Of a stretch of DNA of 64,000 nt, positions 1 through 64,000 are shown piece after piece. A program made the translations under genes and the position numbers. The first letter of the stretch is position 1. Every line of letters starts with the position of its first letter. The DNA is taken from contig NZ_FNCF01000006.1 in the NCBI RefSeq assembly GCF_900100695.1, forward strand, positions 1 to 64,000. The letters run 5' to 3'. Source of the stretch: Klenkia brasiliensis. Its GTDB lineage: Bacteria; Actinomycetota; Actinomycetes; Mycobacteriales; Geodermatophilaceae. Under the pieces are notes generated by a model. That model saw only the letters and a program-made list of their open reading frames with translations. It searched no databases and was not told where the DNA came from.

Positions 1-783
1 GACGCCCGCAACATCTCCACCTCGATCGTGCGCGACGGCGACGACTACGTCATCAACGGCCGCAAGTGGTGGATCACCGGCTCGGCCGACGAGCGCTGCC
101 AGGTCTTCATCGTCATGGGCAAGACCGACCCCGACGGCCCGCCGCACCGGCAGCAGTCGATGATCCTGGTCCCCCGCGACACCCCCGGCCTGGAGATCGT
201 CCGGCACCTGCCCGTCTTCGGCTACCAGGACCAGCACGGGCACTCCGAGCTGCGGTTCACCGACGTCCGGGTGCCGGCGCGCAACATGCTGGCCGGCGAG
301 GGCGACGGGTTCATGATCGCCCAGGCGCGGCTGGGCCCCGGCCGCATCCACCACTGCATGCGGGCGATCGGCATGGCCGAGCGGGCGCTCGCGCTGATGG
401 TGCGGCGCACGCAGGAGCGGGTGGCCTTCGGCCGCCCGCTGGCCGAGCAGGGCACCGTGCGCGAGCAGATCGCGCTGTCGCGCATCGAGGTCGACCAGGC
501 CCGGCTGCTGGTGCTCAAGACTGCCGACCTGATCGACAGGTACGGCGCCAAGGGCGCCCGCACCGAGATCGCCGCCATCAAGGTGGCCGCACCGAAGGTG
601 TGCCTGGACGTCATCGACCGCGCCATCCAGGTGCACGGCGGCGCCGGGGTCAGCGACGACACCCCGCTGGCCGAGTTCTGGGCGCACGCCCGCACCCTGC
701 GGATCGTCGACGGCCCCGACGCCGTGCACATCCGTTCGGTGGCCAAGGAGGAACTGGCGCGCGAGCGGCCCTACGCGGGCTGA
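1..783 (+). CDS. Acyl-CoA dehydrogenase, C-terminal part (5' end outside window)
   Basis: The frame is open from base 1 to the TGA at 781-783, so about 260 C-terminal residues are present and the N-terminal part of the flavoenzyme is missing. The visible part runs from the middle beta domain ([10 protein letters not shown], near residues 18-27) into the C-terminal four-helix domain, with the FAD/dimer segment FGRPLAEQG (near 139-420s bases) and the late motif [10 protein letters not shown] followed by [10 protein letters not shown] near the C-terminus. These last motifs are characteristic of the ACAD10/ACAD11-like branch, which oxidises long or branched acyl-CoA. It would transfer electrons to ETF in the cytoplasm. 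Substrate cannot be read from this fragment. It converges on a small hypothetical gene four bases downstream. Confidence 0.93.
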
Positions 784-787
784 GCGC

Positions 788-991
788 TCACATCGTCATG
801 TTGCCGCCGATGGCCCCGGCGGCGATGTGGCCCTGCAGGGTGGCCTGGTCCAGGCCCACCGCGGTCAGCGCGTCGGCGTCGCGCTGGGTGTCGATCGTGT
901 CCGGCAGGTCGGCCGCGGCCAGGGCGTCGGCGGTGTCGTTGTCGCCCTGCCCGTGCAGCAGCTGCACCAGGTCCTGCTTCGCCAGCTCCAC
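788..991 (-). CDS. Small hypothetical protein, 67 aa
   Basis: A short frame starting at GTG (989-991), encoding 67 residues, acidic and alanine-rich, with no membrane segment, cysteine or recognisable motif. It begins MELAKQDLVQLLHG and ends in a glycine/methionine-rich tail. Codon positions look GC3-biased like real genes of the window, and it fits exactly between the converging acyl-CoA dehydrogenase and the upstream membrane gene. No function can be assigned. Confidence 0.55.
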   Translation of the reverse strand: MELAKQDLVQLLHGQGDNDTADALAAADLPDTIDTQRDADALTAVGLDQATLQGHIAAGAIGGNMTM

Positions 992-1010
992 GCCGTGCCT
1001 CCCGTCGCCG

Positions 1011-1029
1011 CGGGGGCCCGTCGCCCCCG
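1011..1029 (-). terminator. Possible hairpin between two small genes
   Basis: CGGGGGC (1011-1017) pairs with GCCCCCG (1023-1029) around a 5-nt loop. It lies between the 69-aa membrane gene and the 67-aa gene, both on the minus strand. No T-tract follows, as is common in high-GC actinobacteria, so termination is only suggested. Confidence 0.35.
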
Positions 1030-1071
1030 TCGGCGCAGGTGGTGCCCGTCACACCGAGGGGTAAACCGCGC

Positions 1072-1281
1072 TTACCCGCGGGCGCGGCGCACCAGGAACC
1101 CGCCGATGGCCGCCAGCAGCACCGCGACGACGATCTGCGCGACCGCCACCGCCGTCTGGTCCCGGGTGAACCAGGTGGGGCTGGAGAACAGCAGCACCAC
1201 CGCGATGCCGAGCAGGAGCAGCCCCACCAGGCGTTCGCGGCGGGCTGGTGCAGGTCCACGGCGGGTGCGGGGCTCGGCCAT
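1072..1281 (-). CDS. Small two-helix membrane protein, 69 aa
   Basis: Encodes 69 residues: a basic N-terminus (MAEPRTRRGPAPARRERL) followed by two hydrophobic helices at about residues 18-34 and 43-62, ending RRARG. It looks like a small integral membrane protein of unknown function. A hexamer TAGGCT (minus strand, bases 1293-1288) sits six bases before the ATG, so the transcript is probably leaderless. It lies between xylA and the 67-aa gene; no family assignment is possible. Confidence 0.65.
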   Translation of the reverse strand: MAEPRTRRGPAPARRERLVGLLLLGIAVVLLFSSPTWFTRDQTAVAVAQIVVAVLLAAIGGFLVRRARG

Positions 1282-1313
1282 GCGTGCAGCCTAGGAGCCC
1301 CGCACCCGAGCGG

Positions 1314-2459
1314 TCAGCGGACGCCGAGGAGGTGGTCCATGGCCAGCTGGTCCAGCCGCTCGAACGCGCAGCCCCGGGCCGCGAGCGCCTCGACGTCGAA
1401 GCTCTCCTCGCGCACGGTCGCCAGCGTCTCGCCGGCGGCCAGGGTGGGCTGGGAGAGCTCGGCGACCTTGGCGGTCTCGAGCGCCTCGGCCACCTCGGGG
1501 TCGGCCCGGAACGCCGCGGCCTTCTCCTTGAGCACCAGGTAGTTGGCCATGCACGCCCGCGCCGACTCCCAGACGCCCTCGACGTCCTCGGTGCGCGGCG
1601 GCTTGTAGTCGAAGTGCAGGTAGCCGTCGTAGCCCTGGGTCTCCAGGGTGTCCACGGTCCAGAACGCCCCGCGCAGGTTGCCGGCGCCGAAGCGCAGGTC
1701 CTGGTCGAAGCGCGGGCCGTGCTGGCCGTTGAGGTCGACGTGGAACAGCTTGCCGTGCCACAGCGCCTGGGCGATGCCGGCGGCGAAGTTCAGCCCGGCC
1801 ATCTCCTCGTGCCCGACCTCGGGGTTCAGCCCGACCATCTCGGAGTGCTCCAGCTCGCTGATCAGCGCGAGGGCGTGGCCGATCGTGGGCAGCAGGATGT
1901 CCCCGCGGGGCTCGTTCGGCTTGGGCTCGATGGCGAACCGCAGGTCGTAGCCCTGCTCCTGGACGTAGGCGCAGAGGGTGTCCAGGCCCTCCTTGTAGCG
2001 CTCCAGCGCCGCACCGATGTCCTTGGCCGCGCCGGACTCGGCGCCCTCGCGACCGCCCCAGAACACGTAGGTGGTCGCGCCCAGCTCGGCAGCCAGGTCG
2101 ATGTTGCGGGCGGCCTTGGCCAGGGCGTACCGGCGGACGTCGCGGTCGTTGGCGGTGAACGCGCCGTCCTTGAACACCGCGGCGCCGAACAGGTTGGTGG
2201 TGGCCATCTCCACGCCCATGCCGGTCTCGGTCAGGGCGTCCCTGAACCGGGCCAGGGTGGCGTCGCGGGTGGCGTCGTCGGGCACCAGGTCGTCGTCGTG
2301 GAAGGTCACGGCGGCGGCACCGAGCTCGGCGAGGCGGTGCACGGCCTCGACCGGGTCCATCGGCTCGCGGACGGGCCCGCCGAACACGTCGACGCCCTGC
2401 CAGCCGACGGTCCACAGGCCGAAGGAGAAGCGGTCGGCGGGGGTGGGGGTGCGGGTCAT
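1314..2459 (-). CDS. xylA: Xylose isomerase
   Basis: 381 residues, the usual length of class I actinobacterial xylose isomerases. Converts D-xylose to D-xylulose in the cytoplasm (also glucose to fructose) using two divalent metal ions in a TIM barrel. Visible catalytic residues match the family: His54 and Asp57 in VTFHDDD, Glu178 and Lys180 in [12 protein letters not shown], Glu214 and His217 in [10 protein letters not shown], and the metal-binding HVDLNGQ segment. Its ATG overlaps the stop of the upstream ROK regulator gene by four bases (ATGA), so the two are translationally coupled. Together with xylB on the other strand it completes the isomerase route of xylose use. Confidence 0.97.
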
Positions 2460-3634
2460 GCGGAGGCCTCCAGGGGCACGATCGTCGGGTTGTCGAACAC
2501 CGGCTGCAGCGCGACGTGCGCGCCACCCCGGACGGCTGCGGTGAAGCCGAGGGTGGACAGGGCCACCCGGTCGGCGTCCTCGACCCGGGCCGCGAGTGCG
2601 GCGCGCAGCGGGTCGAGCAGGAACTCGCCGACCACGGCGAAGTACCCGCCGAGGACGACGACGGCGGGGTCGAACAGGGCCACCAGGACGGCGGCGCCCA
2701 CGCCCAGGCCGGTGCCGATGCCGGCGAGGGCCTCCAGCGTGCGGGCGTCACCGGCGCGGGCCCGGGCCACCACCTCACCGAGGCGGTCCTCCAGGTCGCG
2801 GCCGGGGTCGCGCAGCGGGTCGTCGGGGTCGGCGGCGGCGCGCAGCAGCGCGCCCAGGCCCACGACGGTCTCCCAGCAGCCGCGGCGGCCGCAGCCGCAG
2901 GGGGCGTCGCCGGGGGTGAGCGCGAGGTGGCCGACCTCGCCGCCCAGGCCGGTGCTGCCGCGCAGCAGCTGCCCGCCGGTCACCACTCCCCCGCCGACGC
3001 CGACCTCACCGGTCAGGTAGACCAGGTCGGGCACGCCGGCGTGCGGTCCGGCCGACACCTCGGCCAGCGCGGACAGGTCGGCGTCGTTGCCCACGGTGAC
3101 CGGCAGGCCGAGGCCGGCGAGGCCGGCCGCGACGTCCGTCCCGACCCAGCCGGGCAGGTTGGGCGCGGTGCGGACGACGGAGCCCTGCACCCCGCCCGGC
3201 ACGGCGACGGTGACCCCCACGGCGGCCGCGGCCTGGTTCGCCCGCGCCTCGGACACCAGCGCCGATGCGCGCGCCAGCACCTCGACCGGACGCAGGCCCG
3301 GGACGTCGAGGGCCGTCCGGGACTCCCAGCGGACCTGCCCGGCGAGGTCGAGGGCGAGCACCGCCAGGTAGTCCACGTTGACCTCGACGCCGATGCCGCA
3401 GACGCCCCCGGCCAGCCCGACCAGCGTGCCGGGGCGGCCCACGGAGCCGGGCCGGTGCACGGCGCCCTCGGCGACCAGACCGCGCTCGACGAGCTCGGTG
3501 ACCAGGCTGGAGACCGTGGCCTTGGTCAGCCCGGTGTCGGTGGCCAGCCGGGCACGGCTGCGCGGACCGCCGTCGCGCAGGCAGGCGAGCGCGGCAGCGA
3601 GGTTCGCGCTGCGCACCTGCCCCTGCGTCTGCAC
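2456..3634 (-). CDS. ROK-family repressor of the xylose locus (XylR-type)
   Basis: An N-terminal winged helix-turn-helix (about residues 3-60, [15 protein letters not shown] through [16 protein letters not shown]) precedes an ROK sugar-kinase-like domain. The second ROK signature with its zinc-type cysteines is present ([10 protein letters not shown]), as is the glycine-rich [15 protein letters not shown] chose the GTG at 3634 because homologues start just before [11 protein letters not shown]; a further GTG in frame at 3679 would add 15 residues that look like translated operator DNA. Proteins of this type bind operators in the absence of xylose. The gene is coupled to xylA downstream and is divergent from xylB, so it very likely controls both units. 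Confidence 0.9.
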
Positions 3635-3645
3635 CGGCCACTCCC

Positions 3646-3668
3646 ATTCGTTCGGTCCCTGCACTATT
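3646..3668. promoter_or_regulatory. Candidate ROK operator between xylR and xylB
   Basis: ATTCGTTCGG (3646-3655) and CTGCACTATT (3659-3668) form an imperfect inverted repeat (6 of 10 positions) around TCC. The element is AT-richer than its surroundings and lies in the short divergent gap between the regulator and xylB, where a xylose-responsive operator is expected. The match is weak, so this is a candidate only. Confidence 0.4.
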
Positions 3669-3727
3669 GTCTGGGTCACGTCGCCCCGTCAACTGCGCCG
3701 CTCCCGCCCCACCACCCAGGAGGACCC

Positions 3728-5113
3728 GTGCCGCTCGTCGCCGGTGTGGACAGCTCGACCCAGGCCTGCAAGGTCGTCGTCCGCGACGCCGACTCCGGCG
3801 AGCTGGTGCGCGAGGGCCGGGCGCGCCACCCCGAGGGCACCGAGGTGCACCCCGACGCCTGGGAGGCCGCGCTCACCGAGGCGCTGGCCGCCGCGGGCGG
3901 GCTGGACGACGTCGCGGCGCTGTCGGTGGGCGGCCAGCAGCACGGCATGGTCTGCCTGGACGACGCCGGCGAGGTGGTCCGCCCGGCGCTGCTGTGGAAC
4001 GACACCCGCTCCGCCGACGCCGCCGCCGACCTGGTCGCCGAGCTGGGTGGCGGGCAGGCCTGGGCCGACGCGGTGGGCGTCGTGCCGGTCGCCTCCTTCA
4101 CCGGCGCCAAGCTGCGCTGGCTGGCCGACGCCGAGCCCGGCAACGCCGACCGCACCGCCGCGGTCTGCCTGCCGCACGACTGGCTGACCTGGCGGTTGCC
4201 CGGCGCGCAGGGCCTGGACACCCTGGTGACGGACCGGTCCGACGCCAGCGGCACGGCCTACTGGTCGGCCCGCACCGGGGAGTACCGCCGCGACCTGCTG
4301 GAGCTGGCGCTGCGCGGCCGCTCCCCCGCCGTCCCGCGGGTGGCCGGGCCGGCCGAGGTGGTCGGCCGGCACGGGCAGGTCGTCCTCGGCCCCGGCGCCG
4401 GGGACAACGCGGCCGCCGCCCTCGGGCTGGGCGCGGGCCCGGGCGACGTCGTCGTCTCGATCGGCACGTCGGGGGTGGTGACGGCGGTGTCCGACGTCCC
4501 GGCCGCCGACCCCACGGGCACCGTGGCCGGGTTCGCCGACGCCACCGGGCGGCACCTGCCGCTGGTCTGCACGCTGAACGCCGCCCGGGTGCTCGACGCC
4601 GCCGCGGCGATGCTGCGGGTGTCCCTGGACGAGCTCGCCGAGCTGGCGCTCGCCGCCCCGGCCGGCGCCGACGGGCTGGTGCTGGTGCCCTACCTGGAGG
4701 GCGAGCGGACGCCGGACCTGCCGCGCGCCACCGGCTCGGTGCACGGGCTGACGCTGCGCACCTCCACCCCGGCGCACTGGGCCCGGGCCGCCGTCGAGGG
4801 CCTGCTGTGCGGGCTGGCCGACGGCATCGACGCACTGGTGGCGCAGGGGGCCTCGGTGGAGCGGGTGCTGCTGGTCGGCGGGGGAGCGCGGTCGGCGGCG
4901 GTGCAGCAGATCGCCCCCGCGGTGCTCGGCCGGCCGGTCGTCGTCCCCGCGCCCGGCGAGGCGGTGGCCGACGGCGCGGCCCGGCAGGCGGCGTGGGTGC
5001 TGACCGGCGAGCTGCCGGGCTGGGCCGGGTCGGCCACCCGCACCGTGGAGGCCGACCCGACGCCGTCGGTGCGCGAGCGCTACGCCGAGGTGCAGCCCCG
5101 CACCGACCGCTGA
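3728..5113 (+). CDS. xylB: Xylulokinase
   Basis: 461 residues of the FGGY carbohydrate kinase family. Phosphorylates D-xylulose to xylulose 5-phosphate, which enters the pentose phosphate pathway. The N-terminal phosphate-binding loop [13 protein letters not shown], the substrate region with HGMVCLDD and LLWNDTRS, the [10 protein letters not shown] segment, and the C-terminal ATP-site glycine motifs ([17 protein letters not shown]) are all present. The GTG at 3728 was chosen because AGGAGG (3718-3723) lies four bases upstream and the protein then starts directly at the first beta strand; the frame remains open far upstream but antisense to the regulator. Divergent from the ROK regulator and xylA. 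Confidence 0.95.
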
Positions 5114-5133
5114 CCCCGGCTCACCCCCGGCTC

Positions 5134-6687
5134 TCAGATGGCCGCGGGGTAGCGGGAGTGCTCGGGGAAGTTGCCGTACAGCAGCTCGCCCTCGGGGCCC
5201 TGGGTGACCGCCTGCACCAGCAGCTCGCCGCCCACGAAGCAGCCCAGCCAGGAGGCGCCGCGGCCGCCGAAGGGCTCGGCCCGGTCGCCGCGGGAGCGGG
5301 GCTTGTTGATGCCGACCTTGAACGCCTGCACCTCGCGGGCCAGCCGGTGCGCCTTCTCCTCGTCGTCGCAGGCCAGCGAGGCGACCAGCGCGCCGTTGGA
5401 GGCGTTCATCTGGGCCAGCAGCTCGGCCTCGCTGTCGACCACGACGATGGTGTCGACCGGCCCGAACGGCTCGGAGTGCATGAGCGCCGAGGCGCCGCCG
5501 GGGGAGAGCAGGGCGGCGGGCGCGACGTAGGCGGAGGTGTCCTGGCCGGCGATGAACCGGCCGTCGGCCAGCGACCCGCGCCAGAGCGGCACGGCGCCGC
5601 GGTGCATGGCGTCCGACACCCGCTCGCGCAGCTCGGTGGCCTTGCCCGCGCTGATCACCGGCCCGAAGTCCAGCACCGGCAGCTCGTCGTCGTCGTGCTC
5701 CACGGCCAGCGGGTGACCGAAGCGCAGCGACTGCACCACGGGCAGGTAGGTGGCCAGGAACTGGTCGACGAGCTCGCGCTGCACGACGTAGCGCGGGTAG
5801 GCGGTGCAGCGCTGCTTGCCGTACTCGAAGCCCTTCTTCAGGTGCGCGGCCAGGCCGTCCCAGTCGGAGAACTCCCAGATGCCCCAGGCGTTGAGGCCCT
5901 CCTGCTCGAGCATGTGCCGCTTGCCGGTGTCCAGCAGCCCGGCGGCGACCTTGCCGCCGTTGGAGCGCCCGCCGACGAAGGCCAGCGCGCCGACCTCGGG
6001 GGAGCGGACCAGCACGCTGGACAGCTCCGCCCCACCACCCGACAGCAGCGTCACCGGCAGGCCCTCGCGGGCCATCAGCGCGTGCGCCAGGGTCAGGCAG
6101 GTCGCCCCGCCCTGGGAGGGGGTCTTGGCGACGACGGCGTTGCCGGCCAGGAGCTGCACCAGCTCGGCGTGCACCAGCACCGACATCGGGTAGTTCCAGC
6201 TGGCGATGTTGGAGACCGGCCCGTCCAGCGGCGTCCGGTCCCCGAGCATCCCGTCGATCTCCTCGACGTACCAGCGCACGCCGTCCAGGGCGCGGTCGAC
6301 GTCGGCGCAGGCCAGCCGCCACGGCTTGCCGATCTCCCAGGCCAGCAGCAGCGCCAGGTCGTCGCGGGCGTCGGCCATCGCCTCGACCGCCGCGCTCACC
6401 CGCGCCTTGCGCTCGGCGACCGGGGTGGTCGCCCACTCCCGGTGCGCGGCGGCCGCAGCCAGCACGGCGTGCTGCGCCTCCCCGGCGGACACCTTGGGCA
6501 GCCCGGTCAGCTTCGAGCCGTCGACGGGGGAGACGAGGGTCTCGGGGTCGCCGATCGGCCGCCAGGACCCGTCGACCAGGTTGTGCAGCCGATCGGTGCC
6601 GAAGGCCTCCGGTGCCCGGTCCGCGGCCCGGCCGAGGACGGCGGCCCACTCGGTGCCGGGCTTCAGGTGCAACGACGTCGCTGTCAT
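5134..6687 (-). CDS. Aldehyde dehydrogenase family protein with an unusual general-base motif
   Basis: 517 residues, NAD(P)-dependent aldehyde dehydrogenase fold. Visible: oxyanion-hole Asn165 in SWNYPMS, cofactor Lys188 in VVAKTPS, and nucleophile Cys294 in KQRCTAYPR. The motif that normally reads LELGGK is here LEQEGLNAWGIW (residues 260-271), so the general base could be Glu261 or Glu263 and the following loop is unlike ordinary members. Function is probably oxidation of an aldehyde to an acid (or acyl-CoA) in the cytoplasm; the substrate is unknown. A CAGGGT hexamer six bases before the ATG suggests a leaderless transcript. It is divergent from a PTS IIB-like gene and converges on xylB. 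Confidence 0.85.
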   Translation of the reverse strand: MTATSLHLKPGTEWAAVLGRAADRAPEAFGTDRLHNLVDGSWRPIGDPETLVSPVDGSKLTGLPKVSAGEAQHAVLAAAAAHREWATTPVAERKARVSAAVEAMADARDDLALLLAWEIGKPWRLACADVDRALDGVRWYVEEIDGMLGDRTPLDGPVSNIASWNYPMSVLVHAELVQLLAGNAVVAKTPSQGGATCLTLAHALMAREGLPVTLLSGGGAELSSVLVRSPEVGALAFVGGRSNGGKVAAGLLDTGKRHMLEQEGLNAWGIWEFSDWDGLAAHLKKGFEYGKQRCTAYPRYVVQRELVDQFLATYLPVVQSLRFGHPLAVEHDDDELPVLDFGPVISAGKATELRERVSDAMHRGAVPLWRGSLADGRFIAGQDTSAYVAPAALLSPGGASALMHSEPFGPVDTIVVVDSEAELLAQMNASNGALVASLACDDEEKAHRLAREVQAFKVGINKPRSRGDRAEPFGGRGASWLGCFVGGELLVQAVTQGPEGELLYGNFPEHSRYPAAI

Positions 6688-6722
6688 GTCGGCACCCTGC
6701 CAGAACGCTGCCCGCCGCGTGG

Positions 6723-6736
6723 GTGACCGCGATCAC
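6723..6736. promoter_or_regulatory. Candidate Crp/GlxR-type site
   Basis: GTGACCGCGATCAC has GTGA and TCAC half-sites separated by six bases, the layout of cyclic-AMP receptor protein family sites (actinobacterial GlxR/Crp consensus TGTGAnnnnnnTCACA). It lies between two divergent genes, the aldehyde dehydrogenase and the IIB-like protein. The outer T and A are absent, so this is moderate evidence. Confidence 0.4.
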
Positions 6737-6814
6737 GGTTGAGAAGAGCGTCACACCTGCCGACGACAGGGGAGAATGAGAGTTCATCCACCAGCGAGGA
6801 GCCTGAGTTCCACC

Positions 6815-7117
6815 ATGCCCACCATCGAGGGAACCGCCGTCCGCAAGCTCGTCATCGCCTGCGATGCCGGCATGGCCAGCAGCGTGCTGATGAGCGTCCA
6901 GCTGCGCAAGCACCTCGGTGACGTCGTGGTCGAGCACAGCCCGCTGGACGCGCTGCCCGAGGACGCCGACGTCGTCCTGACCCACGGCAAGCTGGCCGAC
7001 CGGGTCCGTGCCGCCGCCGGCGACCGCCCGGTCATCGCCTACACCGCCGTCGTCGGCGACCCCGCCGTGGCCGGCCTGGTCGCCGCGATCCGCGCCGGCG
7101 AGCCCATCTCCGGCTGA
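6815..7117 (+). CDS. Free-standing PTS mannitol-type IIB-like domain protein
   Basis: 100 residues from the ATG at 6815. The core KLVIACDAGMASS (Cys16) is the phosphocysteine loop of PTS IIB domains of the mannitol/lactose superfamily, in which the P-loop reads CDxGMGSS; here the second glycine is alanine. A valine-rich second strand (DADVVLTHGKLADR) follows, as in mannitol IIB. No IIA, IIC, HPr or enzyme I gene is visible nearby, so it is either an orphan phosphotransfer component or a regulatory relic. GAGGAG lies 13 bases before the start, longer than ideal; an ATG at 6776 in the same frame is an alternative start. Convergent with the LCP gene. Confidence 0.7.
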   Translation: MPTIEGTAVRKLVIACDAGMASSVLMSVQLRKHLGDVVVEHSPLDALPEDADVVLTHGKLADRVRAAAGDRPVIAYTAVVGDPAVAGLVAAIRAGEPISG

Positions 7118-7124
7118 CCGCTCG

Positions 7125-8963
7125 TCAGCCCCGCGACGGGGGTTCGCCGGCCTCCAGGGCCGCGCGCGCCGCGGCCGGGTCGTAGGCGCAGGCGTCGGTG
7201 ACGTCGGTGACCGCCCCGGCCACCGGCGCGGGGGTCGCCGACACCTCCGAGGTCGGGGCCGCGGACGTCGTCGGCGCGGCCGAGGTGGTCGGTGCCGGGA
7301 CGGGTGCGGTGCCCAGGGCCTGCTGCACCAGCGCGCGCATGCGGTCGTAGTCCGGGTAGGCCGGGTCGATCGCCGAGTTGTCGAACACGACGCTGCGGAT
7401 GTCGGCGTCCTTGACCAGGAAGGCCAGGTCGACGAAGTCGTCGAGGACCGACTGGGGGACGTCGGTGGAGACGATGTCCGACGTCGTGGCGGCCAGCTGC
7501 TGGTAGCGGGTCAGCAGGGTGACCGGGTCGGCCGCGTCGACGATCGCGTCGAGCACGCAGCGCTGGCGGTCCATCCGCAGGTAGTCGGTGAGGCCGAAGC
7601 GGCCGCGGGCGAAGTCCAGCGCCGTGGTGCCGTCCATCTCCTGGTCCGGGCCGGGGGCGATGTAGCGGTCGGGCAGGGTGCCGGTGGCCTGGTCGCCGTT
7701 CACGGGGACGTAGTAGTTGACGTTGACCGTGATGCCGCCGAGGGCGTCGACCAGCTGGCTGAACCCGTCCAGGTTGACCAGCACGTAGTAGTCGATGGGC
7801 AGGCCCAGGGCGGTGCCGACCCCCAGCTTGAGCCAGTCGGCACCCGGGTTGTCGCTGGGGGTGCCGAGCGCGTCGGGGTACAGCGCGGGTCCGTTGCGGT
7901 AGACCGCGTTGAGCAGGCCCTCGCTCTCGGAGTCGGCCTCGAACCCGTCGGGGAACAGCTGCGCGAGCTCCGAGCCGGGCGGGAACGGCAGGTTCTCCAG
8001 GTTGCGCGGCAGGCTGAACAGCGTCGTGTCGCCGGTGTCGGTGTCGATGCTGGCCACGATCACGGTGTCGGTGCGCACGCCGTCGCGGCCCGCGCCGCCG
8101 TCGCCCCCGAGCAGCAGGACGTTGACCCGCTCCTGGTCCCCGAACGGGTTGACCGGGTCGGCCGGCTCCTGCACGGTCGCGCTCTGCCCGTCGGCGAAGA
8201 CGGTGTCGACCAGCCCGCGCTGCGCGCCGGCCACCCGGACGGCGGTGACCGCGGGGACGGCGACCGCGGCGACCAGCAGCGCCACCAGCACGGCACCGGC
8301 GCCCTGCTGCAGGCGGGAGGTGCGGCGGGGGAGCAGCAGCCGGTACCCGGTGACCACCACCGCGATCCAGAGCACGGCCAGCACGCCCACCCCGACCATC
8401 ACGCCGAGCAGCACCTGGGGGTCGACCGCGGCCCGGACGGCGGTGCGCTGACCGGCGGTGGCCAGCCAGACCGCGCCGCCGAGCAGCAGGAGGAACACCG
8501 CCAGGACCACGGCACCGGTGCGGCGCCACCCGGCGGCGAGCAGGCCGGCGCCCGGCACGACGGCGCCGAGCACGGTCAGCGCAGCGGCGCGCCCGAAGCT
8601 GCGGGCGGGGCGGACGGACCGGTCCTGCTCCTCTGGCACGCGGTCGGTCTCGCCGTCGGGGTCGGGGTGGTACCCCGGGACGGAGGAGGCCACGGCCATC
8701 GGGGGCAGGCCGGCGGCGGCCCGGGCCTGCGCGGCGAGCTCGGGGTCGGTGCCGCCCTCGGCGCGGCGCCGGCCGGCGGTCGTCGGCCCCGGGACGGGCG
8801 GTGGCCGGTCGCCGGGGGACCGGTCACCGGGGGACTGCGCGCCGGGGGGCTGCGCGCCGGAGGGGTGGGTGCCGGGCACCGGCGGCCGTGCGGCGCGCAG
8901 GTCGCGGCGGGGGATGCGGGTGGTGCGGTCGACCGGGTCGGTCGGGTCGGTCGGGTCGGTCAC
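7125..8963 (-). CDS. LytR-CpsA-Psr (LCP) family cell-wall glycopolymer ligase
   Basis: About 612 residues from the GTG at 8963. A long proline/arginine-rich cytoplasmic tail is followed by about four hydrophobic helices (roughly residues 130-290) and then the extracytoplasmic LCP domain: VNVLLLGGDGG, DTVIVASIDTDTGDTTLFSLPRN, and the arginine-rich FARGRFGLTDYLRMDRQR that binds the polyprenyl pyrophosphate head. LCP enzymes transfer lipid-linked polymers such as teichoic acids or arabinogalactan to peptidoglycan. A C-terminal Thr/Ala/Pro-rich segment (PTTSAAPTTSAAPTSE) links to a short tail. The frame is open 33 codons further upstream, but family members start near this GTG. Confidence 0.88.
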   Translation of the reverse strand: MTDPTDPTDPVDRTTRIPRRDLRAARPPVPGTHPSGAQPPGAQSPGDRSPGDRPPPVPGPTTAGRRRAEGGTDPELAAQARAAAGLPPMAVASSVPGYHPDPDGETDRVPEEQDRSVRPARSFGRAAALTVLGAVVPGAGLLAAGWRRTGAVVLAVFLLLLGGAVWLATAGQRTAVRAAVDPQVLLGVMVGVGVLAVLWIAVVVTGYRLLLPRRTSRLQQGAGAVLVALLVAAVAVPAVTAVRVAGAQRGLVDTVFADGQSATVQEPADPVNPFGDQERVNVLLLGGDGGAGRDGVRTDTVIVASIDTDTGDTTLFSLPRNLENLPFPPGSELAQLFPDGFEADSESEGLLNAVYRNGPALYPDALGTPSDNPGADWLKLGVGTALGLPIDYYVLVNLDGFSQLVDALGGITVNVNYYVPVNGDQATGTLPDRYIAPGPDQEMDGTTALDFARGRFGLTDYLRMDRQRCVLDAIVDAADPVTLLTRYQQLAATTSDIVSTDVPQSVLDDFVDLAFLVKDADIRSVVFDNSAIDPAYPDYDRMRALVQQALGTAPVPAPTTSAAPTTSAAPTSEVSATPAPVAGAVTDVTDACAYDPAAARAALEAGEPPSRG

Positions 8964-9078
8964 GCCCTCACCCGCACGCCTCTCCCCCGCTCGTCGGCCG
9001 TCCGCATCCGCCCATGATCGCACCGGTGGGACGGGCGGGTCGTCCTGGGCGAGCAGGGTCACCCGTCGGCGGGACCCC

Positions 9079-10275
9079 TCACCAGCGCACCGGCAGCGCG
9101 TCCAGACCGAACACGATCGACCGCTGACGGAACGTCAGGGCGGCGGGGTCGGCGTCCACCGCCAGCCCGGGGAAGCGCCGCAGCAGCGCCGGGAACGCGA
9201 TCTGCAGCTCCAGCCGGGCCAGCGGGGCACCCAGGCAGTGGTGGATGCCGTGCCCGAAGGCGACGTGCTGGGTGGGGGAGCGGCGCAGGTCGAGCCGGTC
9301 GGGGTCGGCGAGCAGCCGTGGGTCGCGGTCGGCGCCGGCCAGCGAGCACAGCACGAGGTCCCCGGCGGCCACCTGCTGCCCGGCGAGCTCGACGTCGGCA
9401 CGGGCGAACCGGGGGAAGGCCACCTGCACGACGCTGAGGTGGCGCAGCAGCTCCTCGACGACGCCGGGCACCGCAGCCGGCTCGTCCCGCACCAGGGCGG
9501 CGTGCGCCGGGTCGCGCAGCAGGAGCAGGGTGCCCAGCGCCAGCATGCTGGCCGTCGTCTCGTGCCCGCCGACCAGCAGGCCGTCGACCAGGCCGGCCAG
9601 CTCGACGTCGTCCACGTCGTGGCCGTGGGTGCGCACCAGCTCGCCGAGCAGGCCCGGGCCGGGCTGCGCGCGCTCGCGGGCGACCAGGTCGCGCAGGTGG
9701 GCCAGGCCGTCGGCCGCGGAGTCCAGCGGGGCCAGGACCGAGGCCAGCAGGTCGAACCGGCCGGTCGCGATGGAGGCGAAGGCCTCCTGGTCGGCGCGGG
9801 ACACCCCGAGCAGCTCGCCGATCACCATCGCCGGCACCGGGGTGGCGAACTCGGCGACCAGGTCGGCGCCGGGCCCGGCCGCGGCGAGGGCGTCCAGCCG
9901 CTCGTGCACCACCCGCTCCACCGCCGGGGCCAGGGCGGCCAGCCGGCGGGCGGTGAACGCCGGGGCCAGCATGCGGCGCAGCCGGGTGTGGTCGGGCGGG
10001 TCGCGGAAGCCCAGGCCGCCGGGGTCGGCCAGCCCGAGGTCGCCGTCGTCGTCCCCGCCGGCCGCCGCGAGGTGCGCGAAGTCGTTGCTGAAGGCGGCGG
10101 TGTCGGCGAGCACGGCCCGCACGTCGGCGTGCCGCGTGACCAGCCAGACCGGGTTGCCGAACAGGTCCAGCCGGGTGACGGGCCCCTCCTCGCGCCGCTG
10201 CGCCAGCCAGCCGACGGGGTCGACGTCGTCCCGGGTGAGCGGGGCGAAGACGTCGTCGATCGCGAGCTCGGTCAC
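9079..10275 (-). CDS. Cytochrome P450
   Basis: 398 residues, soluble bacterial class I size. The haem-ligand motif FGHGIHHCLGAPLAR places the axial cysteine at residue 347; the I-helix oxygen-activation motif GGHETTASM and the K-helix ExxR (EELLR) are present. The protein would need ferredoxin and reductase partners; none is encoded beside it. The CYP family cannot be assigned by eye; the overall style (HLAAAGG insert, HxxDHTRLRRML before helix C) resembles macrolide/fatty-acid-type actinobacterial hydroxylases. It lies seven bases downstream of a GNAT gene on the same strand and is probably co-transcribed with it. Confidence 0.93.
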   Translation of the reverse strand: MTELAIDDVFAPLTRDDVDPVGWLAQRREEGPVTRLDLFGNPVWLVTRHADVRAVLADTAAFSNDFAHLAAAGGDDDGDLGLADPGGLGFRDPPDHTRLRRMLAPAFTARRLAALAPAVERVVHERLDALAAAGPGADLVAEFATPVPAMVIGELLGVSRADQEAFASIATGRFDLLASVLAPLDSAADGLAHLRDLVARERAQPGPGLLGELVRTHGHDVDDVELAGLVDGLLVGGHETTASMLALGTLLLLRDPAHAALVRDEPAAVPGVVEELLRHLSVVQVAFPRFARADVELAGQQVAAGDLVLCSLAGADRDPRLLADPDRLDLRRSPTQHVAFGHGIHHCLGAPLARLELQIAFPALLRRFPGLAVDADPAALTFRQRSIVFGLDALPVRW

Positions 10276-10281
10276 GGGGGC

Positions 10282-10845
10282 TCAGTCGTCGGCGGGCCGC
10301 CCGGGGTTCCCGAGCAGGGCCGTGGTGTCCAGCTCGAAGTGCACCGTCTGCAGCAGCTCGCCGGGCACCCGCTCGTCGAGGACCTCCACCACGGGCAGCG
10401 ACCGCCAGAACGCCTCGGCCCCGGGGACGGCGGTGTCGGTGTGCAGGCACAGCGTGCGGTAGCCGCCCTCGGTGACCGCCCACCGCGCCGCCGCGGTGAC
10501 CAGGGCGCGGGCCACACCGCGGCGGCGGTGCTCGGCGAGCACCCACACCCGCACCAGCTGGGCGACCGGCCGGTCGGCGTAGCGCTCGACCAGTGCCTGC
10601 GGGCTGCGCGGGCCGCCGGTGCGCACCGCGGTGGTGCCCATCAGCACGCCGTCGTCGTCGCGGGCGAGCAGGAGCACCTGACCGGGGGTGCGCAGGTAGG
10701 CCGTGGCCGGGTCGGCCACGTCGGCGTGCCACTCGGGGCGGAACCCGTAGCCGAGGTCCTCCTCCAGGACCCGCAGCATGAGCGCCCGCGCGGGGGCGAC
10801 GTCGTCGGGTCCGGCCGGCTGCACGTGCACCCTTGTTGCAAGCAT
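10282..10845 (-). CDS. GNAT-family N-acetyltransferase
   Basis: 187 residues from the ATG at 10845 (MLATRVHVQPAGPDDVAPAR). The acetyl-CoA binding motif is VRVWVLAEHRRRGVARALVTAAARWA (written in two parts: VRVWVLAEHRRRG, then VARALVTAA), with the usual RxxGxA pyrophosphate loop. Substrate unknown; the C-terminal CLHTDTAVPGAEAFWRSL is the typical strand-helix end of the fold. The frame extends 30 codons upstream, but that stretch overlaps the divergent desaturase promoter. It precedes the P450 gene in a likely two-gene unit. Confidence 0.82.
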   Translation of the reverse strand: MLATRVHVQPAGPDDVAPARALMLRVLEEDLGYGFRPEWHADVADPATAYLRTPGQVLLLARDDDGVLMGTTAVRTGGPRSPQALVERYADRPVAQLVRVWVLAEHRRRGVARALVTAAARWAVTEGGYRTLCLHTDTAVPGAEAFWRSLPVVEVLDERVPGELLQTVHFELDTTALLGNPGRPADD

Positions 10846-10854
10846 CAGGCAACA
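10834..10854. promoter_or_regulatory. Inverted repeat in the GNAT/desaturase divergent promoter
   Basis: TGTTGC (10834-10839) and GCAACA (10849-10854) form a perfect 6-bp inverted repeat with a nine-base spacer. It straddles the GNAT start codon and lies about 65 bases before the desaturase start, a plausible position for a TetR- or MarR-type operator controlling both. Confidence 0.4.
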
Positions 10855-10915
10855 GCGTGCCACAGCCCGGGGCCGAGTAGCGTCCCCCCCGTCGGCCCCA
10901 CCCTGGAGGTGCACG

Positions 10916-11878
10916 GTGTCCCGGACCCCCGCCACGACGGCGCTGCTGACCGAGCTCGAGCCGGTCGTCGAGGAGAACCTGAACCGGCACGAGAAGATGG
11001 CGCAGGAGTGGCACCCGCACGACTACGTGCCGTGGTCGCAGGGCCGCGACTTCGCCTTCCTGGGCGGCGAGGACTGGGCGCCCGAGCAGTCCCGGCTGGA
11101 CGCCACCGCCAAGGCGGCGATGATCACCAACCTGCTCACCGAGGACAACCTGCCGAGCTACCACCGGGAGATCGCCACCCGGTTCAGCCGGGACGGCGCC
11201 TGGGGCACCTGGGTGGGCCGCTGGACGGCCGAGGAGAACCGGCACGGCATCGCCATCCGCGACTACCTCGTGGTCACCCGCGGTGTCGACCCGGTCGAGC
11301 TCGAGCGCGCCCGGATGGACTACATGACCTCGGGCTACGACTCCGGGGACAAGACCCCGCTCGAGGCGGTGGCCTACGTGTCCTTCCAGGAGCTGGCCAC
11401 CCGGGTGAGCCACCGCAACACCGGCAAGGCGACCAACGACCCGATCGCCGACCAGATGCTCGCCCGGATCGCCAAGGACGAGAACCTGCACATGGTCTTC
11501 TACCGGAACATCGTCGCGGCGGCGCTGGACATCGCCCCCGACGAGACGATGCGCGCCATCGCCGACGAGGTCATCGGTTTCGAGATGCCCGGCGCCACGA
11601 TGGCCGGGTTCCGGAAGAACTCCACGATCATCGCCAAGGCCGGGATCTACGACCTGCGGCTGCACCACGACGACGTCGTCGCGCCGATCCTGCGGCACTG
11701 GAAGGTCTTCGAGCGCACCGGCTTCGGGCCCGAGGGGGAGAAGGCGCGCGAGGAGCTGGCCGCGTTCATGTCCGGCCTGGACGCGCAGGCGACGAAGTTC
11801 GTGGAGTCCCGGCAGCGGATGCGCGACCGACTGCAGGCCAAGCAGGACGCCGAGATCGCCCCCCTCTCCCAGGCCTGA
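10916..11878 (+). CDS. Acyl-[ACP] desaturase, ferritin-like di-iron type
   Basis: 320 residues from the GTG at 10916, with GGAGG at 10905-10909 six bases upstream. The fold is the soluble di-iron fatty acid desaturase family (mycobacterial DesA-like, plant stearoyl-ACP desaturase). Iron ligands are visible in two ExxH pairs: WTAEENRHG and KDENLHM, plus the helix-1 and helix-2 glutamates in EENLNRHE and NLPSYHREI. It would introduce a double bond into an acyl chain held on acyl carrier protein, adjusting membrane or storage-lipid unsaturation. It is monocistronic, followed by a strong inverted repeat. Confidence 0.9.
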   Translation: MSRTPATTALLTELEPVVEENLNRHEKMAQEWHPHDYVPWSQGRDFAFLGGEDWAPEQSRLDATAKAAMITNLLTEDNLPSYHREIATRFSRDGAWGTWVGRWTAEENRHGIAIRDYLVVTRGVDPVELERARMDYMTSGYDSGDKTPLEAVAYVSFQELATRVSHRNTGKATNDPIADQMLARIAKDENLHMVFYRNIVAAALDIAPDETMRAIADEVIGFEMPGATMAGFRKNSTIIAKAGIYDLRLHHDDVVAPILRHWKVFERTGFGPEGEKAREELAAFMSGLDAQATKFVESRQRMRDRLQAKQDAEIAPLSQA

Positions 11879-11900
11879 GGCACCCGCCCGCCTGCCGGGG

Positions 11901-11960
11901 CGAGGGATCCCCTCCACCACGGATCGCCGCTGTGCGTGGTGCAGGGGATCCCCTGCCTCG
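11901..11960. repeat. Large imperfect hairpin containing a 16-bp perfect palindrome
   Basis: The left arm (11901-11921) and right arm (11935-11960) share CGAGG, GATCCCCT and CACCACG in mirrored order; the right arm carries five extra bases. Inside it, GCAGGGGATCCCCTGC (11941-11956) is a perfect palindrome. It lies between the desaturase and the exonuclease III gene. It may terminate desaturase transcription, but it is larger than needed and has no T-run. Confidence 0.6.
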
Positions 11961-11981
11961 GCGGGTCGGCTGCGTCGTCCC

Positions 11982-11987
11982 TAGGGT
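11982..11987 (+). promoter_or_regulatory. Leaderless -10 element of the exonuclease gene
   Basis: TAGGGT ends six bases before the GTG start at 11994, which places the expected transcription start at or next to the start codon. Confidence 0.5.
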
Positions 11988-11993
11988 CGACCC

Positions 11994-12791
11994 GTGCGCC
12001 TGGCGACCTGGAACGTGAACTCCGTCCGGACCCGGGTCGACCGGGTCACCGCGTTCCTGGAGCGCAGCGGCGTCGACGTCCTGGCCATCCAGGAGACCAA
12101 GTGCCGGGACGACCAGTTCCCGCACCTGCCCTTCGAGGCCATCGGCTACGAGGTCGCCCACGTCGGGCACTCGCAGTGGAACGGCGTCGCCGTGGTGTCC
12201 CGGGTCGGGATCGAAGACGTGCAGGTCGGCTTCGACGGCATGCCGTCCTGGTCGTCGAAGGAGGGCGTGGAGCCCGCCCCCGAGGCCCGGGCCATCGGGG
12301 CGACCTGCGGCGGCGTCCGGATGTGGTCGCTCTACGTGCCCAACGGCCGGCAGCTGGGCGACCCGCACCTGACCTACAAGCTGGAGTGGCTGGCGGCGCT
12401 GCGCACGACGGCCGCGGGCTGGCTGGCCGCCGACGGCGACGCGCAGATCGCGCTGACCGGCGACTGGAACATCGCCCCGCAGGACGACGACGTCTGGGAC
12501 ATGGCGGTGTTCAGCCACTCCACGCACGTCAGCCCGCCCGAGCGGGCGGCGTTCGCCGCGGTGGTGGACGCCGGCTACGCCGACGTGGTGCGCCCGCACA
12601 CGCCGGGGGAGTTCACCTACTGGGACTACACCCAGCTCCGCTTCCCACGCCGTGAGGGGATGCGGATCGACTTCCAGCTGTGCTCACCGGCCTTGGCCGC
12701 CCGGGTGACCGGCGCGTCGATCGACCGGCAGGAGCGCAAGGGCAAGGGCGCCTCCGACCACGCCCCGGTCCTGGTGGACCTGGCCGACTAG
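11994..12791 (+). CDS. xthA: Exodeoxyribonuclease III
   Basis: 265 residues of the exonuclease/endonuclease/phosphatase fold. Acts at abasic sites in base excision repair and has 3'-5' exonuclease and 3'-phosphatase activity on duplex DNA. Catalytic landmarks: the Asn-containing ATWNVNSVR at the N-terminus, Glu in QETKCRDDQF, Asp/Asn in TGDWNIAPQDDDVWD, Asp in RIDFQL, and the terminal SDHAPV histidine. The GTG at 11994 is chosen because the protein then starts directly at the first strand and a leaderless -10 hexamer fits it. It converges on a 125-aa hypothetical gene with four bases of overlap. Confidence 0.94.
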   Translation: MRLATWNVNSVRTRVDRVTAFLERSGVDVLAIQETKCRDDQFPHLPFEAIGYEVAHVGHSQWNGVAVVSRVGIEDVQVGFDGMPSWSSKEGVEPAPEARAIGATCGGVRMWSLYVPNGRQLGDPHLTYKLEWLAALRTTAAGWLAADGDAQIALTGDWNIAPQDDDVWDMAVFSHSTHVSPPERAAFAAVVDAGYADVVRPHTPGEFTYWDYTQLRFPRREGMRIDFQLCSPALAARVTGASIDRQERKGKGASDHAPVLVDLAD

Positions 12792-13165
12792 CGCACGATC
12801 CCCGTCGGGCCGCCGGGCCCGCCGGAGGGCCGGACGTCGCCGAGGCGGTCCAGCGCGCGCCGCCAGCGCGGGGTGCGCCGCTGCTCGAGCTGGGCGATCC
12901 GGGCCTCGAGCTCGTCGACCCGGCCGACCGGGCGCACCGGCGGCGGCGGGGGGACGGCCAGCTCCGCGAGCTGGGTGGTCAGCGCCTGCACCACCTCGGC
13001 GGCGTCGGCGGGGGACAGGTGCACGGTGCCCACGCAGACGCTCTCGCGCCACACGCTGAGGTTGATGGCGTGCAGGTCGGGGTGCCGGGTGATCCGCACA
13101 CCCCGGCCCTGACCGCGCCGGTCGAGCACCCACGAACCCATCCGTGACACCGCCGGCACCGTCAT
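12788..13165 (-). CDS. Hypothetical protein with C-terminal coiled segment, 125 aa
   Basis: Starts at ATG 13165 (MTVPAVSRMGSWVLDR). The first 55 residues look like a compact beta domain (GVRITRHPDLHAINLSVW, then CVGTVHLSPADAAEVVQAL); a proline run (PPPPP) near residue 73 leads to a short coiled coil (VDELEARIAQLEQRR) and a basic tail. No membrane segment or known motif. The middle part resembles small actinobacterial proteins with the same length whose function is unknown. The frame is open far upstream on this strand but that region is the antisense of the SDR gene. Confidence 0.7.
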   Translation of the reverse strand: MTVPAVSRMGSWVLDRRGQGRGVRITRHPDLHAINLSVWRESVCVGTVHLSPADAAEVVQALTTQLAELAVPPPPPVRPVGRVDELEARIAQLEQRRTPRWRRALDRLGDVRPSGGPGGPTGIVR

Positions 13166-13226
13166 GGCACGACGGTCCTGGTCGGGGCCCGGTTCGTCAA
13201 CCGGGAAGCAGATGGCACCCCGCCCA

Positions 13227-13241
13227 GTTGCATGAAGCAAC
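13227..13241. promoter_or_regulatory. Inverted repeat GTTGC-ATGAA-GCAAC upstream of the SDR
   Basis: Perfect 5-bp arms (13227-13231 and 13237-13241) around five bases, 26 bases before the SDR start, in the divergent gap. Spacing and sequence are typical of MarR- or TetR-type operators. The half-sites match those of the repeat at 10834-10854. Confidence 0.45.
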
Positions 13242-13267
13242 AACCAATGCAGGAAGAGGGCACGGAC

Positions 13268-14020
13268 ATGGCGCAGTTCGAAGGCAAGGTCGCGATCGTC
13301 ACCGGGGGTGGCAGCGGCATCGGTGAGGCGGTGGTCAAGGAGCTGGCCGCCGAGGGCGCCCGGGTCGTGGTGACCGACGTGCAGCTGGCGGCCGCCCAGC
13401 GCGTCGTCGACGAGGTCGAGCGGGCCGGCGGCACGGCGGTGGCGGTCGAGGCCGACTCGTCGGTCGCCGGGGACAACGAGCGCGCCGTGCAGGTGGCGGT
13501 GGACACCTTCGGCGGCCTGCACCTGGCGGTGAACAACGCCGGCATCGGGGCGCCGCCGCAGCCGATCGGCGAGTACGACGTCGCCGCGTGGGACCGCGTG
13601 CGGAGCGTCGACCTGGACGGCGTCTTCTACGCCCTGCGGTACGAGATCCCCGCGATGCTCGCCTCCGGCGGCGGCGCCATCGTCAACATGGGCTCCGTGC
13701 TCGGCTCGGTCGGCATCGCGCACAACGCCGCCTACGTCGCGTCCAAGCACGCGCTGGTGGGCCTCACCAAGGTCGCCGCGCTGGAGTACACCGCCCAGGG
13801 CGTCCGCACGAACGCCGTCGGCCCCGGCTTCATCGACACGCCCCTGGTGCGCGCCTCGCTGTCGCCCGAGGCCCTGGCCGCCCTGGAGGCCGAGCACGCC
13901 GCCCAGCGGCTGGGCACCGACGCCGAGGTGTCGGCGCTCGTGCTGTTCCTGCTCAGCGACCGGGCCTCCTTCATCAGCGGCAGCTACCACCTCGTCGACG
14001 GCGGCTACAGCGCGCACTGA
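13268..14020 (+). CDS. Short-chain dehydrogenase/reductase (SDR), classical type
   Basis: 250 residues. Rossmann motif TGGGSGIG near residue 14, NNAG strand, and catalytic Ser-Tyr-Lys in GSVLGS and YVASK. The C-terminal SGSYHLVDGGYSAH is the usual closing motif. Cofactor preference reads as NAD-type because an Asp (VVTDVQ) ends beta-2. The ATG at 13268 is preferred over the one at 13232 because GAGGG (13256-13260) lies seven bases upstream and the Rossmann strand then starts at residue 6. Substrate unknown; it stands alone upstream of the SPL-like gene. Confidence 0.9.
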   Translation: MAQFEGKVAIVTGGGSGIGEAVVKELAAEGARVVVTDVQLAAAQRVVDEVERAGGTAVAVEADSSVAGDNERAVQVAVDTFGGLHLAVNNAGIGAPPQPIGEYDVAAWDRVRSVDLDGVFYALRYEIPAMLASGGGAIVNMGSVLGSVGIAHNAAYVASKHALVGLTKVAALEYTAQGVRTNAVGPGFIDTPLVRASLSPEALAALEAEHAAQRLGTDAEVSALVLFLLSDRASFISGSYHLVDGGYSAH

Positions 14021-14057
14021 CACCGGCACCGGCGGGGAAGCGGACCCCCGGGTCCCG

Positions 14058-15152
14058 GTGTTCTCCCCGGTGATGACCACTGCAGCCCCCACCCGCGTGT
14101 GGACCCCGTCCCGCGTGCTGGTGACCGCGTCCGCCGCCGCCCTCCCGTACGGGCAGGCCGTCCTCGACCGCGTGCAGGCCGCCGGCGTCCCCGACGTCCG
14201 CGTGCTGCCCGGCGACCGGCTGCCCAACCTGCGGGGGGACGGCGACCGGGCCGCCTTCATGGCCGCCAAGGACACCCTCGCCGTGGTGGTGGGCGCGCCC
14301 TCGAAACGGAAGCTGCAGCCGATCCCGCCGTCCGCGGACTGGCGGTTCGACCTGGCCGAGGGCTGCCCCGCGCACTGCCAGTACTGCTACCTCGCCGGGT
14401 CGCTGTCCGGGCCGCCGGTCACCCGGGTGTTCGCCGACCTGCCCGACGTCCTCACCTCCCTCGACGGCTACGTCGGGCGCGGCGCGGTCACCTCGGGCAC
14501 CGCGGAGCGCGGCCACGAGGGGACGACGTTCGAGGCGTCCTGCTACACCGACCCGCTGGCCATCGAGCACCTGACCGGCGGGCTGGCCACCGCCATCACG
14601 CACTTCGGGACGCACGCCTGGCCCGGGCCGGTGCAGCTGCGGGCGACCACCAAGTTCGACGACGTCGAGCCGCTGCTGGACCTGCCGCACCGCGGGCGCA
14701 CCCGGCTGCGCTTCTCGGTCAACGCCGCCACCGTCGGCCGGCGGTTCGAGGGCGCGACCTCGCCGGTGCCCGCCCGGGTGGCCGCGCTGGGCCGGGTGGC
14801 CGAGGCCGGCTACCCGGTCGGGCTGACGATCGCGCCGATCATGCCGGTGGAGGACTGGCGCACCGAGTACGGCGAGCTGCTGGACTCCGTGGCCGCCGTG
14901 CTGCCCGCCGGGGCCGACCTGACGGTCGAGTGCATCACGCACCGGTTCACGCCGGGCAGCAAGGCCACGCTGCTGGACTGGTACCCGCGCACCAAGCTGG
15001 AGATGGACGAGGACCTGCGGGCGCAGAAGCGCGGCAAGTTCGGCGCGGTCAAGCACGTCTACCCGAAGCCCGTGATGGCGGAGCTGCGCGGCTGGTTCAC
15101 CGACGCGGTCGACCAGAGGCTGCCGGGCGCTCGCTTCCTCTACTGGACATGA
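14058..15152 (+). CDS. Spore photoproduct lyase-like radical SAM protein
   Basis: 364 residues from GTG 14058; an ATG at 14073 would give 359. The radical SAM cluster motif is CPAHCQYC (Cys103, Cys107, Cys110), and the region FEASCYTDPLAIEHLTG aligns with the part of Bacillus spore photoproduct lyase that holds the hydrogen-donating cysteine, here Cys162. SplB-type enzymes reverse the 5-thyminyl-5,6-dihydrothymine lesion using S-adenosylmethionine. The organism shows no other sporulation gene in the window, so the lesion or substrate is open. It is followed 12 bases later by an AAA+ ATPase gene and near YaaA and exonuclease III, a stress-repair neighbourhood. Confidence 0.85.
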   Translation: MFSPVMTTAAPTRVWTPSRVLVTASAAALPYGQAVLDRVQAAGVPDVRVLPGDRLPNLRGDGDRAAFMAAKDTLAVVVGAPSKRKLQPIPPSADWRFDLAEGCPAHCQYCYLAGSLSGPPVTRVFADLPDVLTSLDGYVGRGAVTSGTAERGHEGTTFEASCYTDPLAIEHLTGGLATAITHFGTHAWPGPVQLRATTKFDDVEPLLDLPHRGRTRLRFSVNAATVGRRFEGATSPVPARVAALGRVAEAGYPVGLTIAPIMPVEDWRTEYGELLDSVAAVLPAGADLTVECITHRFTPGSKATLLDWYPRTKLEMDEDLRAQKRGKFGAVKHVYPKPVMAELRGWFTDAVDQRLPGARFLYWT

Positions 15153-15160
15153 CCGTTCAG

Positions 15161-15166
15161 TAATGT
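15161..15166 (+). promoter_or_regulatory. Leaderless -10 element of the AAA+ ATPase gene
   Basis: TAATGT lies seven bases before the GTG at 15174, which favours that GTG as the start codon over the one at 15165. Confidence 0.45.
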
Positions 15167-15173
15167 GCGCCGG

Positions 15174-16544
15174 GTGGAGCCCGCCGAGTTCGCCCGCCAG
15201 TTCTCCCGGTTCATGAGCTGGGCCCACGAGGCCGGCGACGGGCAGGCCGACGGCCCGGTCACCAGCGCCCTGCGCGAGCACCTGGGTGCCGACGCCGCCG
15301 ACCTGCCGGTGGTGGCCCGGGAGCTGGCCCCCTTCGAGCAGGTCAACCTGCAGATCGCGCTGGAGCGGTGGGTGGCCGACCGCGACGTGCAGGTGGTCGG
15401 CTACTCGGTGCCGCCGCACCACATGCACCCCGAGCTGGCCCAGCTGCTGTCCGGCGAGGGCCTGCCCCGGCTGCGCCGCACCGCCCCGCCGCTGGCCGAC
15501 CTGCCCTCGGGCCCGGGCCGGACGACGGCGGTCTGGCGGACGGCGCTGCTGCTGGTCCGCGACGACCGCGGCGCCTCCGTGCTGCTGGTCCGTGGCCCCG
15601 AGCGGCACCAGCAGCCCACGCTGACCGTCGAGGTGGCCGGTCTCCCCGGCGCGCAGGCGCAGGAGGTCCTCGCCGAGCTGGACGCCCTCCGCGCCCGGCA
15701 CAACGTCTACCGCGGCCAGGTGCTCGAGCTGCGGCAGAGCAACAGCGGCGTCGACGTCCTGTTCCCGGTGCTGCCGCGCACCGAGCGGGCCGACGTCGTC
15801 CTGCCCGAGGAGGTGCTCGCCCGGGTCGAGCGGCACAGCATCGGCATCGCCGAGCAGCGGGACGCGCTGCGCGCGGCCGGCCAGCACCTCAAGCGCGGCC
15901 TGCTGCTGTTCGGCCCGCCCGGCACCGGCAAGACGCACACCACCCGGTACGTGGTGCAGCACGTCCCCGGCGCCACCGTGCTGCTGCTCTCGGGCCGGTC
16001 GCTGCACCTGGTGGGCGAGGTGACCCAGTTGGCCCGCGACCTGGAGCCCGCCGTCGTCGTCCTGGAGGACGTCGACCTGGTGGCCGAGGACCGCGGCCAC
16101 TCCCACGGGCCGCAGCCGGTGCTGTTCGAGCTGCTGGACGCCATGGACGGCGCGGCAAGCGACGCCGACCTGCTGTTCGTGCTGACCACCAACCGGGCCG
16201 AGGCGCTGGAGCACGCGCTGGCCGCCCGGCCGGGCCGGGTGGACGTCGCGGTGGAGATCGGCCTGCCCGACGCCGACGCCCGGCGCCGGCTGCTGGAGGT
16301 CTACGGGCGGGGGAGCGGTCTGGCCGTCGGTCCGGACGACGTCGAGCACGTCGTCGGCGCCACCGCGGGCGTCACGGCGTCGTTCATCAAGGAGCTGGTG
16401 CGCCGGGCGGTGCTGGAGTCGCTGCTGGCCGGGGCCACCGACGGCACGGTGACGGGGGAGCACCTGCGCCGCGCGCTGGACGACCTGCTCGACAGCACGC
16501 AGGAGGTCACCCGCGCCCTGCTGGGGGTGCCGGGGCAGCCGTAA
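15174..16544 (+). CDS. AAA+ family ATPase with N-terminal accessory domain
   Basis: 456 residues from the GTG at 15174 (three codons longer from 15165). The C-terminal half is a single AAA+ module: Walker A GPPGTGKTHTTR, Walker B VVVLEDVDLVAED, sensor-1 FVLTTNRAE, arginine-finger region LAARPGRVD, then a helical lid. The N-terminal 200 residues are a domain I do not recognise, with a beta-rich part (TLTVEVAGLPGAQAQEVLAELDAL). The layout resembles Cdc48/BCS1-like single-ring ATPases acting as unfoldases or remodelers. It follows the SPL-like gene by about 20 bases and precedes yaaA. Confidence 0.85.
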   Translation: MEPAEFARQFSRFMSWAHEAGDGQADGPVTSALREHLGADAADLPVVARELAPFEQVNLQIALERWVADRDVQVVGYSVPPHHMHPELAQLLSGEGLPRLRRTAPPLADLPSGPGRTTAVWRTALLLVRDDRGASVLLVRGPERHQQPTLTVEVAGLPGAQAQEVLAELDALRARHNVYRGQVLELRQSNSGVDVLFPVLPRTERADVVLPEEVLARVERHSIGIAEQRDALRAAGQHLKRGLLLFGPPGTGKTHTTRYVVQHVPGATVLLLSGRSLHLVGEVTQLARDLEPAVVVLEDVDLVAEDRGHSHGPQPVLFELLDAMDGAASDADLLFVLTTNRAEALEHALAARPGRVDVAVEIGLPDADARRRLLEVYGRGSGLAVGPDDVEHVVGATAGVTASFIKELVRRAVLESLLAGATDGTVTGEHLRRALDDLLDSTQEVTRALLGVPGQP

Positions 16545-16547
16545 CCT
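16542..16547 (+). promoter_or_regulatory. Possible -10 element of yaaA
   Basis: TAACCT, whose first three bases are the stop codon of the ATPase gene, lies eight bases before the yaaA GTG. A leaderless transcript from within the end of the previous gene is possible. Confidence 0.3.
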
Positions 16548-16555
16548 GGCTCCCC

Positions 16556-17305
16556 GTGCTCGTCCTGCTGCCGCCCTCGGAGACCAAGCACGCCGGAGGG
16601 TCGGGCGCGCCGCTGGACCTCGCCGCGCTGACCGCCGCCGACGAGCTGACCGCCACGCGGTCGCAGCTGGTCGACGCGTTGGTCGCGCTGGCCGACGACG
16701 TGCCGGCGTCCCGCACGGCGCTCGGGCTCTCGCCGACGCAGGACGACGAGGTCGAGCGCAACGCCGCACTGCGGACCGCGCCCACGATGCCGGCGGTGCA
16801 GCGCTACACCGGGGTGCTCTACGACGCCCTCGACGTCGGCACGCTCACGAAGGTGCAGCGGGCGAAGGCGGACGCGCGGCTGGCGGTGGGGTCGGCGCTG
16901 TTCGGCGTCGTCCGGGCCGGGGACCCGATCCCGGCCTACCGGCTGTCGGCCCACTCCCACCTGCCTGGCCTCCCCAACCTGCGGGCGGTGTGGAAGCCGG
17001 TGCTCGCGCCCGTGCTCGCCGCGACGGGGGGGCTCGTCGTCGACCTGCGGTCGGGCAGCTACCAGGCGCTGGCCCCGGTGCCGGGCGCGGTGACGGTCGA
17101 CGTGGTCAGCGAGCGCGCCGACGGGTCGCGCGCGGTCATCAGCCACTTCAACAAGGCGCACAAGGGCCGGGTCGCCCGGCTGCTGGTCACCAGCCGCGCC
17201 GAGCCCGGTGACGCCACGGCGCTGGTGGCGCTGCTGCGGCGCGGCGGGTTCCACGTGGAACGGGCCCGCGGCGGCACGGCGCTGACCCTCGTCGTCCCGG
17301 CCTGA
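16556..17305 (+). CDS. yaaA: Peroxide stress protein YaaA (DUF328)
   Basis: 249 residues from the GTG at 16556. Family landmarks are the N-terminal LLPPSETK, the middle YTGVLYDALD and SALFGVVRAGDPIPAYRLS, and the late ISHFNKAHKGRVARLL. In Escherichia coli YaaA lowers free iron and protects DNA during peroxide stress. It is 11 bases downstream of the ATPase. The 3' part contains a perfect parS-like 14-mer (17247-17260) that encodes part of GGFHVERA, which is a less conserved place in the protein. Confidence 0.9.
   Translation: MLVLLPPSETKHAGGSGAPLDLAALTAADELTATRSQLVDALVALADDVPASRTALGLSPTQDDEVERNAALRTAPTMPAVQRYTGVLYDALDVGTLTKVQRAKADARLAVGSALFGVVRAGDPIPAYRLSAHSHLPGLPNLRAVWKPVLAPVLAATGGLVVDLRSGSYQALAPVPGAVTVDVVSERADGSRAVISHFNKAHKGRVARLLVTSRAEPGDATALVALLRRGGFHVERARGGTALTLVVPA
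17247..17260. other. parS-like site GTTCCACGTGGAAC (copy 1)
   Basis: Exact 14-bp palindrome inside the 3' end of yaaA. Identical to copies 2 and 3. The sequence is a known variant of the ParB-binding parS site (canonical GTTTCACGTGAAAC; this C/G variant is found in pseudomonads). Confidence 0.6.
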
Positions 17306-17368
17306 GCTGTCGCAGATCGAGACAGCTGCCCGGGCGCGGACCGGGCGGGCTCGGGCCAGACTGGCGGC

Positions 17369-17689
17369 ATGATCTTCATCTGCGTCCGATTCCCGGTGAA
17401 GCCCGAGCACGCCGACCAGTGGCCCGAGATCTCGCGGGAGTTCACCGAGGCCACCCGTGCCGAGCCCGGCAACCTGTTCTTCGAGTGGGCCCGCAACGTC
17501 GAGGACCCCAACGAGTACATCGTCATCGAGGGCTTCCAGGACGACGCCGCCGAGGCGCACGTGACCGCCGACCACTTCAAGAAGGCCCAGGCGGAGCTGC
17601 CGCAGTACCTCGTGCGCACGCCGAAGGTCCGCAACATGCAGATCCCGGGCGAGCACTGGGACGACCTCGGCGAGTTCACCGTCTCCTGA
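17369..17689 (+). CDS. Antibiotic biosynthesis monooxygenase (ABM/YgiN-type) domain protein
   Basis: 106 residues, a single ferredoxin-like dimeric alpha-beta barrel. It begins MIFICVRFPVKPEHADQW, has EPGNLFFEWARN and EYIVIEGFQDDAA, and ends with HFKKAQAELPQYL; this is the pattern of YgiN quinol monooxygenases and related cofactor-free oxidoreductases. It acts in the cytoplasm on a quinone or polyphenol, or is an oxidative-stress-linked protein. CAGACT six bases before the ATG may serve as a leaderless -10. A strong bidirectional hairpin follows. Confidence 0.88.
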   Translation: MIFICVRFPVKPEHADQWPEISREFTEATRAEPGNLFFEWARNVEDPNEYIVIEGFQDDAAEAHVTADHFKKAQAELPQYLVRTPKVRNMQIPGEHWDDLGEFTVS

Positions 17690-17694
17690 CGCAC

Positions 17695-17728
17695 GCGTGC
17701 CCCCGACCCGGTCGGGTCGGGGGCACGC
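17695..17728. terminator. Bidirectional terminator hairpin
   Basis: Perfect 15-bp stem (17695-17709 with 17714-17728) and a GGTC loop, in the gap between the converging monooxygenase and alcohol dehydrogenase genes. Confidence 0.8.
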
Positions 17729-17737
17729 GGGGGTCCG

Positions 17738-18778
17738 TCAGAGCTTGGCGATGTCGATCACGAAGCGGTAGCGGACGTCGGAGGCGACGACCCGCTCGTA
17801 GGCCTCGTCGATCTGGTCGCCGCCGATGACCTCGATCTCGGCCCCCAGGCCGTGCTCGGCGCAGAAGTCCAGCATCTCCTGGGTCTCGCGGATGCCGCCG
17901 ATCTTCGACCCGGCCAGCGAGCGCCGGTTCTGGATGAGGGAGAACGCGGCCTCCTTCATCGGCTCCTCGGGGGCGCCGACCTCGACCAGCGTCCCGTTGA
18001 CCCGCAGCAGGCCCAGGTAGGCGTCCAGGTCGAGGGTGGCCGAGACGGTGTTGACGATCAGGTCGAACTGGCCGGCCAGCTGCTCGAAGGTCTCCGGGTC
18101 GCTGGTGGCGTAGTAGTGCTGGGCACCCAGGCGCAGGCCGTCCTCCTGCTTCTTCAGCGACTGCGACAGCACGGTGACCTCGGCGCCCAGGGCGGCGGCG
18201 ATCTTCACGCCCATGTGGCCGAGCCCGCCGAGGCCGACGATGGCGACCTTCTTGCCCGGGCCGGCACCCCAGTGCTTGAGCGGGGAGTACAGCGTGATGC
18301 CGGCGCACAGCAGCGGTGCGGCCGCGTCGAGCTCGATGCCCTCGGGGATGCCGAGCACGTAGTTCTCGTCCACGACGATCTGCTCGGAGTAGCCGCCGTC
18401 GGTGGGCTTGCCGTCCTGCATGCCGCCGTAGGTGCCGGTCTCGCCCTTGAGGCAGTACTGCTCCTCGCCGACCTTGCAGTTCTCGCACTCGCGGCAGGAG
18501 TCGACGAAGCAGCCGACGCCGACCCGGTCGCCCACCTTGTACTTGGTCACCTCGGAGCCGACCTCGGCGACGGTGCCGGCGATCTCGTGGCCGGGCACCA
18601 GCGGGTAGTTGGCGGCACCCCACTCGTCGCGGGCGGTGTGGATGTCGGAGTGGCAGATGCCGGCGTAGGCGATCTCGATGCGGACGTCGTGCGGACGGAC
18701 GTCCCGGCGCTCGATGGTGGTGCGCTCGAAGCTGCCACCGGCGCTGGCGGTGGCCCGGGCGGTCACGGTCGTGGGCAC
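17738..18778 (-). CDS. Zinc-dependent alcohol dehydrogenase (cinnamyl-alcohol dehydrogenase / YahK type)
   Basis: 346 residues. Catalytic zinc ligands are in GICHSDIH and PGHEIAG; the structural zinc cysteines are in [15 protein letters not shown]. The Rossmann motif [11 protein letters not shown] and the hallmark [17 protein letters not shown] identify the CAD/AdhC branch, NADP-dependent aldehyde reductases acting on a broad range of aldehydes. The GTG at 18778 has GAGGAG seven bases upstream on the minus strand. A palindrome-like operator lies about 70 bases further upstream. Transcribed towards the bidirectional terminator. Confidence 0.94.
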
Positions 18779-18846
18779 AGGTGTCTCCTCGGATCGGGTT
18801 CGGGGGGGGTGCGCCGCAGAGCAGCGCCACCCACGCCTACCCATGC

Positions 18847-18862
18847 GCATTGCGCACAATGC
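18847..18862. promoter_or_regulatory. Inverted repeat GCATTG-CGCA-CAATGC upstream of the alcohol dehydrogenase
   Basis: Perfect 6-bp arms with a four-base spacer, 69-84 bases upstream of the dehydrogenase GTG and AT-richer than the surroundings, between two minus-strand genes. A likely repressor or activator site; the regulator is not evident nearby. Confidence 0.45.
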
Positions 18863-18876
18863 ATGTGGGACCGGGG

Positions 18877-19365
18877 TCACAGGTTCTTCTGCCACCACGC
18901 GACGTCGACCCAGCGCCCGAACTTGCGGCCCACCTCGCTGATCGTGGCCACGTGGGTGAAGCCGAAGGACCGGTGCAGCGCCTCGGACACCGGGTTGGGC
19001 TGCGCGACGACCGCGAGGACCCGGTGCACGTCCTCGCCGGCCAGCGCCTCGAGGAGCCTCGCGTAGAGGGCCCGGCCCAGGCCCTGCCCGGTGGCGTCGG
19101 GGGCGAGGTAGACGCTGGTCTCCACCGTGGCGTCGTAGGCCGGGCGGGGGCGGAACGGGCCGCTGGCGGCGAAGCCGACCACCGCGCCGTCCCGCTCGGC
19201 CACCAGCACCCGGTGCCGGCCGCCGGGGTGGGCGGCCAGCCATGCGGCGCGCTCGGCCTCGGTGGGGCGGTCCAGGTCGAAGGTGGCCACGGTGTGCTCG
19301 ACGTGGTGGCCGTAGACGGCGGTGATCGCGGGGACGTCGTCCGGGGTCGCGGGGCGCACGGTCAT
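18877..19365 (-). CDS. GNAT acetyltransferase, phosphinothricin acetyltransferase-like
   Basis: 162 residues. The N-terminus [30 protein letters not shown] and the pocket [25 protein letters not shown], plus [13 protein letters not shown], are those of the PAT/bar and YncA acetyltransferase branch. These acetylate phosphinothricin or methionine sulfoximine/sulfone analogues; here natural substrate is unknown. The C-terminal DVAWWQKNL is also family typical. It starts at ATG 19365 and is divergent from the amidase gene. Confidence 0.88.
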
Positions 19366-19416
19366 CGGATCAGTCTGACCCCCGGAGATGCCTCACCGCT
19401 GAGGTACTTCTCGCGC

Positions 19417-19422
19417 TACGGT
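19417..19422 (+). promoter_or_regulatory. Leaderless -10 element of the amidase gene
   Basis: TACGGT lies six bases before the GTG at 19429. Confidence 0.5.
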
Positions 19423-19428
19423 CCCCGG

Positions 19429-20844
19429 GTGACCGACGAGCTGTGCACCCGCCCCGCCACCGAGCTGGCCGACCTCGTCCGCCGCCGGGAGGTCAGCGCC
19501 CGCGAGCTGCTCGAGGCGCACCTGGCCCGGATCGACCGGTTCGACGGCGGTGTCAACGCGATCGTCACCCGGGACGACGACGCCGCCCGGGCCGCCGCCG
19601 ACGAGGCCGACGCCCGGCTGGCCCGCGGCGAGGTGGTCGGCCCGCTGCACGGCGTCCCGGTCGCGCACAAGGACACCCACCAGACCGGCGGCATGCGGAC
19701 CACCTGGGGCTCGCCGCTGCACCGCGACACCGTGCCCGCCCGCGACGAGCTCGTCGTCGCCCGGCTGCGCGAGGCCGGGGCGGTCCGGGTCGGCAAGACC
19801 AACGTCCCGGAGTTCGCCGCCGGCTCGCACACCTTCAACACCCTCTTCGGTGCCACGCACAACCCCTACCGGCACGGCCTGTCCGCCGGTGGGTCCTCGG
19901 GCGGGGCCGCCGCCGCGCTGGCCGCCGGCTTCGTGCCGCTGGCCGAGGGCAGCGACATGGGCGGCTCGCTGCGCAACCCGGCCGCGTTCTGCAACGTCGT
20001 CGGGCTGCGGCCCACCCCCGGCCGGGTGCCCTCGCACCCCACGTCGATCGGCTGGTCGCAGCTGTCGGTGCAGGGCCCGATGGCGCGCACCGTCTCCGAC
20101 GTCGCCCTCGGCCTGTCCGTGCTGGCCGGACCCGACCCGCGGGTGCCCATCTCGCTGTCGGACCCGGGGTCGGCGTTCGCCGCGCCGCTGCCCACCGAGC
20201 TGACCGGGCTGCGCATCGCCTGGACGCCGGACCTCGGCGGCCGGGTTCCGGTCGACCCGGCGATCACCGAGGTGCTGACCGCACAGCTGCAGGTGTTCAG
20301 CGACCTCGGGGCCGTCGTCGAGGAGGACTGCCCCGATCTGACCGGCGCCGACGAGGCGTTCGGCACCCTGCGCGCGTGGCTGTTCGAGGCCTCCTTCGGC
20401 GACGCCGTCCGACGCTCGCCGGAGCTGGTCAAGGAGACGATCCGCTGGAACGCCGCGGTGGGTGCGTCCCTGACCGGCGCCGACGTCGGCCGGGCCGAGG
20501 TCGCGCACACGAAGCTGTACGAGCGCGTCGTCGAGTTCTTCACCCGCTACGACGTGCTGCTGGCCCCGGTCACCCAGGTGCTGCCCTTCCCCGTCGAGCA
20601 GGAGTACCCGACGTCGGTGGCGGGGGTGGAGTTCGAGGACTACCTGGGCTGGATGCGCTCCTGCACGCTGATCAGCGCCACCGGCTGCCCCGCGCTCAGC
20701 GTGCCCGGCGGGTTCACCCCCGACGGGCTGCCGGTGGGCCTGCAGATCATCGCCGCGCCGCGGGCCGACCGGCGGGTGCTCGAGGTGGGCCACGCGTTCG
20801 AGCAGGCCACCCGGTACGGGGAGCGCCGCCCGGTCCTGGGGTGA
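19429..20844 (+). CDS. Amidase (amidase signature family)
   Basis: 471 residues. The Ser-cisSer-Lys triad is visible: Lys in VAHKDTHQTGGM, the Gly/Ser-rich segment GGSSGGAAAALAAG, and the nucleophile region GSDMGGSLRNPAA. Hydrolyses an amide to acid and ammonia; substrate not predictable, though the family also includes aryl-acylamidases and GatA. No gatB or gatC is beside it, so it is not a glutaminyl-tRNA amidotransferase subunit. The GTG at 19429 is preferred over longer frames because a leaderless promoter fits and the protein starts at the family N-terminus. Confidence 0.92.
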   Translation: MTDELCTRPATELADLVRRREVSARELLEAHLARIDRFDGGVNAIVTRDDDAARAAADEADARLARGEVVGPLHGVPVAHKDTHQTGGMRTTWGSPLHRDTVPARDELVVARLREAGAVRVGKTNVPEFAAGSHTFNTLFGATHNPYRHGLSAGGSSGGAAAALAAGFVPLAEGSDMGGSLRNPAAFCNVVGLRPTPGRVPSHPTSIGWSQLSVQGPMARTVSDVALGLSVLAGPDPRVPISLSDPGSAFAAPLPTELTGLRIAWTPDLGGRVPVDPAITEVLTAQLQVFSDLGAVVEEDCPDLTGADEAFGTLRAWLFEASFGDAVRRSPELVKETIRWNAAVGASLTGADVGRAEVAHTKLYERVVEFFTRYDVLLAPVTQVLPFPVEQEYPTSVAGVEFEDYLGWMRSCTLISATGCPALSVPGGFTPDGLPVGLQIIAAPRADRRVLEVGHAFEQATRYGERRPVLG

Positions 20845-20854
20845 TTCCGGGCCC

Positions 20855-20948
20855 CAGCGTTGATCGGGGGAGTTGATCCAACTCCGTCCTGGTGCACGAG
20901 ATCTGGTGAACCAGGACGGACTTCGATCAACCTCCCTGATCAACGCTG
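20855..20948. repeat. 94-bp imperfect palindrome between amidase and glucosidase
   Basis: The whole element mirrors about AGATCT (20899-20904): 40 of 47 positions pair. Each arm holds CAGCGTTGATC, a purine-rich GGGAG block, a second TTGATC, TCCGTCCTGGT and CAC. It could fold into a very stable cruciform or RNA hairpin. It lies in a 123-bp gap between two plus-strand genes and may terminate the amidase transcript, but its size and internal TTGATC repeats suggest a mobile-type (REP/BIME-like) intergenic element. Confidence 0.7.
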
Positions 20949-20967
20949 ACGGCGCCGGGCAGGCAGG

Positions 20968-22632
20968 ATGGCGGCGGTGACCTCCCCGACCCCGCCGTGG
21001 TGGACCTCCGCCGTCGTCTACCAGGTCTACCCCCGCTCCTTCGCCGACTCCGACGGCGACGGGGTCGGCGACATCAACGGCATCCGCGGGAAGCTGGACC
21101 ACCTGGCCGACCTCGGCGTCGACGTCGTCTGGCTGTCCCCGGTCTACCGCTCGCCGCAGGACGACAACGGCTACGACATCAGCGACTACCGCGACGTCGA
21201 CCCGGTGTTCGGCACCCTGGCCGACCTGGACGCACTGGTCGCCGAGGCGCACGAGCGGGGCATCAAGGTCGTGATGGACCTGGTGGTCAACCACACCAGC
21301 GACGAGCACCCCTGGTTCGTGGAGAGCCGGTCGAGCACGACCAACCCCAAGCGCGACTGGTACTGGTGGCGCGACCCCCGCGACGGCGCGGAGCCCACCG
21401 GCTGGCGGTCCTTCTTCTCCGGCCCCGCCTGGGAGCTCGACGAGACCACCGGCCAGTACTACCTGCACCTGTTCAGCCGCAAGCAGCCCGACCTCAACTG
21501 GGAGAACCCCGAGGTCCGGGCGGCGGTGTACGAGATGATGCGCTGGTGGCTCGACCGCGGGGTCGACGGCTTCCGGATGGACGTCATCAACATGATCAGC
21601 AAGGACCCCGCCCTGCCGGAGGGCACCGACGGCTGGCTGTTCGGGCCGCGGCTGCACGAGTTCCTCGCCGAGATGCACCGCGAGGTCTTCGCCGGCCGGG
21701 ACGCCGACCTGATCACCGTCGGGGAGATGCCCGGCGTCACCGTCGACCAGGCCCGCGAGGTGACCGACCCCGCCCGTGCCGAGCTGGACATGGTGTTCCA
21801 GTTCGAGCACGTCGGCCTCGACCACGGCGACTCCAAGTGGGATGCCCGCCCGCTGCGGCTGACCGACCTCAAGGAGTCCTTCGGTCGCTGGCAGGCCGGG
21901 CTGGCCGACGTCGGCTGGAACTCCCTCTACTGGGACAACCACGACCAGCCGCGCGCGGTGTCCCGCTTCGGCGACGACTCGCCCCGGTACCGCCGCGACT
22001 CCGCCACCTGCCTGGCCACCCTGCTGCACGGCCACCGCGGGACGCCCTACGTCTACCAGGGGGAGGAGATCGGCATGGCCAACTCCACCTGGGGCGGCGT
22101 CCGCGACTTCCGGGACATCGAGACGCTCAACCACGTCGCCGAGGCCGTCGCCGGCGGGCAGGACCTCGACGAGGTGCTCGACGCGGTGCGCCCGGCCAGC
22201 CGGGACAACGCCCGCACCCCGGTGCAGTGGGACGCCTCCGCGCACGCCGGCTTCACCACCGGCGAGCCGTGGATCGCGGTCAACCCCGACCACGTCGAGT
22301 GGAACGTCGCCGCCCAGCGCGACGACCCGCACTCCGTGCTGGCCCACCACCGCGCGCTGATCGCGCTGCGGCACGCCAACCGGACCGTGCAGCTGGGGGC
22401 GTTCGCGATGCTGCTGCCCGACCACCAGGACGTCTACGCCTACACCCGGACGTCGGACGACGAGACCCTGCTCGTGGTGTGCAACGTGTCGGCCACCCCG
22501 CACGAGCTGGCCGGGCTGCTGCCCGAGGCGGTCGGCGCGGAGGTGGTGCTGAGCAACCGCGACCACCTGCCCGACCACGACCCCGCCGTCCTGGGCCCCT
22601 GGGACGCCCGCATCCTCCGCCTGCCCCGCTGA
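20968..22632 (+). CDS. Alpha-glucosidase / oligo-1,6-glucosidase, GH13
   Basis: 554 residues. The barrel and family residues are visible: nucleophile Asp205 in GFRMDVINM, acid/base Glu253 in TVGEMPG, and Asp326 in WDNHDQPR; MDLVVNHTS precedes the B domain. GFRMDVIN and the GDGVGDINGIRGKLDHL start fit GH13 oligo-1,6-glucosidase/sucrose-isomerase-like enzymes (subfamilies 17, 23, 30, 31). It hydrolyses alpha-glucosides such as isomaltose in the cytoplasm (no signal peptide). A weak GGCAGG precedes the ATG at 20968. It converges on the glutamate dehydrogenase gene with three bases between stops. Confidence 0.93.
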   Translation: MAAVTSPTPPWWTSAVVYQVYPRSFADSDGDGVGDINGIRGKLDHLADLGVDVVWLSPVYRSPQDDNGYDISDYRDVDPVFGTLADLDALVAEAHERGIKVVMDLVVNHTSDEHPWFVESRSSTTNPKRDWYWWRDPRDGAEPTGWRSFFSGPAWELDETTGQYYLHLFSRKQPDLNWENPEVRAAVYEMMRWWLDRGVDGFRMDVINMISKDPALPEGTDGWLFGPRLHEFLAEMHREVFAGRDADLITVGEMPGVTVDQAREVTDPARAELDMVFQFEHVGLDHGDSKWDARPLRLTDLKESFGRWQAGLADVGWNSLYWDNHDQPRAVSRFGDDSPRYRRDSATCLATLLHGHRGTPYVYQGEEIGMANSTWGGVRDFRDIETLNHVAEAVAGGQDLDEVLDAVRPASRDNARTPVQWDASAHAGFTTGEPWIAVNPDHVEWNVAAQRDDPHSVLAHHRALIALRHANRTVQLGAFAMLLPDHQDVYAYTRTSDDETLLVVCNVSATPHELAGLLPEAVGAEVVLSNRDHLPDHDPAVLGPWDARILRLPR

Positions 22633-22635
22633 GGC

Positions 22636-25600
22636 TCAGGCCCGGCGCAGCCCCCGCAGGGTGCGGACGGCGACCACAAGCTCGGCCAGCTCGTGCGACT
22701 CCCCGGCGGCCAGCTCGGCCAGCTGGGCGGCGGCCCGGCGCTGGCCGGTGTCCCAGCGGTCGGCCCAGCGGGTGACCAGGGCGCTCGGGTCGTCGTCGTC
22801 GCCCGAGCGCCCGCGCAGCACCTCGGTGGTCAGCGCGGCCTGCTCGGCGGTGAGGTCGTCGCGCAGCGCCGCCCGGGCCATCGCCGGCCAGCGCCGGTCG
22901 CGCGGCAGGCCGGTGATCAGCTCGCGCAGCGGCACCAGGTCCAGCCGGGCCGCGAGGGCCTCCCAGACCCGGCCGGCCAGCGGCACCGGCGCCCCGGTGA
23001 CCTCGGCGACGACGGCCAGGTCGAGGGCCCCCGGCAGCAGGGGGGCGACCGCCACCGCGGCGGCGAGGTCCGCGGGGACCCCGGCCGACCGGAGCCCGGC
23101 GGCGCGCTCGGCGTAGGCCTCCGCGTCGGCGCCGAGCAGCCACTCGGGCTGGCCGGCGACCACGGTGGCCACCGGCCCGGCGAACCGGGCGGTCAGCGTG
23201 GCGATCGACGGTGCGGGCTCGGCGGACAGCTCGGGCTGGCGCAGCAGCCAGCGGGTCGCCCGCTCGGCCAGCCGGGTGGCCTCGGTCCGCAGCTGCACCT
23301 GCACCGCGGCGGGCACCCGGTTGTCCAGCGGGCGGGCGGCGTCCCACAGCCGGTCGACGTCGAACACCGCGCGGGCCACCGCGTGCGCCCGCACCACGGC
23401 CACCAGGGGCGCGCCGGTCTCCTCGCCGAGCCGGAACAGCCCGGTCACCCCGGCGACGTTGACCGCCCGGTTGACCAGGGCGGTCGCGATGATCTCCCGG
23501 CGTAGCGGGTGCCGGTCGACCGCGTCGGGGAACCGCTCCCGCAGCGCCGCCGGCACGTAGTCGGTGAGCAGCCGGCCCAGCGCGGGGTCGTCGGGCAGCG
23601 TCGAGTGCAGCACCGCGTCGTCGGCCTCGAGCTTGGCGTAGGCCAGCAGCACCGAGAGCTCCGGCGAGGTGAGCGCCTGGCCGTCGCGGCGCCGCTCGGA
23701 CAGCGCCCGCCCGTCGGGGAGCGCCTCGACCGCGCGGTCCAGCCGGCCCGAGCGCTCCAGCGACCGCATGAACCGGGTGTGCGCGTCGAGCAGGCTGCGC
23801 GCGGACGTGACCTCGGCGGCCAGGGTGGCGTTCTGCGCGTAGTTGTCGGTGAGCACCTGGTCGGCGACCTCGGTGGTCATCGACGCCAGCAGCTGCGCGC
23901 GCTCGTCGGGGGACAGCTGGACCGCGTTGAGCGCGATCTTGATGTTGACCTCGTGGTCGGAGGTGTCCACGCCGGCGGAGTTGTCGATGGCGTCGGTGTT
24001 CACCCGCCCGCCGGCCAGGGCGTACTCCACCCGGCCGCGCTGGGTCAGGCCCAGGTTGCCGCCCTCGCCGACCACCCGGACCCGCAGCTGCTCGCCGTTG
24101 ACCCGCACCGCGTCGTTGGCCTTGTCCCCGACGTCGAGGTGGCTCTCGGTCGTCGCCTTCACGTAGGTGCCGATGCCGCCGTTGAACAGCAGGTCCACCG
24201 GGGCGAGCAGCACCGCGCGGACCAGCTCCGCCGGGGTCAGGTGCTCGACGCCCTCCGGCAGGCCGAGCGCGACCCGCATCGGCTCGCTGACCGGCACCGA
24301 CTTCGCCGTCCGCGGCCACACGCCGCCGCCGGCGCTGATCAGCCCCGGGTCGTAGTCGGCCCAGCTCGAGCGGGGGAGGGCGAACAGCCGCTGCCGCTCG
24401 GCGAAGCCGGTGGCGGCGTCGGGGGTGGGGTCGACGAACACGTGCCGGTGGTCGAAGGCGGCCACCAGCCGCAGGTGCTCCGACAGCAGCATGCCGTTGC
24501 CGAACACGTCGCCGCTCATGTCGCCGACGCCGACGACGGTGATCTCCTGGCTCTGGGTGTCGATGCCCAGCTCCCGGAAGTGCCGGGTGACCGACTCCCA
24601 GGCGCCGCGGGCGGTGATGCCCATGGCCTTGTGGTCGTAGCCGACCGACCCGCCCGAGGCGAAGGCGTCGCCCAGCCAGAACCCGCGCTCGACCGCGACC
24701 GAGTTGGCCAGGTCGGAGAAGGTCGCCGTCCCCTTGTCGGCCGCGACCACGAGGTAGGTGTCCACGGCGTCGTGCCGCACGACGCCCTCGGCGGGCACGA
24801 CCTCGCCGTCGACCAGGTCGTCGGTCAGCGAGAGCAGCGCGCCGATGAACAGCTGGTAGCAGGCCCGGCCCTCGGCCAGCCACGCATCGCGGTCGGCCGG
24901 CGGGCGCAGCAGCACGAACCCGCCCTTGGCACCGGTGGGCACGATGACGGTGTTCTTCACGGTCTGGGCCTTGACCAGGCCGAGGATCTCGGTGCGCAGG
25001 TCCTCGCGCCGGTCGCTCCAGCGCAGCCCGCCGCGCGCGACCGCGCCGAAGCGCAGGTGCACCCCGAGGACCCGGGGCGAGGACACCCACACCTCCCGGG
25101 CCGGGCGCGGCTCGGGCAGGTCGGGGACGGCGTGCGGGTCGAGCTTGATGGCCAGCGGCGTGCCGTCGGTGAAGGCGGTCGCGGTGTAGGCGGTGGTCCG
25201 CTGGGTGGCCCGGACGGCGGCCAACAGCGCGGTGAGCACCCGGTCGGCGTCCAGGGAGTCGACCGCGCCGATCCGCTGGGTCAGCCGGTCGACCAGCTCG
25301 CGCTGCTGCGCCTCGCGGTCGCCGTGCTGCCGCGGGTCGAACCGGACGGTGAACAGGTCGACGACGCCGGAGACGACGTCGGGGTGCCCGGCGAGCACGG
25401 ACTCCACGTAGCCGGCGGAGAAGGGCAGCCCGCCCTGCCGCAACCACTGCACGTAGGCCCGCACGACGGCGACCTGCTGCCAGGTCAGCCCGGCCACCAG
25501 CACCAGCGCGCCCAGGCCGTCGTCCTCGGCGTCGCCGCGCCAGACCGCGGTGATCGCGTCGGTGAACCGGCGGGGCAGGGAGTCCAGCGCCGGCAGGTCG

Positions 25601-27570
25601 GCGGTCGGGGTGGACAGGCCGAAGTCGTACACCCAGGCCAGCGGCGAGCCGATCCGGTCGATCTCGTAGGGCCGCTCGTCGACGACGTCCACGCCCAGGT
25701 GCTGCAGCACCGGCAGCACCTGGCTCAGCAGCAGCCGCTCGCCGACCCGGAAGACGGTCAGCCGGCGCTCGCCGGGGGCGGCGTCGCGGGGGGTCCACAG
25801 CCGCAGCGACAGCTCGCCGGCCTCGAGGGAGTCCAGCCGGTCGAGGTCGGCGACGGCGGTGGAGGCCGGGAAGTCGGCCTGGTAGGCCGGGGGGAACGCG
25901 TCGGCGACCTGGGCGAGCCGCCGCTCGGCGTCCGCCCCGTACTCGGCGGTGAGGACGTCGGTCAGGTCGTCGGTCCAGCTGCGGGCCGCGGCGGCCAGCT
26001 GGCGCTCGAGCTCGGGGACGTCGACGTCGGGCAGCGCCGCGACGCCGCGGCCGGTCTGCACGCGGACGACGAAGTGCAGCCGGGCGAGCACCGACTCGGT
26101 GGAGCGGGCGGTGTACTCGATGGAGGAGCCGCCCAGGCTGGACAGCAGGATCCGCTGCATCGCCAGCCGGACCTCGGTGGTGTACCGGTCGCGGGGCAGG
26201 TAGACCAGCGCGGAGAAGAACCGGCCGAAGGGGTCCCGGCGCAGGAACAGCCGGGTCTGCCGGCGCTCGCGCAGGTGCAGCACGGCCAGCGCGACGGGCA
26301 GCAGCTCGTCGACGTCGACCTGCAGCAGCTCGTCGCGGGGGTAGGTCTCCAGGACGTCGAGCAGCTCCTTGCCGGTGTGGCTGTCGGGCTCGACGCCCGA
26401 GCGCTCGAGCACCTGCGCCGCGGTCCGCCGGACGAGGGGGACGTCGGTGACGCTGGCGGTGTAGGCGCCGGTGGGGAACAGCCCGACGATGCGGTGCTGG
26501 CGGCCGCGGGTGCCCTGCGGGCCGGGCAGGGTGACCGCGACGACGTCCAGCCAGGCGGGGCGGTGCACGGTGGAGCGGACGTCGGCCTTGGTCACCACGA
26601 CCCGGCGGCCCACCACGTCGCGGGCGGCGGCGCCGACCGGCACGACCGGGGTGCTCATGTCGGTGTCGCTGCGCAGCACGCCCAGCCCGGTGCCGGGGAC
26701 CGCGGCGGTGGCCGGGGTGCCGTGCTCGTCGACGAGGTCGACGTCGCGGGCGCCGAGGAAGACGAAGTTGCCCTCGGTCATCCAGCGCAGCAGGGCGGCG
26801 GCCTCGTGCGGGTCGCCGAGGGCGGCGTCGGCCGGGTCGGCCGGGTCCCAGGGCTCCTCGTCGAGGAAGTGGGCCAGGTCCAGGGCGCGGTCGCGCAGCT
26901 TGCCGGCGTCCTCGTGCACGCCGCGGACGTCGGCGAGCACCGTGCGCAGGCCCCGCACCAGGTCGTCGGCGGCCTCGTCGTCGATGGTCCCGGCGAGGAC
27001 GACGGCGATCCAGGACTCCGCGATGGCGTCGGGCTGGTCGGCGGCGCCGTCCGTGCCGTCGCAGAACTGCAGCAGCCTCCCGGTGACGTCGCGGCGCACG
27101 GTGACCACGGGGTGCACGACGTGGTCCAGGACCACCTTCTGCCGCACGACCTCGGCGGTGACCGAGTCGACCAGGAACGGCATGTCGTCGGTGACCACCC
27201 GCAGCACCGAGGAGCCGCCCTGCGTGCGGTCCACGGCGACCAGCGCGGAGCCCTGCGGGCGGGTGGCGGCCAGCGCGAGGTGGTCCAGGGCCAGCCGGGC
27301 CAGCGAGCCGGGGTCGTGGCCGACGACCTCGGCGGCGGGCTCGCCGCGGAAGTAGGAGTGCACGACGGCGGGGACGTCGTCGTCGGTGAGGCCGGCCGGG
27401 AGGTCGGGCACCTCGTCGTCGGTGAGCGACTCCCCGGCCCGGTCGAGCAGCTGGGCCTTCTCGGTGCGGGCGGCCTCGAGGGCGGCCATGTCGGCCGGGC
27501 GGACGGTGTCGGGCTCCGGGGTCCTCTCCGGGGTCGCGACGGGTGGGTGGACGCTCCCGGGCCGTGCCAT
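22636..27570 (-). CDS. NAD-specific glutamate dehydrogenase, large L_180 class
   Basis: 1,644 residues, as expected for the 180-kDa class (Streptomyces clavuligerus/Mycobacterium Gdh type). Long N-terminal regulatory region with ACT-like parts, then the catalytic core with GAKGGFVLLRPP (active-site lysine region), GVGDMSGDVFGNGML and LLFNGGIGTYVK, followed by a long C-terminal helical region. Converts glutamate to 2-oxoglutarate and ammonia with NAD. TAGCGT (minus strand, 27583-27578) lies seven bases before the ATG at 27570. Monocistronic; converges on the glucosidase gene. Confidence 0.95.
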   Translation of the reverse strand: MARPGSVHPPVATPERTPEPDTVRPADMAALEAARTEKAQLLDRAGESLTDDEVPDLPAGLTDDDVPAVVHSYFRGEPAAEVVGHDPGSLARLALDHLALAATRPQGSALVAVDRTQGGSSVLRVVTDDMPFLVDSVTAEVVRQKVVLDHVVHPVVTVRRDVTGRLLQFCDGTDGAADQPDAIAESWIAVVLAGTIDDEAADDLVRGLRTVLADVRGVHEDAGKLRDRALDLAHFLDEEPWDPADPADAALGDPHEAAALLRWMTEGNFVFLGARDVDLVDEHGTPATAAVPGTGLGVLRSDTDMSTPVVPVGAAARDVVGRRVVVTKADVRSTVHRPAWLDVVAVTLPGPQGTRGRQHRIVGLFPTGAYTASVTDVPLVRRTAAQVLERSGVEPDSHTGKELLDVLETYPRDELLQVDVDELLPVALAVLHLRERRQTRLFLRRDPFGRFFSALVYLPRDRYTTEVRLAMQRILLSSLGGSSIEYTARSTESVLARLHFVVRVQTGRGVAALPDVDVPELERQLAAAARSWTDDLTDVLTAEYGADAERRLAQVADAFPPAYQADFPASTAVADLDRLDSLEAGELSLRLWTPRDAAPGERRLTVFRVGERLLLSQVLPVLQHLGVDVVDERPYEIDRIGSPLAWVYDFGLSTPTADLPALDSLPRRFTDAITAVWRGDAEDDGLGALVLVAGLTWQQVAVVRAYVQWLRQGGLPFSAGYVESVLAGHPDVVSGVVDLFTVRFDPRQHGDREAQQRELVDRLTQRIGAVDSLDADRVLTALLAAVRATQRTTAYTATAFTDGTPLAIKLDPHAVPDLPEPRPAREVWVSSPRVLGVHLRFGAVARGGLRWSDRREDLRTEILGLVKAQTVKNTVIVPTGAKGGFVLLRPPADRDAWLAEGRACYQLFIGALLSLTDDLVDGEVVPAEGVVRHDAVDTYLVVAADKGTATFSDLANSVAVERGFWLGDAFASGGSVGYDHKAMGITARGAWESVTRHFRELGIDTQSQEITVVGVGDMSGDVFGNGMLLSEHLRLVAAFDHRHVFVDPTPDAATGFAERQRLFALPRSSWADYDPGLISAGGGVWPRTAKSVPVSEPMRVALGLPEGVEHLTPAELVRAVLLAPVDLLFNGGIGTYVKATTESHLDVGDKANDAVRVNGEQLRVRVVGEGGNLGLTQRGRVEYALAGGRVNTDAIDNSAGVDTSDHEVNIKIALNAVQLSPDERAQLLASMTTEVADQVLTDNYAQNATLAAEVTSARSLLDAHTRFMRSLERSGRLDRAVEALPDGRALSERRRDGQALTSPELSVLLAYAKLEADDAVLHSTLPDDPALGRLLTDYVPAALRERFPDAVDRHPLRREIIATALVNRAVNVAGVTGLFRLGEETGAPLVAVVRAHAVARAVFDVDRLWDAARPLDNRVPAAVQVQLRTEATRLAERATRWLLRQPELSAEPAPSIATLTARFAGPVATVVAGQPEWLLGADAEAYAERAAGLRSAGVPADLAAAVAVAPLLPGALDLAVVAEVTGAPVPLAGRVWEALAARLDLVPLRELITGLPRDRRWPAMARAALRDDLTAEQAALTTEVLRGRSGDDDDPSALVTRWADRWDTGQRRAAAQLAELAAGESHELAELVVAVRTLRGLRRA

Positions 27571-27577
27571 GACCCCG

Positions 27578-27583
27578 ACGCTA
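27578..27583 (-). promoter_or_regulatory. Leaderless -10 element of the glutamate dehydrogenase gene
   Basis: On the minus strand TAGCGT ends seven bases before the ATG at 27570. Confidence 0.5.
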
Positions 27584-27624
27584 GCGGGCAGACGTCCTGG
27601 ACGTCATCCGCGGTCGCCGGTGTG

Positions 27625-28011
27625 TCAGGCCTTGACCTTCAGCGGCAGCAGCAGCTCGGCGACCCAGCTGAACACGGCGATGAGGAAGCCGCCGACGACC
27701 GCCGTCCAGAAGCCGTCGACCTGCAGCCGGTCGCTGATCGCGGCGGTGATGCCGAGCAGCGCGGCGTTCACCACGAGCAGGAACAACCCGAGCGTGAGGA
27801 CGACGAAGGGCAGCGACAGCAGCCGCACCACCGGCCCGACGATCGTGTTGACGATCGCGAACAGCAGGGCGACCCAGAGGTAGGTGCCGGCCTCCCCGAA
27901 CGTGCCCTGGGTGTTGCCGACGACGGTGATGCCGCTGACCAGCTGGGTGACCACGTAGATGATCACGGCCAGGACGACGACGCGGAGCGCGAACCTCACG
28001 ACGGTGGACAC
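27625..28011 (-). CDS. Phage-holin-family (PF04020-type) small membrane protein
   Basis: 128 residues with about four hydrophobic helices (roughly residues 8-28, 43-63, 67-90 and 104-122). The pattern LRVVVLAVIIYVVTQLVSG ... LLFAIVNTIVGPVVRLLSLPFVVLTLGLFLLVVNA (read as two separated helical blocks) is that of the chromosomal phage-holin-like family found in most actinobacteria, where it is not linked to prophages. Function unknown. TAGGGT (28023-28018) six bases before the GTG suggests a leaderless transcript. Confidence 0.85.
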   Translation of the reverse strand: MSTVVRFALRVVVLAVIIYVVTQLVSGITVVGNTQGTFGEAGTYLWVALLFAIVNTIVGPVVRLLSLPFVVLTLGLFLLVVNAALLGITAAISDRLQVDGFWTAVVGGFLIAVFSWVAELLLPLKVKA

Positions 28012-28017
28012 GGCTGC

Positions 28018-28023
28018 ACCCTA
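28018..28023 (-). promoter_or_regulatory. Leaderless -10 element of the holin-like gene
   Basis: TAGGGT on the minus strand ends six bases before the GTG at 28011. Confidence 0.45.
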
Positions 28024-28122
28024 GGTCCGCCCACCCGCATCGGCCCTTCTACACCTGTCTAGCGGCTGCCGTAGACACCCCGATGGTGCCCGATGCGCGC
28101 GGGCCACGGGCTCGGCACGCTT

Positions 28123-28152
28123 CCTGGGCCTTCCCGCCCGGGAATGCCCAGG
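28123..28152. terminator. Terminator-like hairpin downstream of the frameshifted membrane gene
   Basis: CCTGGGCCTTCCCG (28123-28136) and CGGGAATGCCCAGG (28139-28152) pair at 13 of 14 positions around CC. It sits 28 bases past the minus-strand stop at 28181. Confidence 0.6.
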
Positions 28153-28180
28153 GCGCACGCCAGGCCGACGGCTGGCCGGG

Positions 28181-28563
28181 TCAGACGGACAGGACGGCGA
28201 GCACCAGCGCGGTCGCGACCGGGCTGAGCACCAGCAGGTCCAACCACCGCTCCGGGGCCGGCGACTGCCGGTCCGCCCAAGTCGCCACCCGGCGGGGGAG
28301 GAGCAGCCCCAGCCGGGTTCCCGGCAGCACGAGCACCACGACGAGCGCGACGACGACGGGTGCGCCCGGCGGGACACCCACCGCGAGGCCGACGAGCACC
28401 GGGGTGAGCAGGGCGGCGACCCTGCCTCGACGAACCCGAGCACCGCCGCGACCGTGGCGACCCCGGGTCGACGGGGGAACGGGTCCGGCCGGAGCACCGG
28501 TTCCATCGCGCCGGGCCAGCCCGTGGGGGCGGGCCGGGCCCGGGCGGAGTCCGGGTGGGTCAC
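28181..28563 (-). pseudogene. Small membrane protein gene with a one-base frameshift
   Basis: A GTG at 28563 with GAGGAG six bases upstream starts a frame (VTHPDSARARPAPTG) that runs to FVEAG, then loses sense. From about 28422 onward the minus-strand frame one base away continues as VAALLTPVLVGLAVGV and LVVVLVLPGTRLGLLL, with further hydrophobic helix APERWLDLLVLSPVATALVLAVLSV split over the end, and stops at 28181. Restoring one C in the CCC at 28420-28422 (plus strand) joins both into a 127-residue protein with about three membrane helices. Either a real decayed gene or a sequencing error in a homopolymer. Confidence 0.65.
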
Positions 28564-28647
28564 GCGGCGCTCCTCGGTCGGTCCGCACCACCCTCCCCGA
28601 GCCCCGGGACCCGGAGAAGGCGCCCTCACCCGGCCGGGGGACGGCCG

Positions 28648-28661
28648 GTTCCACGTGGAAC
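28648..28661. other. parS-like site GTTCCACGTGGAAC (copy 2)
   Basis: Exact intergenic 14-bp palindrome, extended to 16 bp by outer G and C. It lies between the frameshifted membrane gene and the lipase-like gene. Confidence 0.65.
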
Positions 28662-28679
28662 CGCTGATCAGTGCCAGAC

Positions 28680-28685
28680 TAGCCT
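28680..28685 (+). promoter_or_regulatory. Leaderless -10 element of the hydrolase gene
   Basis: TAGCCT ends seven bases before the GTG at 28693. Confidence 0.45.
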
Positions 28686-28692
28686 CCCGGCT

Positions 28693-29517
28693 GTGACGAC
28701 GCACACCGACGGCCACCTCTCGACCGGGCAGCACCGGCAGACCTGGACGCCGGACGGCGACGTCGTCGGGGTCGTCGTCCTGGTGCACGGGCTGCACGAG
28801 CACGCCGGCCGGTACGCGCACGTCGCGGAGCGGCTGGCCCGGTCCGGGTACGCCACCTGGGCGCCCGACCACCCCGGCCACGGCCGGTCCCCGGGCAGCC
28901 GTGGCAACATCGGTTCCCTGGCCACCACCGTCGCCGGTGTCGACGAGACCGCGCAGCAGGCCGCGGCGGCCCACCCCGGCGTCCCGCTGTTCGTCTACGG
29001 GCACAGCATGGGCGGCCTGGTCGCCGCGCAGTACCTGACCGGGACGCCGTCGGTGCCGGTGCGGGGCGCCGTGCTGTCGGCCGCCGCCCTCGACCTGGCC
29101 TCGGCCAACCCGGTGCAGCAGAAGGTCGCCCCGCTGCTGGGCCGGCTGCTGCCCGACCTGGGCGTGCTGACCCTCGACGCCGACGCGGTCAGCCGCGACC
29201 CCGCCGTGGTGGCCGCCTACCGCGCCGACCCGCTGAACCGGATGGGCAAGGTCCGCGCCCGCACCGGCGCGGAGATGATCACCGCGGTGGCCGCGATGCC
29301 CGCCCGGCTGCGCCGGCTCACCCTGCCGCTGCTGGTCGTCCACGGCGGCGCCGACCGACTGGTGCCCCCGGCGGCCAGCGAACTGGTCGCCACCGGCACC
29401 GCGTCGTCCGACGTCACCCACACCGTCTACCCGGGGCTGTTCCACGAGCCGCACAACGAGCCCGAGCGCGAGCAGGTCCTCGACGACGTCGTGGGCTGGC
29501 TGGACGCCCACCGCTGA
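28693..29517 (+). CDS. Alpha/beta hydrolase, monoacylglycerol lipase-like
   Basis: 274 residues. Ser105 in VYGHSMGGL, Asp221 in GGADRLVPP and His251 in LFHEPHNE form the triad; the oxyanion strand is LVHGLHEHAGRY and the cap region begins near residue 135. This is the Hydrolase_4 (serine aminopeptidase S33) group including bacterial monoacylglycerol lipases (mycobacterial Rv0183 type). It releases fatty acids from monoacylglycerols; no signal peptide. Converges on a GNAT gene, six bases apart. Confidence 0.9.
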   Translation: MTTHTDGHLSTGQHRQTWTPDGDVVGVVVLVHGLHEHAGRYAHVAERLARSGYATWAPDHPGHGRSPGSRGNIGSLATTVAGVDETAQQAAAAHPGVPLFVYGHSMGGLVAAQYLTGTPSVPVRGAVLSAAALDLASANPVQQKVAPLLGRLLPDLGVLTLDADAVSRDPAVVAAYRADPLNRMGKVRARTGAEMITAVAAMPARLRRLTLPLLVVHGGADRLVPPAASELVATGTASSDVTHTVYPGLFHEPHNEPEREQVLDDVVGWLDAHR

Positions 29518-29523
29518 GACCGG

Positions 29524-29991
29524 TCAGGCCCCGCGGACCCGCCACACCACGTCGCCCACCGCGCTGGTCTCGACGTGGTCCACGACGAAGCCCTCGCGCT
29601 CGTAGAACGCGGCGGCCCGCTCGTTGGCCGCGAAGTGCTCCAGCAGCACCCGGCCGCCGTCCAGCCCGCGGGTGACCTCGGCCAGCAACCGCGGCCCGAG
29701 CCCGGCACCCCGCTGGTCCGGGTGGACGTAGAGCTTCCACACCACGTCGTCCGCACCCCACCGCCCGCGCTGCGCCATCCCGACCAGCGCGCCGTCGTCC
29801 TCGGCGAGCACGACCTGGCCGGCGGCCACCGCCTCGGCGAGCTGCTCGGGGCGCCACCAGTCGCGGACCTGCGCCCGCGCGGCCGCCTCGCCGATCAGCG
29901 GGGCGTAGTGGGCGGGGACGACCTGCTCCCCGAACCGCACCAGCGCGGGGACGTCGTCCGGCCCGGCCGACCGCAGCAGCACCCCGTCCAT
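29524..29991 (-). CDS. GNAT-family N-acetyltransferase
   Basis: 155 residues from the ATG at 29991. Acetyl-CoA loop is KLYVHPDQRGAGLGPRLLAE; late NERAAAFYEREGF is typical of small-substrate or protein N-terminal acetylases. Substrate unknown. A GTG at 30012 overlaps the stop of the upstream AEC gene (GTGA) and would add seven residues; the ATG has a GGCAGG eight bases upstream and gives the normal family start. Downstream gene of a likely two-gene unit with the carrier. Confidence 0.85.
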   Translation of the reverse strand: MDGVLLRSAGPDDVPALVRFGEQVVPAHYAPLIGEAAARAQVRDWWRPEQLAEAVAAGQVVLAEDDGALVGMAQRGRWGADDVVWKLYVHPDQRGAGLGPRLLAEVTRGLDGGRVLLEHFAANERAAAFYEREGFVVDHVETSAVGDVVWRVRGA

Positions 29992-30008
29992 GCCGGCATC
30001 CTGCCCGG

Positions 30009-30920
30009 TCACGGCCCGAGCAGGGCGGCGACCACCAGCAGGACGGGGATCGACCCGGCGGTGGTCACGGTGACCGTCTGCTGCGCCAGCCGCTCGCCGG
30101 TGCCGTAGGCGACCGCGTAGGTGTAGACGTTCTGCGCCGTCGGCAGCGCCGAGAGGACGACGACGACGAACAGCTCGGCGCCGCCGATGCCCACCGCCGC
30201 GGCCAGCGCCCAGGCCAGGCCCGGCATCACGAGCAGCTTCAGCGCGCTGAGCACGAGCACGGCGCGGCGCTCGGGCCCGCGGCCGGGCACCGGGGCACCG
30301 CGCAGCGAGATGCCGTAGGCCAGCAGCACCGCCGGGACGGCGAGGGAGGCCAGCAGCTGCAGCGGGTCGAGCACCAGGTCGGGCACCCGCCACCCCGCCG
30401 CGCTCACCACCAGGCCGGCCACCGAGGCGAGCAGCACGGGGTTGCGGAACGGCGCGGTGAGCCGCACCCAGCGGGGGGTGCCGTCCGCGGATCCGGACAG
30501 GTCCAGCGCCACCACCGCGGCCGGCACCAGCACGACCAGCTGGAACAGCAGCAGCGGCGCGACCAGGGTGGCGTCGCCGAGCACGTGGACGGCGATCGGG
30601 ATGCCGAGGTTGGCCGAGTTGACCATGCCGGCGGAGATGGCGGCGATCGTCGTCCGGCCGGTGCCCCAGCGGCGCACCACCCCGGCGACCACGACCACAC
30701 CGGCGACGGCGAGCGCCGCGGCGGAGGTGACCCAGAGCGTGCCGGAGAAGACCTGGCCGAGGTCGGCGGCGGCGAGGGTGACGAACAGCAGCGCCGGGGT
30801 GGCGACCCGGAAGGAGGTCTGCGCCAGGACCAGCTGGGCGCCCGGGGGCAGGACGTCGCGGCGGGCGGCCAGGTAGCCGACGGCGATCACCACGCCGATG
30901 ACCACGAACCCGGTCAGCAC
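30009..30920 (-). CDS. Auxin efflux carrier (AEC) family permease
   Basis: 303 residues with about ten hydrophobic helices from the first residues (VLTGFVVIGVVIAVGYLA). The centre carries GMVNSANLGIPIAVHVLG, the conserved asparagine-rich discontinuous helix of the family, and the C-terminal half LPTAQNVYTYAVAYG is the second inverted repeat signature. Bacterial AEC carriers export or import organic anions such as malonate or malate. The GTG at 30920 is preferred because a frame continuing to 31046 would translate the palindrome array upstream. The array (30975-31042) is likely its control region. Confidence 0.88.
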   Translation of the reverse strand: MLTGFVVIGVVIAVGYLAARRDVLPPGAQLVLAQTSFRVATPALLFVTLAAADLGQVFSGTLWVTSAAALAVAGVVVVAGVVRRWGTGRTTIAAISAGMVNSANLGIPIAVHVLGDATLVAPLLLFQLVVLVPAAVVALDLSGSADGTPRWVRLTAPFRNPVLLASVAGLVVSAAGWRVPDLVLDPLQLLASLAVPAVLLAYGISLRGAPVPGRGPERRAVLVLSALKLLVMPGLAWALAAAVGIGGAELFVVVVLSALPTAQNVYTYAVAYGTGERLAQQTVTVTTAGSIPVLLVVAALLGP

Positions 30921-30974
30921 CCCCGCCACCGCTGCAGTCTGCGTGCCGCCCCCGGACCCCGCGCCACCGCCGTC

Positions 30975-31042
30975 GCGTTTCCCCGGGGACACCACCGCGT
31001 TTCCGCGGAAACGCTTCGCGAGGCCGCCGCGTCTCCGCGGGA
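30975..31042. promoter_or_regulatory. Cluster of three related palindromes upstream of the AEC carrier
   Basis: Three variants of GCGTTTCCGCGGAAAC: TCCCCGGGGA (centre 30984.5), the perfect CGTTTCCGCGGAAACG (30998-31013, centre 31005.5) and GTCTCCGCGGGAAC (centre 31037.5). Centre spacings are 21 and 32 bp, close to two and three helical turns. This is a typical arrangement of a multi-site operator. The gap otherwise holds no gene. Confidence 0.55.
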
Positions 31043-31110
31043 ACACCTCCCGGGCGCCGAGCGCGCACCGAGCGCCCCGGGGACTCCGCCGCGGGGCCGT
31101 GGCTGCACGG

Positions 31111-31680
31111 TCAGGGCGCGGGGACGACGATCCGCGCCTCGGTGTTGCCGCCGCACTCCGCGGTGCCGTCGACCCGCACGTACTCCGGCCGCACGGTCAC
31201 CTCGGCGACCACGGCCCCGTTCTGCCGCACCCGGGCCGTCACCTCCTCGGGCCGCTCCGCGAACAGGCCCAGCTGCGCGCGGCCGTCGTCGCCCAGCTCG
31301 AGCACCGGGTCGCCCGGCGCGGGGGTGGGGGTCGTGGGCGGTGGCACGGCCGGGGTGCCCGGCGTGCCCGGGAGCGGGGCACGGGTGGGGGCGTCGAGCA
31401 GCTCGACCGGCGGCGGGCAGGCCGGGTCGCAGTCCAGCTCGACCGTGCGGCCGGACCCGGCCGGCCACTCCTGGGCGAGGTCGACCACCAGCACGCTGCC
31501 GTAGCCGATCGCGGGGCAGACGGTGTCACCGACGCCGCACCCCGCCGTGCCGAGCACACCGGCGGCCAGCAGGGCGGCGCGGACCCGACGGGCGCGGGCC
31601 CGACGGGACGCCGGAGCAGGCCGGTCGCGGACCTCCGCCACCAGCTGCCTGGCCGTCACGACCGACGCCGGCTCGGTCAC
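31111..31680 (-). CDS. Putative secreted lipoprotein, 189 aa, in the SigE-family sigma operon
   Basis: Starts at GTG 31680, overlapping the upstream stop (GTGA). A basic region (SRRARARRVRAAL) leads into hydrophobic LLAAGVLGTAGC, a loose lipobox with Cys near residue 48, so the protein is probably a lipoprotein with an unusually long cytoplasmic N-region. A proline/threonine linker (PGTPAVPPPTTPTPAPG) separates an N-terminal part with CDPACPPP from a C-terminal beta-like part with VRVDGTAECGGNTE. No homology recognised. It is the last gene of the operon sigma factor / membrane protein / lipoprotein. Confidence 0.7.
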   Translation of the reverse strand: MTEPASVVTARQLVAEVRDRPAPASRRARARRVRAALLAAGVLGTAGCGVGDTVCPAIGYGSVLVVDLAQEWPAGSGRTVELDCDPACPPPVELLDAPTRAPLPGTPGTPAVPPPTTPTPAPGDPVLELGDDGRAQLGLFAERPEEVTARVRQNGAVVAEVTVRPEYVRVDGTAECGGNTEARIVVPAP

Positions 31681-32702
31681 CGGTACCCCGTCGACGTCTC
31701 GCACCGGTCGAGGTCGGCCCAGAACGCGTCCACGCCCTCCCCCGTCAGCAACCCGTCGAAGCCGAGGGACCCGTCGACCGACACGCTCACCCCCCAGCCG
31801 GCAGCGACCATGCACCGCTGGATCAGCGGGCCGTAGGACGGGTCGCTGGGCAACTGCGAGGACTCCACCCGGGTCCAGGCGGACGGCCCGAAGGGACGGG
31901 AGGAGTCGAAGCTGTCGACCCACCGCGCCGGGACCTCGCCCGCAGCACTCGTGGCGGTGATGCCCGGGGCGGCCGCCGCTCCGGCCGGCGGCAGCTCGAC
32001 CTCCGCCTGCACGACCCCACCGGCCGACGGCAGGTCCTCGAAGCCGGACGTGTCAGCGGTGAACAGGCTGGTCACCGCCGGGCTGTAGCGGACCTGGTCC
32101 TCCGGCCGGGCGACCACCACCAGGTAGCCGACGCCTCCCGCGACGTCGAGCAGGCCGAGCGGGGCGGCGGCGGTGGTCCGGGTGGGCACCCCGGCCAGCT
32201 GCAGCGTCAGCCCGTCGGCAGGGTCGGTGTCCACGAACCATGCGTAGGCGAGCTGACCGCTGGTGCGGCCGATGACCAGCGCCCAGACCTGGCCACCTCG
32301 GACCTCGCCGACGAAGGCCACGTGCCGGTTGTCCGGGGCGGGGTCGAGGATCTGGCCCGCGCTGATGCCCGCGATGCCGGTCTCCCAGCTCGCCGAAGCA
32401 GCGACGGCCACGGCGTCGGCGTCGTCGGCCAGGGAGCCCCGGGTGGGGGCGTCGAACAGGCTGGACACCTCCGCCGACCCGCCGGCGGCGACCGCGCTGG
32501 CCTCGGTGGGCCCGGACCGGTCGACCAGCGCGGGCACGGCGGCCACCACCACGGCGATCGCCGCGGCCACCCCGGCCCAGCGCAGCCGCCGGCGGTCCTG
32601 GGCGCGGTGCAGGTCGACGACCAGGTCGGCGGTCTCCTCGCCGCGGCCGCGGGGGGCGTCGGCGGCCAGGTCGTGCAGCAGGGTGCGGACGTCGGTGCTC
32701 AC
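31677..32702 (-). CDS. Single-pass membrane protein, candidate anti-sigma factor
   Basis: 341 residues from GTG 32702, overlapping the sigma gene stop (GTGA). About 45 cytoplasmic residues (STDVRTLLHDLAADAPRG, then VDLHRAQDRRRLRW) precede one membrane helix (about 38-57, AGVAAAIAVVVAAVPALV); the remaining 280 residues would lie outside and are beta-rich. Position immediately after an ECF sigma gene and topology suggest an anti-sigma factor or sensor, although no zinc-binding HxxxCxxC motif is seen in the cytoplasmic part. Confidence 0.72.
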   Translation of the reverse strand: MSTDVRTLLHDLAADAPRGRGEETADLVVDLHRAQDRRRLRWAGVAAAIAVVVAAVPALVDRSGPTEASAVAAGGSAEVSSLFDAPTRGSLADDADAVAVAASASWETGIAGISAGQILDPAPDNRHVAFVGEVRGGQVWALVIGRTSGQLAYAWFVDTDPADGLTLQLAGVPTRTTAAAPLGLLDVAGGVGYLVVVARPEDQVRYSPAVTSLFTADTSGFEDLPSAGGVVQAEVELPPAGAAAAPGITATSAAGEVPARWVDSFDSSRPFGPSAWTRVESSQLPSDPSYGPLIQRCMVAAGWGVSVSVDGSLGFDGLLTGEGVDAFWADLDRCETSTGYR

Positions 32703-33223
32703 GAGGTCCTCCGGGCGTAGATCGAGGTGTCGGGGTCGGCGGCGGACGTCGCGTCCAGGTGCCGCCGCAGGGTGGCCAGCCCGCGGGCCGCGTGGGTGCT
32801 GACCGTGCTGGTCGAGCAGCCGAGCACCCGGGCGGTCTCGGCCTCGGTCAGGTCCTCGAACCACCGCAGGACGACGACCGCGCGGGCCTTGGGCGACAGC
32901 TCCCGCAGCGCGGCGCGGACGAGGTCGGTGGTGGCCAGCCGCTCCTGCAGGTCGTCGCCGGGCCGGTCGGGGACGGTCTCGATGACCTGCTCGGACGTCG
33001 ACATCCGGCGCCGCCAGCTGACGTGCGAGGTGACGAGGATCCGCCGCACGTAGGCCAGCCGGGAGTCCGCGCGCTGCACCTTCGCCCAGTGCCGGTGCGC
33101 CTTGACCAGCGTGGTCTGCACCAGGTCCTCGGCGTGGCCGTGGTCGCCGGTGAGCAGGTACGCCGTCCGCAGCAACGGCCCCTCCACCTCGACGACGAAG
33201 TCCGTGAACCCGTCGTCGCTCAC
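32699..33223 (-). CDS. ECF sigma factor, SigE family
   Basis: 174 residues from GTG 33223 (GGGGGG six bases upstream; a GTG/ATG-like extension to 33280 adds 19 residues). Region 2 is LLRTAYLLTGDHGHAEDLVQTTLVKAHRHW with the aromatic -10 contact RRILVTSHVSWRRR; region 4 is ALRELSPKARAVVVLRWFEDLTEAETARVLGC followed by STVSTHAARGL. These signatures match the SigE family of actinobacterial ECF factors. It is first in an operon with a membrane anti-sigma candidate and a lipoprotein, which suggests a cell-envelope response. It is divergent from a VTT-domain gene. Confidence 0.9.
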   Translation of the reverse strand: MSDDGFTDFVVEVEGPLLRTAYLLTGDHGHAEDLVQTTLVKAHRHWAKVQRADSRLAYVRRILVTSHVSWRRRMSTSEQVIETVPDRPGDDLQERLATTDLVRAALRELSPKARAVVVLRWFEDLTEAETARVLGCSTSTVSTHAARGLATLRRHLDATSAADPDTSIYARRTS

Positions 33224-33326
33224 CCGCTGCCCCCCGCCGTGGTCGTCACACCCGGAAGACGCCGCGACCGGTCCGGACACCCGACACCAGCGAGGTCACG
33301 ATCCGGTCACGGAGGCACCGGGCCCG

Positions 33327-33388
33327 CCGTCGATCGACGCTCGCCGACCATTCCGCAGCCGGAGTGGCCGATCACCGTCGATCGACGG
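33327..33388. repeat. 62-bp imperfect palindrome between the sigma operon and the VTT gene
   Basis: Arms of 29 bases (33327-33355 and 33360-33388) pair at 23 positions around CAGC. The outer 13 bases, CCGTCGATCGACG, match exactly and contain the palindrome CGTCGATCGACG. It occupies most of the divergent promoter gap. Confidence 0.6.
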
Positions 33389-33416
33389 TCCGGCGGCACC
33401 CGGGAGACTGGGCGGC

Positions 33417-34085
33417 GTGGCGCGGGTCAGCACGGGCGAGGCGGTGCGTGCAGCGGTCCTCGTGGCGATCCTGGCCGCCGGCGCCGTCGTCGCGCTGACC
33501 ACCGACCTGCCCACGGTCGACCAGCTGCGCAGCCGGGTCGCCGACGCCGGCCTGCTGGGGTGGGCCGCCATCGCCGGCGGCACCGCGGTCGCCGTCCTCG
33601 CGCCCATCCCGCGGACCGCGCTGGCCCTGCTCACCGGGATCCTGCTCGGCTTCTGGCCGGGCCTGCTGGTCACCGTGGTCGGCGCGCTGCTCGGCGCGCT
33701 CATGGGCTTCGGCCTCGGCCGGGCACTGGGCCGGGGCACGCTGCTGCGGCTGGCCGGGCCCCGGCTGCACAAGGCCGACCAGCTGGCCATGGAGCGGGGG
33801 TTCACCGCCGTCCTGCTGGCCCGGCTGACCCCGGTGCTGCCGTTCTTCCTGGTCAACTACGCCGGCGGGCTGTCCGGCGTCCGGCTGCCGGTGTACCTGG
33901 CCGCGACCTTCGTCGGGCTGCTGCCCGGCGCGGTGTTCAACGTCGCGGTCGGCTCGGTGGCCGGCGGGCTGGGGGAGTGGGGCCTGGCGATCACGATCGG
34001 GCCGGCGGCGGTCGTGCTGGCCGTGCTCGGCGTGCGGTGGTGGCGGCGTCGAGGTCGCTCTACCCCGGTCTCGGCTGAACGCTAG
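33417..34085 (+). CDS. VTT-domain (TVP38/DedA-like) membrane protein
   Basis: 222 residues with about five hydrophobic segments. The VTT (SNARE-associated) core is ALLTGILLGFWPGLLVTVVGALLGALMGFGLGR (two blocks), followed by FTAVLLARLTPVLPFFLVNYAGG, with the family's conserved arginine and proline and the GxxxGxxxG run. These proteins are linked to membrane lipid scrambling and polyprenyl-phosphate recycling. GTG at 33417 has GAGACT seven bases upstream as a possible -10. Convergent with a 200-aa hypothetical gene (four-base overlap). Confidence 0.87.
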   Translation: MARVSTGEAVRAAVLVAILAAGAVVALTTDLPTVDQLRSRVADAGLLGWAAIAGGTAVAVLAPIPRTALALLTGILLGFWPGLLVTVVGALLGALMGFGLGRALGRGTLLRLAGPRLHKADQLAMERGFTAVLLARLTPVLPFFLVNYAGGLSGVRLPVYLAATFVGLLPGAVFNVAVGSVAGGLGEWGLAITIGPAAVVLAVLGVRWWRRRGRSTPVSAER

Positions 34086-34684
34086 ACAGCCGTAGACGAC
34101 CCGATCGTCGTGGTCACCCGGACGACGGAGGGCGTCGGCGGCACCGAGCCGAACCCGAACCGCACGGGTGGGTCCACCCGCGCCAGGCCGCCGAGGTCGG
34201 CGCCGTCCCAGCCGGCGGAGGCCGAGCGCAGCAGGTGCAGGTCCTGCACGCCGTACCACTCGGTGCGCCCGTTCCCGGCGCTCCCGCGGGTGCGCATGCC
34301 GGCCAGCCGGGCGAGCGGGTCGAGCAGCCCCACCCAGGCCGGGGTACGGGCCAGCGGTGACGGAACGGTCCGCAGCAGCCAGCCCAGGGCCGGACGGCGG
34401 CCGGTGGTCACGCGCAGCGCGAGCGGCCCGGCGTGCACGACCCACTGGTCGCCGGCCCGGCCCACGTCGACCGACACGACCCGGACCTCGTCGAAGGTGT
34501 AGGTGCCGGCCACGAACTCCGCCAGCTCCTGCGTCTGGGCCAGCAGCAGCCGGTGGCCGTCGGGCCGCTCGACCATGACGTCGGAGACCGGGCCGAGCGG
34601 GGACCGGGGCCAGTGCCCGACCACCAGCCGGGTCCCCGACGTCGTCCCGGCGCCCAGGATCCAGCCGTCGTACCGCACCCGCAT
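34082..34684 (-). CDS. Hypothetical protein, 200 aa
   Basis: Encodes a beta-rich soluble protein starting MRVRYDGWILGAGTTSG, with VSDVMVERPDGHRLLLAQTQELAEFVAGTYTFDEV and VDLHGPLALRVT-like parts, ending VTTTIGSSTAV. No known domain recognised; the style suggests a conserved actinobacterial family. No signal peptide or membrane segment. TAGCGC (minus strand) lies seven bases before the ATG, as in leaderless genes of the window. It is divergent from the AAA ATPase gene. Confidence 0.7.
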   Translation of the reverse strand: MRVRYDGWILGAGTTSGTRLVVGHWPRSPLGPVSDVMVERPDGHRLLLAQTQELAEFVAGTYTFDEVRVVSVDVGRAGDQWVVHAGPLALRVTTGRRPALGWLLRTVPSPLARTPAWVGLLDPLARLAGMRTRGSAGNGRTEWYGVQDLHLLRSASAGWDGADLGGLARVDPPVRFGFGSVPPTPSVVRVTTTIGSSTAV

Positions 34685-34702
34685 GCGACACGCGCTACCC
34701 CG

Positions 34703-34720
34703 TTCTACGTGCTTCTACGT
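34703..34720. promoter_or_regulatory. Two direct repeats TTCTACGT, ten bases apart
   Basis: TTCTACGT at 34703-34710 and 34713-34720 lie in the divergent gap between the 200-aa gene and the ATPase gene. Ten-base spacing puts both on the same face of the helix, suitable for a dimeric activator or regulator. Confidence 0.4.
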
Positions 34721-34743
34721 CCCGGGCTAGAGAGCGGAATACG

Positions 34744-35943
34744 GTGCCCGACATGGATCCCGTGCGGAACCCCTACGCCCCCGGCGCGGGCCAGCGCCCG
34801 CCGGAGCTCGCCGGCCGGGACGCCGAGCTGGGCGCCTTCGACGTGGTGCTGGAGCGGATCGCGCACGGCCGCCCGGAGCGGTCACTGGTGCTCACCGGGC
34901 TGCGCGGGGTGGGCAAGACGGTGCTGCTCAACCACCTGCGCTCGGCGGCGATCGCCCGCGGGTGGGGCACGGGCAAGATCGAGGCCCGGCCGGACCAGTC
35001 GCTGCGCCGGCCGGTGGCCAGCGCGCTGCACATGGCGCTGCGGGAGCTGGGGCCGCGGCACGGCAACGCCGAGGCGGTGGCCGACGTCCTCGGGGTGGTC
35101 AAGGCGTTCGCCCAGTTCCAGCCGGCCGACGCCAAGCTGCGCGACCGCTGGCAGCCCGGCATCGACGCCCCCGCCGCCACCGGCCGGGCCGACACCGGCG
35201 ACATGGAGATCGACCTGGTCGAGCTGCTGTCCGACGCGGCCGGGGTCGCCGCCGACACCGGCAAGGGCATCGCGCTGTTCATCGACGAGATGCAGGACGT
35301 GCAGCCCGACGACGTCAGCGCCATCTGCGCGGCCTGCCACGAGCTGTCCCAGCAGGGTGCGCCGCTGATCGTCGTGGGCGCCGGGCTGCCGCACCTGCCC
35401 GCCGTCCTGTCGGCGTCGAAGTCCTACTCCGAGCGGCTGTTCCGCTACCTGCGGATCGACCGGCTGGACCGGGCCGCGGCCGACCGGGCGCTGGTCGGCC
35501 CGGCCGAGCGGGAGGACGTCGAGTACACGGCCGAGGCGCTGGACGCCCTGTACGCCGCCGCCGACGGCTACCCCTACTTCGTGCAGGCCTACGGCAAGGT
35601 CACCTGGGACCTGGCCGCCACCACCCCCATCACCGCGGACGACGTCGCGGTGGCGGCGCCGGCCGCGGAGGCCGAGCTCGCGGTGGGCTTCTTCGGCTCC
35701 CGCTACGACCGGGCCACGCCCGCCGAGCGGGAGTACATGCACGCCATGGCCGACCTGGGCGGGCCGGCCGGCGCCGCGGTGAGCACCAGCGACGTCGCCG
35801 TCTCGCTGGGCCGCAAGCCCGCGTCGCTCTCCCCGGCGCGGGACTCGCTGATCAAGAAGGGCCTGGTCTACAGCGCCGAGCGCGGGCAGATCGCCTTCAC
35901 CGTGCCGCACTTCGGCCGCTACCTGCTGCGCCAGCCCGACTGA
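34744..35943 (+). CDS. STAND/Cdc6-like AAA ATPase with C-terminal winged helix
   Basis: 399 residues. Walker A is TGLRGVGKTVLLNHLR (Gly52-Thr59), Walker B IALFIDEMQD (Asp181, Glu182). The domain order (ATPase, then a helical lid with YFVQAYGKVTWD, then a winged helix SDVAVSLGRKPASLSPARDSLIKKGL) is that of the archaeal ORC1/Cdc6-like and STAND ATPases which in bacteria act in regulation or defence. No partner protein or nuclease is present nearby. The start may be GTG 34744 or ATG 34753. It precedes the second ECF sigma gene by 32 bases. Confidence 0.82.
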   Translation: MPDMDPVRNPYAPGAGQRPPELAGRDAELGAFDVVLERIAHGRPERSLVLTGLRGVGKTVLLNHLRSAAIARGWGTGKIEARPDQSLRRPVASALHMALRELGPRHGNAEAVADVLGVVKAFAQFQPADAKLRDRWQPGIDAPAATGRADTGDMEIDLVELLSDAAGVAADTGKGIALFIDEMQDVQPDDVSAICAACHELSQQGAPLIVVGAGLPHLPAVLSASKSYSERLFRYLRIDRLDRAAADRALVGPAEREDVEYTAEALDALYAAADGYPYFVQAYGKVTWDLAATTPITADDVAVAAPAAEAELAVGFFGSRYDRATPAEREYMHAMADLGGPAGAAVSTSDVAVSLGRKPASLSPARDSLIKKGLVYSAERGQIAFTVPHFGRYLLRQPD

Positions 35944-35975
35944 AAGTGCGGTGCGTGTCCCGGACAGAGGGGGGC

Positions 35976-36497
35976 GTGGAGGAGTTCGAGGCGGTGGCGC
36001 GGGCCGTCGTGGAGCCGGTGCGCCGGTACCTGCACCGCCGCACCGACGCCGCGACCGCCGACGACGCGCTCGGCGAGGTGCTGCTGGTGCTGTGGCGGCG
36101 GGCGGCCGACGTCCCCGCCGACCCGGTGCCGTGGGCGATCGGGGTGGCCCGGCTGTGCCTGGCCAACGCCGAGCGCAGCCGCTGGCGCCAGCACCGGCTG
36201 GCCGCCCGGATCGGTCCCGCCGGCCCGGAGCCCGACCCGGCCGAGGACGTCGCCGGCGCGCTGGACGACGCCGCCCGGGTCCGCGCCGCGCTGACCCAGC
36301 TGACGGACGCCGACGCCGAGCTGCTGCGGCTGTCCGCCTGGGACGGGCTCACCACCGGCCAGCTGGCCCAGCTGCTGGGCATCACGCCCAACGCGGTGGC
36401 CATCCGGCTGCACCGGGCCCGCGGGCGGCTGCGGGAGGCAGTGCAAAGGCAGGACCCCGAGCCGGACAGGACGGGACGAGGGAAGGGGAGGGCATGA
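35976..36497 (+). CDS. ECF sigma factor (second module)
   Basis: 173 residues from GTG 35976, with GAGG (35967-35970) five bases upstream; two other in-frame GTGs (35946, 35955) are possible. Region 2 EPVRRYLHRRTDAATADDALGEVLLVLWRR and region 4 LLRLSAWDGLTTGQLAQLLGI with TPNAVAIRLHRARGRLREAV are characteristic. It is different in sequence from the SigE-family factor at 32.7 kb. Its stop overlaps the next start (ATGA), coupling it to a membrane protein that is probably its anti-sigma factor. Confidence 0.88.
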   Translation: MEEFEAVARAVVEPVRRYLHRRTDAATADDALGEVLLVLWRRAADVPADPVPWAIGVARLCLANAERSRWRQHRLAARIGPAGPEPDPAEDVAGALDDAARVRAALTQLTDADAELLRLSAWDGLTTGQLAQLLGITPNAVAIRLHRARGRLREAVQRQDPEPDRTGRGKGRA

Positions 36498-37066
36498 CCG
36501 ACGAACCGGCCGACGCGACGCTGGACGCCCGGCTGCGGGCCGCCGACCCCCTCCCCGACCTGCCCCCGCTCGCCCCCGAGCGGCTCGACCAGCTCCTGGA
36601 GGACACCGTGACCAGCACCGCCGCACCGACCCGCCGCCCCCGCGCCCTGCTGCTGGCCGCCGCGGCGGCCGCCGTCGTCGTGGTCGGCGGGGGAGCGCTG
36701 GCCCTGACCGGCCAGGACGGCGGGACGACGACGCTCGCTCTCGCCGCCCCCGACGTCTCCGCCAGCTGCGCCGCCCTGACCCCGGAGCTGCTGGCCGGCA
36801 GCGACGTCGCCTTCGCCGGCCGGGTCACCGCGATCTCGGGCGGCGTCGTGGTGCTGGAGACGGTGCAGCGCTTCGCCGGCGAGGTCGGGGACACCGTCGA
36901 GGTCACCCAGGGCGAGGGCAGCGTGGTGGACGGCGCCCCGATCACCTTCGAGCAGGGGCAGGTCTACCTGCTGTCCGCCGACGGCGGCACGATCGGCTCC
37001 TGCAGCGGCAGCGGTCCGGACTCCCCCGAGCTGCGCACCCTGTTCGAGCAGGCCTTCGGCGGCTGA
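36494..37066 (+). CDS. Putative anti-sigma factor, single-pass membrane protein
   Basis: 190 residues. About 50 cytoplasmic residues (TDEPADATLDARLRAADPLPDLPPLAPERLDQLLEDT) precede a membrane helix (residues 51-71, ALLLAAAAAAVVVVGGGALA), and about 115 residues lie outside, with two cysteines in SCAAL and SCSGSG. This topology and the ATGA overlap with the sigma gene are typical of membrane anti-sigma factors; no zinc-binding motif is seen. The outer domain has a compact beta pattern (VAFAGRVTAISGGVVVLETV). Confidence 0.78.
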   Translation: MTDEPADATLDARLRAADPLPDLPPLAPERLDQLLEDTVTSTAAPTRRPRALLLAAAAAAVVVVGGGALALTGQDGGTTTLALAAPDVSASCAALTPELLAGSDVAFAGRVTAISGGVVVLETVQRFAGEVGDTVEVTQGEGSVVDGAPITFEQGQVYLLSADGGTIGSCSGSGPDSPELRTLFEQAFGG

Positions 37067-37067
37067 C

Positions 37068-37529
37068 CTACCGGCCGCCCGCCTCGATCCGGGGCGGGCG
37101 GCGCAGGTGCTCGTAGACCACGCTGGTGCGCACGTCGGCCACCTCGGGCCGCTGGGTGAGCCGGTCGATGACGAAGGCGTAGAGCGCCTCGTTGTCGGCG
37201 ACGGCCACGTGCACCAGGAAGTCCTCGGTGCCGGTGGTGACGAACAGGCCGATGGTCTCGGGCAGGCCCTGCACCCAGTCCCGGAAGGCCTCGATGGCCC
37301 GCCGCGACGGCGGCCGCACCCGGATCGCGATGAGCGCCTGCACCGGCCGGCCGATCGCGGCCAGGTCGACGTCCAGGGTCGCCCCGCGGATCACGCCCCG
37401 GTCGCGCAGCGCCCGGGTGCGCTCCAGCGCCGTGGACGGTGCGACGCCCACGTCGGCCGCGACGTCGCGGTTGCTGCGCCGCGCATCGGACTGGAGGGAG
37501 CGCAGGATCGCCGCATCGAGTTCGTCCAC
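37068..37529 (-). CDS. Lrp/AsnC-family transcriptional regulator
   Basis: 153 residues. The winged helix (VDELDAAILRSLQSDARRSNRDVAADVGVAPSTALERTRALRDRG) is followed by the RAM ligand-binding domain (ALIAIRVRPPSRRAIEAF, then TGTEDFLVHVAVADNEALYAFVIDRL). Lrp-type proteins sense amino acids and often control the gene next to them; here the divergent neighbour is a DUF2000 gene, with an inverted repeat between them at 37552-37566. The GTG at 37529 is chosen because the protein then begins at the helix-turn-helix domain. Confidence 0.92.
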   Translation of the reverse strand: MDELDAAILRSLQSDARRSNRDVAADVGVAPSTALERTRALRDRGVIRGATLDVDLAAIGRPVQALIAIRVRPPSRRAIEAFRDWVQGLPETIGLFVTTGTEDFLVHVAVADNEALYAFVIDRLTQRPEVADVRTSVVYEHLRRPPRIEAGGR

Positions 37530-37551
37530 CCGGCCATCCTGGCGCACGTCG

Positions 37552-37566
37552 CCGAACGAAGTTCGG
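37552..37566. promoter_or_regulatory. Inverted repeat CCGAAC-GAA-GTTCGG in the Lrp/DUF2000 divergent gap
   Basis: Perfect 6-bp arms with a three-base centre, 22 bases upstream of the Lrp start and about 40 upstream of the DUF2000 start. A likely binding site of the divergent Lrp regulator. The spacer is three bases, not the four of an actinobacterial SOS box. Confidence 0.55.
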
Positions 37567-37595
37567 GATTGGCCTGCTGCGTCCGTGGATGTGCC

Positions 37596-37601
37596 TAGCG
37601 T
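37596..37601 (+). promoter_or_regulatory. Leaderless -10 element of the DUF2000 gene
   Basis: TAGCGT lies six bases before the ATG at 37608. Confidence 0.5.
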
Positions 37602-37607
37602 GGCGGC

Positions 37608-38084
37608 ATGACGACGCACGACGTACCCGCCTTCACCGCCGACGAGGTCGTGACGGCCGAACCCACACGCAACGCCCGGCTCAAGTGGGTGGTGGTCGTC
37701 GACGCCGAGGTGCCGGCCGGGGAGATGGTCAACGCCGTCGCCTGCACCGCCGCCGCCACCGGCGCGGCCGTCGACCACCTGCTGGCCCACGGCGGGCCCG
37801 ACGCCGACGGCGCCCACCACCCGGGGCTGCCGTGGGCGGGGTGCAGCGTGCTGACCGCCTCGTCGCAGGAGCTGGCCGCCGTCCGGGCCAAGGCGGTCGG
37901 CTCGCCCGGCGTGCTGGTCGTGGACATGCCGCGGGCCGCGCAGACGCACCGGGTCTACGACGAGTACCTCGCCGAGCTGGCCGGCACCGCGGCCGAGGAC
38001 CTGGCCTGCCGGGCGGTCAGCATCGTCGGCCCGCGCAACCGGGTGGCCGCCCTCACCAAGCGGCTGGGCCTGCTCACCGGTTGA
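37608..38084 (+). CDS. DUF2000-family protein
   Basis: 158 residues. The pattern ARLKWVVVVDAEVPAGEMVNAVACTAAATGAAV, then PWAGCSVLTASSQELAAVRAKA, then VVDMPRAAQTHRVYDEYLAELA fits the DUF2000 family (small proteins related in fold to peptidyl-tRNA hydrolase II). It is divergent from an Lrp regulator, so amino acid-linked control is likely. Function is not known; a leaderless promoter fits the ATG at 37608. Confidence 0.75.
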   Translation: MTTHDVPAFTADEVVTAEPTRNARLKWVVVVDAEVPAGEMVNAVACTAAATGAAVDHLLAHGGPDADGAHHPGLPWAGCSVLTASSQELAAVRAKAVGSPGVLVVDMPRAAQTHRVYDEYLAELAGTAAEDLACRAVSIVGPRNRVAALTKRLGLLTG

Positions 38085-38157
38085 GCGGCGGCCCGGCCGG
38101 GCAGGAGCGGCCCGGCGTCCAGACCCCGGCGCCGTCCGACGACGACGAGCGGGGTGG

Positions 38158-38913
38158 GTGGCCGTGCCGACGTGGCTGGAGGCCGGGCTGTGGGGGCTGC
38201 TGGGCGGCGGGGCGCTGGTCCTGGGTGCGCTGGTGGCCTGGTTCCTCCGCGTGCCGCAGGTCGTGGTCGCCTCGGTGATGGCCTTCGGGTCCGGGGTGCT
38301 CATCTCGGCGGTCGCCTTCGACCTGATGGCCGAGGCCGCGGAGACCGGTGGGCTGGTGCCCACCGCGCTGGGCTTCCTCGGCGGGGCGGTCACCTACCTG
38401 GGTGCCAACGCGCTGCTGGCCCGCCGCGGGGCGCGGCACCGCAAGCGGTCGGGGGACCAGCAGCCCTCGGAGGACCAGCAGCAGGGCAGCGGCGCGGCGA
38501 TCGCGGTCGGCGCGCTGCTGGACGGCGTCCCGGAGTCCGTCGTCCTGGGGGTGGGGCTGCTCGGCGGCGGGGCGGTGAGCCTGCCGGTGCTGGCGGCGGT
38601 GTTCATCTCCAACGTGCCCGAGGGCCTGTCCAGCGCGGCCGGGATGAAGCGCAGCGGCCGCTCCGCCGGCTACGTCTTCGGCGTGTGGGGCGGCATCGCG
38701 GTGCTCTCGGGCCTGTCCGCGCTGGTCGGCTACGTCGCCCTGGGCAGCGCGCCGCCCGAGGCCATCGCCGTCATCACCGCGGTGGCGGCCGGGGCGATCC
38801 TGACGATGATCGCCGACACGATGATCCCCGAGGCCTTCGAGCGCACCCGGACCTGGACCGGCCTGATCACCGCGCTGGGCTTCCTGCTCGCCTTCGCCAT
38901 CGAGCTCGCCTGA
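38158..38913 (+). CDS. ZIP-family metal transporter
   Basis: About 251 residues, roughly eight hydrophobic helices. Helix 4 carries the family motif LLDGVPESVVLG and helix 5 ISNVPEGLSSA; both contain the paired metal ligands (Asp/Glu/Pro/Glu) of ZIP proteins. A short cytoplasmic loop rich in Arg/Lys/Gln (RHRKRSGDQQPSEDQQ) replaces the usual His-rich loop. It moves zinc or another divalent cation into the cytoplasm. Start is uncertain between GTG 38158 and GTG 38164. A parS-like site follows five bases past its stop, then a shared terminator. Confidence 0.85.
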   Translation: MAVPTWLEAGLWGLLGGGALVLGALVAWFLRVPQVVVASVMAFGSGVLISAVAFDLMAEAAETGGLVPTALGFLGGAVTYLGANALLARRGARHRKRSGDQQPSEDQQQGSGAAIAVGALLDGVPESVVLGVGLLGGGAVSLPVLAAVFISNVPEGLSSAAGMKRSGRSAGYVFGVWGGIAVLSGLSALVGYVALGSAPPEAIAVITAVAAGAILTMIADTMIPEAFERTRTWTGLITALGFLLAFAIELA

Positions 38914-38917
38914 CCGG

Positions 38918-38931
38918 GTTCCACGTGGAAC
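38918..38931. other. parS-like site GTTCCACGTGGAAC (copy 3)
   Basis: Exact 14-bp palindrome in the gap between the ZIP gene and the terminator hairpin, outside any gene. Confidence 0.65.
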
Positions 38932-38933
38932 GG

Positions 38934-38973
38934 GGACGCACCCGGCCCCACGGGGGGAGGGCCGGGTGCGTCC
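38934..38973. terminator. Bidirectional terminator hairpin
   Basis: A perfect 15-bp stem (38934-38948 with 38959-38973) and a ten-base loop, between the converging ZIP and binding-protein genes. Confidence 0.8.
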
Positions 38974-38985
38974 GGTCGGGGAGGG

Positions 38986-40323
38986 TCAGCGCTGCGGGCC
39001 GATGCCCTGCGCGTTGAGCCCCTCGATGATCCGGCTGGTCTCCTCGAACCCGATCACCAGGATCGCGTCGGGGTTGAACTCGACCATCTGGGAGACCTCG
39101 CTGTCGAAGTTCGCCGCCGTCGGGTCGTAGACCAGCGAACGGATCGAGTCCTCCGACAACCCGTCGGCGACCAGGTCGGCGGCGGTGTTGTCGGCCAGCC
39201 CGGTGCCGTAGGGGTCGTTGAGCGCCAGGATGCCGACGGTGTTGTTGCCGTCGCCGCCGATCAGGTCGGCCAGCGCCCGGGCCTGCAGGGTGTCCGGGGG
39301 CACGGTGCGGAAGAACAGGCCCTGGTCGGGGTAGTCGGTCAGCCGGTCGGAGGTGCTGGCCGGGCTGATCATCGCCACGCCGGCGCCGGTGATCGCGTCG
39401 ATCACGGTCAGCGTCACGCCCGAGGACGACGCCCCGATGATCACGTTCGCCCCCGACTGCAGCAGCCGGTCGGCGGTCTGGGTCGCGGTGTCGGTGCTCG
39501 CGTCGCCGGAGTCCCCGGTGTCGAGCTGCACCGGGTTGCCCAGCACCCCGCCCGCGGCGTTGACGTCGCCCACGGCCAGGTTCAGCGCCGCGATCTGCTG
39601 CGGGCCCTGGTAGGACAGGCTGCCGGTCAGCGGGGTGAGGCTGCCGATCACCAGCGGTGCCCCGGTCGTGCCCGGTGCGGCCGGCGCCGGGCCCTCGTCG
39701 GTCGCGGCGTCCGCCAGGTCACCGGCCTGCACGAACTGCCGGGCGTCCAGGTCGATCTGGTCGTCCTCGGTGAAGCTCTCGATGGCGAAGCTCGCCACCG
39801 ACGGCTCCCCGGGCTCGGTGAACGCCAGCGGGCCGTTGACGCCGTCGTAGTCGGGGTTCCCGCCGGCCTGGATGATCGCGGTGCAGGACGCGTAGTCGGT
39901 GCAGGTCTCCCCGCCGAAGGTCACCCCGTTGACGTAGGGCGCCCAGACCGTGGCCTGGTTGCTCCCGGCCAGCTGCGCGGCGAGCGAGGCGATGACCACG
40001 GCGTCGTAGGTCTCGGCCGCGGTGTTGAAGTTGGTCAGCGACGGGTCGAGGGCCAGCAGCCGGTCGCGGAAGTCCTGCCCGACGTCGGTGAGCAGCACGG
40101 TGCCGCGCATGCCGGCCAGCGCGCCGGGGGAGGATGCGAAGTCCTCGCCCAGGCCGTTGTTCATGTTGCCGTCGGCGCCGTAGACGTTGACCTGCTTCGC
40201 GCCGTCGGAGGCGGCCGCGCTGCCTGCCCCGGCGTCGCCGTCGTCCGGGCCGCCGCCGCAGGCGCCCAGCGCCAGCAGGGTCGCGGCGGCGAGCGCACCG
40301 GCGCGGAGGTGGGTGGTGCGCAT
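38986..40323 (-). CDS. Circularly permuted branched-chain-amino-acid-type substrate-binding lipoprotein
   Basis: 445 residues. A lipoprotein signal with lipobox LALGAC (Cys22) is followed by a linker to residue 42. Residues 43-201 (starting KQVNVYGADGNMNNG, passing AETYDAVVIASLAAQ and GNPDYDGVNGPLAFTEPGEPSVASF, ending RQFVQAG) correspond to the C-terminal part of ordinary LivJ/Peripla_BP_6 proteins. A linker (DLADAATDEGPAPAAPGTTGA) then leads to residues 222-445 (APLVIGSLTPLTGSLSYQG ... RIIEGLNAQGIGPQR), which is the N-terminal part, and the protein ends at the usual mid-protein hinge. The order of the halves is therefore reversed. It would still form a two-lobed pocket for amino acids or organic acids. 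No ABC permease or ATPase lies nearby. GAAGGAG precedes the ATG by five bases. Confidence 0.85.
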   Translation of the reverse strand: MRTTHLRAGALAAATLLALGACGGGPDDGDAGAGSAAASDGAKQVNVYGADGNMNNGLGEDFASSPGALAGMRGTVLLTDVGQDFRDRLLALDPSLTNFNTAAETYDAVVIASLAAQLAGSNQATVWAPYVNGVTFGGETCTDYASCTAIIQAGGNPDYDGVNGPLAFTEPGEPSVASFAIESFTEDDQIDLDARQFVQAGDLADAATDEGPAPAAPGTTGAPLVIGSLTPLTGSLSYQGPQQIAALNLAVGDVNAAGGVLGNPVQLDTGDSGDASTDTATQTADRLLQSGANVIIGASSSGVTLTVIDAITGAGVAMISPASTSDRLTDYPDQGLFFRTVPPDTLQARALADLIGGDGNNTVGILALNDPYGTGLADNTAADLVADGLSEDSIRSLVYDPTAANFDSEVSQMVEFNPDAILVIGFEETSRIIEGLNAQGIGPQR

Positions 40324-40363
40324 CTGTTCTCCTTCGTGGGGGTGGGTGGGGGAGCGGGGTCGG

Positions 40364-41074
40364 TCAGCGCATGGCCGAGCCGCCGGCGATGACCACGGTC
40401 TCGCCGGTGACGTAGCCCGGTTCCAGCAGCCGCTGGACCCAGACGGCGATCTCGTCGGGGTCGGCGACCCGGCCCAGCGGGATGCCGGCGGCGGCCTCGG
40501 CCATCCGGCCGGTGGCGGCGTTGCCGGGGGTGTCGACCCAGCCCGGCGCGACGGCGTTCACCACCACCTGGTCGGGCGCGAGCTCGATGGCCAACGACTT
40601 CGTCAGCGACAGCACCGCTGCCTTGGAGGCGCTGTAGAGCAGCTGGCCGGGGGAGACGGCGAAGGCGTCGACGGAGGCGAAGTTGACCACCGCGCCACCG
40701 CCGGCCGCCCGCAGGTGCGGGACCGCGGCCGCGGTGACCACCAGCGTGCCGAGCACGTTGACGTCGAACACCGCGCGGTAGGTCTCGTCGGTGAAGTCCT
40801 CGAGCCGGGTGGGCGGGTAGATGCCGGCGCAGTTGACCACGCCGGTCAGCCGCTGCCCGGCGACGAGGCGGTCCACCGCGGCGGTGACGCCGGCGCGGTC
40901 GGTGACGTCGACGGGCACCGGCACCAGCTGCTCGCCGAGCTCGTCGGCCAGCGCGGCGAGGGGGTCGGCGGCCCGGTCCAGGGCGAGCACCCGCCAGCCG
41001 GCGGCGACCAGCCGCTGCACCAGCGCCCGGCCCATGCCGCTGGCGGCGCCGGTGACCAGCACGGTGTCGCTCAC
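40364..41074 (-). CDS. Short-chain dehydrogenase/reductase
   Basis: 236 residues. Rossmann motif VLVTGAASGMGRAL, NCAG, catalytic Ser in FASVDAF, Tyr/Lys in LLYSASKAAVLSL, closing VIAGGSAMR. An Asp after beta-2 (LALDRA) suggests NAD. Its GTG at 41074 overlaps the stop of the flavin monooxygenase gene by four bases, so the two enzymes are made together and probably act in sequence, for example alcohol from monooxygenation then oxidation, or ester/lactone chemistry. It lies 41 bases before the binding-protein gene, possibly in one operon. Confidence 0.9.
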   Translation of the reverse strand: MSDTVLVTGAASGMGRALVQRLVAAGWRVLALDRAADPLAALADELGEQLVPVPVDVTDRAGVTAAVDRLVAGQRLTGVVNCAGIYPPTRLEDFTDETYRAVFDVNVLGTLVVTAAAVPHLRAAGGGAVVNFASVDAFAVSPGQLLYSASKAAVLSLTKSLAIELAPDQVVVNAVAPGWVDTPGNAATGRMAEAAAGIPLGRVADPDEIAVWVQRLLEPGYVTGETVVIAGGSAMR

Positions 41075-42363
41075 CGGGCCACCTCCTGCGCCGCGCGGGC
41101 GGGGGCGGTCGGCACGACGGCGTCCAGCGCGGCGTGCGAGCGGGCCATCCACTGCGTCCACACCGGGCGCAGCACGTCGACCCGGTCGGTCGGGCCGCCG
41201 GCGGGCAGCAGCAGCTCGGCCAGCGGCCGGTCGGTGCGGCCCTCGAGGCCGAGCAGCCGGACGGCGAGGGCCGACTGCGCGCTGAACACCGGGAACTGCG
41301 CGCCCCGCGGGCTGGCCAGCCCGACGGTGTAGAGCCGCGAGGTCCCGACCGGGACGACCATGCCGCCGACCCGCAGCGGCGCCCCGGCCGACCAGGTCAG
41401 CTGGTCGGGTGCCAGGAACGGCAGGCTGACCCGGAAGCCGGTGGCCCACAGCACGGTGTCGAAGTCGGCGCTGGTGCCGTCGGCGAAGGAGACCGTGCGG
41501 CCCTCCGTGCCCACCACGCCGGTGCGGGCGGTGATCCGGCCGTGCTGCAGCCAGTACAGGAGCAGGTCGTTGACCACCGGCAGCTGCTCGTTGAGGTTGC
41601 GGGTCACCGGCGGCTGCAGGCCCGGGTAGTCCGCGTGCGTGCCCACCGACACCCGGACCAGGGCCCGCTGCACCCGCTCGGCGGCCCACGGCGGCAGCGT
41701 GGCCAGGAAGGGCAGCTGGTTGCGACCGCGGCCGAAGAAGGTCTTGGGCTGGAACACCTGGCCGTGCCGCATGGCGATGGAGACGTCCAGCCGGGCGTTG
41801 GCGGCGTCGACGGCGAGGTCGCAGCCGCTGTTCCCGGCACCCACCACGAGCACGCGGTGACCCTCGACGTCGGCCACCGACCGGTACTGCGAGGAGTGCA
41901 GCGACCGGCCGGTGAAGCCCTCGGCGACCGCCGGCAGCTTCGGGTCCCAGTGGTGGCCGTTGGCGACCACCACGGCGTCGAAGCGCTCGGTCGTGCCGCC
42001 GGCGGTGACGTCCCAGCCGGAGACGCCGTCGTCCGGGCTGGTCACGGCGGTGACCTCGGTGCCGAACCGGACGTGGTCGAGCAGGCCGTGGTCGGCGGCG
42101 AAGGCGTCGAGGTAGGCCACCACCTGCTCCCGGCTGGGGAACAGCGGGTAGGTGGCGGGCATCGGTACGCCGTCGAAGCAGGACACGTCCCGCGGCGTGA
42201 TCAGGTGCAGCGCCTCGTAGTCGGTGTGCCAGTGCCCGCCGGCCCGGTCGCCGCGCTCGTACGCGACCACGTCGTGCCCGGCGTCCCGGAACACCCGGAC
42301 CGCCTCCAGACCGGCCGCCCCGGCGCCGATCACGCAGACGCGCTGTGCGGTGCTGCTCGCCAC
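41071..42363 (-). CDS. Flavin-containing monooxygenase (FMO/Baeyer-Villiger-like)
   Basis: 430 residues. FAD-binding GxGxxG in VIGAGAAGLEAVR, the FMO fingerprint FxGxxxHxxxY in FTGRSLHSSQY, and the NADPH-binding VLVVGAGNSGCDLA are all visible, as is the C-terminal ATGFRVSLPFL. It oxygenates a soft nucleophile or ketone using NADPH and O2. GTG at 42363 with GGAGG six bases upstream is the chosen start. Translationally coupled to the SDR; the LysR gene on the same strand lies 101 bases upstream. Confidence 0.92.
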   Translation of the reverse strand: MASSTAQRVCVIGAGAAGLEAVRVFRDAGHDVVAYERGDRAGGHWHTDYEALHLITPRDVSCFDGVPMPATYPLFPSREQVVAYLDAFAADHGLLDHVRFGTEVTAVTSPDDGVSGWDVTAGGTTERFDAVVVANGHHWDPKLPAVAEGFTGRSLHSSQYRSVADVEGHRVLVVGAGNSGCDLAVDAANARLDVSIAMRHGQVFQPKTFFGRGRNQLPFLATLPPWAAERVQRALVRVSVGTHADYPGLQPPVTRNLNEQLPVVNDLLLYWLQHGRITARTGVVGTEGRTVSFADGTSADFDTVLWATGFRVSLPFLAPDQLTWSAGAPLRVGGMVVPVGTSRLYTVGLASPRGAQFPVFSAQSALAVRLLGLEGRTDRPLAELLLPAGGPTDRVDVLRPVWTQWMARSHAALDAVVPTAPARAAQEVAR

Positions 42364-42464
42364 GGCGTCCTCCCCCCTCGCCGGCCCGTGCGGCCGGTCC
42401 TGGAGCGAGTCTCGGGGGCCCCGAGCGCGCTGTGAACGGCCAGTTCGCGACGCCAGCTCAAGGC

Positions 42465-43406
42465 TCAGCCTCTGGCCGGGCCGCCGTCCGCCGCCTGCTG
42501 CAGGGCCCGGATGTGGGTGTGCGCCAGGTCCATGAACACCCGGGTGGCCGGGCTGAGCGTGCCGCCGGCCCGGGTGATGAAGGCGAACCGCTCGACGACG
42601 GGCGGGTCCAGCGGCGCCCAGTGCAGCCGGCCGGGGTAGCCCGACCAGCGGGTGACCAGGTAGCTGACCAGCGAGTCGCCGAGCCCGTGGGCGGCCAGCT
42701 CGACCGCGGCGGTCTGGAACTCGACCTCGATCTGCGGCTGCAGGACCAGCCCGGCCGCGGCCGCCCGCTCGGTGAGCACCCGGCGCAGCGGGTCCTCGGC
42801 GCCCCACCGGGCCTCGGACAGGATCAGCGGCGCGGCGGCCAGCTGCTGCACGGTCACCGGTGCCCGCGCCCGGTCGCCGTCGGTGCTGACGTAGACCACG
42901 GAGTCCACCAGCACCGGCGGGCCGACGTCGAGCCCGCGCTCGTCGATCGGCAGCTGCACCAGGCCGGCCTCGAGCTCCCCGCGCCGGACCTGGGCGGCGA
43001 CCTCCGAGCTGTTCAGCCCGACCACCCGGGTGACCACCCCGGGGTAGCGGGAGCGGAAGTCGCCGATCAGCGCGGTCAGCAGGTAGAGGTGCGCGCTGGA
43101 GAAGGTGCCGAAGCTGACCGTGCCGCCGGCCAGCTCGCGCACGCCCCGGGCGCTGTCGGCCAGCGCCTGCGCGTCGGCCAGCGTGCGCCGGGCCCCGGGC
43201 AGCAGCGCCCGGCCGGCCTCGGTGAGCTGCAGCCGCCGGTTGGTGCGCACGAAGAGGGTGACGCCGAGGGTGTGCTCGAGCCGGCGCACCTGCTCGGAGA
43301 GGCTGGGCTGGGCGACGTGGGTGGCCTCGGCGGCGGCGACGAAGGAGCCGTGCTCGACCGCGGCGACGAAGTACGCCAGCTGCTGCAGGGTCGGCAGCCG
43401 GGCCAC
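42465..43406 (-). CDS. LysR-family transcriptional regulator
   Basis: 313 residues: N-terminal winged helix (LQQLAYFVAAVEHGSFVAAAEATHVAQPSLSEQVRRLEHTLG) and a two-lobed co-inducer domain (VSFGTFSSAHLYLL onward). The neighbour on the same strand is the monooxygenase/SDR unit, its likely target, although LysR genes are more often divergent. Inverted half-sites GAAC-GGCCA-GTTC occur in the 101-bp gap downstream of its stop. TAGCGT lies eight bases before its GTG. Confidence 0.92.
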   Translation of the reverse strand: MARLPTLQQLAYFVAAVEHGSFVAAAEATHVAQPSLSEQVRRLEHTLGVTLFVRTNRRLQLTEAGRALLPGARRTLADAQALADSARGVRELAGGTVSFGTFSSAHLYLLTALIGDFRSRYPGVVTRVVGLNSSEVAAQVRRGELEAGLVQLPIDERGLDVGPPVLVDSVVYVSTDGDRARAPVTVQQLAAAPLILSEARWGAEDPLRRVLTERAAAAGLVLQPQIEVEFQTAAVELAAHGLGDSLVSYLVTRWSGYPGRLHWAPLDPPVVERFAFITRAGGTLSPATRVFMDLAHTHIRALQQAADGGPARG

Positions 43407-43414
43407 GCCCCGGG

Positions 43415-43420
43415 ACGCTA
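43415..43420 (-). promoter_or_regulatory. Possible -10 element of the LysR gene
   Basis: TAGCGT on the minus strand ends eight bases before the GTG at 43406. Confidence 0.35.
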
Positions 43421-43444
43421 CCGGTCACCGGGCCCGCACAGCAC

Positions 43445-43478
43445 GACGCCCGCACCTCGTCGAGGAGGTGCGGGCGTC
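43445..43478. terminator. Terminator hairpin downstream of dctA
   Basis: A perfect 14-bp stem (43445-43458 with 43465-43478) with a six-base loop, 18 bases past the dctA stop. Confidence 0.8.
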
Positions 43479-43495
43479 GGCGTCCCGGGCCGGGG

Positions 43496-44905
43496 TCAGC
43501 GGGTGGTGGCTGCCCCGGCGAACTCGCGGCGCTGGTCGCCGGCGTCCTCGACGGCGGGGTCGGCGTGGCCGTCGTCGAGCATCGTGGTCTCGTCGAAGGG
43601 ACGCTCGCCCGCCAGCACGGCCTTCATCTGCTCGCGGTCCAGCTCCTTGGTCCAGGTCGCCACCAGCATGCAGGCGATGGCGTTGCCGGAGAAGTTGGTG
43701 ACCGCGCGGGCCTCGCTCATGAACCGGTCGATGCCGACGATGAGGCCGACGCCGTCCAGCAGCTCGGGGCGGTGCGAGGAGAGGCCGCCGGCCAGCGTCG
43801 CCAGACCGGCACCGGAGACGCCGGCCGCGCCCTTCGAGGCGATGATCATGAAGACCAGCAGGCCGATCTGCTCGCCCACGCTCAGCGGGTCACCGAGGGC
43901 CTCGGCGATGAACAGCGAGGCCATCGTCAGGTAGATCGCGGTGCCGTCGAGGTTGAAGGAGTACCCGGTCGGCACGACGATGCCGGCGACGGGCTTGCTG
44001 ACGCCGATGTGCTCCATCTTGGCGATCAGGCGGGGCAGTGCGGTCTCCGAGGAGGACGAGGAGACGATCAGCAGGTACTCGCGGCCCAGGTACTTCAGGA
44101 ACGAGAACACGTTGATGCCGACGACCGCCCGCAGGATGGCGCCGAGGAAGACGAGGACGAAGACCGCGCAGGTGACGTAGAAGCCGAGCATGAGGATGCC
44201 CAGGCTCTTCAGCGCGTCGATGCCCGTGGCGCCGACGACCGCGGCGATGGCGCCGAAGGCACCGATCGGGGCCACCCACATGATCATCGCGAGGATGCGG
44301 AAGACCAGCTTCTGGATGTGCCCGATGCCGACGAGGATCGGGGCCCCGGCGCGGCCCATGGCCTGCAGCGCGAAGCCGACCAGCAGCGCGACCAGCAGCG
44401 CCTGCAGCACCGAGCCCGCGGTCAGGGACGACAGCAGGGTGGTCGGGATGAGCGACAGGATGAACCCGGTGGTGCCCTCGGGGGCGGTCTCGGCCCCGGT
44501 CGCCACGAGCTCGGCCCCCGCGCCGCGGACCTCGTCGGTCAGCTGCAGGCCCTCACCCGGGTGCAGCACGTTGCCGACCAGCAGGCCGATGAACAGCGCC
44601 ACCGTCGACATCGCGATGAAGTAGCCCAGGGCCAGGCCACCGATCCGACCGACCTGGGCGGCCTGCCGGATGGCGCCGATGCCCAGCACGATCGTGCAGA
44701 AGATGACCGGGGCGATGATCATCTTGATCAGCGCGACGAACACGGTGCCCAGCCACTTCAGCTCCGTCCCGAACTCCGGGAACACCAACCCGACCACGAT
44801 GCCGGCGAGCACCGCGACGATCACCGCGATGTAGAGCCAGTGGGTCTTGTCGCGCTTCTGCTTCTGCACCGGCGCACTGCCGGCTGCGGGGGTGGTCGAG
44901 GCCAT
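43496..44905 (-). CDS. dctA: C4-dicarboxylate:cation symporter
   Basis: 469 residues of the DAACS family with about eight membrane helices and two hairpin loops. Hallmark motifs: LIVSSSSSETALPRL (serine-rich hairpin 1), YSFNLDGTAIYLT (helix 7, substrate and sodium binding), and SKGAAGVSGAG (hairpin 2). Imports succinate, fumarate, malate and related acids with cations. AGGAG six bases before the ATG. Transcribed divergently from a CitA/DcuS-type sensor kinase, the usual regulator of this transporter, with an operator-like palindrome at 44990-45003. Confidence 0.96.
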   Translation of the reverse strand: MASTTPAAGSAPVQKQKRDKTHWLYIAVIVAVLAGIVVGLVFPEFGTELKWLGTVFVALIKMIIAPVIFCTIVLGIGAIRQAAQVGRIGGLALGYFIAMSTVALFIGLLVGNVLHPGEGLQLTDEVRGAGAELVATGAETAPEGTTGFILSLIPTTLLSSLTAGSVLQALLVALLVGFALQAMGRAGAPILVGIGHIQKLVFRILAMIMWVAPIGAFGAIAAVVGATGIDALKSLGILMLGFYVTCAVFVLVFLGAILRAVVGINVFSFLKYLGREYLLIVSSSSSETALPRLIAKMEHIGVSKPVAGIVVPTGYSFNLDGTAIYLTMASLFIAEALGDPLSVGEQIGLLVFMIIASKGAAGVSGAGLATLAGGLSSHRPELLDGVGLIVGIDRFMSEARAVTNFSGNAIACMLVATWTKELDREQMKAVLAGERPFDETTMLDDGHADPAVEDAGDQRREFAGAATTR

Positions 44906-44989
44906 GACTGCTCCTGTGGAGTCTGGCGGAGCTCCGGGCTCCGGACTGCGGCCGCCTGGTCCGGCGACGACATCACCGTGGCCGACCGC

Positions 44990-45003
44990 GTGACCCGGGT
45001 CAC
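44990..45003. promoter_or_regulatory. Palindrome GTGACCCGGGTCAC between dctA and the sensor kinase
   Basis: Perfect 14-bp palindrome in the 113-bp divergent gap, a good candidate site for the DctR/DcuR-type response regulator encoded downstream. Confidence 0.5.
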
Positions 45004-45033
45004 CGTTGCGTTCATTGCGTGCACACTTCCCCC

Positions 45034-46638
45034 GTGCGCATCCCCGCCGTGCTGGCCCGCAGCCGCCGCGAGCGCGGCAGCCTGGCCCGCCAGCTGCTGG
45101 GCCTGCAGGCGCTGGTGCTGGTGGTCGTCGTGCTCACCCTGGGCTGGACGGCGGTCGTCGACGCCCGCCACGCGGTCGAGGACCGGGCCACCAACCAGGC
45201 CCGCAGCATCGCCGAGACGATCGCGGACTCCCCGCTGGTGCGCGAGGCCGTGGTGGAGCCCGACCCGACCGCCGTCCTGCAGCCCTACGTGGAGCAGGTC
45301 CGGGCCGACACCGCGACGTCCTTCATCACCGTGATGGCCCCCGACCGCACCCGGTTCACCCACCCCGACCCCGCCCAGATCGGCAAGCCGTTCCGGGGCA
45401 ACATCGACCAGGCGCTGCGGGGCACCACCTTCACCGAGACCTACACCGGCACGCTGGGTCCCTCGGTCCGCGCGGTGGCGCCGATCTTCGCCGTCGGCAG
45501 CAGCACCGACGTCGTCGCGCTGGTCAGCGTGGGCATCACCGTCACCGCCATCGGCGCCGACGTCGCCACCGCGCTGCCCGGCGTGCTCGGGGTCGCGGCC
45601 GCCGTGCTCGCGGTCGGCGCGCTGGGCAGCTGGCTGATCAGCCGCCGGCTGCGCCGGCAGACCCACGGCCTGGGTGCGCAGCCGCTGGCCCGGATGCTCG
45701 AGTACTACGACGCGGTGCTGCACGCCGTCCGCGAGGGCCTGCTGCTGCTGGACGGCGACCGGCGGGTGCAGCTGGTCAACGACGAGGCCCGCCGGCTGCT
45801 CGGGCTGGACGCCGACGTCACCGGCCGGCACGTCACCGAGCTGGGCCTCTCGCCCGAGCTGGCCACCACCCTCTCCCAGCAGCGGCTGGCCGTGGACGAG
45901 GTGCACGTCAGCGGCGACCGGGTGCTGGTGGTCAGCCAGATGCCGGCCACCCCGCAGGGCCGCTCGGTCGGTGCCGTGGTGACCCTGCGCGACCACACCG
46001 ACCTGCAGGCGCTGACCGGCGAGCTGGACAGCGTGCGCGCGTTCGCCGAGTCGCTGCGCTCCCAGGCCCACGAGGCGGCCAACCGGCTGCACACCACGGT
46101 GTCGCTGGTGGAGCTGGGCCGCACCGAGGAGGCCGTGGAGTTCGCCACCGCCGAGCTCGCGGTGGCCCAGCGGCTCACCGACCGGGTGGTCGAGGCCGTC
46201 GAGGAACCGGTGCTGGCCGCGCTGCTGCTGGGCAAGGCGGCCACCGCGCACGAGCGGGGCGTGACCCTGGAGATCGACCCCGCCACCTCGGTGGGCGCCA
46301 CCGGCATCCCGGGCGGGGACCTGGTGACCATCGTGGGCAACCTGCTGGACAACGCCATCGACGCCGCCCTCGCCGGCGACCCCCCGCGGGAGGTGCAGCT
46401 GGCGCTGTGGCAGGCCGAGGGCCGCCTCGAGCTGCGGGTGGAGGACACCGGCCCCGGCGTCGACGACCCCGACCAGGTGTTCCGCCGCGGCTGGACCACC
46501 AAGGCCACCGGCCAGGGCCTGGGCCTGGCGCTCGTCGCGCAGGCGGTGAAGCGCAACGGCGGGACGGTGTCGGTGCGGCCGGGTCCGGGCGCGGAGTTCT
46601 CCGTCTCGCTGCCGGTGCGCGCGGCGGTGTCGTCGTGA
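45034..46638 (+). CDS. CitA/DcuS-type sensor histidine kinase
   Basis: 534 residues from GTG 45034 (a GTG at 45019 is also in frame). Two membrane helices (about 25-43 and 184-203) enclose a periplasmic PAS/Cache-like domain with DPTAVLQPYVEQVRADTATSFITVMAPDRTRF. A cytoplasmic PAS follows, then the phosphoacceptor helix SQAHEAANRLHTT (His346) and the ATPase boxes NLLDNAIDAAL and DTGPGVDDPDQVF. This family senses C4-dicarboxylates or citrate and phosphorylates the downstream regulator. Stop overlaps that gene (GTGA). Confidence 0.92.
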   Translation: MRIPAVLARSRRERGSLARQLLGLQALVLVVVVLTLGWTAVVDARHAVEDRATNQARSIAETIADSPLVREAVVEPDPTAVLQPYVEQVRADTATSFITVMAPDRTRFTHPDPAQIGKPFRGNIDQALRGTTFTETYTGTLGPSVRAVAPIFAVGSSTDVVALVSVGITVTAIGADVATALPGVLGVAAAVLAVGALGSWLISRRLRRQTHGLGAQPLARMLEYYDAVLHAVREGLLLLDGDRRVQLVNDEARRLLGLDADVTGRHVTELGLSPELATTLSQQRLAVDEVHVSGDRVLVVSQMPATPQGRSVGAVVTLRDHTDLQALTGELDSVRAFAESLRSQAHEAANRLHTTVSLVELGRTEEAVEFATAELAVAQRLTDRVVEAVEEPVLAALLLGKAATAHERGVTLEIDPATSVGATGIPGGDLVTIVGNLLDNAIDAALAGDPPREVQLALWQAEGRLELRVEDTGPGVDDPDQVFRRGWTTKATGQGLGLALVAQAVKRNGGTVSVRPGPGAEFSVSLPVRAAVSS

Positions 46639-47312
46639 CCGAGCTGGCGGTGCTGGTCGTCGAGGACGAACCGGTCGCGGCGGAGGCGCACCGCGCGCAC
46701 GTCGACCGGGCCCCCGGGTTCCGCTGCGTGGGGGTGGCCGGCACCGGCCGGGCGGCGTGGGACGCGCTCGGGCGCACCGCCGTGGACCTGGTGCTGCTGG
46801 ACATGAACCTGCCCGACACCCACGGCACCGAGCTGCTGCGCCGGCTGCGCGCGGCCGGCCGGGACGTCGACGTGCTGGCCGTGACCTCGGCGCGGGAGCT
46901 GGCCACGGTCCGGGCGGCGGCCGCGCACGGGGTGGTCGGCTACCTGCTCAAGCCGTTCACCGGGTCGGCGCTGCGCGACCGGCTGTCCGCCTACGCCGAG
47001 CACCGCGCCGTGCTGCGCGCCGAGGGCGACGTGGCCGGCCAGGACGCCGTCGACCGCGCGCTGGACCACGTCCGCCCGGCCCGCCCGGCCGCGCTGCCCA
47101 AGGGCATGGGCCGGGAGACCCTCGACGCGGTGGTCGCCGTCGTCCGGTCGCGGGACGGGGTGAGCGCCGGGGAGGCGGCCGAGGCCATCGGCGCTTCGCG
47201 GATCACCGCCCGCCGCTACCTCGAGCACCTGGCCGACACCGGCCTGGTCACCCGCCAGCCGCGGTACGGCGGCGCCGGCCGCCCCGAGCTCGAGTACCGC
47301 TGGCAGGCCTAG
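46635..47312 (+). CDS. Response regulator, CitB/DcuR family
   Basis: 225 residues. Receiver domain with phospho-acceptor Asp56 in LVLLDMNLPD, Lys in GYLLKPF, then a C-terminal helix-turn-helix of the DcuR/CitB type (SAGEAAEAIGASRITARRYLEHLADTGLV). Pairs with the upstream kinase and probably controls dctA via the divergent palindrome. Start by GTGA overlap. Converges on the MMPL gene (four-base overlap). Confidence 0.93.
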   Translation: MTELAVLVVEDEPVAAEAHRAHVDRAPGFRCVGVAGTGRAAWDALGRTAVDLVLLDMNLPDTHGTELLRRLRAAGRDVDVLAVTSARELATVRAAAAHGVVGYLLKPFTGSALRDRLSAYAEHRAVLRAEGDVAGQDAVDRALDHVRPARPAALPKGMGRETLDAVVAVVRSRDGVSAGEAAEAIGASRITARRYLEHLADTGLVTRQPRYGGAGRPELEYRWQA

Positions 47313-49498
47313 CCGCGGGCCAGGGCGGGCTCGGGGTGCGGCTCCGACGGGGGTTCCGCCTTCGCCAGCGCGCTGGGCCACCAGACCCTCCGGCCGAGCA
47401 GCAGCACCGCGGCCGGGACCAGCAGCGAGCGGACGACGAAGGTGTCCAGCAGGACGCCGAAGGCGACCAGGAACGCGATCTGCAGCAGGAAGAGGATCGG
47501 CAGCACGCCCAGCGCGGCGAAGGTCGCGGCCAGCACGATGCCCGCGCTGGTGATGACGCCGCCGGTGACCGACAGGCCGGTGAGCACCCCGGCCCGGGTG
47601 CCCCGGTGCAGCGACTCCTCGCGCACCCGGGTCATCAGGAAGATCGAGTAGTCGATCCCCAGCGCGACCAGGAACACGAAGGCGTACAGCGGCACCGTCG
47701 GGTCGCCGCCGGGCAGGTCGAGCACGTGGTCGAAGACGAGCGCGGCCGCGCCCAGGGTGGCCGCGAAGGACAGCACGTTGCAGACCAGCAGCAGCAGCGG
47801 GGCGACCAGCGAGCGCAGCAGCAGGGCCAGCACCACGAAGACCACCAGCAGGATCACCGGGATGATCCGGTCGCGGTCGGCGGTGGAGATGTCCCTGACG
47901 TCCAGCGCCTGCGCCGTCGTCCCACCGACCAGGACGTCCGGCGAGACGGCGTCCAGGTCGGTGCGGAGCGCCGCGACGGCGTCCTCGGCGGCCGGGGAGT
48001 CGGCCGGGTCGTCGAGGGTGACCTGCAGCTGCACCAGGCCGCCTACCACCCGCGGCCGGCCGGTGGCCTGGTCGACGGTGGGCTGCACCGCCGAGACGCC
48101 GCCGGCGGCCTGCACCGCGCTGGTCACCGCGGCCAGGTCGGCCTGCGGCGCCACGACCAGGGTGGGCGAGCCCGACCCGGCCGGGAAGTGCCGGGCCAGC
48201 GCCTCGCCGCCGACGACGGACTCCACCCGGTCCAGGAAGGTGTCGCTCTGCGGGACGCCGTCGCTGGGCAGGGTGGGGGCGAAGGCGGCCAGCACCAGCA
48301 GGGCCAGCGCGCTGAGCACGCCGACCGCGACCGGACGGCGACCGACCAGCCGGGAGGCCCTCGCCCACGCGCCGGTCGACTCCGGGCCCCGCGAGCCCAC
48401 GTGCGGCACCGCGGGCCAGAACACCCAGCGGCCGTGCTCGCCCGACGACGTCCGGCCGGGGAGCACGAGCAGGGCGGGCAGGAAGGTCAGCGCGGCCAGC
48501 ACCGCGGCGACGATGCCGACCGCGGTGACCGGCCCGAGGCCGCGGGTGGGGCCGATGTCGGCCAGCAGCAGGCAGAGCAGCCCGAGGACGACGGTGGCCG
48601 CGCTGGCCAGCACCGGCTCGAGCGTCTGGCGCCAGGCCCGGCGCATGGCGTCGTAGCGGTCGTCGTGCCGGCGCAGCTCCTCGCGGTAGCGGGCGACCAG
48701 CAGCAGCGAGTAGTCGGTGGCCGCACCGACCACCAGGATCGAGAGGATGCCCTGGCCCTGGCCGTCCAGGGTGACCACGCCGGCGTCGGCGAGCAGGTAG
48801 ACCACCAGGCTGGCGGTGGTGAGCGCGAACCCGGCGGTGAGCAGCACGAAGAACGGCAGCACCGGCGACCGGTAGACCACCAGCAGGATGACCAGGACGG
48901 CGATGCCGGCGACCAGCAGCAGGGTGCCGTCGATGCCGCCGAACGCGCTGACCAGGTCGGCGGTGGTGGCGGCGGGCCCGGCGACGTACACGGTGGCGCC
49001 GGCGAGGTCGGGCTCGGCGGCGCGGATCTGCTGCACGGCCACCGTGATCGGGCTCTCGCCGTCGGGCAGCTGGGCCGACAGCTCACCGGCGTCGAAGGAG
49101 ACCAGCGCCAGCGCGGCCCGGCCGTCCTCGCTGGGGATGACCGGGATCGGCCCGGGCACCAGGAAGTCACCGACCGTGCGGCCGTCGGCGACCTCGACGC
49201 CGGGTACCGACTGCGCGAACGTGCCGAACGCGGCGAGCTGGTCCTGGGTGAGCGCGCTGCCGGACTCCACCAGCAGGAAGGCCGGGAAGGAGTCGGAGTC
49301 GCCGAAGCCGGCCGACAGCTCCGCCACCCGCTGGGACTCCGCGGAGCCGGGCAGGAACGCGCTCTGGTCGTTGGACTGGACCTCCGAGAGCTTGCCGCTG
49401 TACGGGCCGGCGACGCCGGACAGGGCCAGCCAGCCGACCACGAGGAGGGCGGGCAGCAGCCACCGCAGCGGGCGGCGGGGAGGGGTCTTCTCGGGCAC
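47309..49498 (-). CDS. MMPL/RND-family exporter
   Basis: 729 residues with the RND layout: a first helix (LRWLLPALLVVGWLAL), a large outer loop, five to six helices (VAGIAVLVILLVVYRS onwards) with GAATDYSLLLVARYREEL, a second outer loop and a second helix set with FLVALGIDYSIFLMTRVREE. The conserved intramembrane Asp of MMPL proteins is seen in both TDYS and IDYS motifs. Exports lipids, fatty acids, siderophores or drugs. AGGAG lies seven bases before the GTG at 49498. Divergent from a MarR regulator that very likely represses it. Confidence 0.92.
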   Translation of the reverse strand: MPEKTPPRRPLRWLLPALLVVGWLALSGVAGPYSGKLSEVQSNDQSAFLPGSAESQRVAELSAGFGDSDSFPAFLLVESGSALTQDQLAAFGTFAQSVPGVEVADGRTVGDFLVPGPIPVIPSEDGRAALALVSFDAGELSAQLPDGESPITVAVQQIRAAEPDLAGATVYVAGPAATTADLVSAFGGIDGTLLLVAGIAVLVILLVVYRSPVLPFFVLLTAGFALTTASLVVYLLADAGVVTLDGQGQGILSILVVGAATDYSLLLVARYREELRRHDDRYDAMRRAWRQTLEPVLASAATVVLGLLCLLLADIGPTRGLGPVTAVGIVAAVLAALTFLPALLVLPGRTSSGEHGRWVFWPAVPHVGSRGPESTGAWARASRLVGRRPVAVGVLSALALLVLAAFAPTLPSDGVPQSDTFLDRVESVVGGEALARHFPAGSGSPTLVVAPQADLAAVTSAVQAAGGVSAVQPTVDQATGRPRVVGGLVQLQVTLDDPADSPAAEDAVAALRTDLDAVSPDVLVGGTTAQALDVRDISTADRDRIIPVILLVVFVVLALLLRSLVAPLLLLVCNVLSFAATLGAAALVFDHVLDLPGGDPTVPLYAFVFLVALGIDYSIFLMTRVREESLHRGTRAGVLTGLSVTGGVITSAGIVLAATFAALGVLPILFLLQIAFLVAFGVLLDTFVVRSLLVPAAVLLLGRRVWWPSALAKAEPPSEPHPEPALARG

Positions 49499-49523
49499 GG
49501 CGCACTCCTGGGGGCCACAATGA

Positions 49524-49565
49524 TCAGCCTGCTGAGCGAACGGTAGATGATGCTCAGCTTGCTGA
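49524..49565. promoter_or_regulatory. Two MarR-type operators TCAGCnnGCTGA
   Basis: TCAGCCTGCTGA (49524-49535) and TCAGCTTGCTGA (49554-49565) are perfect palindromes with two-base centres, 30 bp apart. They fill the 90-bp divergent gap between the MMPL exporter and the MarR gene. Confidence 0.75.
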
Positions 49566-49588
49566 CCATTCGACGGGGGAGATAGCGC

Positions 49589-50035
49589 GTGCCGCAGTCG
49601 TCCGACCTGTCCGGCTGGGCCACCGGCCGGCTGCTGTCCACCGCCGCCCGGCTGGCCGAGCACGCCTGGGACTCCCACCTCGCGCAGTGGGACCTCAACC
49701 ACGCCAGCTTCGCCGTGCTGCACCTGCTGTCGACGGCCCCGCGCTCGCAGCGCGAGCTGGCCCAGGCCATGCAGGTCGAGGACCAGACGATGAGCCGCGT
49801 GCTCGAGCGCCTGGAGCGGCAGGGCCACGTGGCCCGCGAGCGCTCGACCACCGACCGCCGCCGGGTCGAGGTCAGCGCCACCGGGTCCGGGCGCACCGCC
49901 CTGGCCGAGGCCGGCGCCGGCGACGCCGCCGAGCGGGTGCTGGGCGAGGCGGTCGAGGACCTGCCGCGGCTGCGCGCCGAGCTCGCCACCCTGGTCGGGC
50001 GGCTGTCCGCCCGGCGCTGGTCGCCCCCGTCCTGA
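49589..50035 (+). CDS. MarR-family transcriptional regulator
   Basis: 148 residues. Winged helix with FAVLHLLSTAPRSQRELAQAMQVEDQTMSRVLERLERQGHVARERSTTDRRRVEV, the typical recognition helix and D-R-R wing. Divergent from the MMPL exporter with two operators in the gap, the standard arrangement of a ligand-relieved repressor. GGGGGAG (about 49574-49580) precedes the GTG at 49589. Downstream is an unrelated amylosucrase-like gene, 22 bases away. Confidence 0.92.
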   Translation: MPQSSDLSGWATGRLLSTAARLAEHAWDSHLAQWDLNHASFAVLHLLSTAPRSQRELAQAMQVEDQTMSRVLERLERQGHVARERSTTDRRRVEVSATGSGRTALAEAGAGDAAERVLGEAVEDLPRLRAELATLVGRLSARRWSPPS

Positions 50036-50057
50036 GCTGGGCTGCGATGCTGCTCCG

Positions 50058-51923
50058 GTGCCTGCCGTCGACGCCGTCCTCGCCGACCTCCCCGCGCACC
50101 GGCGCGAGCTGTTCACCGCCCGCGTCGACCGGTGGCTGCCCGACCTGCTGGCCGGCCTGACCCCCCTCTACCCCGACCCCGCCGCGGTCGCCGACCGGCT
50201 GCTGCTGGCCGCGGCGCAGGCCTTCGCCGCCCGCGAGGACGAGCTGCACGCCCTGGACCTGCGCCGCTCGCTGGCCCCCGACTGGTTCCAGCGGCCCGAC
50301 GTGCTGGGCTACGCCGCCTACGCCGACCGGTTCGCCGGCGACCTGGCCGCGGTCGCCGCCCGGGTGCCCTACCTGGAGTCCCTCGGCGTCCGGTACCTGC
50401 ACCTCATGCCGCTGCTCACCCCCGGGCCGCCGCCCGACGACGGCGGCTACGCGGTGGCCGACTACGGCTCGGTCCGGCCCGACCTCGGCACGATGGAGGA
50501 CCTGGCCGCCCTCACCCGCGAGCTGCGCGGCCGGGGGATGAGCCTGTGCCTGGACCTGGTGCTCAACCACGTCGCCGACACCCACGCGTGGGCGCTGGCG
50601 GCCAAGGCCGGCGACCCGGTGAAGCGGGCCTACTTCCACGTCTTCGCCGACCGCACCCAGCCCGACGCGTACGAGGCCACCCTGCCCGAGGTCTTCCCCG
50701 ACCTGGCGCCGGGCAACTTCACCTGGGACGACGACCTGGACGGCTGGGTCTGGACGACGTTCAACAGCTACCAGTGGGACGTCGACTTCGCGAACCCCGA
50801 CGTGCTGTGCGAGTACGCCCACGTCGTGCTGGACCTGGCCAACCGCGGCGTGGAGGTGCTGCGGCTGGACGCCATCGCCTTCACCTGGAAGCGGCTGGGC
50901 ACCGACTGCCAGAACCAGCCGGAGGTGCACGCGCTGACCCAGGCGCTGCGCACGGTCGCCCGGATCGCCTGCCCCGCGCTGCTGTTCAAGGCCGAGGCCA
51001 TCGTCGGCCCGCGCGACCTGATGCCCTACCTCGGCACCGGCGAGCACTGGGGCAAGGTCAGCGACCTGGCCTACCACAACGGGCTCATGGTGCAGGTCTG
51101 GTCGATGCTCGCCAGCCGGGACGCCGTGCTGGCCTCGCACGCCCTGCAGCAGCTGCCGGCGCCGCCCTCGACCACCGCGTGGGTCACCTACGTGCGCTGC
51201 CACGACGACATCGGCTGGGCCATCGACGACGGCGACGCCGCGGCGGTCGGCATCGACGGGTACGAGCACCGCCGCTTCCTGTCCGACTGGTACTCGGGGC
51301 AGTTCTGGCAGTCCTGGGCGCAGGGCCTGGTGTTCGGGGAGAACCCGGCCACCGGCGACCGGCGCATCTCCGGGACGGCGGCCTCGCTGGCCGGCGCGGG
51401 TGCCTGGGACCCGCAGGCGGCGGCCCGGGTGCTGCTGGCGCACGCCGTGGTGCTGGGCTTCGGCGGCATCCCGGTGCTGTGGTCCGGCGACGAGCTGGGC
51501 CTGCAGAACGACCCGCGGTGGGCCGAGGAACCCGGGCACGCCGACGACAACCGCTGGGCGCACCGGCCCCGGCTGACCTGGGGTCCCGACGACCGGCCGG
51601 TGCCCGACTCGCCGGCGATCGCCGAGGGCATCGCCGCACTGGTCCGGGCGCGCACCACGCTGCCCCAGCTCCACGCCTCGGTGCCGGCCACGGTGCTGGA
51701 CCCGCGCGACCCCGCCGTCCTGCTGGTGGCCCGGCACCACCCGCTGGGCACGGTGCTCGGCGCCTACAACGTCGCGCCCGGCCCCCGGCACGTGCCGCTG
51801 GACCTGCTGCGGGAGCTGGGCCTGGACCCGGCGACCGTGGTCGACCACCTCACCGGCGCCGGCCCGCGGATCGCCGACGGCGCGGTGCAGCTGGCGCCCT
51901 ACCAGGCCGTCTGGCTGCGCTGA
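50058..51923 (+). CDS. Amylosucrase-like glycoside hydrolase, GH13
   Basis: 621 residues. An N-terminal helical domain (to about residue 90) precedes the barrel: LCLDLVLNHVADTH, nucleophile Asp in VLRLDAIAFTWKRLGT, acid/base Glu in LLFKAEAIVGP, and VRCHDDIGW. The sequences CQNQPEVHALTQ and TFNSYQWDVDFANPDV are characteristic of GH13_4 amylosucrase and sucrose hydrolase. It makes alpha-1,4-glucan from sucrose or hydrolyses sucrose. No signal peptide. Start: GTG at 50058. Converges on the FN3 gene by four bases. Confidence 0.88.
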   Translation: MPAVDAVLADLPAHRRELFTARVDRWLPDLLAGLTPLYPDPAAVADRLLLAAAQAFAAREDELHALDLRRSLAPDWFQRPDVLGYAAYADRFAGDLAAVAARVPYLESLGVRYLHLMPLLTPGPPPDDGGYAVADYGSVRPDLGTMEDLAALTRELRGRGMSLCLDLVLNHVADTHAWALAAKAGDPVKRAYFHVFADRTQPDAYEATLPEVFPDLAPGNFTWDDDLDGWVWTTFNSYQWDVDFANPDVLCEYAHVVLDLANRGVEVLRLDAIAFTWKRLGTDCQNQPEVHALTQALRTVARIACPALLFKAEAIVGPRDLMPYLGTGEHWGKVSDLAYHNGLMVQVWSMLASRDAVLASHALQQLPAPPSTTAWVTYVRCHDDIGWAIDDGDAAAVGIDGYEHRRFLSDWYSGQFWQSWAQGLVFGENPATGDRRISGTAASLAGAGAWDPQAAARVLLAHAVVLGFGGIPVLWSGDELGLQNDPRWAEEPGHADDNRWAHRPRLTWGPDDRPVPDSPAIAEGIAALVRARTTLPQLHASVPATVLDPRDPAVLLVARHHPLGTVLGAYNVAPGPRHVPLDLLRELGLDPATVVDHLTGAGPRIADGAVQLAPYQAVWLR

Positions 51924-51927
51924 GCGG

Positions 51928-54900
51928 TCAGCCGGGCACCGGCGACTGCACCACCCCGCTGCCCAGGTCCTTGACGTAGAGGTCGCGCAGCCGGTTGGTG
52001 TCGGCGGGCAGCAGCGCCTGCGACGTGGTGAGCACGACCAGGTCACCGGTCACCGCGACCGGGCGGCCGTACTCGGTCGGCGCCACCGCACCGGTCGGAC
52101 CGCTCACCGGGCGGCCGTCGGCGTCGGCGGTCACCAGGGTGAGCGTGCCGGTGACCAGGTCCCGCCGGAACGTGTCGGTGTGGCCGTTGGTGTCGCCGGT
52201 GGGCGCCGCGGCGGTGGTGAAGAACGCGTACCGGCCGGTCGGGTCCAGCGCCAGCTGGTGCTCCCACGCGCCGGTCTGGCCGTCACCGAGGGCGGCCACC
52301 GCGCCGGTGACGGTGTCCTTGCGGTAGGCCAGCTGGGTCGACCACGAGCTGGTCGGCGCCGTCGGCTTGGCCGAGGTGGAGAACACCACGTACCGGCCGT
52401 CGTCGGAGATGTCCACGTCCCCGGTGTCCCGGGCGACCGCGACCGGGGTGCTGCCGACGGTGCTGACCACGACCGGGTCGGCGCCGCCGGTCAGGGTGGC
52501 CCGGTAGAGCACGACGGGGCCGCCGGAGCCGGTGGCCGGGAAGAGGGTGTACCGGCCGTCGGGGGTGATGGCCAGCGCCGGGCCGGCGACCTGGCGGGTC
52601 AGCTCCCCGCCCGAGGCGGTGGCCGAGACGCGGGTGACCGCGCCGGTGGACAGCCGCTTGGCGTAGAGGTCGACCACGCCGTTGCCGTCGACCGGGCCGA
52701 GGTCGTTGCGGGCGGAGTAGAAGAGCACCAGGTCGCCGTCGCCGCTGATCACCACGGCCGGGCTGGTCGCGTAGACCGCGGACGCCGTCTGCAGCACCGT
52801 GCCGGCCACGGAGGCGTTGACCCGGCCGCCGGCCGGGACGCTGACCAGCGCCCAGGTACCGGTGACCGTGTCCAGCCGGTAGACGTCGGCCCGGCCGTTG
52901 GTGTCGGCGGGGACCAGCGCCGCGGTCGTGGCCAGCGCGACGTACCGCCCGTCGTCGCTGATCGCCGGGGCCGCGGAGTTCGTGGCGTCGGCGGCGGTGG
53001 CCGAGGCCGGCAGCGGGGCGATGCGGGTGGCGGTGCCGGCGACCCGGTCGATCCGGTACAGCTCGTAGGCGGTGTTGGTGTCCGAGGCCTCCAGCCGGGC
53101 CCGGGTGCCGGTGACGACGTACCGGCCGTCGGAGCTGACCGCGAGCGCCCCGGTGTCGCCCGACCCCGCTGCGGGCACCGTGCCGACGACGGGGACGACG
53201 ACGACCGTGGCCGACACCGGGGAGACGTTGCCGCTGGGGTCGACCGCCTGGACGGTGTAGGCGTAGGAGGTCCCGTTGACCAGCCCGCCGTCGGTGGCCG
53301 AGGTCCCGGTGACGGTCGCGACCTGCACGCCGTCGCGGAGGACCCGGTAGGTGAGCGGGTCGACGTCGGCGGGCGCGGTCCAGGTGAGGGTGACCGCGGT
53401 GTTGCCCGGGCGGGCGGCCAGGGCGGTCGGCGCGGCCGGGGCGGTGCTGTCGTAGGGCGTGGCGGTGACGGTGGCCGAGACCGGGGAGACGTTGCCGTGC
53501 CCGTCGACGGCGACGACCTGCAGGTCCACCGCGGTGCCCGGGGCCAGGCCGGTCACCGTGGCGGAGGCGCCGGTGGTGGCGGCCACGACCGCACCGCCGC
53601 GCAGCACGCGGTAGCCCACGACGTCGGTGTCGGCCGGCGCGGTCCAGGTGACGGTGACGGTGCGCTCGCCGGCGGTGGCCGTCGGCGCGGTCGGGGCGGC
53701 CGGCGGGGTCAGGTCGGTGGGGGTGGCGGTGACCGTGGCCTGCGCCGAGCGGTTGCCGTGCCCGTCGACGGCGACGACGGCGTACCGGTAGGCGGTGTCG
53801 TTGGTCAGCCCGGTGTCGGTGAACGACGTCCCGGTGACCGTGCCGACCTGCACGCCGTCCCGGAGCACGGCGTAGGACGCGAGGTCGGGCTCGGTGCCCG
53901 CGGCCCAGCTGAGCACCACCTGCCCGTCCCCGCGCTGCGCGGTCAGCGCGGCGGGGGCGGCCGGGGCGGTGAGGTCGGTGGGGGTGCCGTCCACGCCGGC
54001 CGAGGGCCCGGACGCGTTGCCGTGCCCGTCGACGGCCACCACGGAGTACCGGTGGACGGTGTCGTTGGTCAGGCCGGTGTCGGTGTAGGTGGTCCCGGTG
54101 ACGGTGGCGACCTGCACCCCGTCGCGCAGCACCCGGTAGCCGACCACGTCGGGCTCGGGGCTCGGGGCCCAGCTGAGGGTGACCTGCCCGTCGCCGCGGT
54201 CGGTGGCGACACCGGTGGGTGCGCCGGGGGCGGTGAGGTCGGTGGGGGTGGCGCCGACCGGCGCCGAGGCGGCCGACCGGTTGCCGTGGGTGTCGACCGC
54301 GACGAGGGCGAACGACGTCGCCCGGTCGTTGGTCAGCCCGGTGGCGGTGTAGGTGGTGCCGGTGACCGTGGCGATCTCCGTGCCGTCGCGCAGCACCCGG
54401 TAGGACGCGAGGTCCGGCTCGGTGTTGGCGGTCCAGGTCAGCACCACCTGGCCGTCACCTCGTGTGGCCGCGAGCCCGGTGGGCACGGCCGGCGGGGTCA
54501 GGTCGGTCGGGGTGGCGGGCACCGCGGCGGTGGCCACCCCGACGTTGCCGTGGCCGTCGACCGCGGCCAGCCGGTAGGCGTAGGTGACGTCGTTGGTCAC
54601 CGCGGTGTCGGTCCAGGAGGTGCCGCTGACGGTGGCGAGCAGGACGCCGTCGCGGAACAGCCGGTACCCGACGACGTCGGTCTCGGGGTTGGCGGTCCAG
54701 GTCAGGTCCACCCGGCCGTCGCCCCGGACGGCGGTGAACCCGGTGGGCGTACCCGGTGCGGTCAGGTCGGTCGGGGTGGCCGACACCGCGGTCGAGGGCG
54801 CGGACCGGTTGCCGTGGGTGTCCACGGCGACCAGCCGGTAGGTGTAGGCGGTGTCGTTGACCACCGCGGTGTCGGTCCAACTGGTCGCGCCGGTGACGGT

Positions 54901-56802
54901 CGCGACCTCGGTGCCGTCGCGCAGCACCCGGTAGGAGGCCAGGTCCGGCTCGGGGTTCGCGGTCCAGGACAGCGTGACCCGGCCGTCGCCGCGGGCCGCG
55001 GCCAGCCCGGTGGGCGCGGCGGGGGGCGTGAAGTCGGTCGGGGTGGCGGTGACGGTGGGGTCGGAGGCGGCCGACCGGTTGCCGTGGGTGTCCACGGCGA
55101 CGACCCGGTAGGCGTAGCTGCGGTCGTTGACCAACCCGGTGTCGGTGTAGGACGTCCCGGTGACCGTGGCGACCTCGGTGCTATCGCGCAGCACCCGGTA
55201 GGTGGCGACGTCGGTCTCCGGGTTCGCCGTCCAGGTCAGGGCCACCTGGCCGTCGCCGCGGACGGCGACCAGCCCGGTGGGCGCGGACGGCGGGGTGAGG
55301 TCGGTGGGGGTGGCCGACACCGCCGCCGAGGGCACCGACCGGTTGCCGTGGGTGTCCACGGCGACGACCCGGTAGGCGTAGCTGCGGTCGTTGACGAGGC
55401 CGGTGTCGGTGTACGACGTCCCGGTGACCGTGGCGACCTCGGTGCCGTCGCGCAGCACCCGGTAGGTGGCCAGGTCCGCCTCGGAGTTCGCCGTCCAGGT
55501 CAGGGCCACCTGGCCGTCGCCGCGGACGGCGGCCAGACCCGTCGGCGGGGCCGGCGGGGTGAGGTCCGTCGGGGTCGCGGTCACCGCGGCGCTGGGCGCC
55601 GAGCGGTTGGCGTGGGTGTCGACGGCGGCGAGCCGGTAGGCGTAGCTGCGGTCGTTGACCAGCCCGGTGTCGGCGTAGGAGGTGGTCCCCGCGGCGATCA
55701 CCGCCACCTCCTGGCCGTCGCGCAGCAGCCGGTAGCTGGCCAGGTCGGGCTCGGGGTTCGCCGTCCAGGTCAGGTCGACCCGGCCGTCGCCGCGGGTCGC
55801 GGTCAGCCCGGTCGGGGCCGAGGGCGCCGTCAGGTCGGTCGGGGTGGCGTTGACGCTGCTCGTGGGGGCGGAGCGGTTGCCGTGGGTGTCGACGGCGAGC
55901 ACCGCGTACTGGTAGGTCGTGTCGTTGGTCAGCCCGGTGTCGGTCCACGCCTGCGTCCCGGCGGGCACGATGCCCACCTCGACGCCGTTGCGCAGCACGC
56001 GGTAGCCGGCCAGGTCGGGCTCGGTGTTCGCGGCCCAGGACAGCGTCACCTGGCTGTCGCCCCGCTCGGCGAGGAAGCCGGTCGGGGTGGCCGGCGGGGT
56101 CAGGTCGGTGGGGGTGGCGGCCACGGCCGGGGAGGACGACGCCGACCACTGCCGGGACACGTCGACCGCCTGCACCGTGTAGCGGTAGGTGGTGTCGTTG
56201 ACCAGCCCGGTGTCGGTGTAGGTGCGGGCGGTGAGGGTGCCGCTGACCGGCGTCCCGTCCCGCAGCACCCGGTAGCCGGCCAGGTCAGACTCGGTGTTCG
56301 CCGCCCACGAGACGGTGACCCGACCGTCGCCGCGCACCGCGGTCACCCCGGTCGGCGCGGCCGGGGCCACGCCGTCCCGGGGGTAGCTGGTGGCGGTCGC
56401 CGGGACGGTGCCGGTCGCGCTCGCCAGGTTGAGGAAGCCGTAGCTGGTCCGGGTGTAGACCTCGACGGTGTAGTCGGTGCCGTTCGTCAGCCCGGTGATG
56501 GCGGCGGTCGTGGAGGTCCCGGTGACGGTGGTCTGGTAGGAGCCCAGCCTCACTACGTAGCCGCTGCGGTTGGGCTCGGTCGACGCCGTCCAGCTGACCC
56601 GGGTGAACTCCCCGTTGCCGGGGGTGATGACCACGTTGGTCGGCGGCAGCGGGTCGCTGTCGCTGGCCTCGACGAGCACCGGCCGTCCGAGGGGCGTCGA
56701 CGGGCCGGGCGCCAGGGCGACGAACGCGCCGCCGAGGAGCACGAGCAGCAGGGCGCCGCGCACCCACCGGCGCAGCACCTGTGCTCGCTCCACGTGGAAC
56801 AT
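51928..56802 (-). CDS. Large secreted protein: 13 fibronectin type III modules and a seven-repeat propeller
   Basis: 1,624 residues. Signal peptide at the N-terminus (VERAQVLRRWVRGALLLVLLGGAFVALAPG), then 13 FN3 modules of about 88 residues (to about residue 1206), most of them near-identical copies of PTGLxAxRGDGxVxLxWxANxExDLAxYRVLRDG. The C-terminal 415 residues hold seven repeats with DGRYV and ADTNGRADVYRLD-type loops, which fit a seven-bladed PD40/TolB-like propeller; the DxNGxxD loops resemble calcium sites. No LPXTG, membrane anchor or dockerin, so it is probably released. Start at ATG 56802 overlaps a parS-like half-site; GTG three codons in is an alternative. Confidence 0.88.
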   Translation of the reverse strand: MFHVERAQVLRRWVRGALLLVLLGGAFVALAPGPSTPLGRPVLVEASDSDPLPPTNVVITPGNGEFTRVSWTASTEPNRSGYVVRLGSYQTTVTGTSTTAAITGLTNGTDYTVEVYTRTSYGFLNLASATGTVPATATSYPRDGVAPAAPTGVTAVRGDGRVTVSWAANTESDLAGYRVLRDGTPVSGTLTARTYTDTGLVNDTTYRYTVQAVDVSRQWSASSSPAVAATPTDLTPPATPTGFLAERGDSQVTLSWAANTEPDLAGYRVLRNGVEVGIVPAGTQAWTDTGLTNDTTYQYAVLAVDTHGNRSAPTSSVNATPTDLTAPSAPTGLTATRGDGRVDLTWTANPEPDLASYRLLRDGQEVAVIAAGTTSYADTGLVNDRSYAYRLAAVDTHANRSAPSAAVTATPTDLTPPAPPTGLAAVRGDGQVALTWTANSEADLATYRVLRDGTEVATVTGTSYTDTGLVNDRSYAYRVVAVDTHGNRSVPSAAVSATPTDLTPPSAPTGLVAVRGDGQVALTWTANPETDVATYRVLRDSTEVATVTGTSYTDTGLVNDRSYAYRVVAVDTHGNRSAASDPTVTATPTDFTPPAAPTGLAAARGDGRVTLSWTANPEPDLASYRVLRDGTEVATVTGATSWTDTAVVNDTAYTYRLVAVDTHGNRSAPSTAVSATPTDLTAPGTPTGFTAVRGDGRVDLTWTANPETDVVGYRLFRDGVLLATVSGTSWTDTAVTNDVTYAYRLAAVDGHGNVGVATAAVPATPTDLTPPAVPTGLAATRGDGQVVLTWTANTEPDLASYRVLRDGTEIATVTGTTYTATGLTNDRATSFALVAVDTHGNRSAASAPVGATPTDLTAPGAPTGVATDRGDGQVTLSWAPSPEPDVVGYRVLRDGVQVATVTGTTYTDTGLTNDTVHRYSVVAVDGHGNASGPSAGVDGTPTDLTAPAAPAALTAQRGDGQVVLSWAAGTEPDLASYAVLRDGVQVGTVTGTSFTDTGLTNDTAYRYAVVAVDGHGNRSAQATVTATPTDLTPPAAPTAPTATAGERTVTVTWTAPADTDVVGYRVLRGGAVVAATTGASATVTGLAPGTAVDLQVVAVDGHGNVSPVSATVTATPYDSTAPAAPTALAARPGNTAVTLTWTAPADVDPLTYRVLRDGVQVATVTGTSATDGGLVNGTSYAYTVQAVDPSGNVSPVSATVVVVPVVGTVPAAGSGDTGALAVSSDGRYVVTGTRARLEASDTNTAYELYRIDRVAGTATRIAPLPASATAADATNSAAPAISDDGRYVALATTAALVPADTNGRADVYRLDTVTGTWALVSVPAGGRVNASVAGTVLQTASAVYATSPAVVISGDGDLVLFYSARNDLGPVDGNGVVDLYAKRLSTGAVTRVSATASGGELTRQVAGPALAITPDGRYTLFPATGSGGPVVLYRATLTGGADPVVVSTVGSTPVAVARDTGDVDISDDGRYVVFSTSAKPTAPTSSWSTQLAYRKDTVTGAVAALGDGQTGAWEHQLALDPTGRYAFFTTAAAPTGDTNGHTDTFRRDLVTGTLTLVTADADGRPVSGPTGAVAPTEYGRPVAVTGDLVVLTTSQALLPADTNRLRDLYVKDLGSGVVQSPVPG
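53190..56650 (-). repeat. Tandem array of about 13 FN3-coding units of about 264 bp
   Basis: The repeated units encode nearly the same module, with conserved pieces such as RSYAYR, VAVDTHGNRS and the linker ATPTDLTPP. The units must diverge little at DNA level, so recombination or gene conversion has probably homogenised them and unit number may vary between strains. Confidence 0.7.
56787..56800. other. parS-like near match GCTCCACGTGGAAC (copy 4)
   Basis: 13 of 14 positions match GTTCCACGTGGAAC. It covers the first codons of the FN3 gene. With copies 1-3 the spacing is about 11, 10 and 18 kb. Confidence 0.4.
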
Positions 56803-56909
56803 CCCCCGTCCGGGACCCGGGCGGCGGGTCCACGCACCATTTCGGCACGGCGGCGTGAAGTATTGCGTCCTATCGAGTTTCGTTCACCACGACGAGGGGG
56901 GCGGGACAA

Positions 56910-56927
56910 TGCTTGAAGACTCAAGCA
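56910..56927. promoter_or_regulatory. Operator TGCTTGA-AGAC-TCAAGCA over the -35 of the dioxygenase gene
   Basis: Perfect 7-bp arms with four-base centre. It contains TTGAAG (56913-56918), a good -35, placed 17 bases before the -10 TACGGT (56936-56941). A bound protein would block transcription. Confidence 0.65.
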
Positions 56928-56935
56928 CATCGGCG

Positions 56936-56941
56936 TACGGT
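56936..56941 (+). promoter_or_regulatory. -10 element of the dioxygenase gene
   Basis: TACGGT with a TTGAAG -35 at 17-base spacing and the ATG seven bases downstream, so the transcript should be leaderless or nearly so. Confidence 0.6.
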
Positions 56942-56948
56942 CCCGGCC

Positions 56949-57827
56949 ATGACCTCGATCTTCGATCCCCGGGTGCCGGCCGGCGCCTTCGACGAGTTCC
57001 TCGTCGACGCGCTCCCCGCGGCCCGCGAGCAGCGCACCTGGAGCGACGGCGACGGGGCCCTGCCCAGCCTCTACCTCAGCCACGGCGCGCCCCCGCTGTT
57101 CGACGACGGCCCCTGGATGCGCGAGCTGCACACCTGGGCGCTCTCGATGCCCAAGCCCAAGGACGTGCTCATCGTGAGCGCGCACTGGGAGTCCGCGCCG
57201 CTGTCGATCTCCTCGTCGGCCGCCGCGACCCCGCTGGTCTACGACTTCGGCGGGTTCGCCCGCCGGTACTACGAGATGACCTACGAGACGCCCGACGCCT
57301 CCGACCTGGCCCGCCGGGTGGCCGCGGCGATGCCCGACCGCGAGACGGTGCACGAGCACCGCAGCCGCGGCCTGGACCACGGAGCCTGGGTCCCGCTCAA
57401 GGTCATGTACCCCCTCGGCGACGTCCCGGTGCTGCAGCTGAGCCTGCCCACCCACGACCCGCACCGGCTGCTCGACCTCGGCCGGCGCATCCGCGAACTG
57501 CGCGCCGAGGGCACGCTGGTGATCGGCTCGGGCTTCATGACCCACGGGCTGCCGTTCCTGACCCGGGAGTCGATCGCCTCGGGCACCGTCCCGGGCTGGT
57601 CGCGCGACTTCGACGCCTGGGCCGCCGAGCTGCTGGCCGCCGGCGACGTCGAGGGCCTGGCCCGCTACGCCGCCGACGCCCCCGGGCTGCCCTACGCCCA
57701 CCCGACGGTCGAGCACCTCAGCCCGCTGTTCGTCACCCTCGGTGCCGCCGACGACCCCGAGACCCCGGCCACCACCACGGTCGAGGGCTGGATGATGGGG
57801 CTGTCCCGCCGCTCCTTCCAGGTCTGA
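56949..57827 (+). CDS. DODA-type extradiol ring-cleavage dioxygenase (LigB-like class III)
   Basis: 292 residues from ATG 56949. Family motifs: LYLSHGAPPLFDDG, IVSAHWES, LDHGAWVPL, GSGFMTHG and AYAHPTVEHLSPL, which together give the His/His/Glu metal site. Enzymes of this type (DOPA 4,5-dioxygenase family) cleave catechol-type rings or act on related quinone-like compounds; the substrate is not known. A MarR-type operator overlies its -35. Converges on a chemoreceptor gene with six bases between stops. Confidence 0.9.
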   Translation: MTSIFDPRVPAGAFDEFLVDALPAAREQRTWSDGDGALPSLYLSHGAPPLFDDGPWMRELHTWALSMPKPKDVLIVSAHWESAPLSISSSAAATPLVYDFGGFARRYYEMTYETPDASDLARRVAAAMPDRETVHEHRSRGLDHGAWVPLKVMYPLGDVPVLQLSLPTHDPHRLLDLGRRIRELRAEGTLVIGSGFMTHGLPFLTRESIASGTVPGWSRDFDAWAAELLAAGDVEGLARYAADAPGLPYAHPTVEHLSPLFVTLGAADDPETPATTTVEGWMMGLSRRSFQV

Positions 57828-57833
57828 GGCGGC

Positions 57834-59447
57834 TCAGGTCCGGAAGGTCGCCACGGTCGCCCGCAGCTCCCCGGCCATCCGGGCCAGCTCGTCGACGGCG
57901 AGCTGGCTCTGGCCCAGGGCCTGCGTCGTGGAGCGCGCGGCACCGGAGACGCCGTCGATGTTGGCGGTGATCTGCGCGGTGCCGGTCGCCGCACCCGCGA
58001 CCGAGCGGGTCATCTCCGCGGTCGTCGCGGTCTGCTCCTCCACCGCGCTGGCGATGGTCAGCTGGTAGTCGTTGATCTGCTCGATGACCGCGCCGATCCG
58101 GCCGATCGCCTCGACCGCGCCGCCGGTGTCGGACTGGATGGCCTCGACCCGCCGGGTGATCTCCTCGGTGGCGCGGGCCGTCTCCTGCGCCAGCTGCTTG
58201 ACCTCGTCGGCGACCACCGCGAAGCCCTTGCCGGCCTCGCCGGCCCGCGCGGCCTCGATGGTGGCGTTGAGCGCGAGCAGGTTGGTCTGCCCGGCGATGG
58301 CCGAGATCAGCTTGACCACGTCGCCGATCTCCTGGGACGACGCACCCAGCCGGGCGATCGTCTCGTTGGTGGCGGCGGCCTCGCTGACCGCGCCCGCGGC
58401 GACGCGCGCGGCCTCGTTGGCGTTCTGCGCGATCTCCCGGATCGAGGCGCCCATCTGCTCGGCGCCGGCGGACACCGTGGCCACCGAGCGGGACACCTCC
58501 TCCGCGGCCGAGCTCGCCGCGCCGGACTGGCCCGAGGTCTGCTCGGCCGACGCGGAGATCTGCGCCGCCGAGGCCGCCAGCTCGGAGCTGGCGGCGGCGA
58601 CCGCCGCGGCCGAGGTGACCACCGAGCCGATGACCTCCCGCAGCGAGGTCTGCGCGCGCTGCAGGGTGCGGCCCATCTGGCCGATCTCGTCGGTGCCGCG
58701 GACCCCGAGGTCGGCGGTGAGGTCGCCGTCGGCCAGCGCCTCGAGGCCCCGCTTGAGCCGGCCGACCGGGCGCACGACCGACAGGTAGGTCGCCTTGCCC
58801 ACCCGGGCCACGACGGCCAGGCCGAGCAGGGCCACCAGTGGGCCCACCCAGGTGGTCACCAGCAGCGTGCGGTCCAGGGCGGCCTGCGCGGTGGCCTGGT
58901 CGGCGCTGAGTGCGTCGGCGGCCTCGGCGACCGCCTTGCCCGCGGTGTCCTCGGCGGCCTGCACCTCGGTCCACCGCGGCCGGGCGGCGTCCTGGTCGGC
59001 GACCGCGTCGTCGACGAAGGCCACCACGGTGCGCGCGTAGTCGGTGACGGTGCCGGCCAGGCCCTCGGCCAGCGGCCGGGCCGCGGAGTCGGCCGGGACG
59101 GCGGTCAGCTGCGCCACCAGGTCCTCGACCTGGCCCGCCAGCCCGGCCACCTGGTCGCGCTGGCTCTGCGGGTCGGCCCGGACCAGCGCCTCGTAGGCCT
59201 CGACCTGCAGGTCGCTGGTGCGGTTGCCGAGCTCCAGGACGGCGGTCCGGGCCGACGTCAGCGCCTCCAGCCGGCTCGACGACGCCCCGATGGCGGCGTT
59301 GCCGACGACCAGCGCGGCCAGCAGCCCGCCGACCGCGGCCAGCACCACCCCGCCCAGGAACAGCCCCTTGTACCGCAGCGACCGGTACGCGAGCCCCCGC
59401 TTGCGCCGGACCTGCCGGCCGCCCTCGACCACCGTCTCGGTCACCAC
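57834..59447 (-). CDS. Methyl-accepting chemotaxis protein (downstream copy)
   Basis: 537 residues. Two membrane helices (about 30-52 and 193-215) around a mainly helical four-helix-bundle-like sensor, a HAMP domain, then a long coiled-coil signalling domain with the conserved tip [49 protein letters not shown] (read in parts). The tip sequence interacts with CheA/CheW. Its start overlaps the end of the upstream receptor gene by seven bases. No che genes are visible in the window, so the signalling partners lie elsewhere. Confidence 0.93.
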
Positions 59448-61018
59448 GTGAACGTGCCCACCGTCGTCCGCAGCTCCCCGGCCATCCGGGCCAGCTCGTC
59501 GACGGCCACCCGGGTCTGCCCGAGCGCCTGCGTCGTCGTCCCCGCCGCGGCCGAGACGCCGGTGATGGTCGCGGCGATCTCGGTGCTGCCACCGGCGGCC
59601 TCGGCCACGCTGCGGGACATCTCGTTCGTGGTGGCCGTCTGCTCCTCCACGGCGCTGGCGATGGTCAGCTGGTAGTCGTTGATCTGCCCGATGACCTCAC
59701 CGATCCGCCCGATCGCGGCCACCGCACCACCGGTGTCGGCCTGGATCGCCTCCACCCGCCGGGCGATGTCCTCCGTCGCCCGCGCCGTCTCCTGCGCCAG
59801 CTCCTTGACCTCGTTGGCCACCACGGCGAAGCCCTTGCCCGCCTCACCGGCCCGCGCCGCCTCGATGGTGGCGTTCAGCGCCAGCAGGTTGGTCTGCTCC
59901 GCGATCGACGTGATCACCTTCACCACGTCGCCGATCTCCTTGGACGACAGGCCCAGCTTCTGGATGGTCTGGTTGGTCTCCTCGGCCTCGGTGACGGCCT
60001 CCGCGGCCACCCGGGCGGCCTCGTTGGCGTTCTGCGCGATCTCCCGGATCGACGCGCTCATCTCCTCGGCACCGGCCGCGACCGTGGCGACCGAGCGGGA
60101 GACCTCGTCGGCCGAGCCGGAGACCACGCCGGACTGCACGCTGGTCTGCTCGGCCGAGGCGGCGATCTGGGCGGCCGAGGCCGACAGCTCCTCGCTCGAG
60201 GCGGCCACCGCGTCGGCCGACCCGACCACCGAGGCCATCAGCGAGCGCAGGTTGGTCTGCGCGGTCCCCAGGGCCCCGGCCATCCGGCCCAGCTCGTCGC
60301 CGGAGTACACGGTCGGGGCGACGGTGAGGTCACCGCGCTCGAGGGCCTCCAGCGAGCCCTGCACGGAGCGGACCGACCGCCGGATGCCCCGGACCACGGC
60401 CCAGGCCAGGCCCGACCCGAGGGCCACCATGAGCACCAGCCCGGCGACGAGCATCCACACCGCGCGGCCGGCTGCCGCGTCGGTCTCGACGATCTGCCCG
60501 GCGGCCTCGGTGCTGGAGCGCTCGGACTCGGCGGAGAAGTCGTCCATCACCGCGTCCACGGCCGACTGCAGCGACCCGGTCAGCACGATCGCGACACCGG
60601 CCTCGTTGCCCGAGTCGGCCGCGCCGACCAGCTGCTGGTCGGCGATCGTGTAGTAGGTCTGCAGGTCCGAGCGGAACTGCGCCCAGGCCGACGGGTCGAT
60701 CGCGAGCTGCCCGTAGTCCTCGATCTTGGCGTCGATGTCGGTGCGCCGCTCGGCCAGCTCGGCCTTCATGTCCACCCGGTCGGCCTCGCTGAGCAGGGCG
60801 TAGCCGGCGTAGCGGGCGCGGTCGCCCTGGTAGGCGCGCTGCAGCTCGCCGAGGGCGACCAGCTGGACGATGTGGCCGTGGTACAGGTCGTTGGCCTCGG
60901 CCCGCAGGTAGGACAGGCGCGAGAGGGCCAGCCCGCTGAGGGCGGCCGCCATCAGGCAGACGACGGCGACGATCGCGCCGATCTTGACGGACACGGACCG
61001 GTCGGTGAACCAGCGCAC
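59441..61018 (-). CDS. Methyl-accepting chemotaxis protein (upstream copy)
   Basis: 525 residues. Two membrane helices (about 11-30 and 188-209) around a 4HB_MCP-type sensor ([32 protein letters not shown]), then HAMP and a signalling domain nearly identical to the downstream paralogue. The sensor domains differ, so they probably detect different signals while sharing the output. It is the first gene of the pair; four tandem TGTGAC repeats lie 36-68 bases upstream. Tandem duplication followed by sensor divergence is likely. Confidence 0.93.
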
Positions 61019-61053
61019 GGCGGACTCCAGGGCGACGTGCCGGCCTCGTGCCG

Positions 61054-61086
61054 GTCACAGGCGTCACAACGGTCACACCGGTCACA
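61054..61086. repeat. Four tandem GTCACA units at nine-base period upstream of the chemoreceptors
   Basis: GTCACA begins at 61054, 61063, 61072 and 61081. On the transcribed (minus) strand they read TGTGAC. They lie 36-68 bases upstream of the receptor start at 61018. Confidence 0.6.
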
Positions 61087-61150
61087 CCTTGAGCCGCTGC
61101 GGGGCGATGTCACCGAACCGCATCCCGACCTGCGGGTCACCGCCCCGCGG

Positions 61151-61168
61151 CGGTCGACACGTCGACGG
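61151..61168. terminator. Possible hairpin at the end of the tct operon
   Basis: CGGTCGAC and GTCGACGG (7 of 8 pairs) around AC, past the stop of the last gene at 61174. Confidence 0.35.
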
Positions 61169-61173
61169 CCCGG

Positions 61174-61581
61174 TCAGCCCTCCCGGGGCGGGCTCTTGAC
61201 CCCCAGCACCGGGCACTCGACGTCGAGCAGGATGCGCTGGGCGGCCGACCCCATGAGCAGCTTGCCCACCGCGGAGCGCCGCTTCAGGCCGATGACCAGC
61301 AGTTCTGCGCCGGTCTCGGTGCAGACGGCCGACAGCTCCTCGGCGACGTCGCGGCCCCGGACGGGCTGGCGGACCTCGGTGCGCAGCCCGCTGGCGGCCA
61401 GCTCGTCGTGCAGCGCGCGCAGCTGGTCACCCCGGAGGAACTCCTCGTCCACGAGCGCGTCGCCGCGCGAGGAGTTGACCACCACGAGCAGGGCGTCGCG
61501 GCGGTGCGCCTCCGCGACGGCGTGCTCCAGTGCGGCCCGGCCACGGGGGTTGGGCACGTAGCCCACGACGACGACGCTCAT
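61174..61581 (-). CDS. Universal stress protein (UspA domain)
   Basis: 135 residues. The strand [23 protein letters not shown] and the late nucleotide-binding motif [31 protein letters not shown] (G-2x-G-9x-G-S/T-like loop) are the ATP-binding Usp family features. The ATG at 61581 overlaps the stop of tctA (ATGA), so it is translated with the tricarboxylate transporter operon, an association seen in other actinobacteria but of unknown meaning. It may couple transport to stress state. Confidence 0.88.
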
Positions 61582-63140
61582 GCCCCCCACCCTTCCCGGT
61601 TCGCGGCCTTCTGCACCTCGCGGTCCTCCTCCTGCTCCCGGGCGACCTCCTCCGGGGTGGCCCGCCGGCCCCGGACCGCGCGCAGCACGACGGGGACGAC
61701 CAGCGCGAGCAGGGCCAGCAGCAGCACGACCCGGCTGAACCACGTGTCCACCAGCACGCCCAGGTCGCCGTCGCTGATCGCCAGCGCCCGGCGCAGGTTG
61801 GTCTCGGCGATGGGCCCCAGGATCAGCCCGATGACCGCCGGGGCCACCGGCCAGCCGAAGCGGCGCATGGCGAACCCGAGCAGGCCCAGCACCAGCAGGA
61901 TGACCAGGTCCAGCGGGTCGGCGTTCACCGCGAAGGAGCCCAGCGAGGCGAACAGCAGGATCCCGGCGTAGAGGTAGGGCCGGGGGATCTTGAGCAGCTT
62001 CACCCACAGCCCCACCAGCGGCAGGTTCAGCACGATGAGCATGACGTTGCCGATGAACAGCGACGCGATCAGCGCCCAGACCAGCGGGCCCTCGGTGGTC
62101 AGCAGGGTGGGGCCGGGCTGGATGCCGTAGCCCTGGAACGCGGCCAGGATGATCGCCGCGGTCGCCGAGGTCGGGATGCCCAGCGTCAGCAGCGGCACCA
62201 GCACGCCCGCCGCCGAGGCGTTGTTGGCCGCCTCGGGCCCGGCGACGCCCTCGATGGCGCCCTTGCCGAACTCCTCGGGGTGCCTGGTCAGCTTCTTCTC
62301 GGTCGCGTAGGACAGGAAGGTCGGGATCTCCGCTCCGCCGGCGGGCATGACGCCGAACGGGAAGCCCAGCGCCGTCCCCCGCAGCCAGGGCTTCCAGGAC
62401 CGCCGCAGGTCCTCCCGGGTCATCCAGCTGCCCTTGTGGTCGATGACCTGCACCGACCCCTTCCGCAGCCGGCTGGCCACGTAGAGGGACTCCCCGACCG
62501 CGAACAGCGCCACGGCGACCACGACGACGTCGATGCCGTCGGACAGCTGCGGCACGCCGAGGGTGAACCGCTCCTGCCCGGTGAGCACGTCGGTGCCGAC
62601 CAGGCCGAGGTAGAGGCCCAGGCACAGCGACGCCAGCCCGCGCAGCGGCGAGGACCCCAGCACCGTGGCCACCGCCACGAAGGCCAGCACGGCGAGGGCG
62701 AAGTAGTCGGCGGTGGTCACCCCGATGGCCAGGTCGACCAGGGTGGGCGCGACCAGCGCGAGCAGCAGCGTGGCGATGGTGCCGGCGACGAAGGACCCGA
62801 TCGCCGCGGTGGCCAGCGCGGCGGACCCGCGGCCGGCCTTGGCCATCTTGTTGCCCTCGAGCGCGGTCATGATCGACGCGGACTCGCCGGGGGTGTTGAG
62901 CAGGATCGACGTGGTCGACCCGCCGTACATTCCGCCGTAGTAGATGCCGGCGAACATGATCAGCGCGGCGGTGGGCTCCAGCACGAACGTGGCCGGCAGG
63001 AGCAGCGCCACCGTCATCGACGGGCCGATGCCCGGCAGCACGCCGACCGCGGTGCCCAGCACCACGCCCAGCAGCGCGAAGAACAGGTTGACCGGGGTGA
63101 TGGCGTCGGCGAACCCGCCGAGCAGGTCGGAGATCGCCAT
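61578..63140 (-). CDS. tctA: Tripartite tricarboxylate transporter, large membrane subunit
   Basis: 520 residues with about 12 membrane helices. The family motifs [42 protein letters not shown] and [18 protein letters not shown] are all present. With TctB and the extracytoplasmic TctC it imports citrate or other tricarboxylates by ion coupling. The ATG at 63140 shares one base with the tctB stop. Transcribed as tctC-tctB-tctA-usp. Confidence 0.95.
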
Positions 63141-63682
63141 CAGAACCAGCTCGTCAGGAACTCGAGGACGACCCCGCCGGGCAGCGCCACGCTCAGCGCC
63201 TTGACGAAGACGATCCACACCACGCAGCCGACGACCAGCCCGACCAGGAACGGCCGCACGACGCCGACCGCCCCGAGGGCCCAGGCCACCGCGGCGAACA
63301 TCAGCGCCACCGCCAGCGGCCAGCCCACCACGTTGATCAGCAGCGCGTGCGCGGCGAAGGCGACGGCGATGACCGCCACCGCCCGCCAGTCGGTGGGCGC
63401 GGTGAGGTCGACGTCCTCGCTGTCGTCGGCCGGGCCGCGGTCACCGCGCAGCACCCGGATGGCCAGCAGTGCGCCGGTGGCCAGGGTCAGCCCGCCCACC
63501 GCGTAGGGGAAGAACCGCGGACCGATCGTGTTCGAGCTGTTCGGGATGGCGATGGCCCCGGCGTCGACCAGCAGGTAGACGCCCAGCGCGGCCAGCAGCA
63601 CCGCGCCGACCAGCTCGCCGGGGAAGCCCGTGCGGGGCTGCGGAGCCACCTCCGCGGCGACCGACTCCTCGCTCTCGTTCAC
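63140..63682 (-). CDS. tctB: Tripartite tricarboxylate transporter, small membrane subunit
   Basis: 180 residues with four predicted helices ([61 protein letters not shown] and [17 protein letters not shown]). The conserved [13 protein letters not shown] is the TctB signature. The GTG at 63682 overlaps the tctC stop (GTGA). Confidence 0.9.
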
Positions 63683-64000
63683 TGGATCAGCCCGATCTCG
63701 GTGAGGACCTGGCGCACGCGGGTCTCCTCCTCGGCGAGGAACTCGCCGTACTCGTCGCCGGTCTGGAAGGTGTCCAGCCACCCGTTGGCGTCCAGCGCCT
63801 GGGCCCACTCGTCGGTGTCGTGCGCCTCGGCGACCAGCGCGATGAGGTCCTCGCGGGCGCCGTCGGACATGCCCGGCCGGGCCATCAGCCCGCGCCAGTT
63901 GGTGACCTCGACGTCCAGGCCCTGCTCGATGATCGTGGGCACGTCGGGCACCGCGCTGGACCGGTCGGCGGTGGAGACCGCGATGCCCTTGAGGTCGCCG
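63679..64000 (-). CDS. tctC: Tripartite tricarboxylate transporter substrate-binding protein, C-terminal part
   Basis: The frame is open to the window edge, giving about 107 C-terminal residues; the signal peptide and first lobe are outside. Visible motifs are VPDVPTIIEQGLDVEVTNWRGLMARPGMSD and [32 protein letters not shown], both typical of TctC/Bug-family proteins, which capture organic acids outside the membrane. First gene of the tct operon as seen here. Confidence 0.9.
   Translation of the reverse strand, partial: GDLKGIAVSTADRSSAVPDVPTIIEQGLDVEVTNWRGLMARPGMSDGAREDLIALVAEAHDTDEWAQALDANGWLDTFQTGDEYGEFLAEEETRVRQVLTEIGLIQ

Follow-up and report, generated by a model that had tools for sequence, protein, structure and literature searches.

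The window, by which we mean the whole 64-kb stretch of DNA that was analysed, carries a gene for a substrate-binding protein (SBP) in which the two parts of the chain stand in inverted order (Table 1). The gene lies in a same-strand run behind genes for a LysR-type regulator, a flavin-containing monooxygenase (FMO) and a short-chain dehydrogenase (SDR). Its reading frame begins with ATG and, as the preliminary description of this DNA had reported, is not interrupted over its 445 residues.

Table 1. Features of the SBP gene, its parts and its neighbours, in window coordinates
Feature	Position	Strand	Basis
Circularly permuted LivJ-type substrate-binding lipoprotein, 445 aa	38986..40323	-	ORF, Pfam, BLASTP, AlphaFold
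Signal peptide and lipobox, residues 1-22 (Cys22)	40258..40323	-	Sequence; lipobox-type motif
Segment B, residues 43-201, formerly C-terminal and here in front; carries YGxDGN loop (D51)	39721..40197	-	BLASTP, Pfam
Linker, residues 202-221, from old C-terminus to old N-terminus	39661..39720	-	Alignment, linker comparison
Segment A, residues 222-445, formerly N-terminal and here at the end	38989..39660	-	Pfam, BLASTP, Foldseek/VIA-align
SDR gene	40364..41074	-	PF00106, E 7e-50; stop 40 bases before SBP start
FMO gene	41071..42363	-	PF00743, E 7e-44; overlaps SDR start
Gene for a LysR-type regulator, which opens the same-strand run	42465..43406	-	PF00126/PF03466; same neighbours in L073 and L140
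Gene for a ZIP-like membrane protein, next to the SBP gene	38158-38913	+	PF02535, below its cutoff

A circularly permuted LivJ-type lipoprotein

The N-terminus carries LALGAC ending at Cys22, which we take to be a lipobox-type signal, and the protein meets the criterion for a bacterial lipoprotein, i.e. a type II signal peptide with a lipobox cysteine. The Cys22 column is invariant in an alignment of 29 permuted sequences (A1). More widely, a lipobox-like pattern is present in 99 of the 100 distinct sequences with the breakpoint types I and II described below, and in 7/10 of those with type III.

The inverted order is evident from profile searches. PF13458 positions 2-217 of 343 match residues 224-443 of the window protein in a single stretch (E 6e-32; 112.1 bits against a cutoff of 31.7), and segment A searched alone returns the same profile range (E 6e-33). 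Segment B searched alone gives a weak match to positions 268-350 of PF01094 (E 0.11). For its equivalent in L002, a paralogue from the same genome, the match extends over PF01094 positions 226-350 (E 8e-7; 28.8 bits against a curated cutoff of 25.4), and in that paralogue this segment precedes the one that matches profile positions 2-217. Since the front segment of the paralogue matches late profile positions and segment A early ones, the profile order is inverted. In ordinary-order relatives PF01094 matches as one ordered stretch, from 6-7 to 342-350 in 5/5 tested. The profile match of the window protein and its permuted relatives ends at 202-225, and a whole-profile match in ordinary order is not met. 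The NCBIfam LivJ model NF011933 likewise covers residues 226-400 only, far below its cutoff. The inverted order explains why profile-based annotation detects only half of these proteins.

BLASTP against L032, a relative of ordinary order, gives two pieces in swapped order: residues 195-445 of the window protein align with L032 14-272 (52% identity, E 4e-75) and residues 41-203 with L032 269-427 (37% identity, E 2e-32). These prove the permutation without the need of any fold. The window protein is shown to be a LivJ-type (Peripla_BP_6/ANF_receptor) substrate-binding lipoprotein that has undergone circular permutation in nature. The preliminary description had placed residues 43-201 ahead of residues 222-445, and this order is borne out by the Pfam profile order and by BLASTP to L032; the halves, aligned separately, do not follow the profile in ordinary order, and related genomes contain relatives of both orders. 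The protein resembles the LivJ/LivK-type branched-chain amino-acid (BCAA)-binding proteins (PF13458, PF01094; 4n0q, 3ipc, 4gnr, 1z15) in sequence, in the predicted fold of segment A, in the lipobox or signal, in the aligned cleft residues and, for most permuted copies, in the livFGMH neighbours. It differs from them by the inverted order of its two parts.

Relatives, breakpoints and the liv locus

The ordinary-order gene of L032 (5247-6533, genome G057), which encodes A and then B, stands in a locus of gltB, gltD, pyk, a pdtaR-like regulator and the SBP gene, then livF, livG, livM and livH on the opposite strand. The permuted paralogue L034, from the same genome as the window, has the same pyk-pdtaR-livFGMH arrangement with two extra genes; the window protein is 68% identical to its own-genome permuted paralogue. 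Among loci of at least 9 kb, a few of them included twice, at least three of the four liv genes lie near the SBP gene in 77/90 permuted and 32/36 ordinary loci. The 13 permuted loci that fall short comprise the window counterparts in Klenkia taihuensis and K. terrae (2), loci from family f16 (6) and short pieces cut by contig ends (5). Because permuted SBPs share this liv locus with the ordinary-order relatives of other families, we infer that the permutation took place in situ, in an orthologous gene.

Two observations on these loci may be added. The f16 permuted genes whose neighbours were examined (L033 and L183-L187) are all, 6/6, without liv genes within 13-14 kb, unlike most other permuted copies. 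In L177, two ordinary-order SBP genes stand in tandem, at 6232-7575(+) and 8613-9917(+), before one livFGMH set, an arrangement from which a permutant could arise.

The permuted form is widespread in the family of the window's genome. A genome scan returned 80 loci, 77 of them with Geodermatophilaceae names (Klenkia, Modestobacter, Blastococcus, Geodermatophilus, Trujillonella, Goekera and unnamed members); the other three belong to a Bacillus marked as unverified, an 'Actinomycetes bacterium' and Desertimonas flava (Acidimicrobiia). The nearest named relative of the window protein is from Klenkia taihuensis (97%). Within the order, a profile of the permuted form matches 181/397 genomes at E 1e-25, and in at least 135 of these the protein is permuted over its full length (67 in family f1, 67 in f16 and one in f13). 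The remaining 46 matches are partial or paired, as given by ordinary-order proteins. Family f1 is that of the window, Geodermatophilaceae by its named members, and among the genomes listed 67 of its 75 sampled members have the permuted form and eight have no match. The 135 and the 67/75 were counted by hand from the search rows, and the latter assumes that own-family genomes come first among those without a match, as appears to be so.

Beyond the order, at E 1e-60, permuted forms were found in at least 11/394 genomes of the class (7 outside the order, in f39, f49 and f41), 8/396 of the phylum (6 outside the class, in f68, f81 and f122) and 7/247 of the class of genome G931 (one from f164). These counts and those for the order are lower bounds, with at most four candidates scored per genome, or seven in the class of G931. 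In all, permuted forms occur under nine family labels besides f1, Acidimicrobiia included. The eight own-family genomes without a match at 1e-25 (G003, G033, G025, G207, G229, G354, G369 and G396) are probable losses or cases where the protein was replaced.

There are two neighbouring breakpoints. Types I and II have a common cut, directly after the helix ending in GIGPQ, and the chain restarts at the strand VxVYGxDGN; as they share this breakpoint, the two types were separated by family and sequence before any tree was built. Type III (Desertimonas, f68, f81, f122 and f164) keeps the YGxDGN segment as a C-terminal tail of 21-23 residues, and its chain begins about 20 residues later than in types I and II, near GMKGTTP. 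The Desertimonas protein, as modelled with AlphaFold (pLDDT 73, pTM 0.76, weak in its final 13 residues), carries the corresponding strand C-terminally. This type III protein, encoded at L152 3958-5385(+), seems to be without a lipobox cysteine after its signal and is perhaps secreted or otherwise anchored.

Route and number of origins

The linkers offer a view of how the permutation arose. They span 21-31 residues between profile matches. Their starts resemble old C-terminal tails, IAGD for example being comparable to IAGG or IVVGD. The linkers of types II and III also close with what looks like the end of an old spacer, GD ahead of GVLTIG. Linkers made of an old tail and the end of an old spacer fit a head-to-tail duplication followed by fusion and loss of the outer parts, and thus agree with the preliminary description, which had likened the protein to a tandem duplication minus its outer halves. 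We infer as the likely course that an SBP gene was duplicated in tandem in place and the copies fused in frame, and that the N-terminal part of the first copy was then lost together with the signal and C-terminal part of the second. The window gene would likely be a later paralogue that moved, in Klenkia, behind the LysR-FMO-SDR genes.

The two parts may instead have once been separate genes that were rejoined in the other order. Such a fission and fusion route remains possible: segments A and B are cleanly separable, and 172 distinct sequences (110 permuted and 62 ordinary) included no fused A-B-A-B intermediate, which counts against the duplication route. We consider it unlikely, since the linkers have the old tail and old spacer that duplication predicts, and the tandem ordinary-order pair of L177 exists in the same type of locus.

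The number of events was addressed with a tree of 96 sequences brought into a common order (61 ordinary, 20 type I, 5 type II and 10 type III), from which near-duplicates, most own-family sequences and repeats had been left out by hand. It requires six changes of order, five of them forced by well-supported branches. AU tests reject a single clade of all 35 permuted rows (p 2.2e-5), a single clade of the 25 rows with the first breakpoint (p=1.3e-5), type II as a clade (p=0.0077) and type III as a clade (p=0.0014); type I as a clade is not rejected (p=0.31). A single origin of all permuted forms is rejected by these tests, and several separate origins within this LivJ clade are likely. The simplest reading, which is provisional, has five: type I, f41, f39 with f49, the Acidimicrobiia group, and f68. 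Against this number, the forced changes fall to four in a tree of segment A alone and to two for segment B alone, rows such as L201 and L167 are long or of odd composition, and denser sampling could merge groups.

Might the rows be chimeras of halves with different histories? We rejected this on the evidence of trees built from single segments, which likewise need several changes of order although they are poorly resolved: eight changes, four of them forced, for segment A, and six, only two forced, for segment B. Family f68 stands near L204 in both. The f41 protein of L072 groups with its f41 relatives by segment A and, weakly, with L177 by segment B.

We find it improbable that all permuted forms go back to a single old event, with the ordinary order regained several times and the breakpoint drifting later. 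In favour of this reading, the first breakpoint is common to several permuted groups and type I could form one clade. Against it, the clades of all permuted, of first-breakpoint, of type II and of type III sequences are each rejected, and every reversion would take a second permutation. Furthermore, the relatives in the PDB and the Pfam profiles have the ordinary order, and type III carries its segment of 21-23 residues at the opposite end of the chain.

Fold, role and comparison with known systems

An AlphaFold model of the window protein (pLDDT 85.9, pTM 0.85, low in residues 1-40 only) was built from an alignment that comprised permuted proteins only. Foldseek and VIA-align match it to LivJ-type structures, the best being 4n0q_B (Z 16.8, rmsd 2.8 over 218 residues), in rows that cover residues 220-445 only. 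By alignment, the cut corresponds to about residue 218 of LivJ, between Y202 and E226; in the model it lies between helix 429-438 and strand 46-50. From alignments, we take Y202, E226, S79 and T102 of LivJ to correspond to F426, D51, S301 and T324 of the window protein; at none of these four columns do the 29 permuted sequences of A1 vary.

A simulation study, in the part of it that was available, has the ligand bound by Y202 and E226 from one domain and by S79 and T102 from the other (PMC13103812). With Y202 and E226 in the same domain, a cut between them falls inside one lobe. The inter-lobe hinge, where the preliminary description had located the new ends, is therefore ruled out by the LivJ mapping, the model and the domain assignment available from that study. 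Nor are residues 43-201 the C-terminal lobe, as had been supposed; they are the part after about LivJ 218, which in ordinary proteins spans both lobes.

We infer that the chain adopts the two-lobe clamp typical of such proteins, in which the linker of about 20 residues would bridge the old ends across the hinge side. The lipid anchor would now lead into the lobe of the YGxDGN loop and not into that of the old N-terminus. An amino-acid-like ligand may be bound via the usual residues S301, T324, F426 and D51; binding of branched-chain or other amino acids is an inference from cleft residues that are conserved by mapping only, in the absence of ligand or transport data.

The window copy is an orphan paralogue that follows LysR-FMO-SDR genes. 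The same three genes stand next to the SBP gene in K. taihuensis and K. terrae, and FMO-SDR do so in G005, where the available piece ends. The 64-kb window contains no liv gene; the own-genome paralogue L034 has livFGMH nearby. By a simple NG86 estimate, dN/dS is 0.11, 0.27 and 0.37 against the orthologues of K. taihuensis, K. terrae and G005, respectively, and reaches a high 0.71 against the liv-locus copy of the same genome, which indicates a gene that has been kept but has diverged. A weaker inference is that each copy in a liv locus supplies the LivHMGF encoded beside it. The orphan might deliver its ligand in trans to the LivHMGF of the other locus, or act as a sensor for the FMO/SDR pathway; this too is a weaker inference, made without transport data.

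The copy could also have ceased to be a transport SBP and be decaying or non-binding. The lack of liv genes over 64 kb and the strong divergence from the liv-locus copy would suit such a paralogue. The low ratios in all three Klenkia orthologue pairs, the conserved cleft residues and the conserved neighbours speak against decay, to which we give little credence. An assembly or annotation artefact, which the window's place at a contig start might suggest and which the preliminary description had named as a refutation of its own proposal, can be excluded for all practical purposes by the uninterrupted frame, the second permuted copy in the genome and the full-length homologues with the same order in many separately assembled genomes, on contigs of more than 1 Mb.

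Taken as a whole, our preferred explanation is a LivJ-type permutant that arose by duplication, folds as a clamp, has the inferred ligand and partners, and belongs to a set of about five permutations at two neighbouring breakpoints. We give it a probability of roughly 0.85.

Searches of the open-licence literature yielded no permuted protein of the LivJ type, in line with the preliminary description, which knew of no described natural case in the LivJ/LivK family. Among type I binding proteins at large, a permuted sugar binder, TpMglB-2 (Tp0684) of Treponema pallidum, has been published. According to the portion of that report available (PMC4990184), TpMglB-2 is a crystallised, lipid-anchored, circularly permuted type I/cluster B binding protein, termed 'Type Ic / Cluster Bc', that bound D-glucose in vitro and closed on it. 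The same portion mentions a fourth crossover near the hinge and relatives in other treponemes and in Gram-positive bacteria, and the speculation that tethering promotes the altered topology is already raised there. Like TpMglB-2, the window protein is a type I binding protein that is circularly permuted in nature and bears a lipid-anchor signal. As far as can be judged from that portion, there are differences: TpMglB-2 is an MglB-type sugar binder and the window protein is of the LivJ type; TpMglB-2 has both new ends in the N lobe, with strands 1-3 at the C-terminus, an arrangement that the window protein does not meet. Mapped by sequence, the cut of the window protein lies in the lobe of the YGxDGN loop, the domain opposite S79/T102. 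The LivJ-type case also has ordinary-order orthologues in the same locus and several suggested origins.

Permutation by duplication is also known from saposin/swaposin and DNA methyltransferases, as reviewed in PMC3320104. The kind of rearrangement and the proposed route are the same, to the extent that the review was accessible. Unlike those cases as presented there, the LivJ-type proteins have permuted and unpermuted forms in the same gene neighbourhood, and two breakpoints in one clade. Where natural permutants have close relatives of ordinary order in synteny, how permutation arises and what it costs can be studied cleanly. One locus seems to offer several independent events with two breakpoints, so that natural pairs allow a comparison of folding, ligand affinity and anchor position.

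A bolder proposal, which we hold tentatively and with more doubt than belief, is that in Actinomycetota the liv-locus SBP underwent some five independent permutations, all of them inside one stretch of 20 residues. The reason would be that a lipid anchor shifted out of the N lobe into its partner lobe brings a benefit, or is tolerated without cost, where the fused extracytoplasmic domain of LivH may hold the SBP. That this domain could serve as a dock for the binding protein is no more than an idea. LivH in these loci has an N-terminal extension. A profile of this extension, built from 14 seeds taken from the very loci searched, is present in 77/77 permuted and 26/29 ordinary-order loci in which LivH was located. 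The extension of L034 LivH, 13796-15328(-), matches CarboxypepD_reg (prealbumin-like) above the cutoff, and L032 LivH, 9401-10726(-), has a match to it just below the cutoff.
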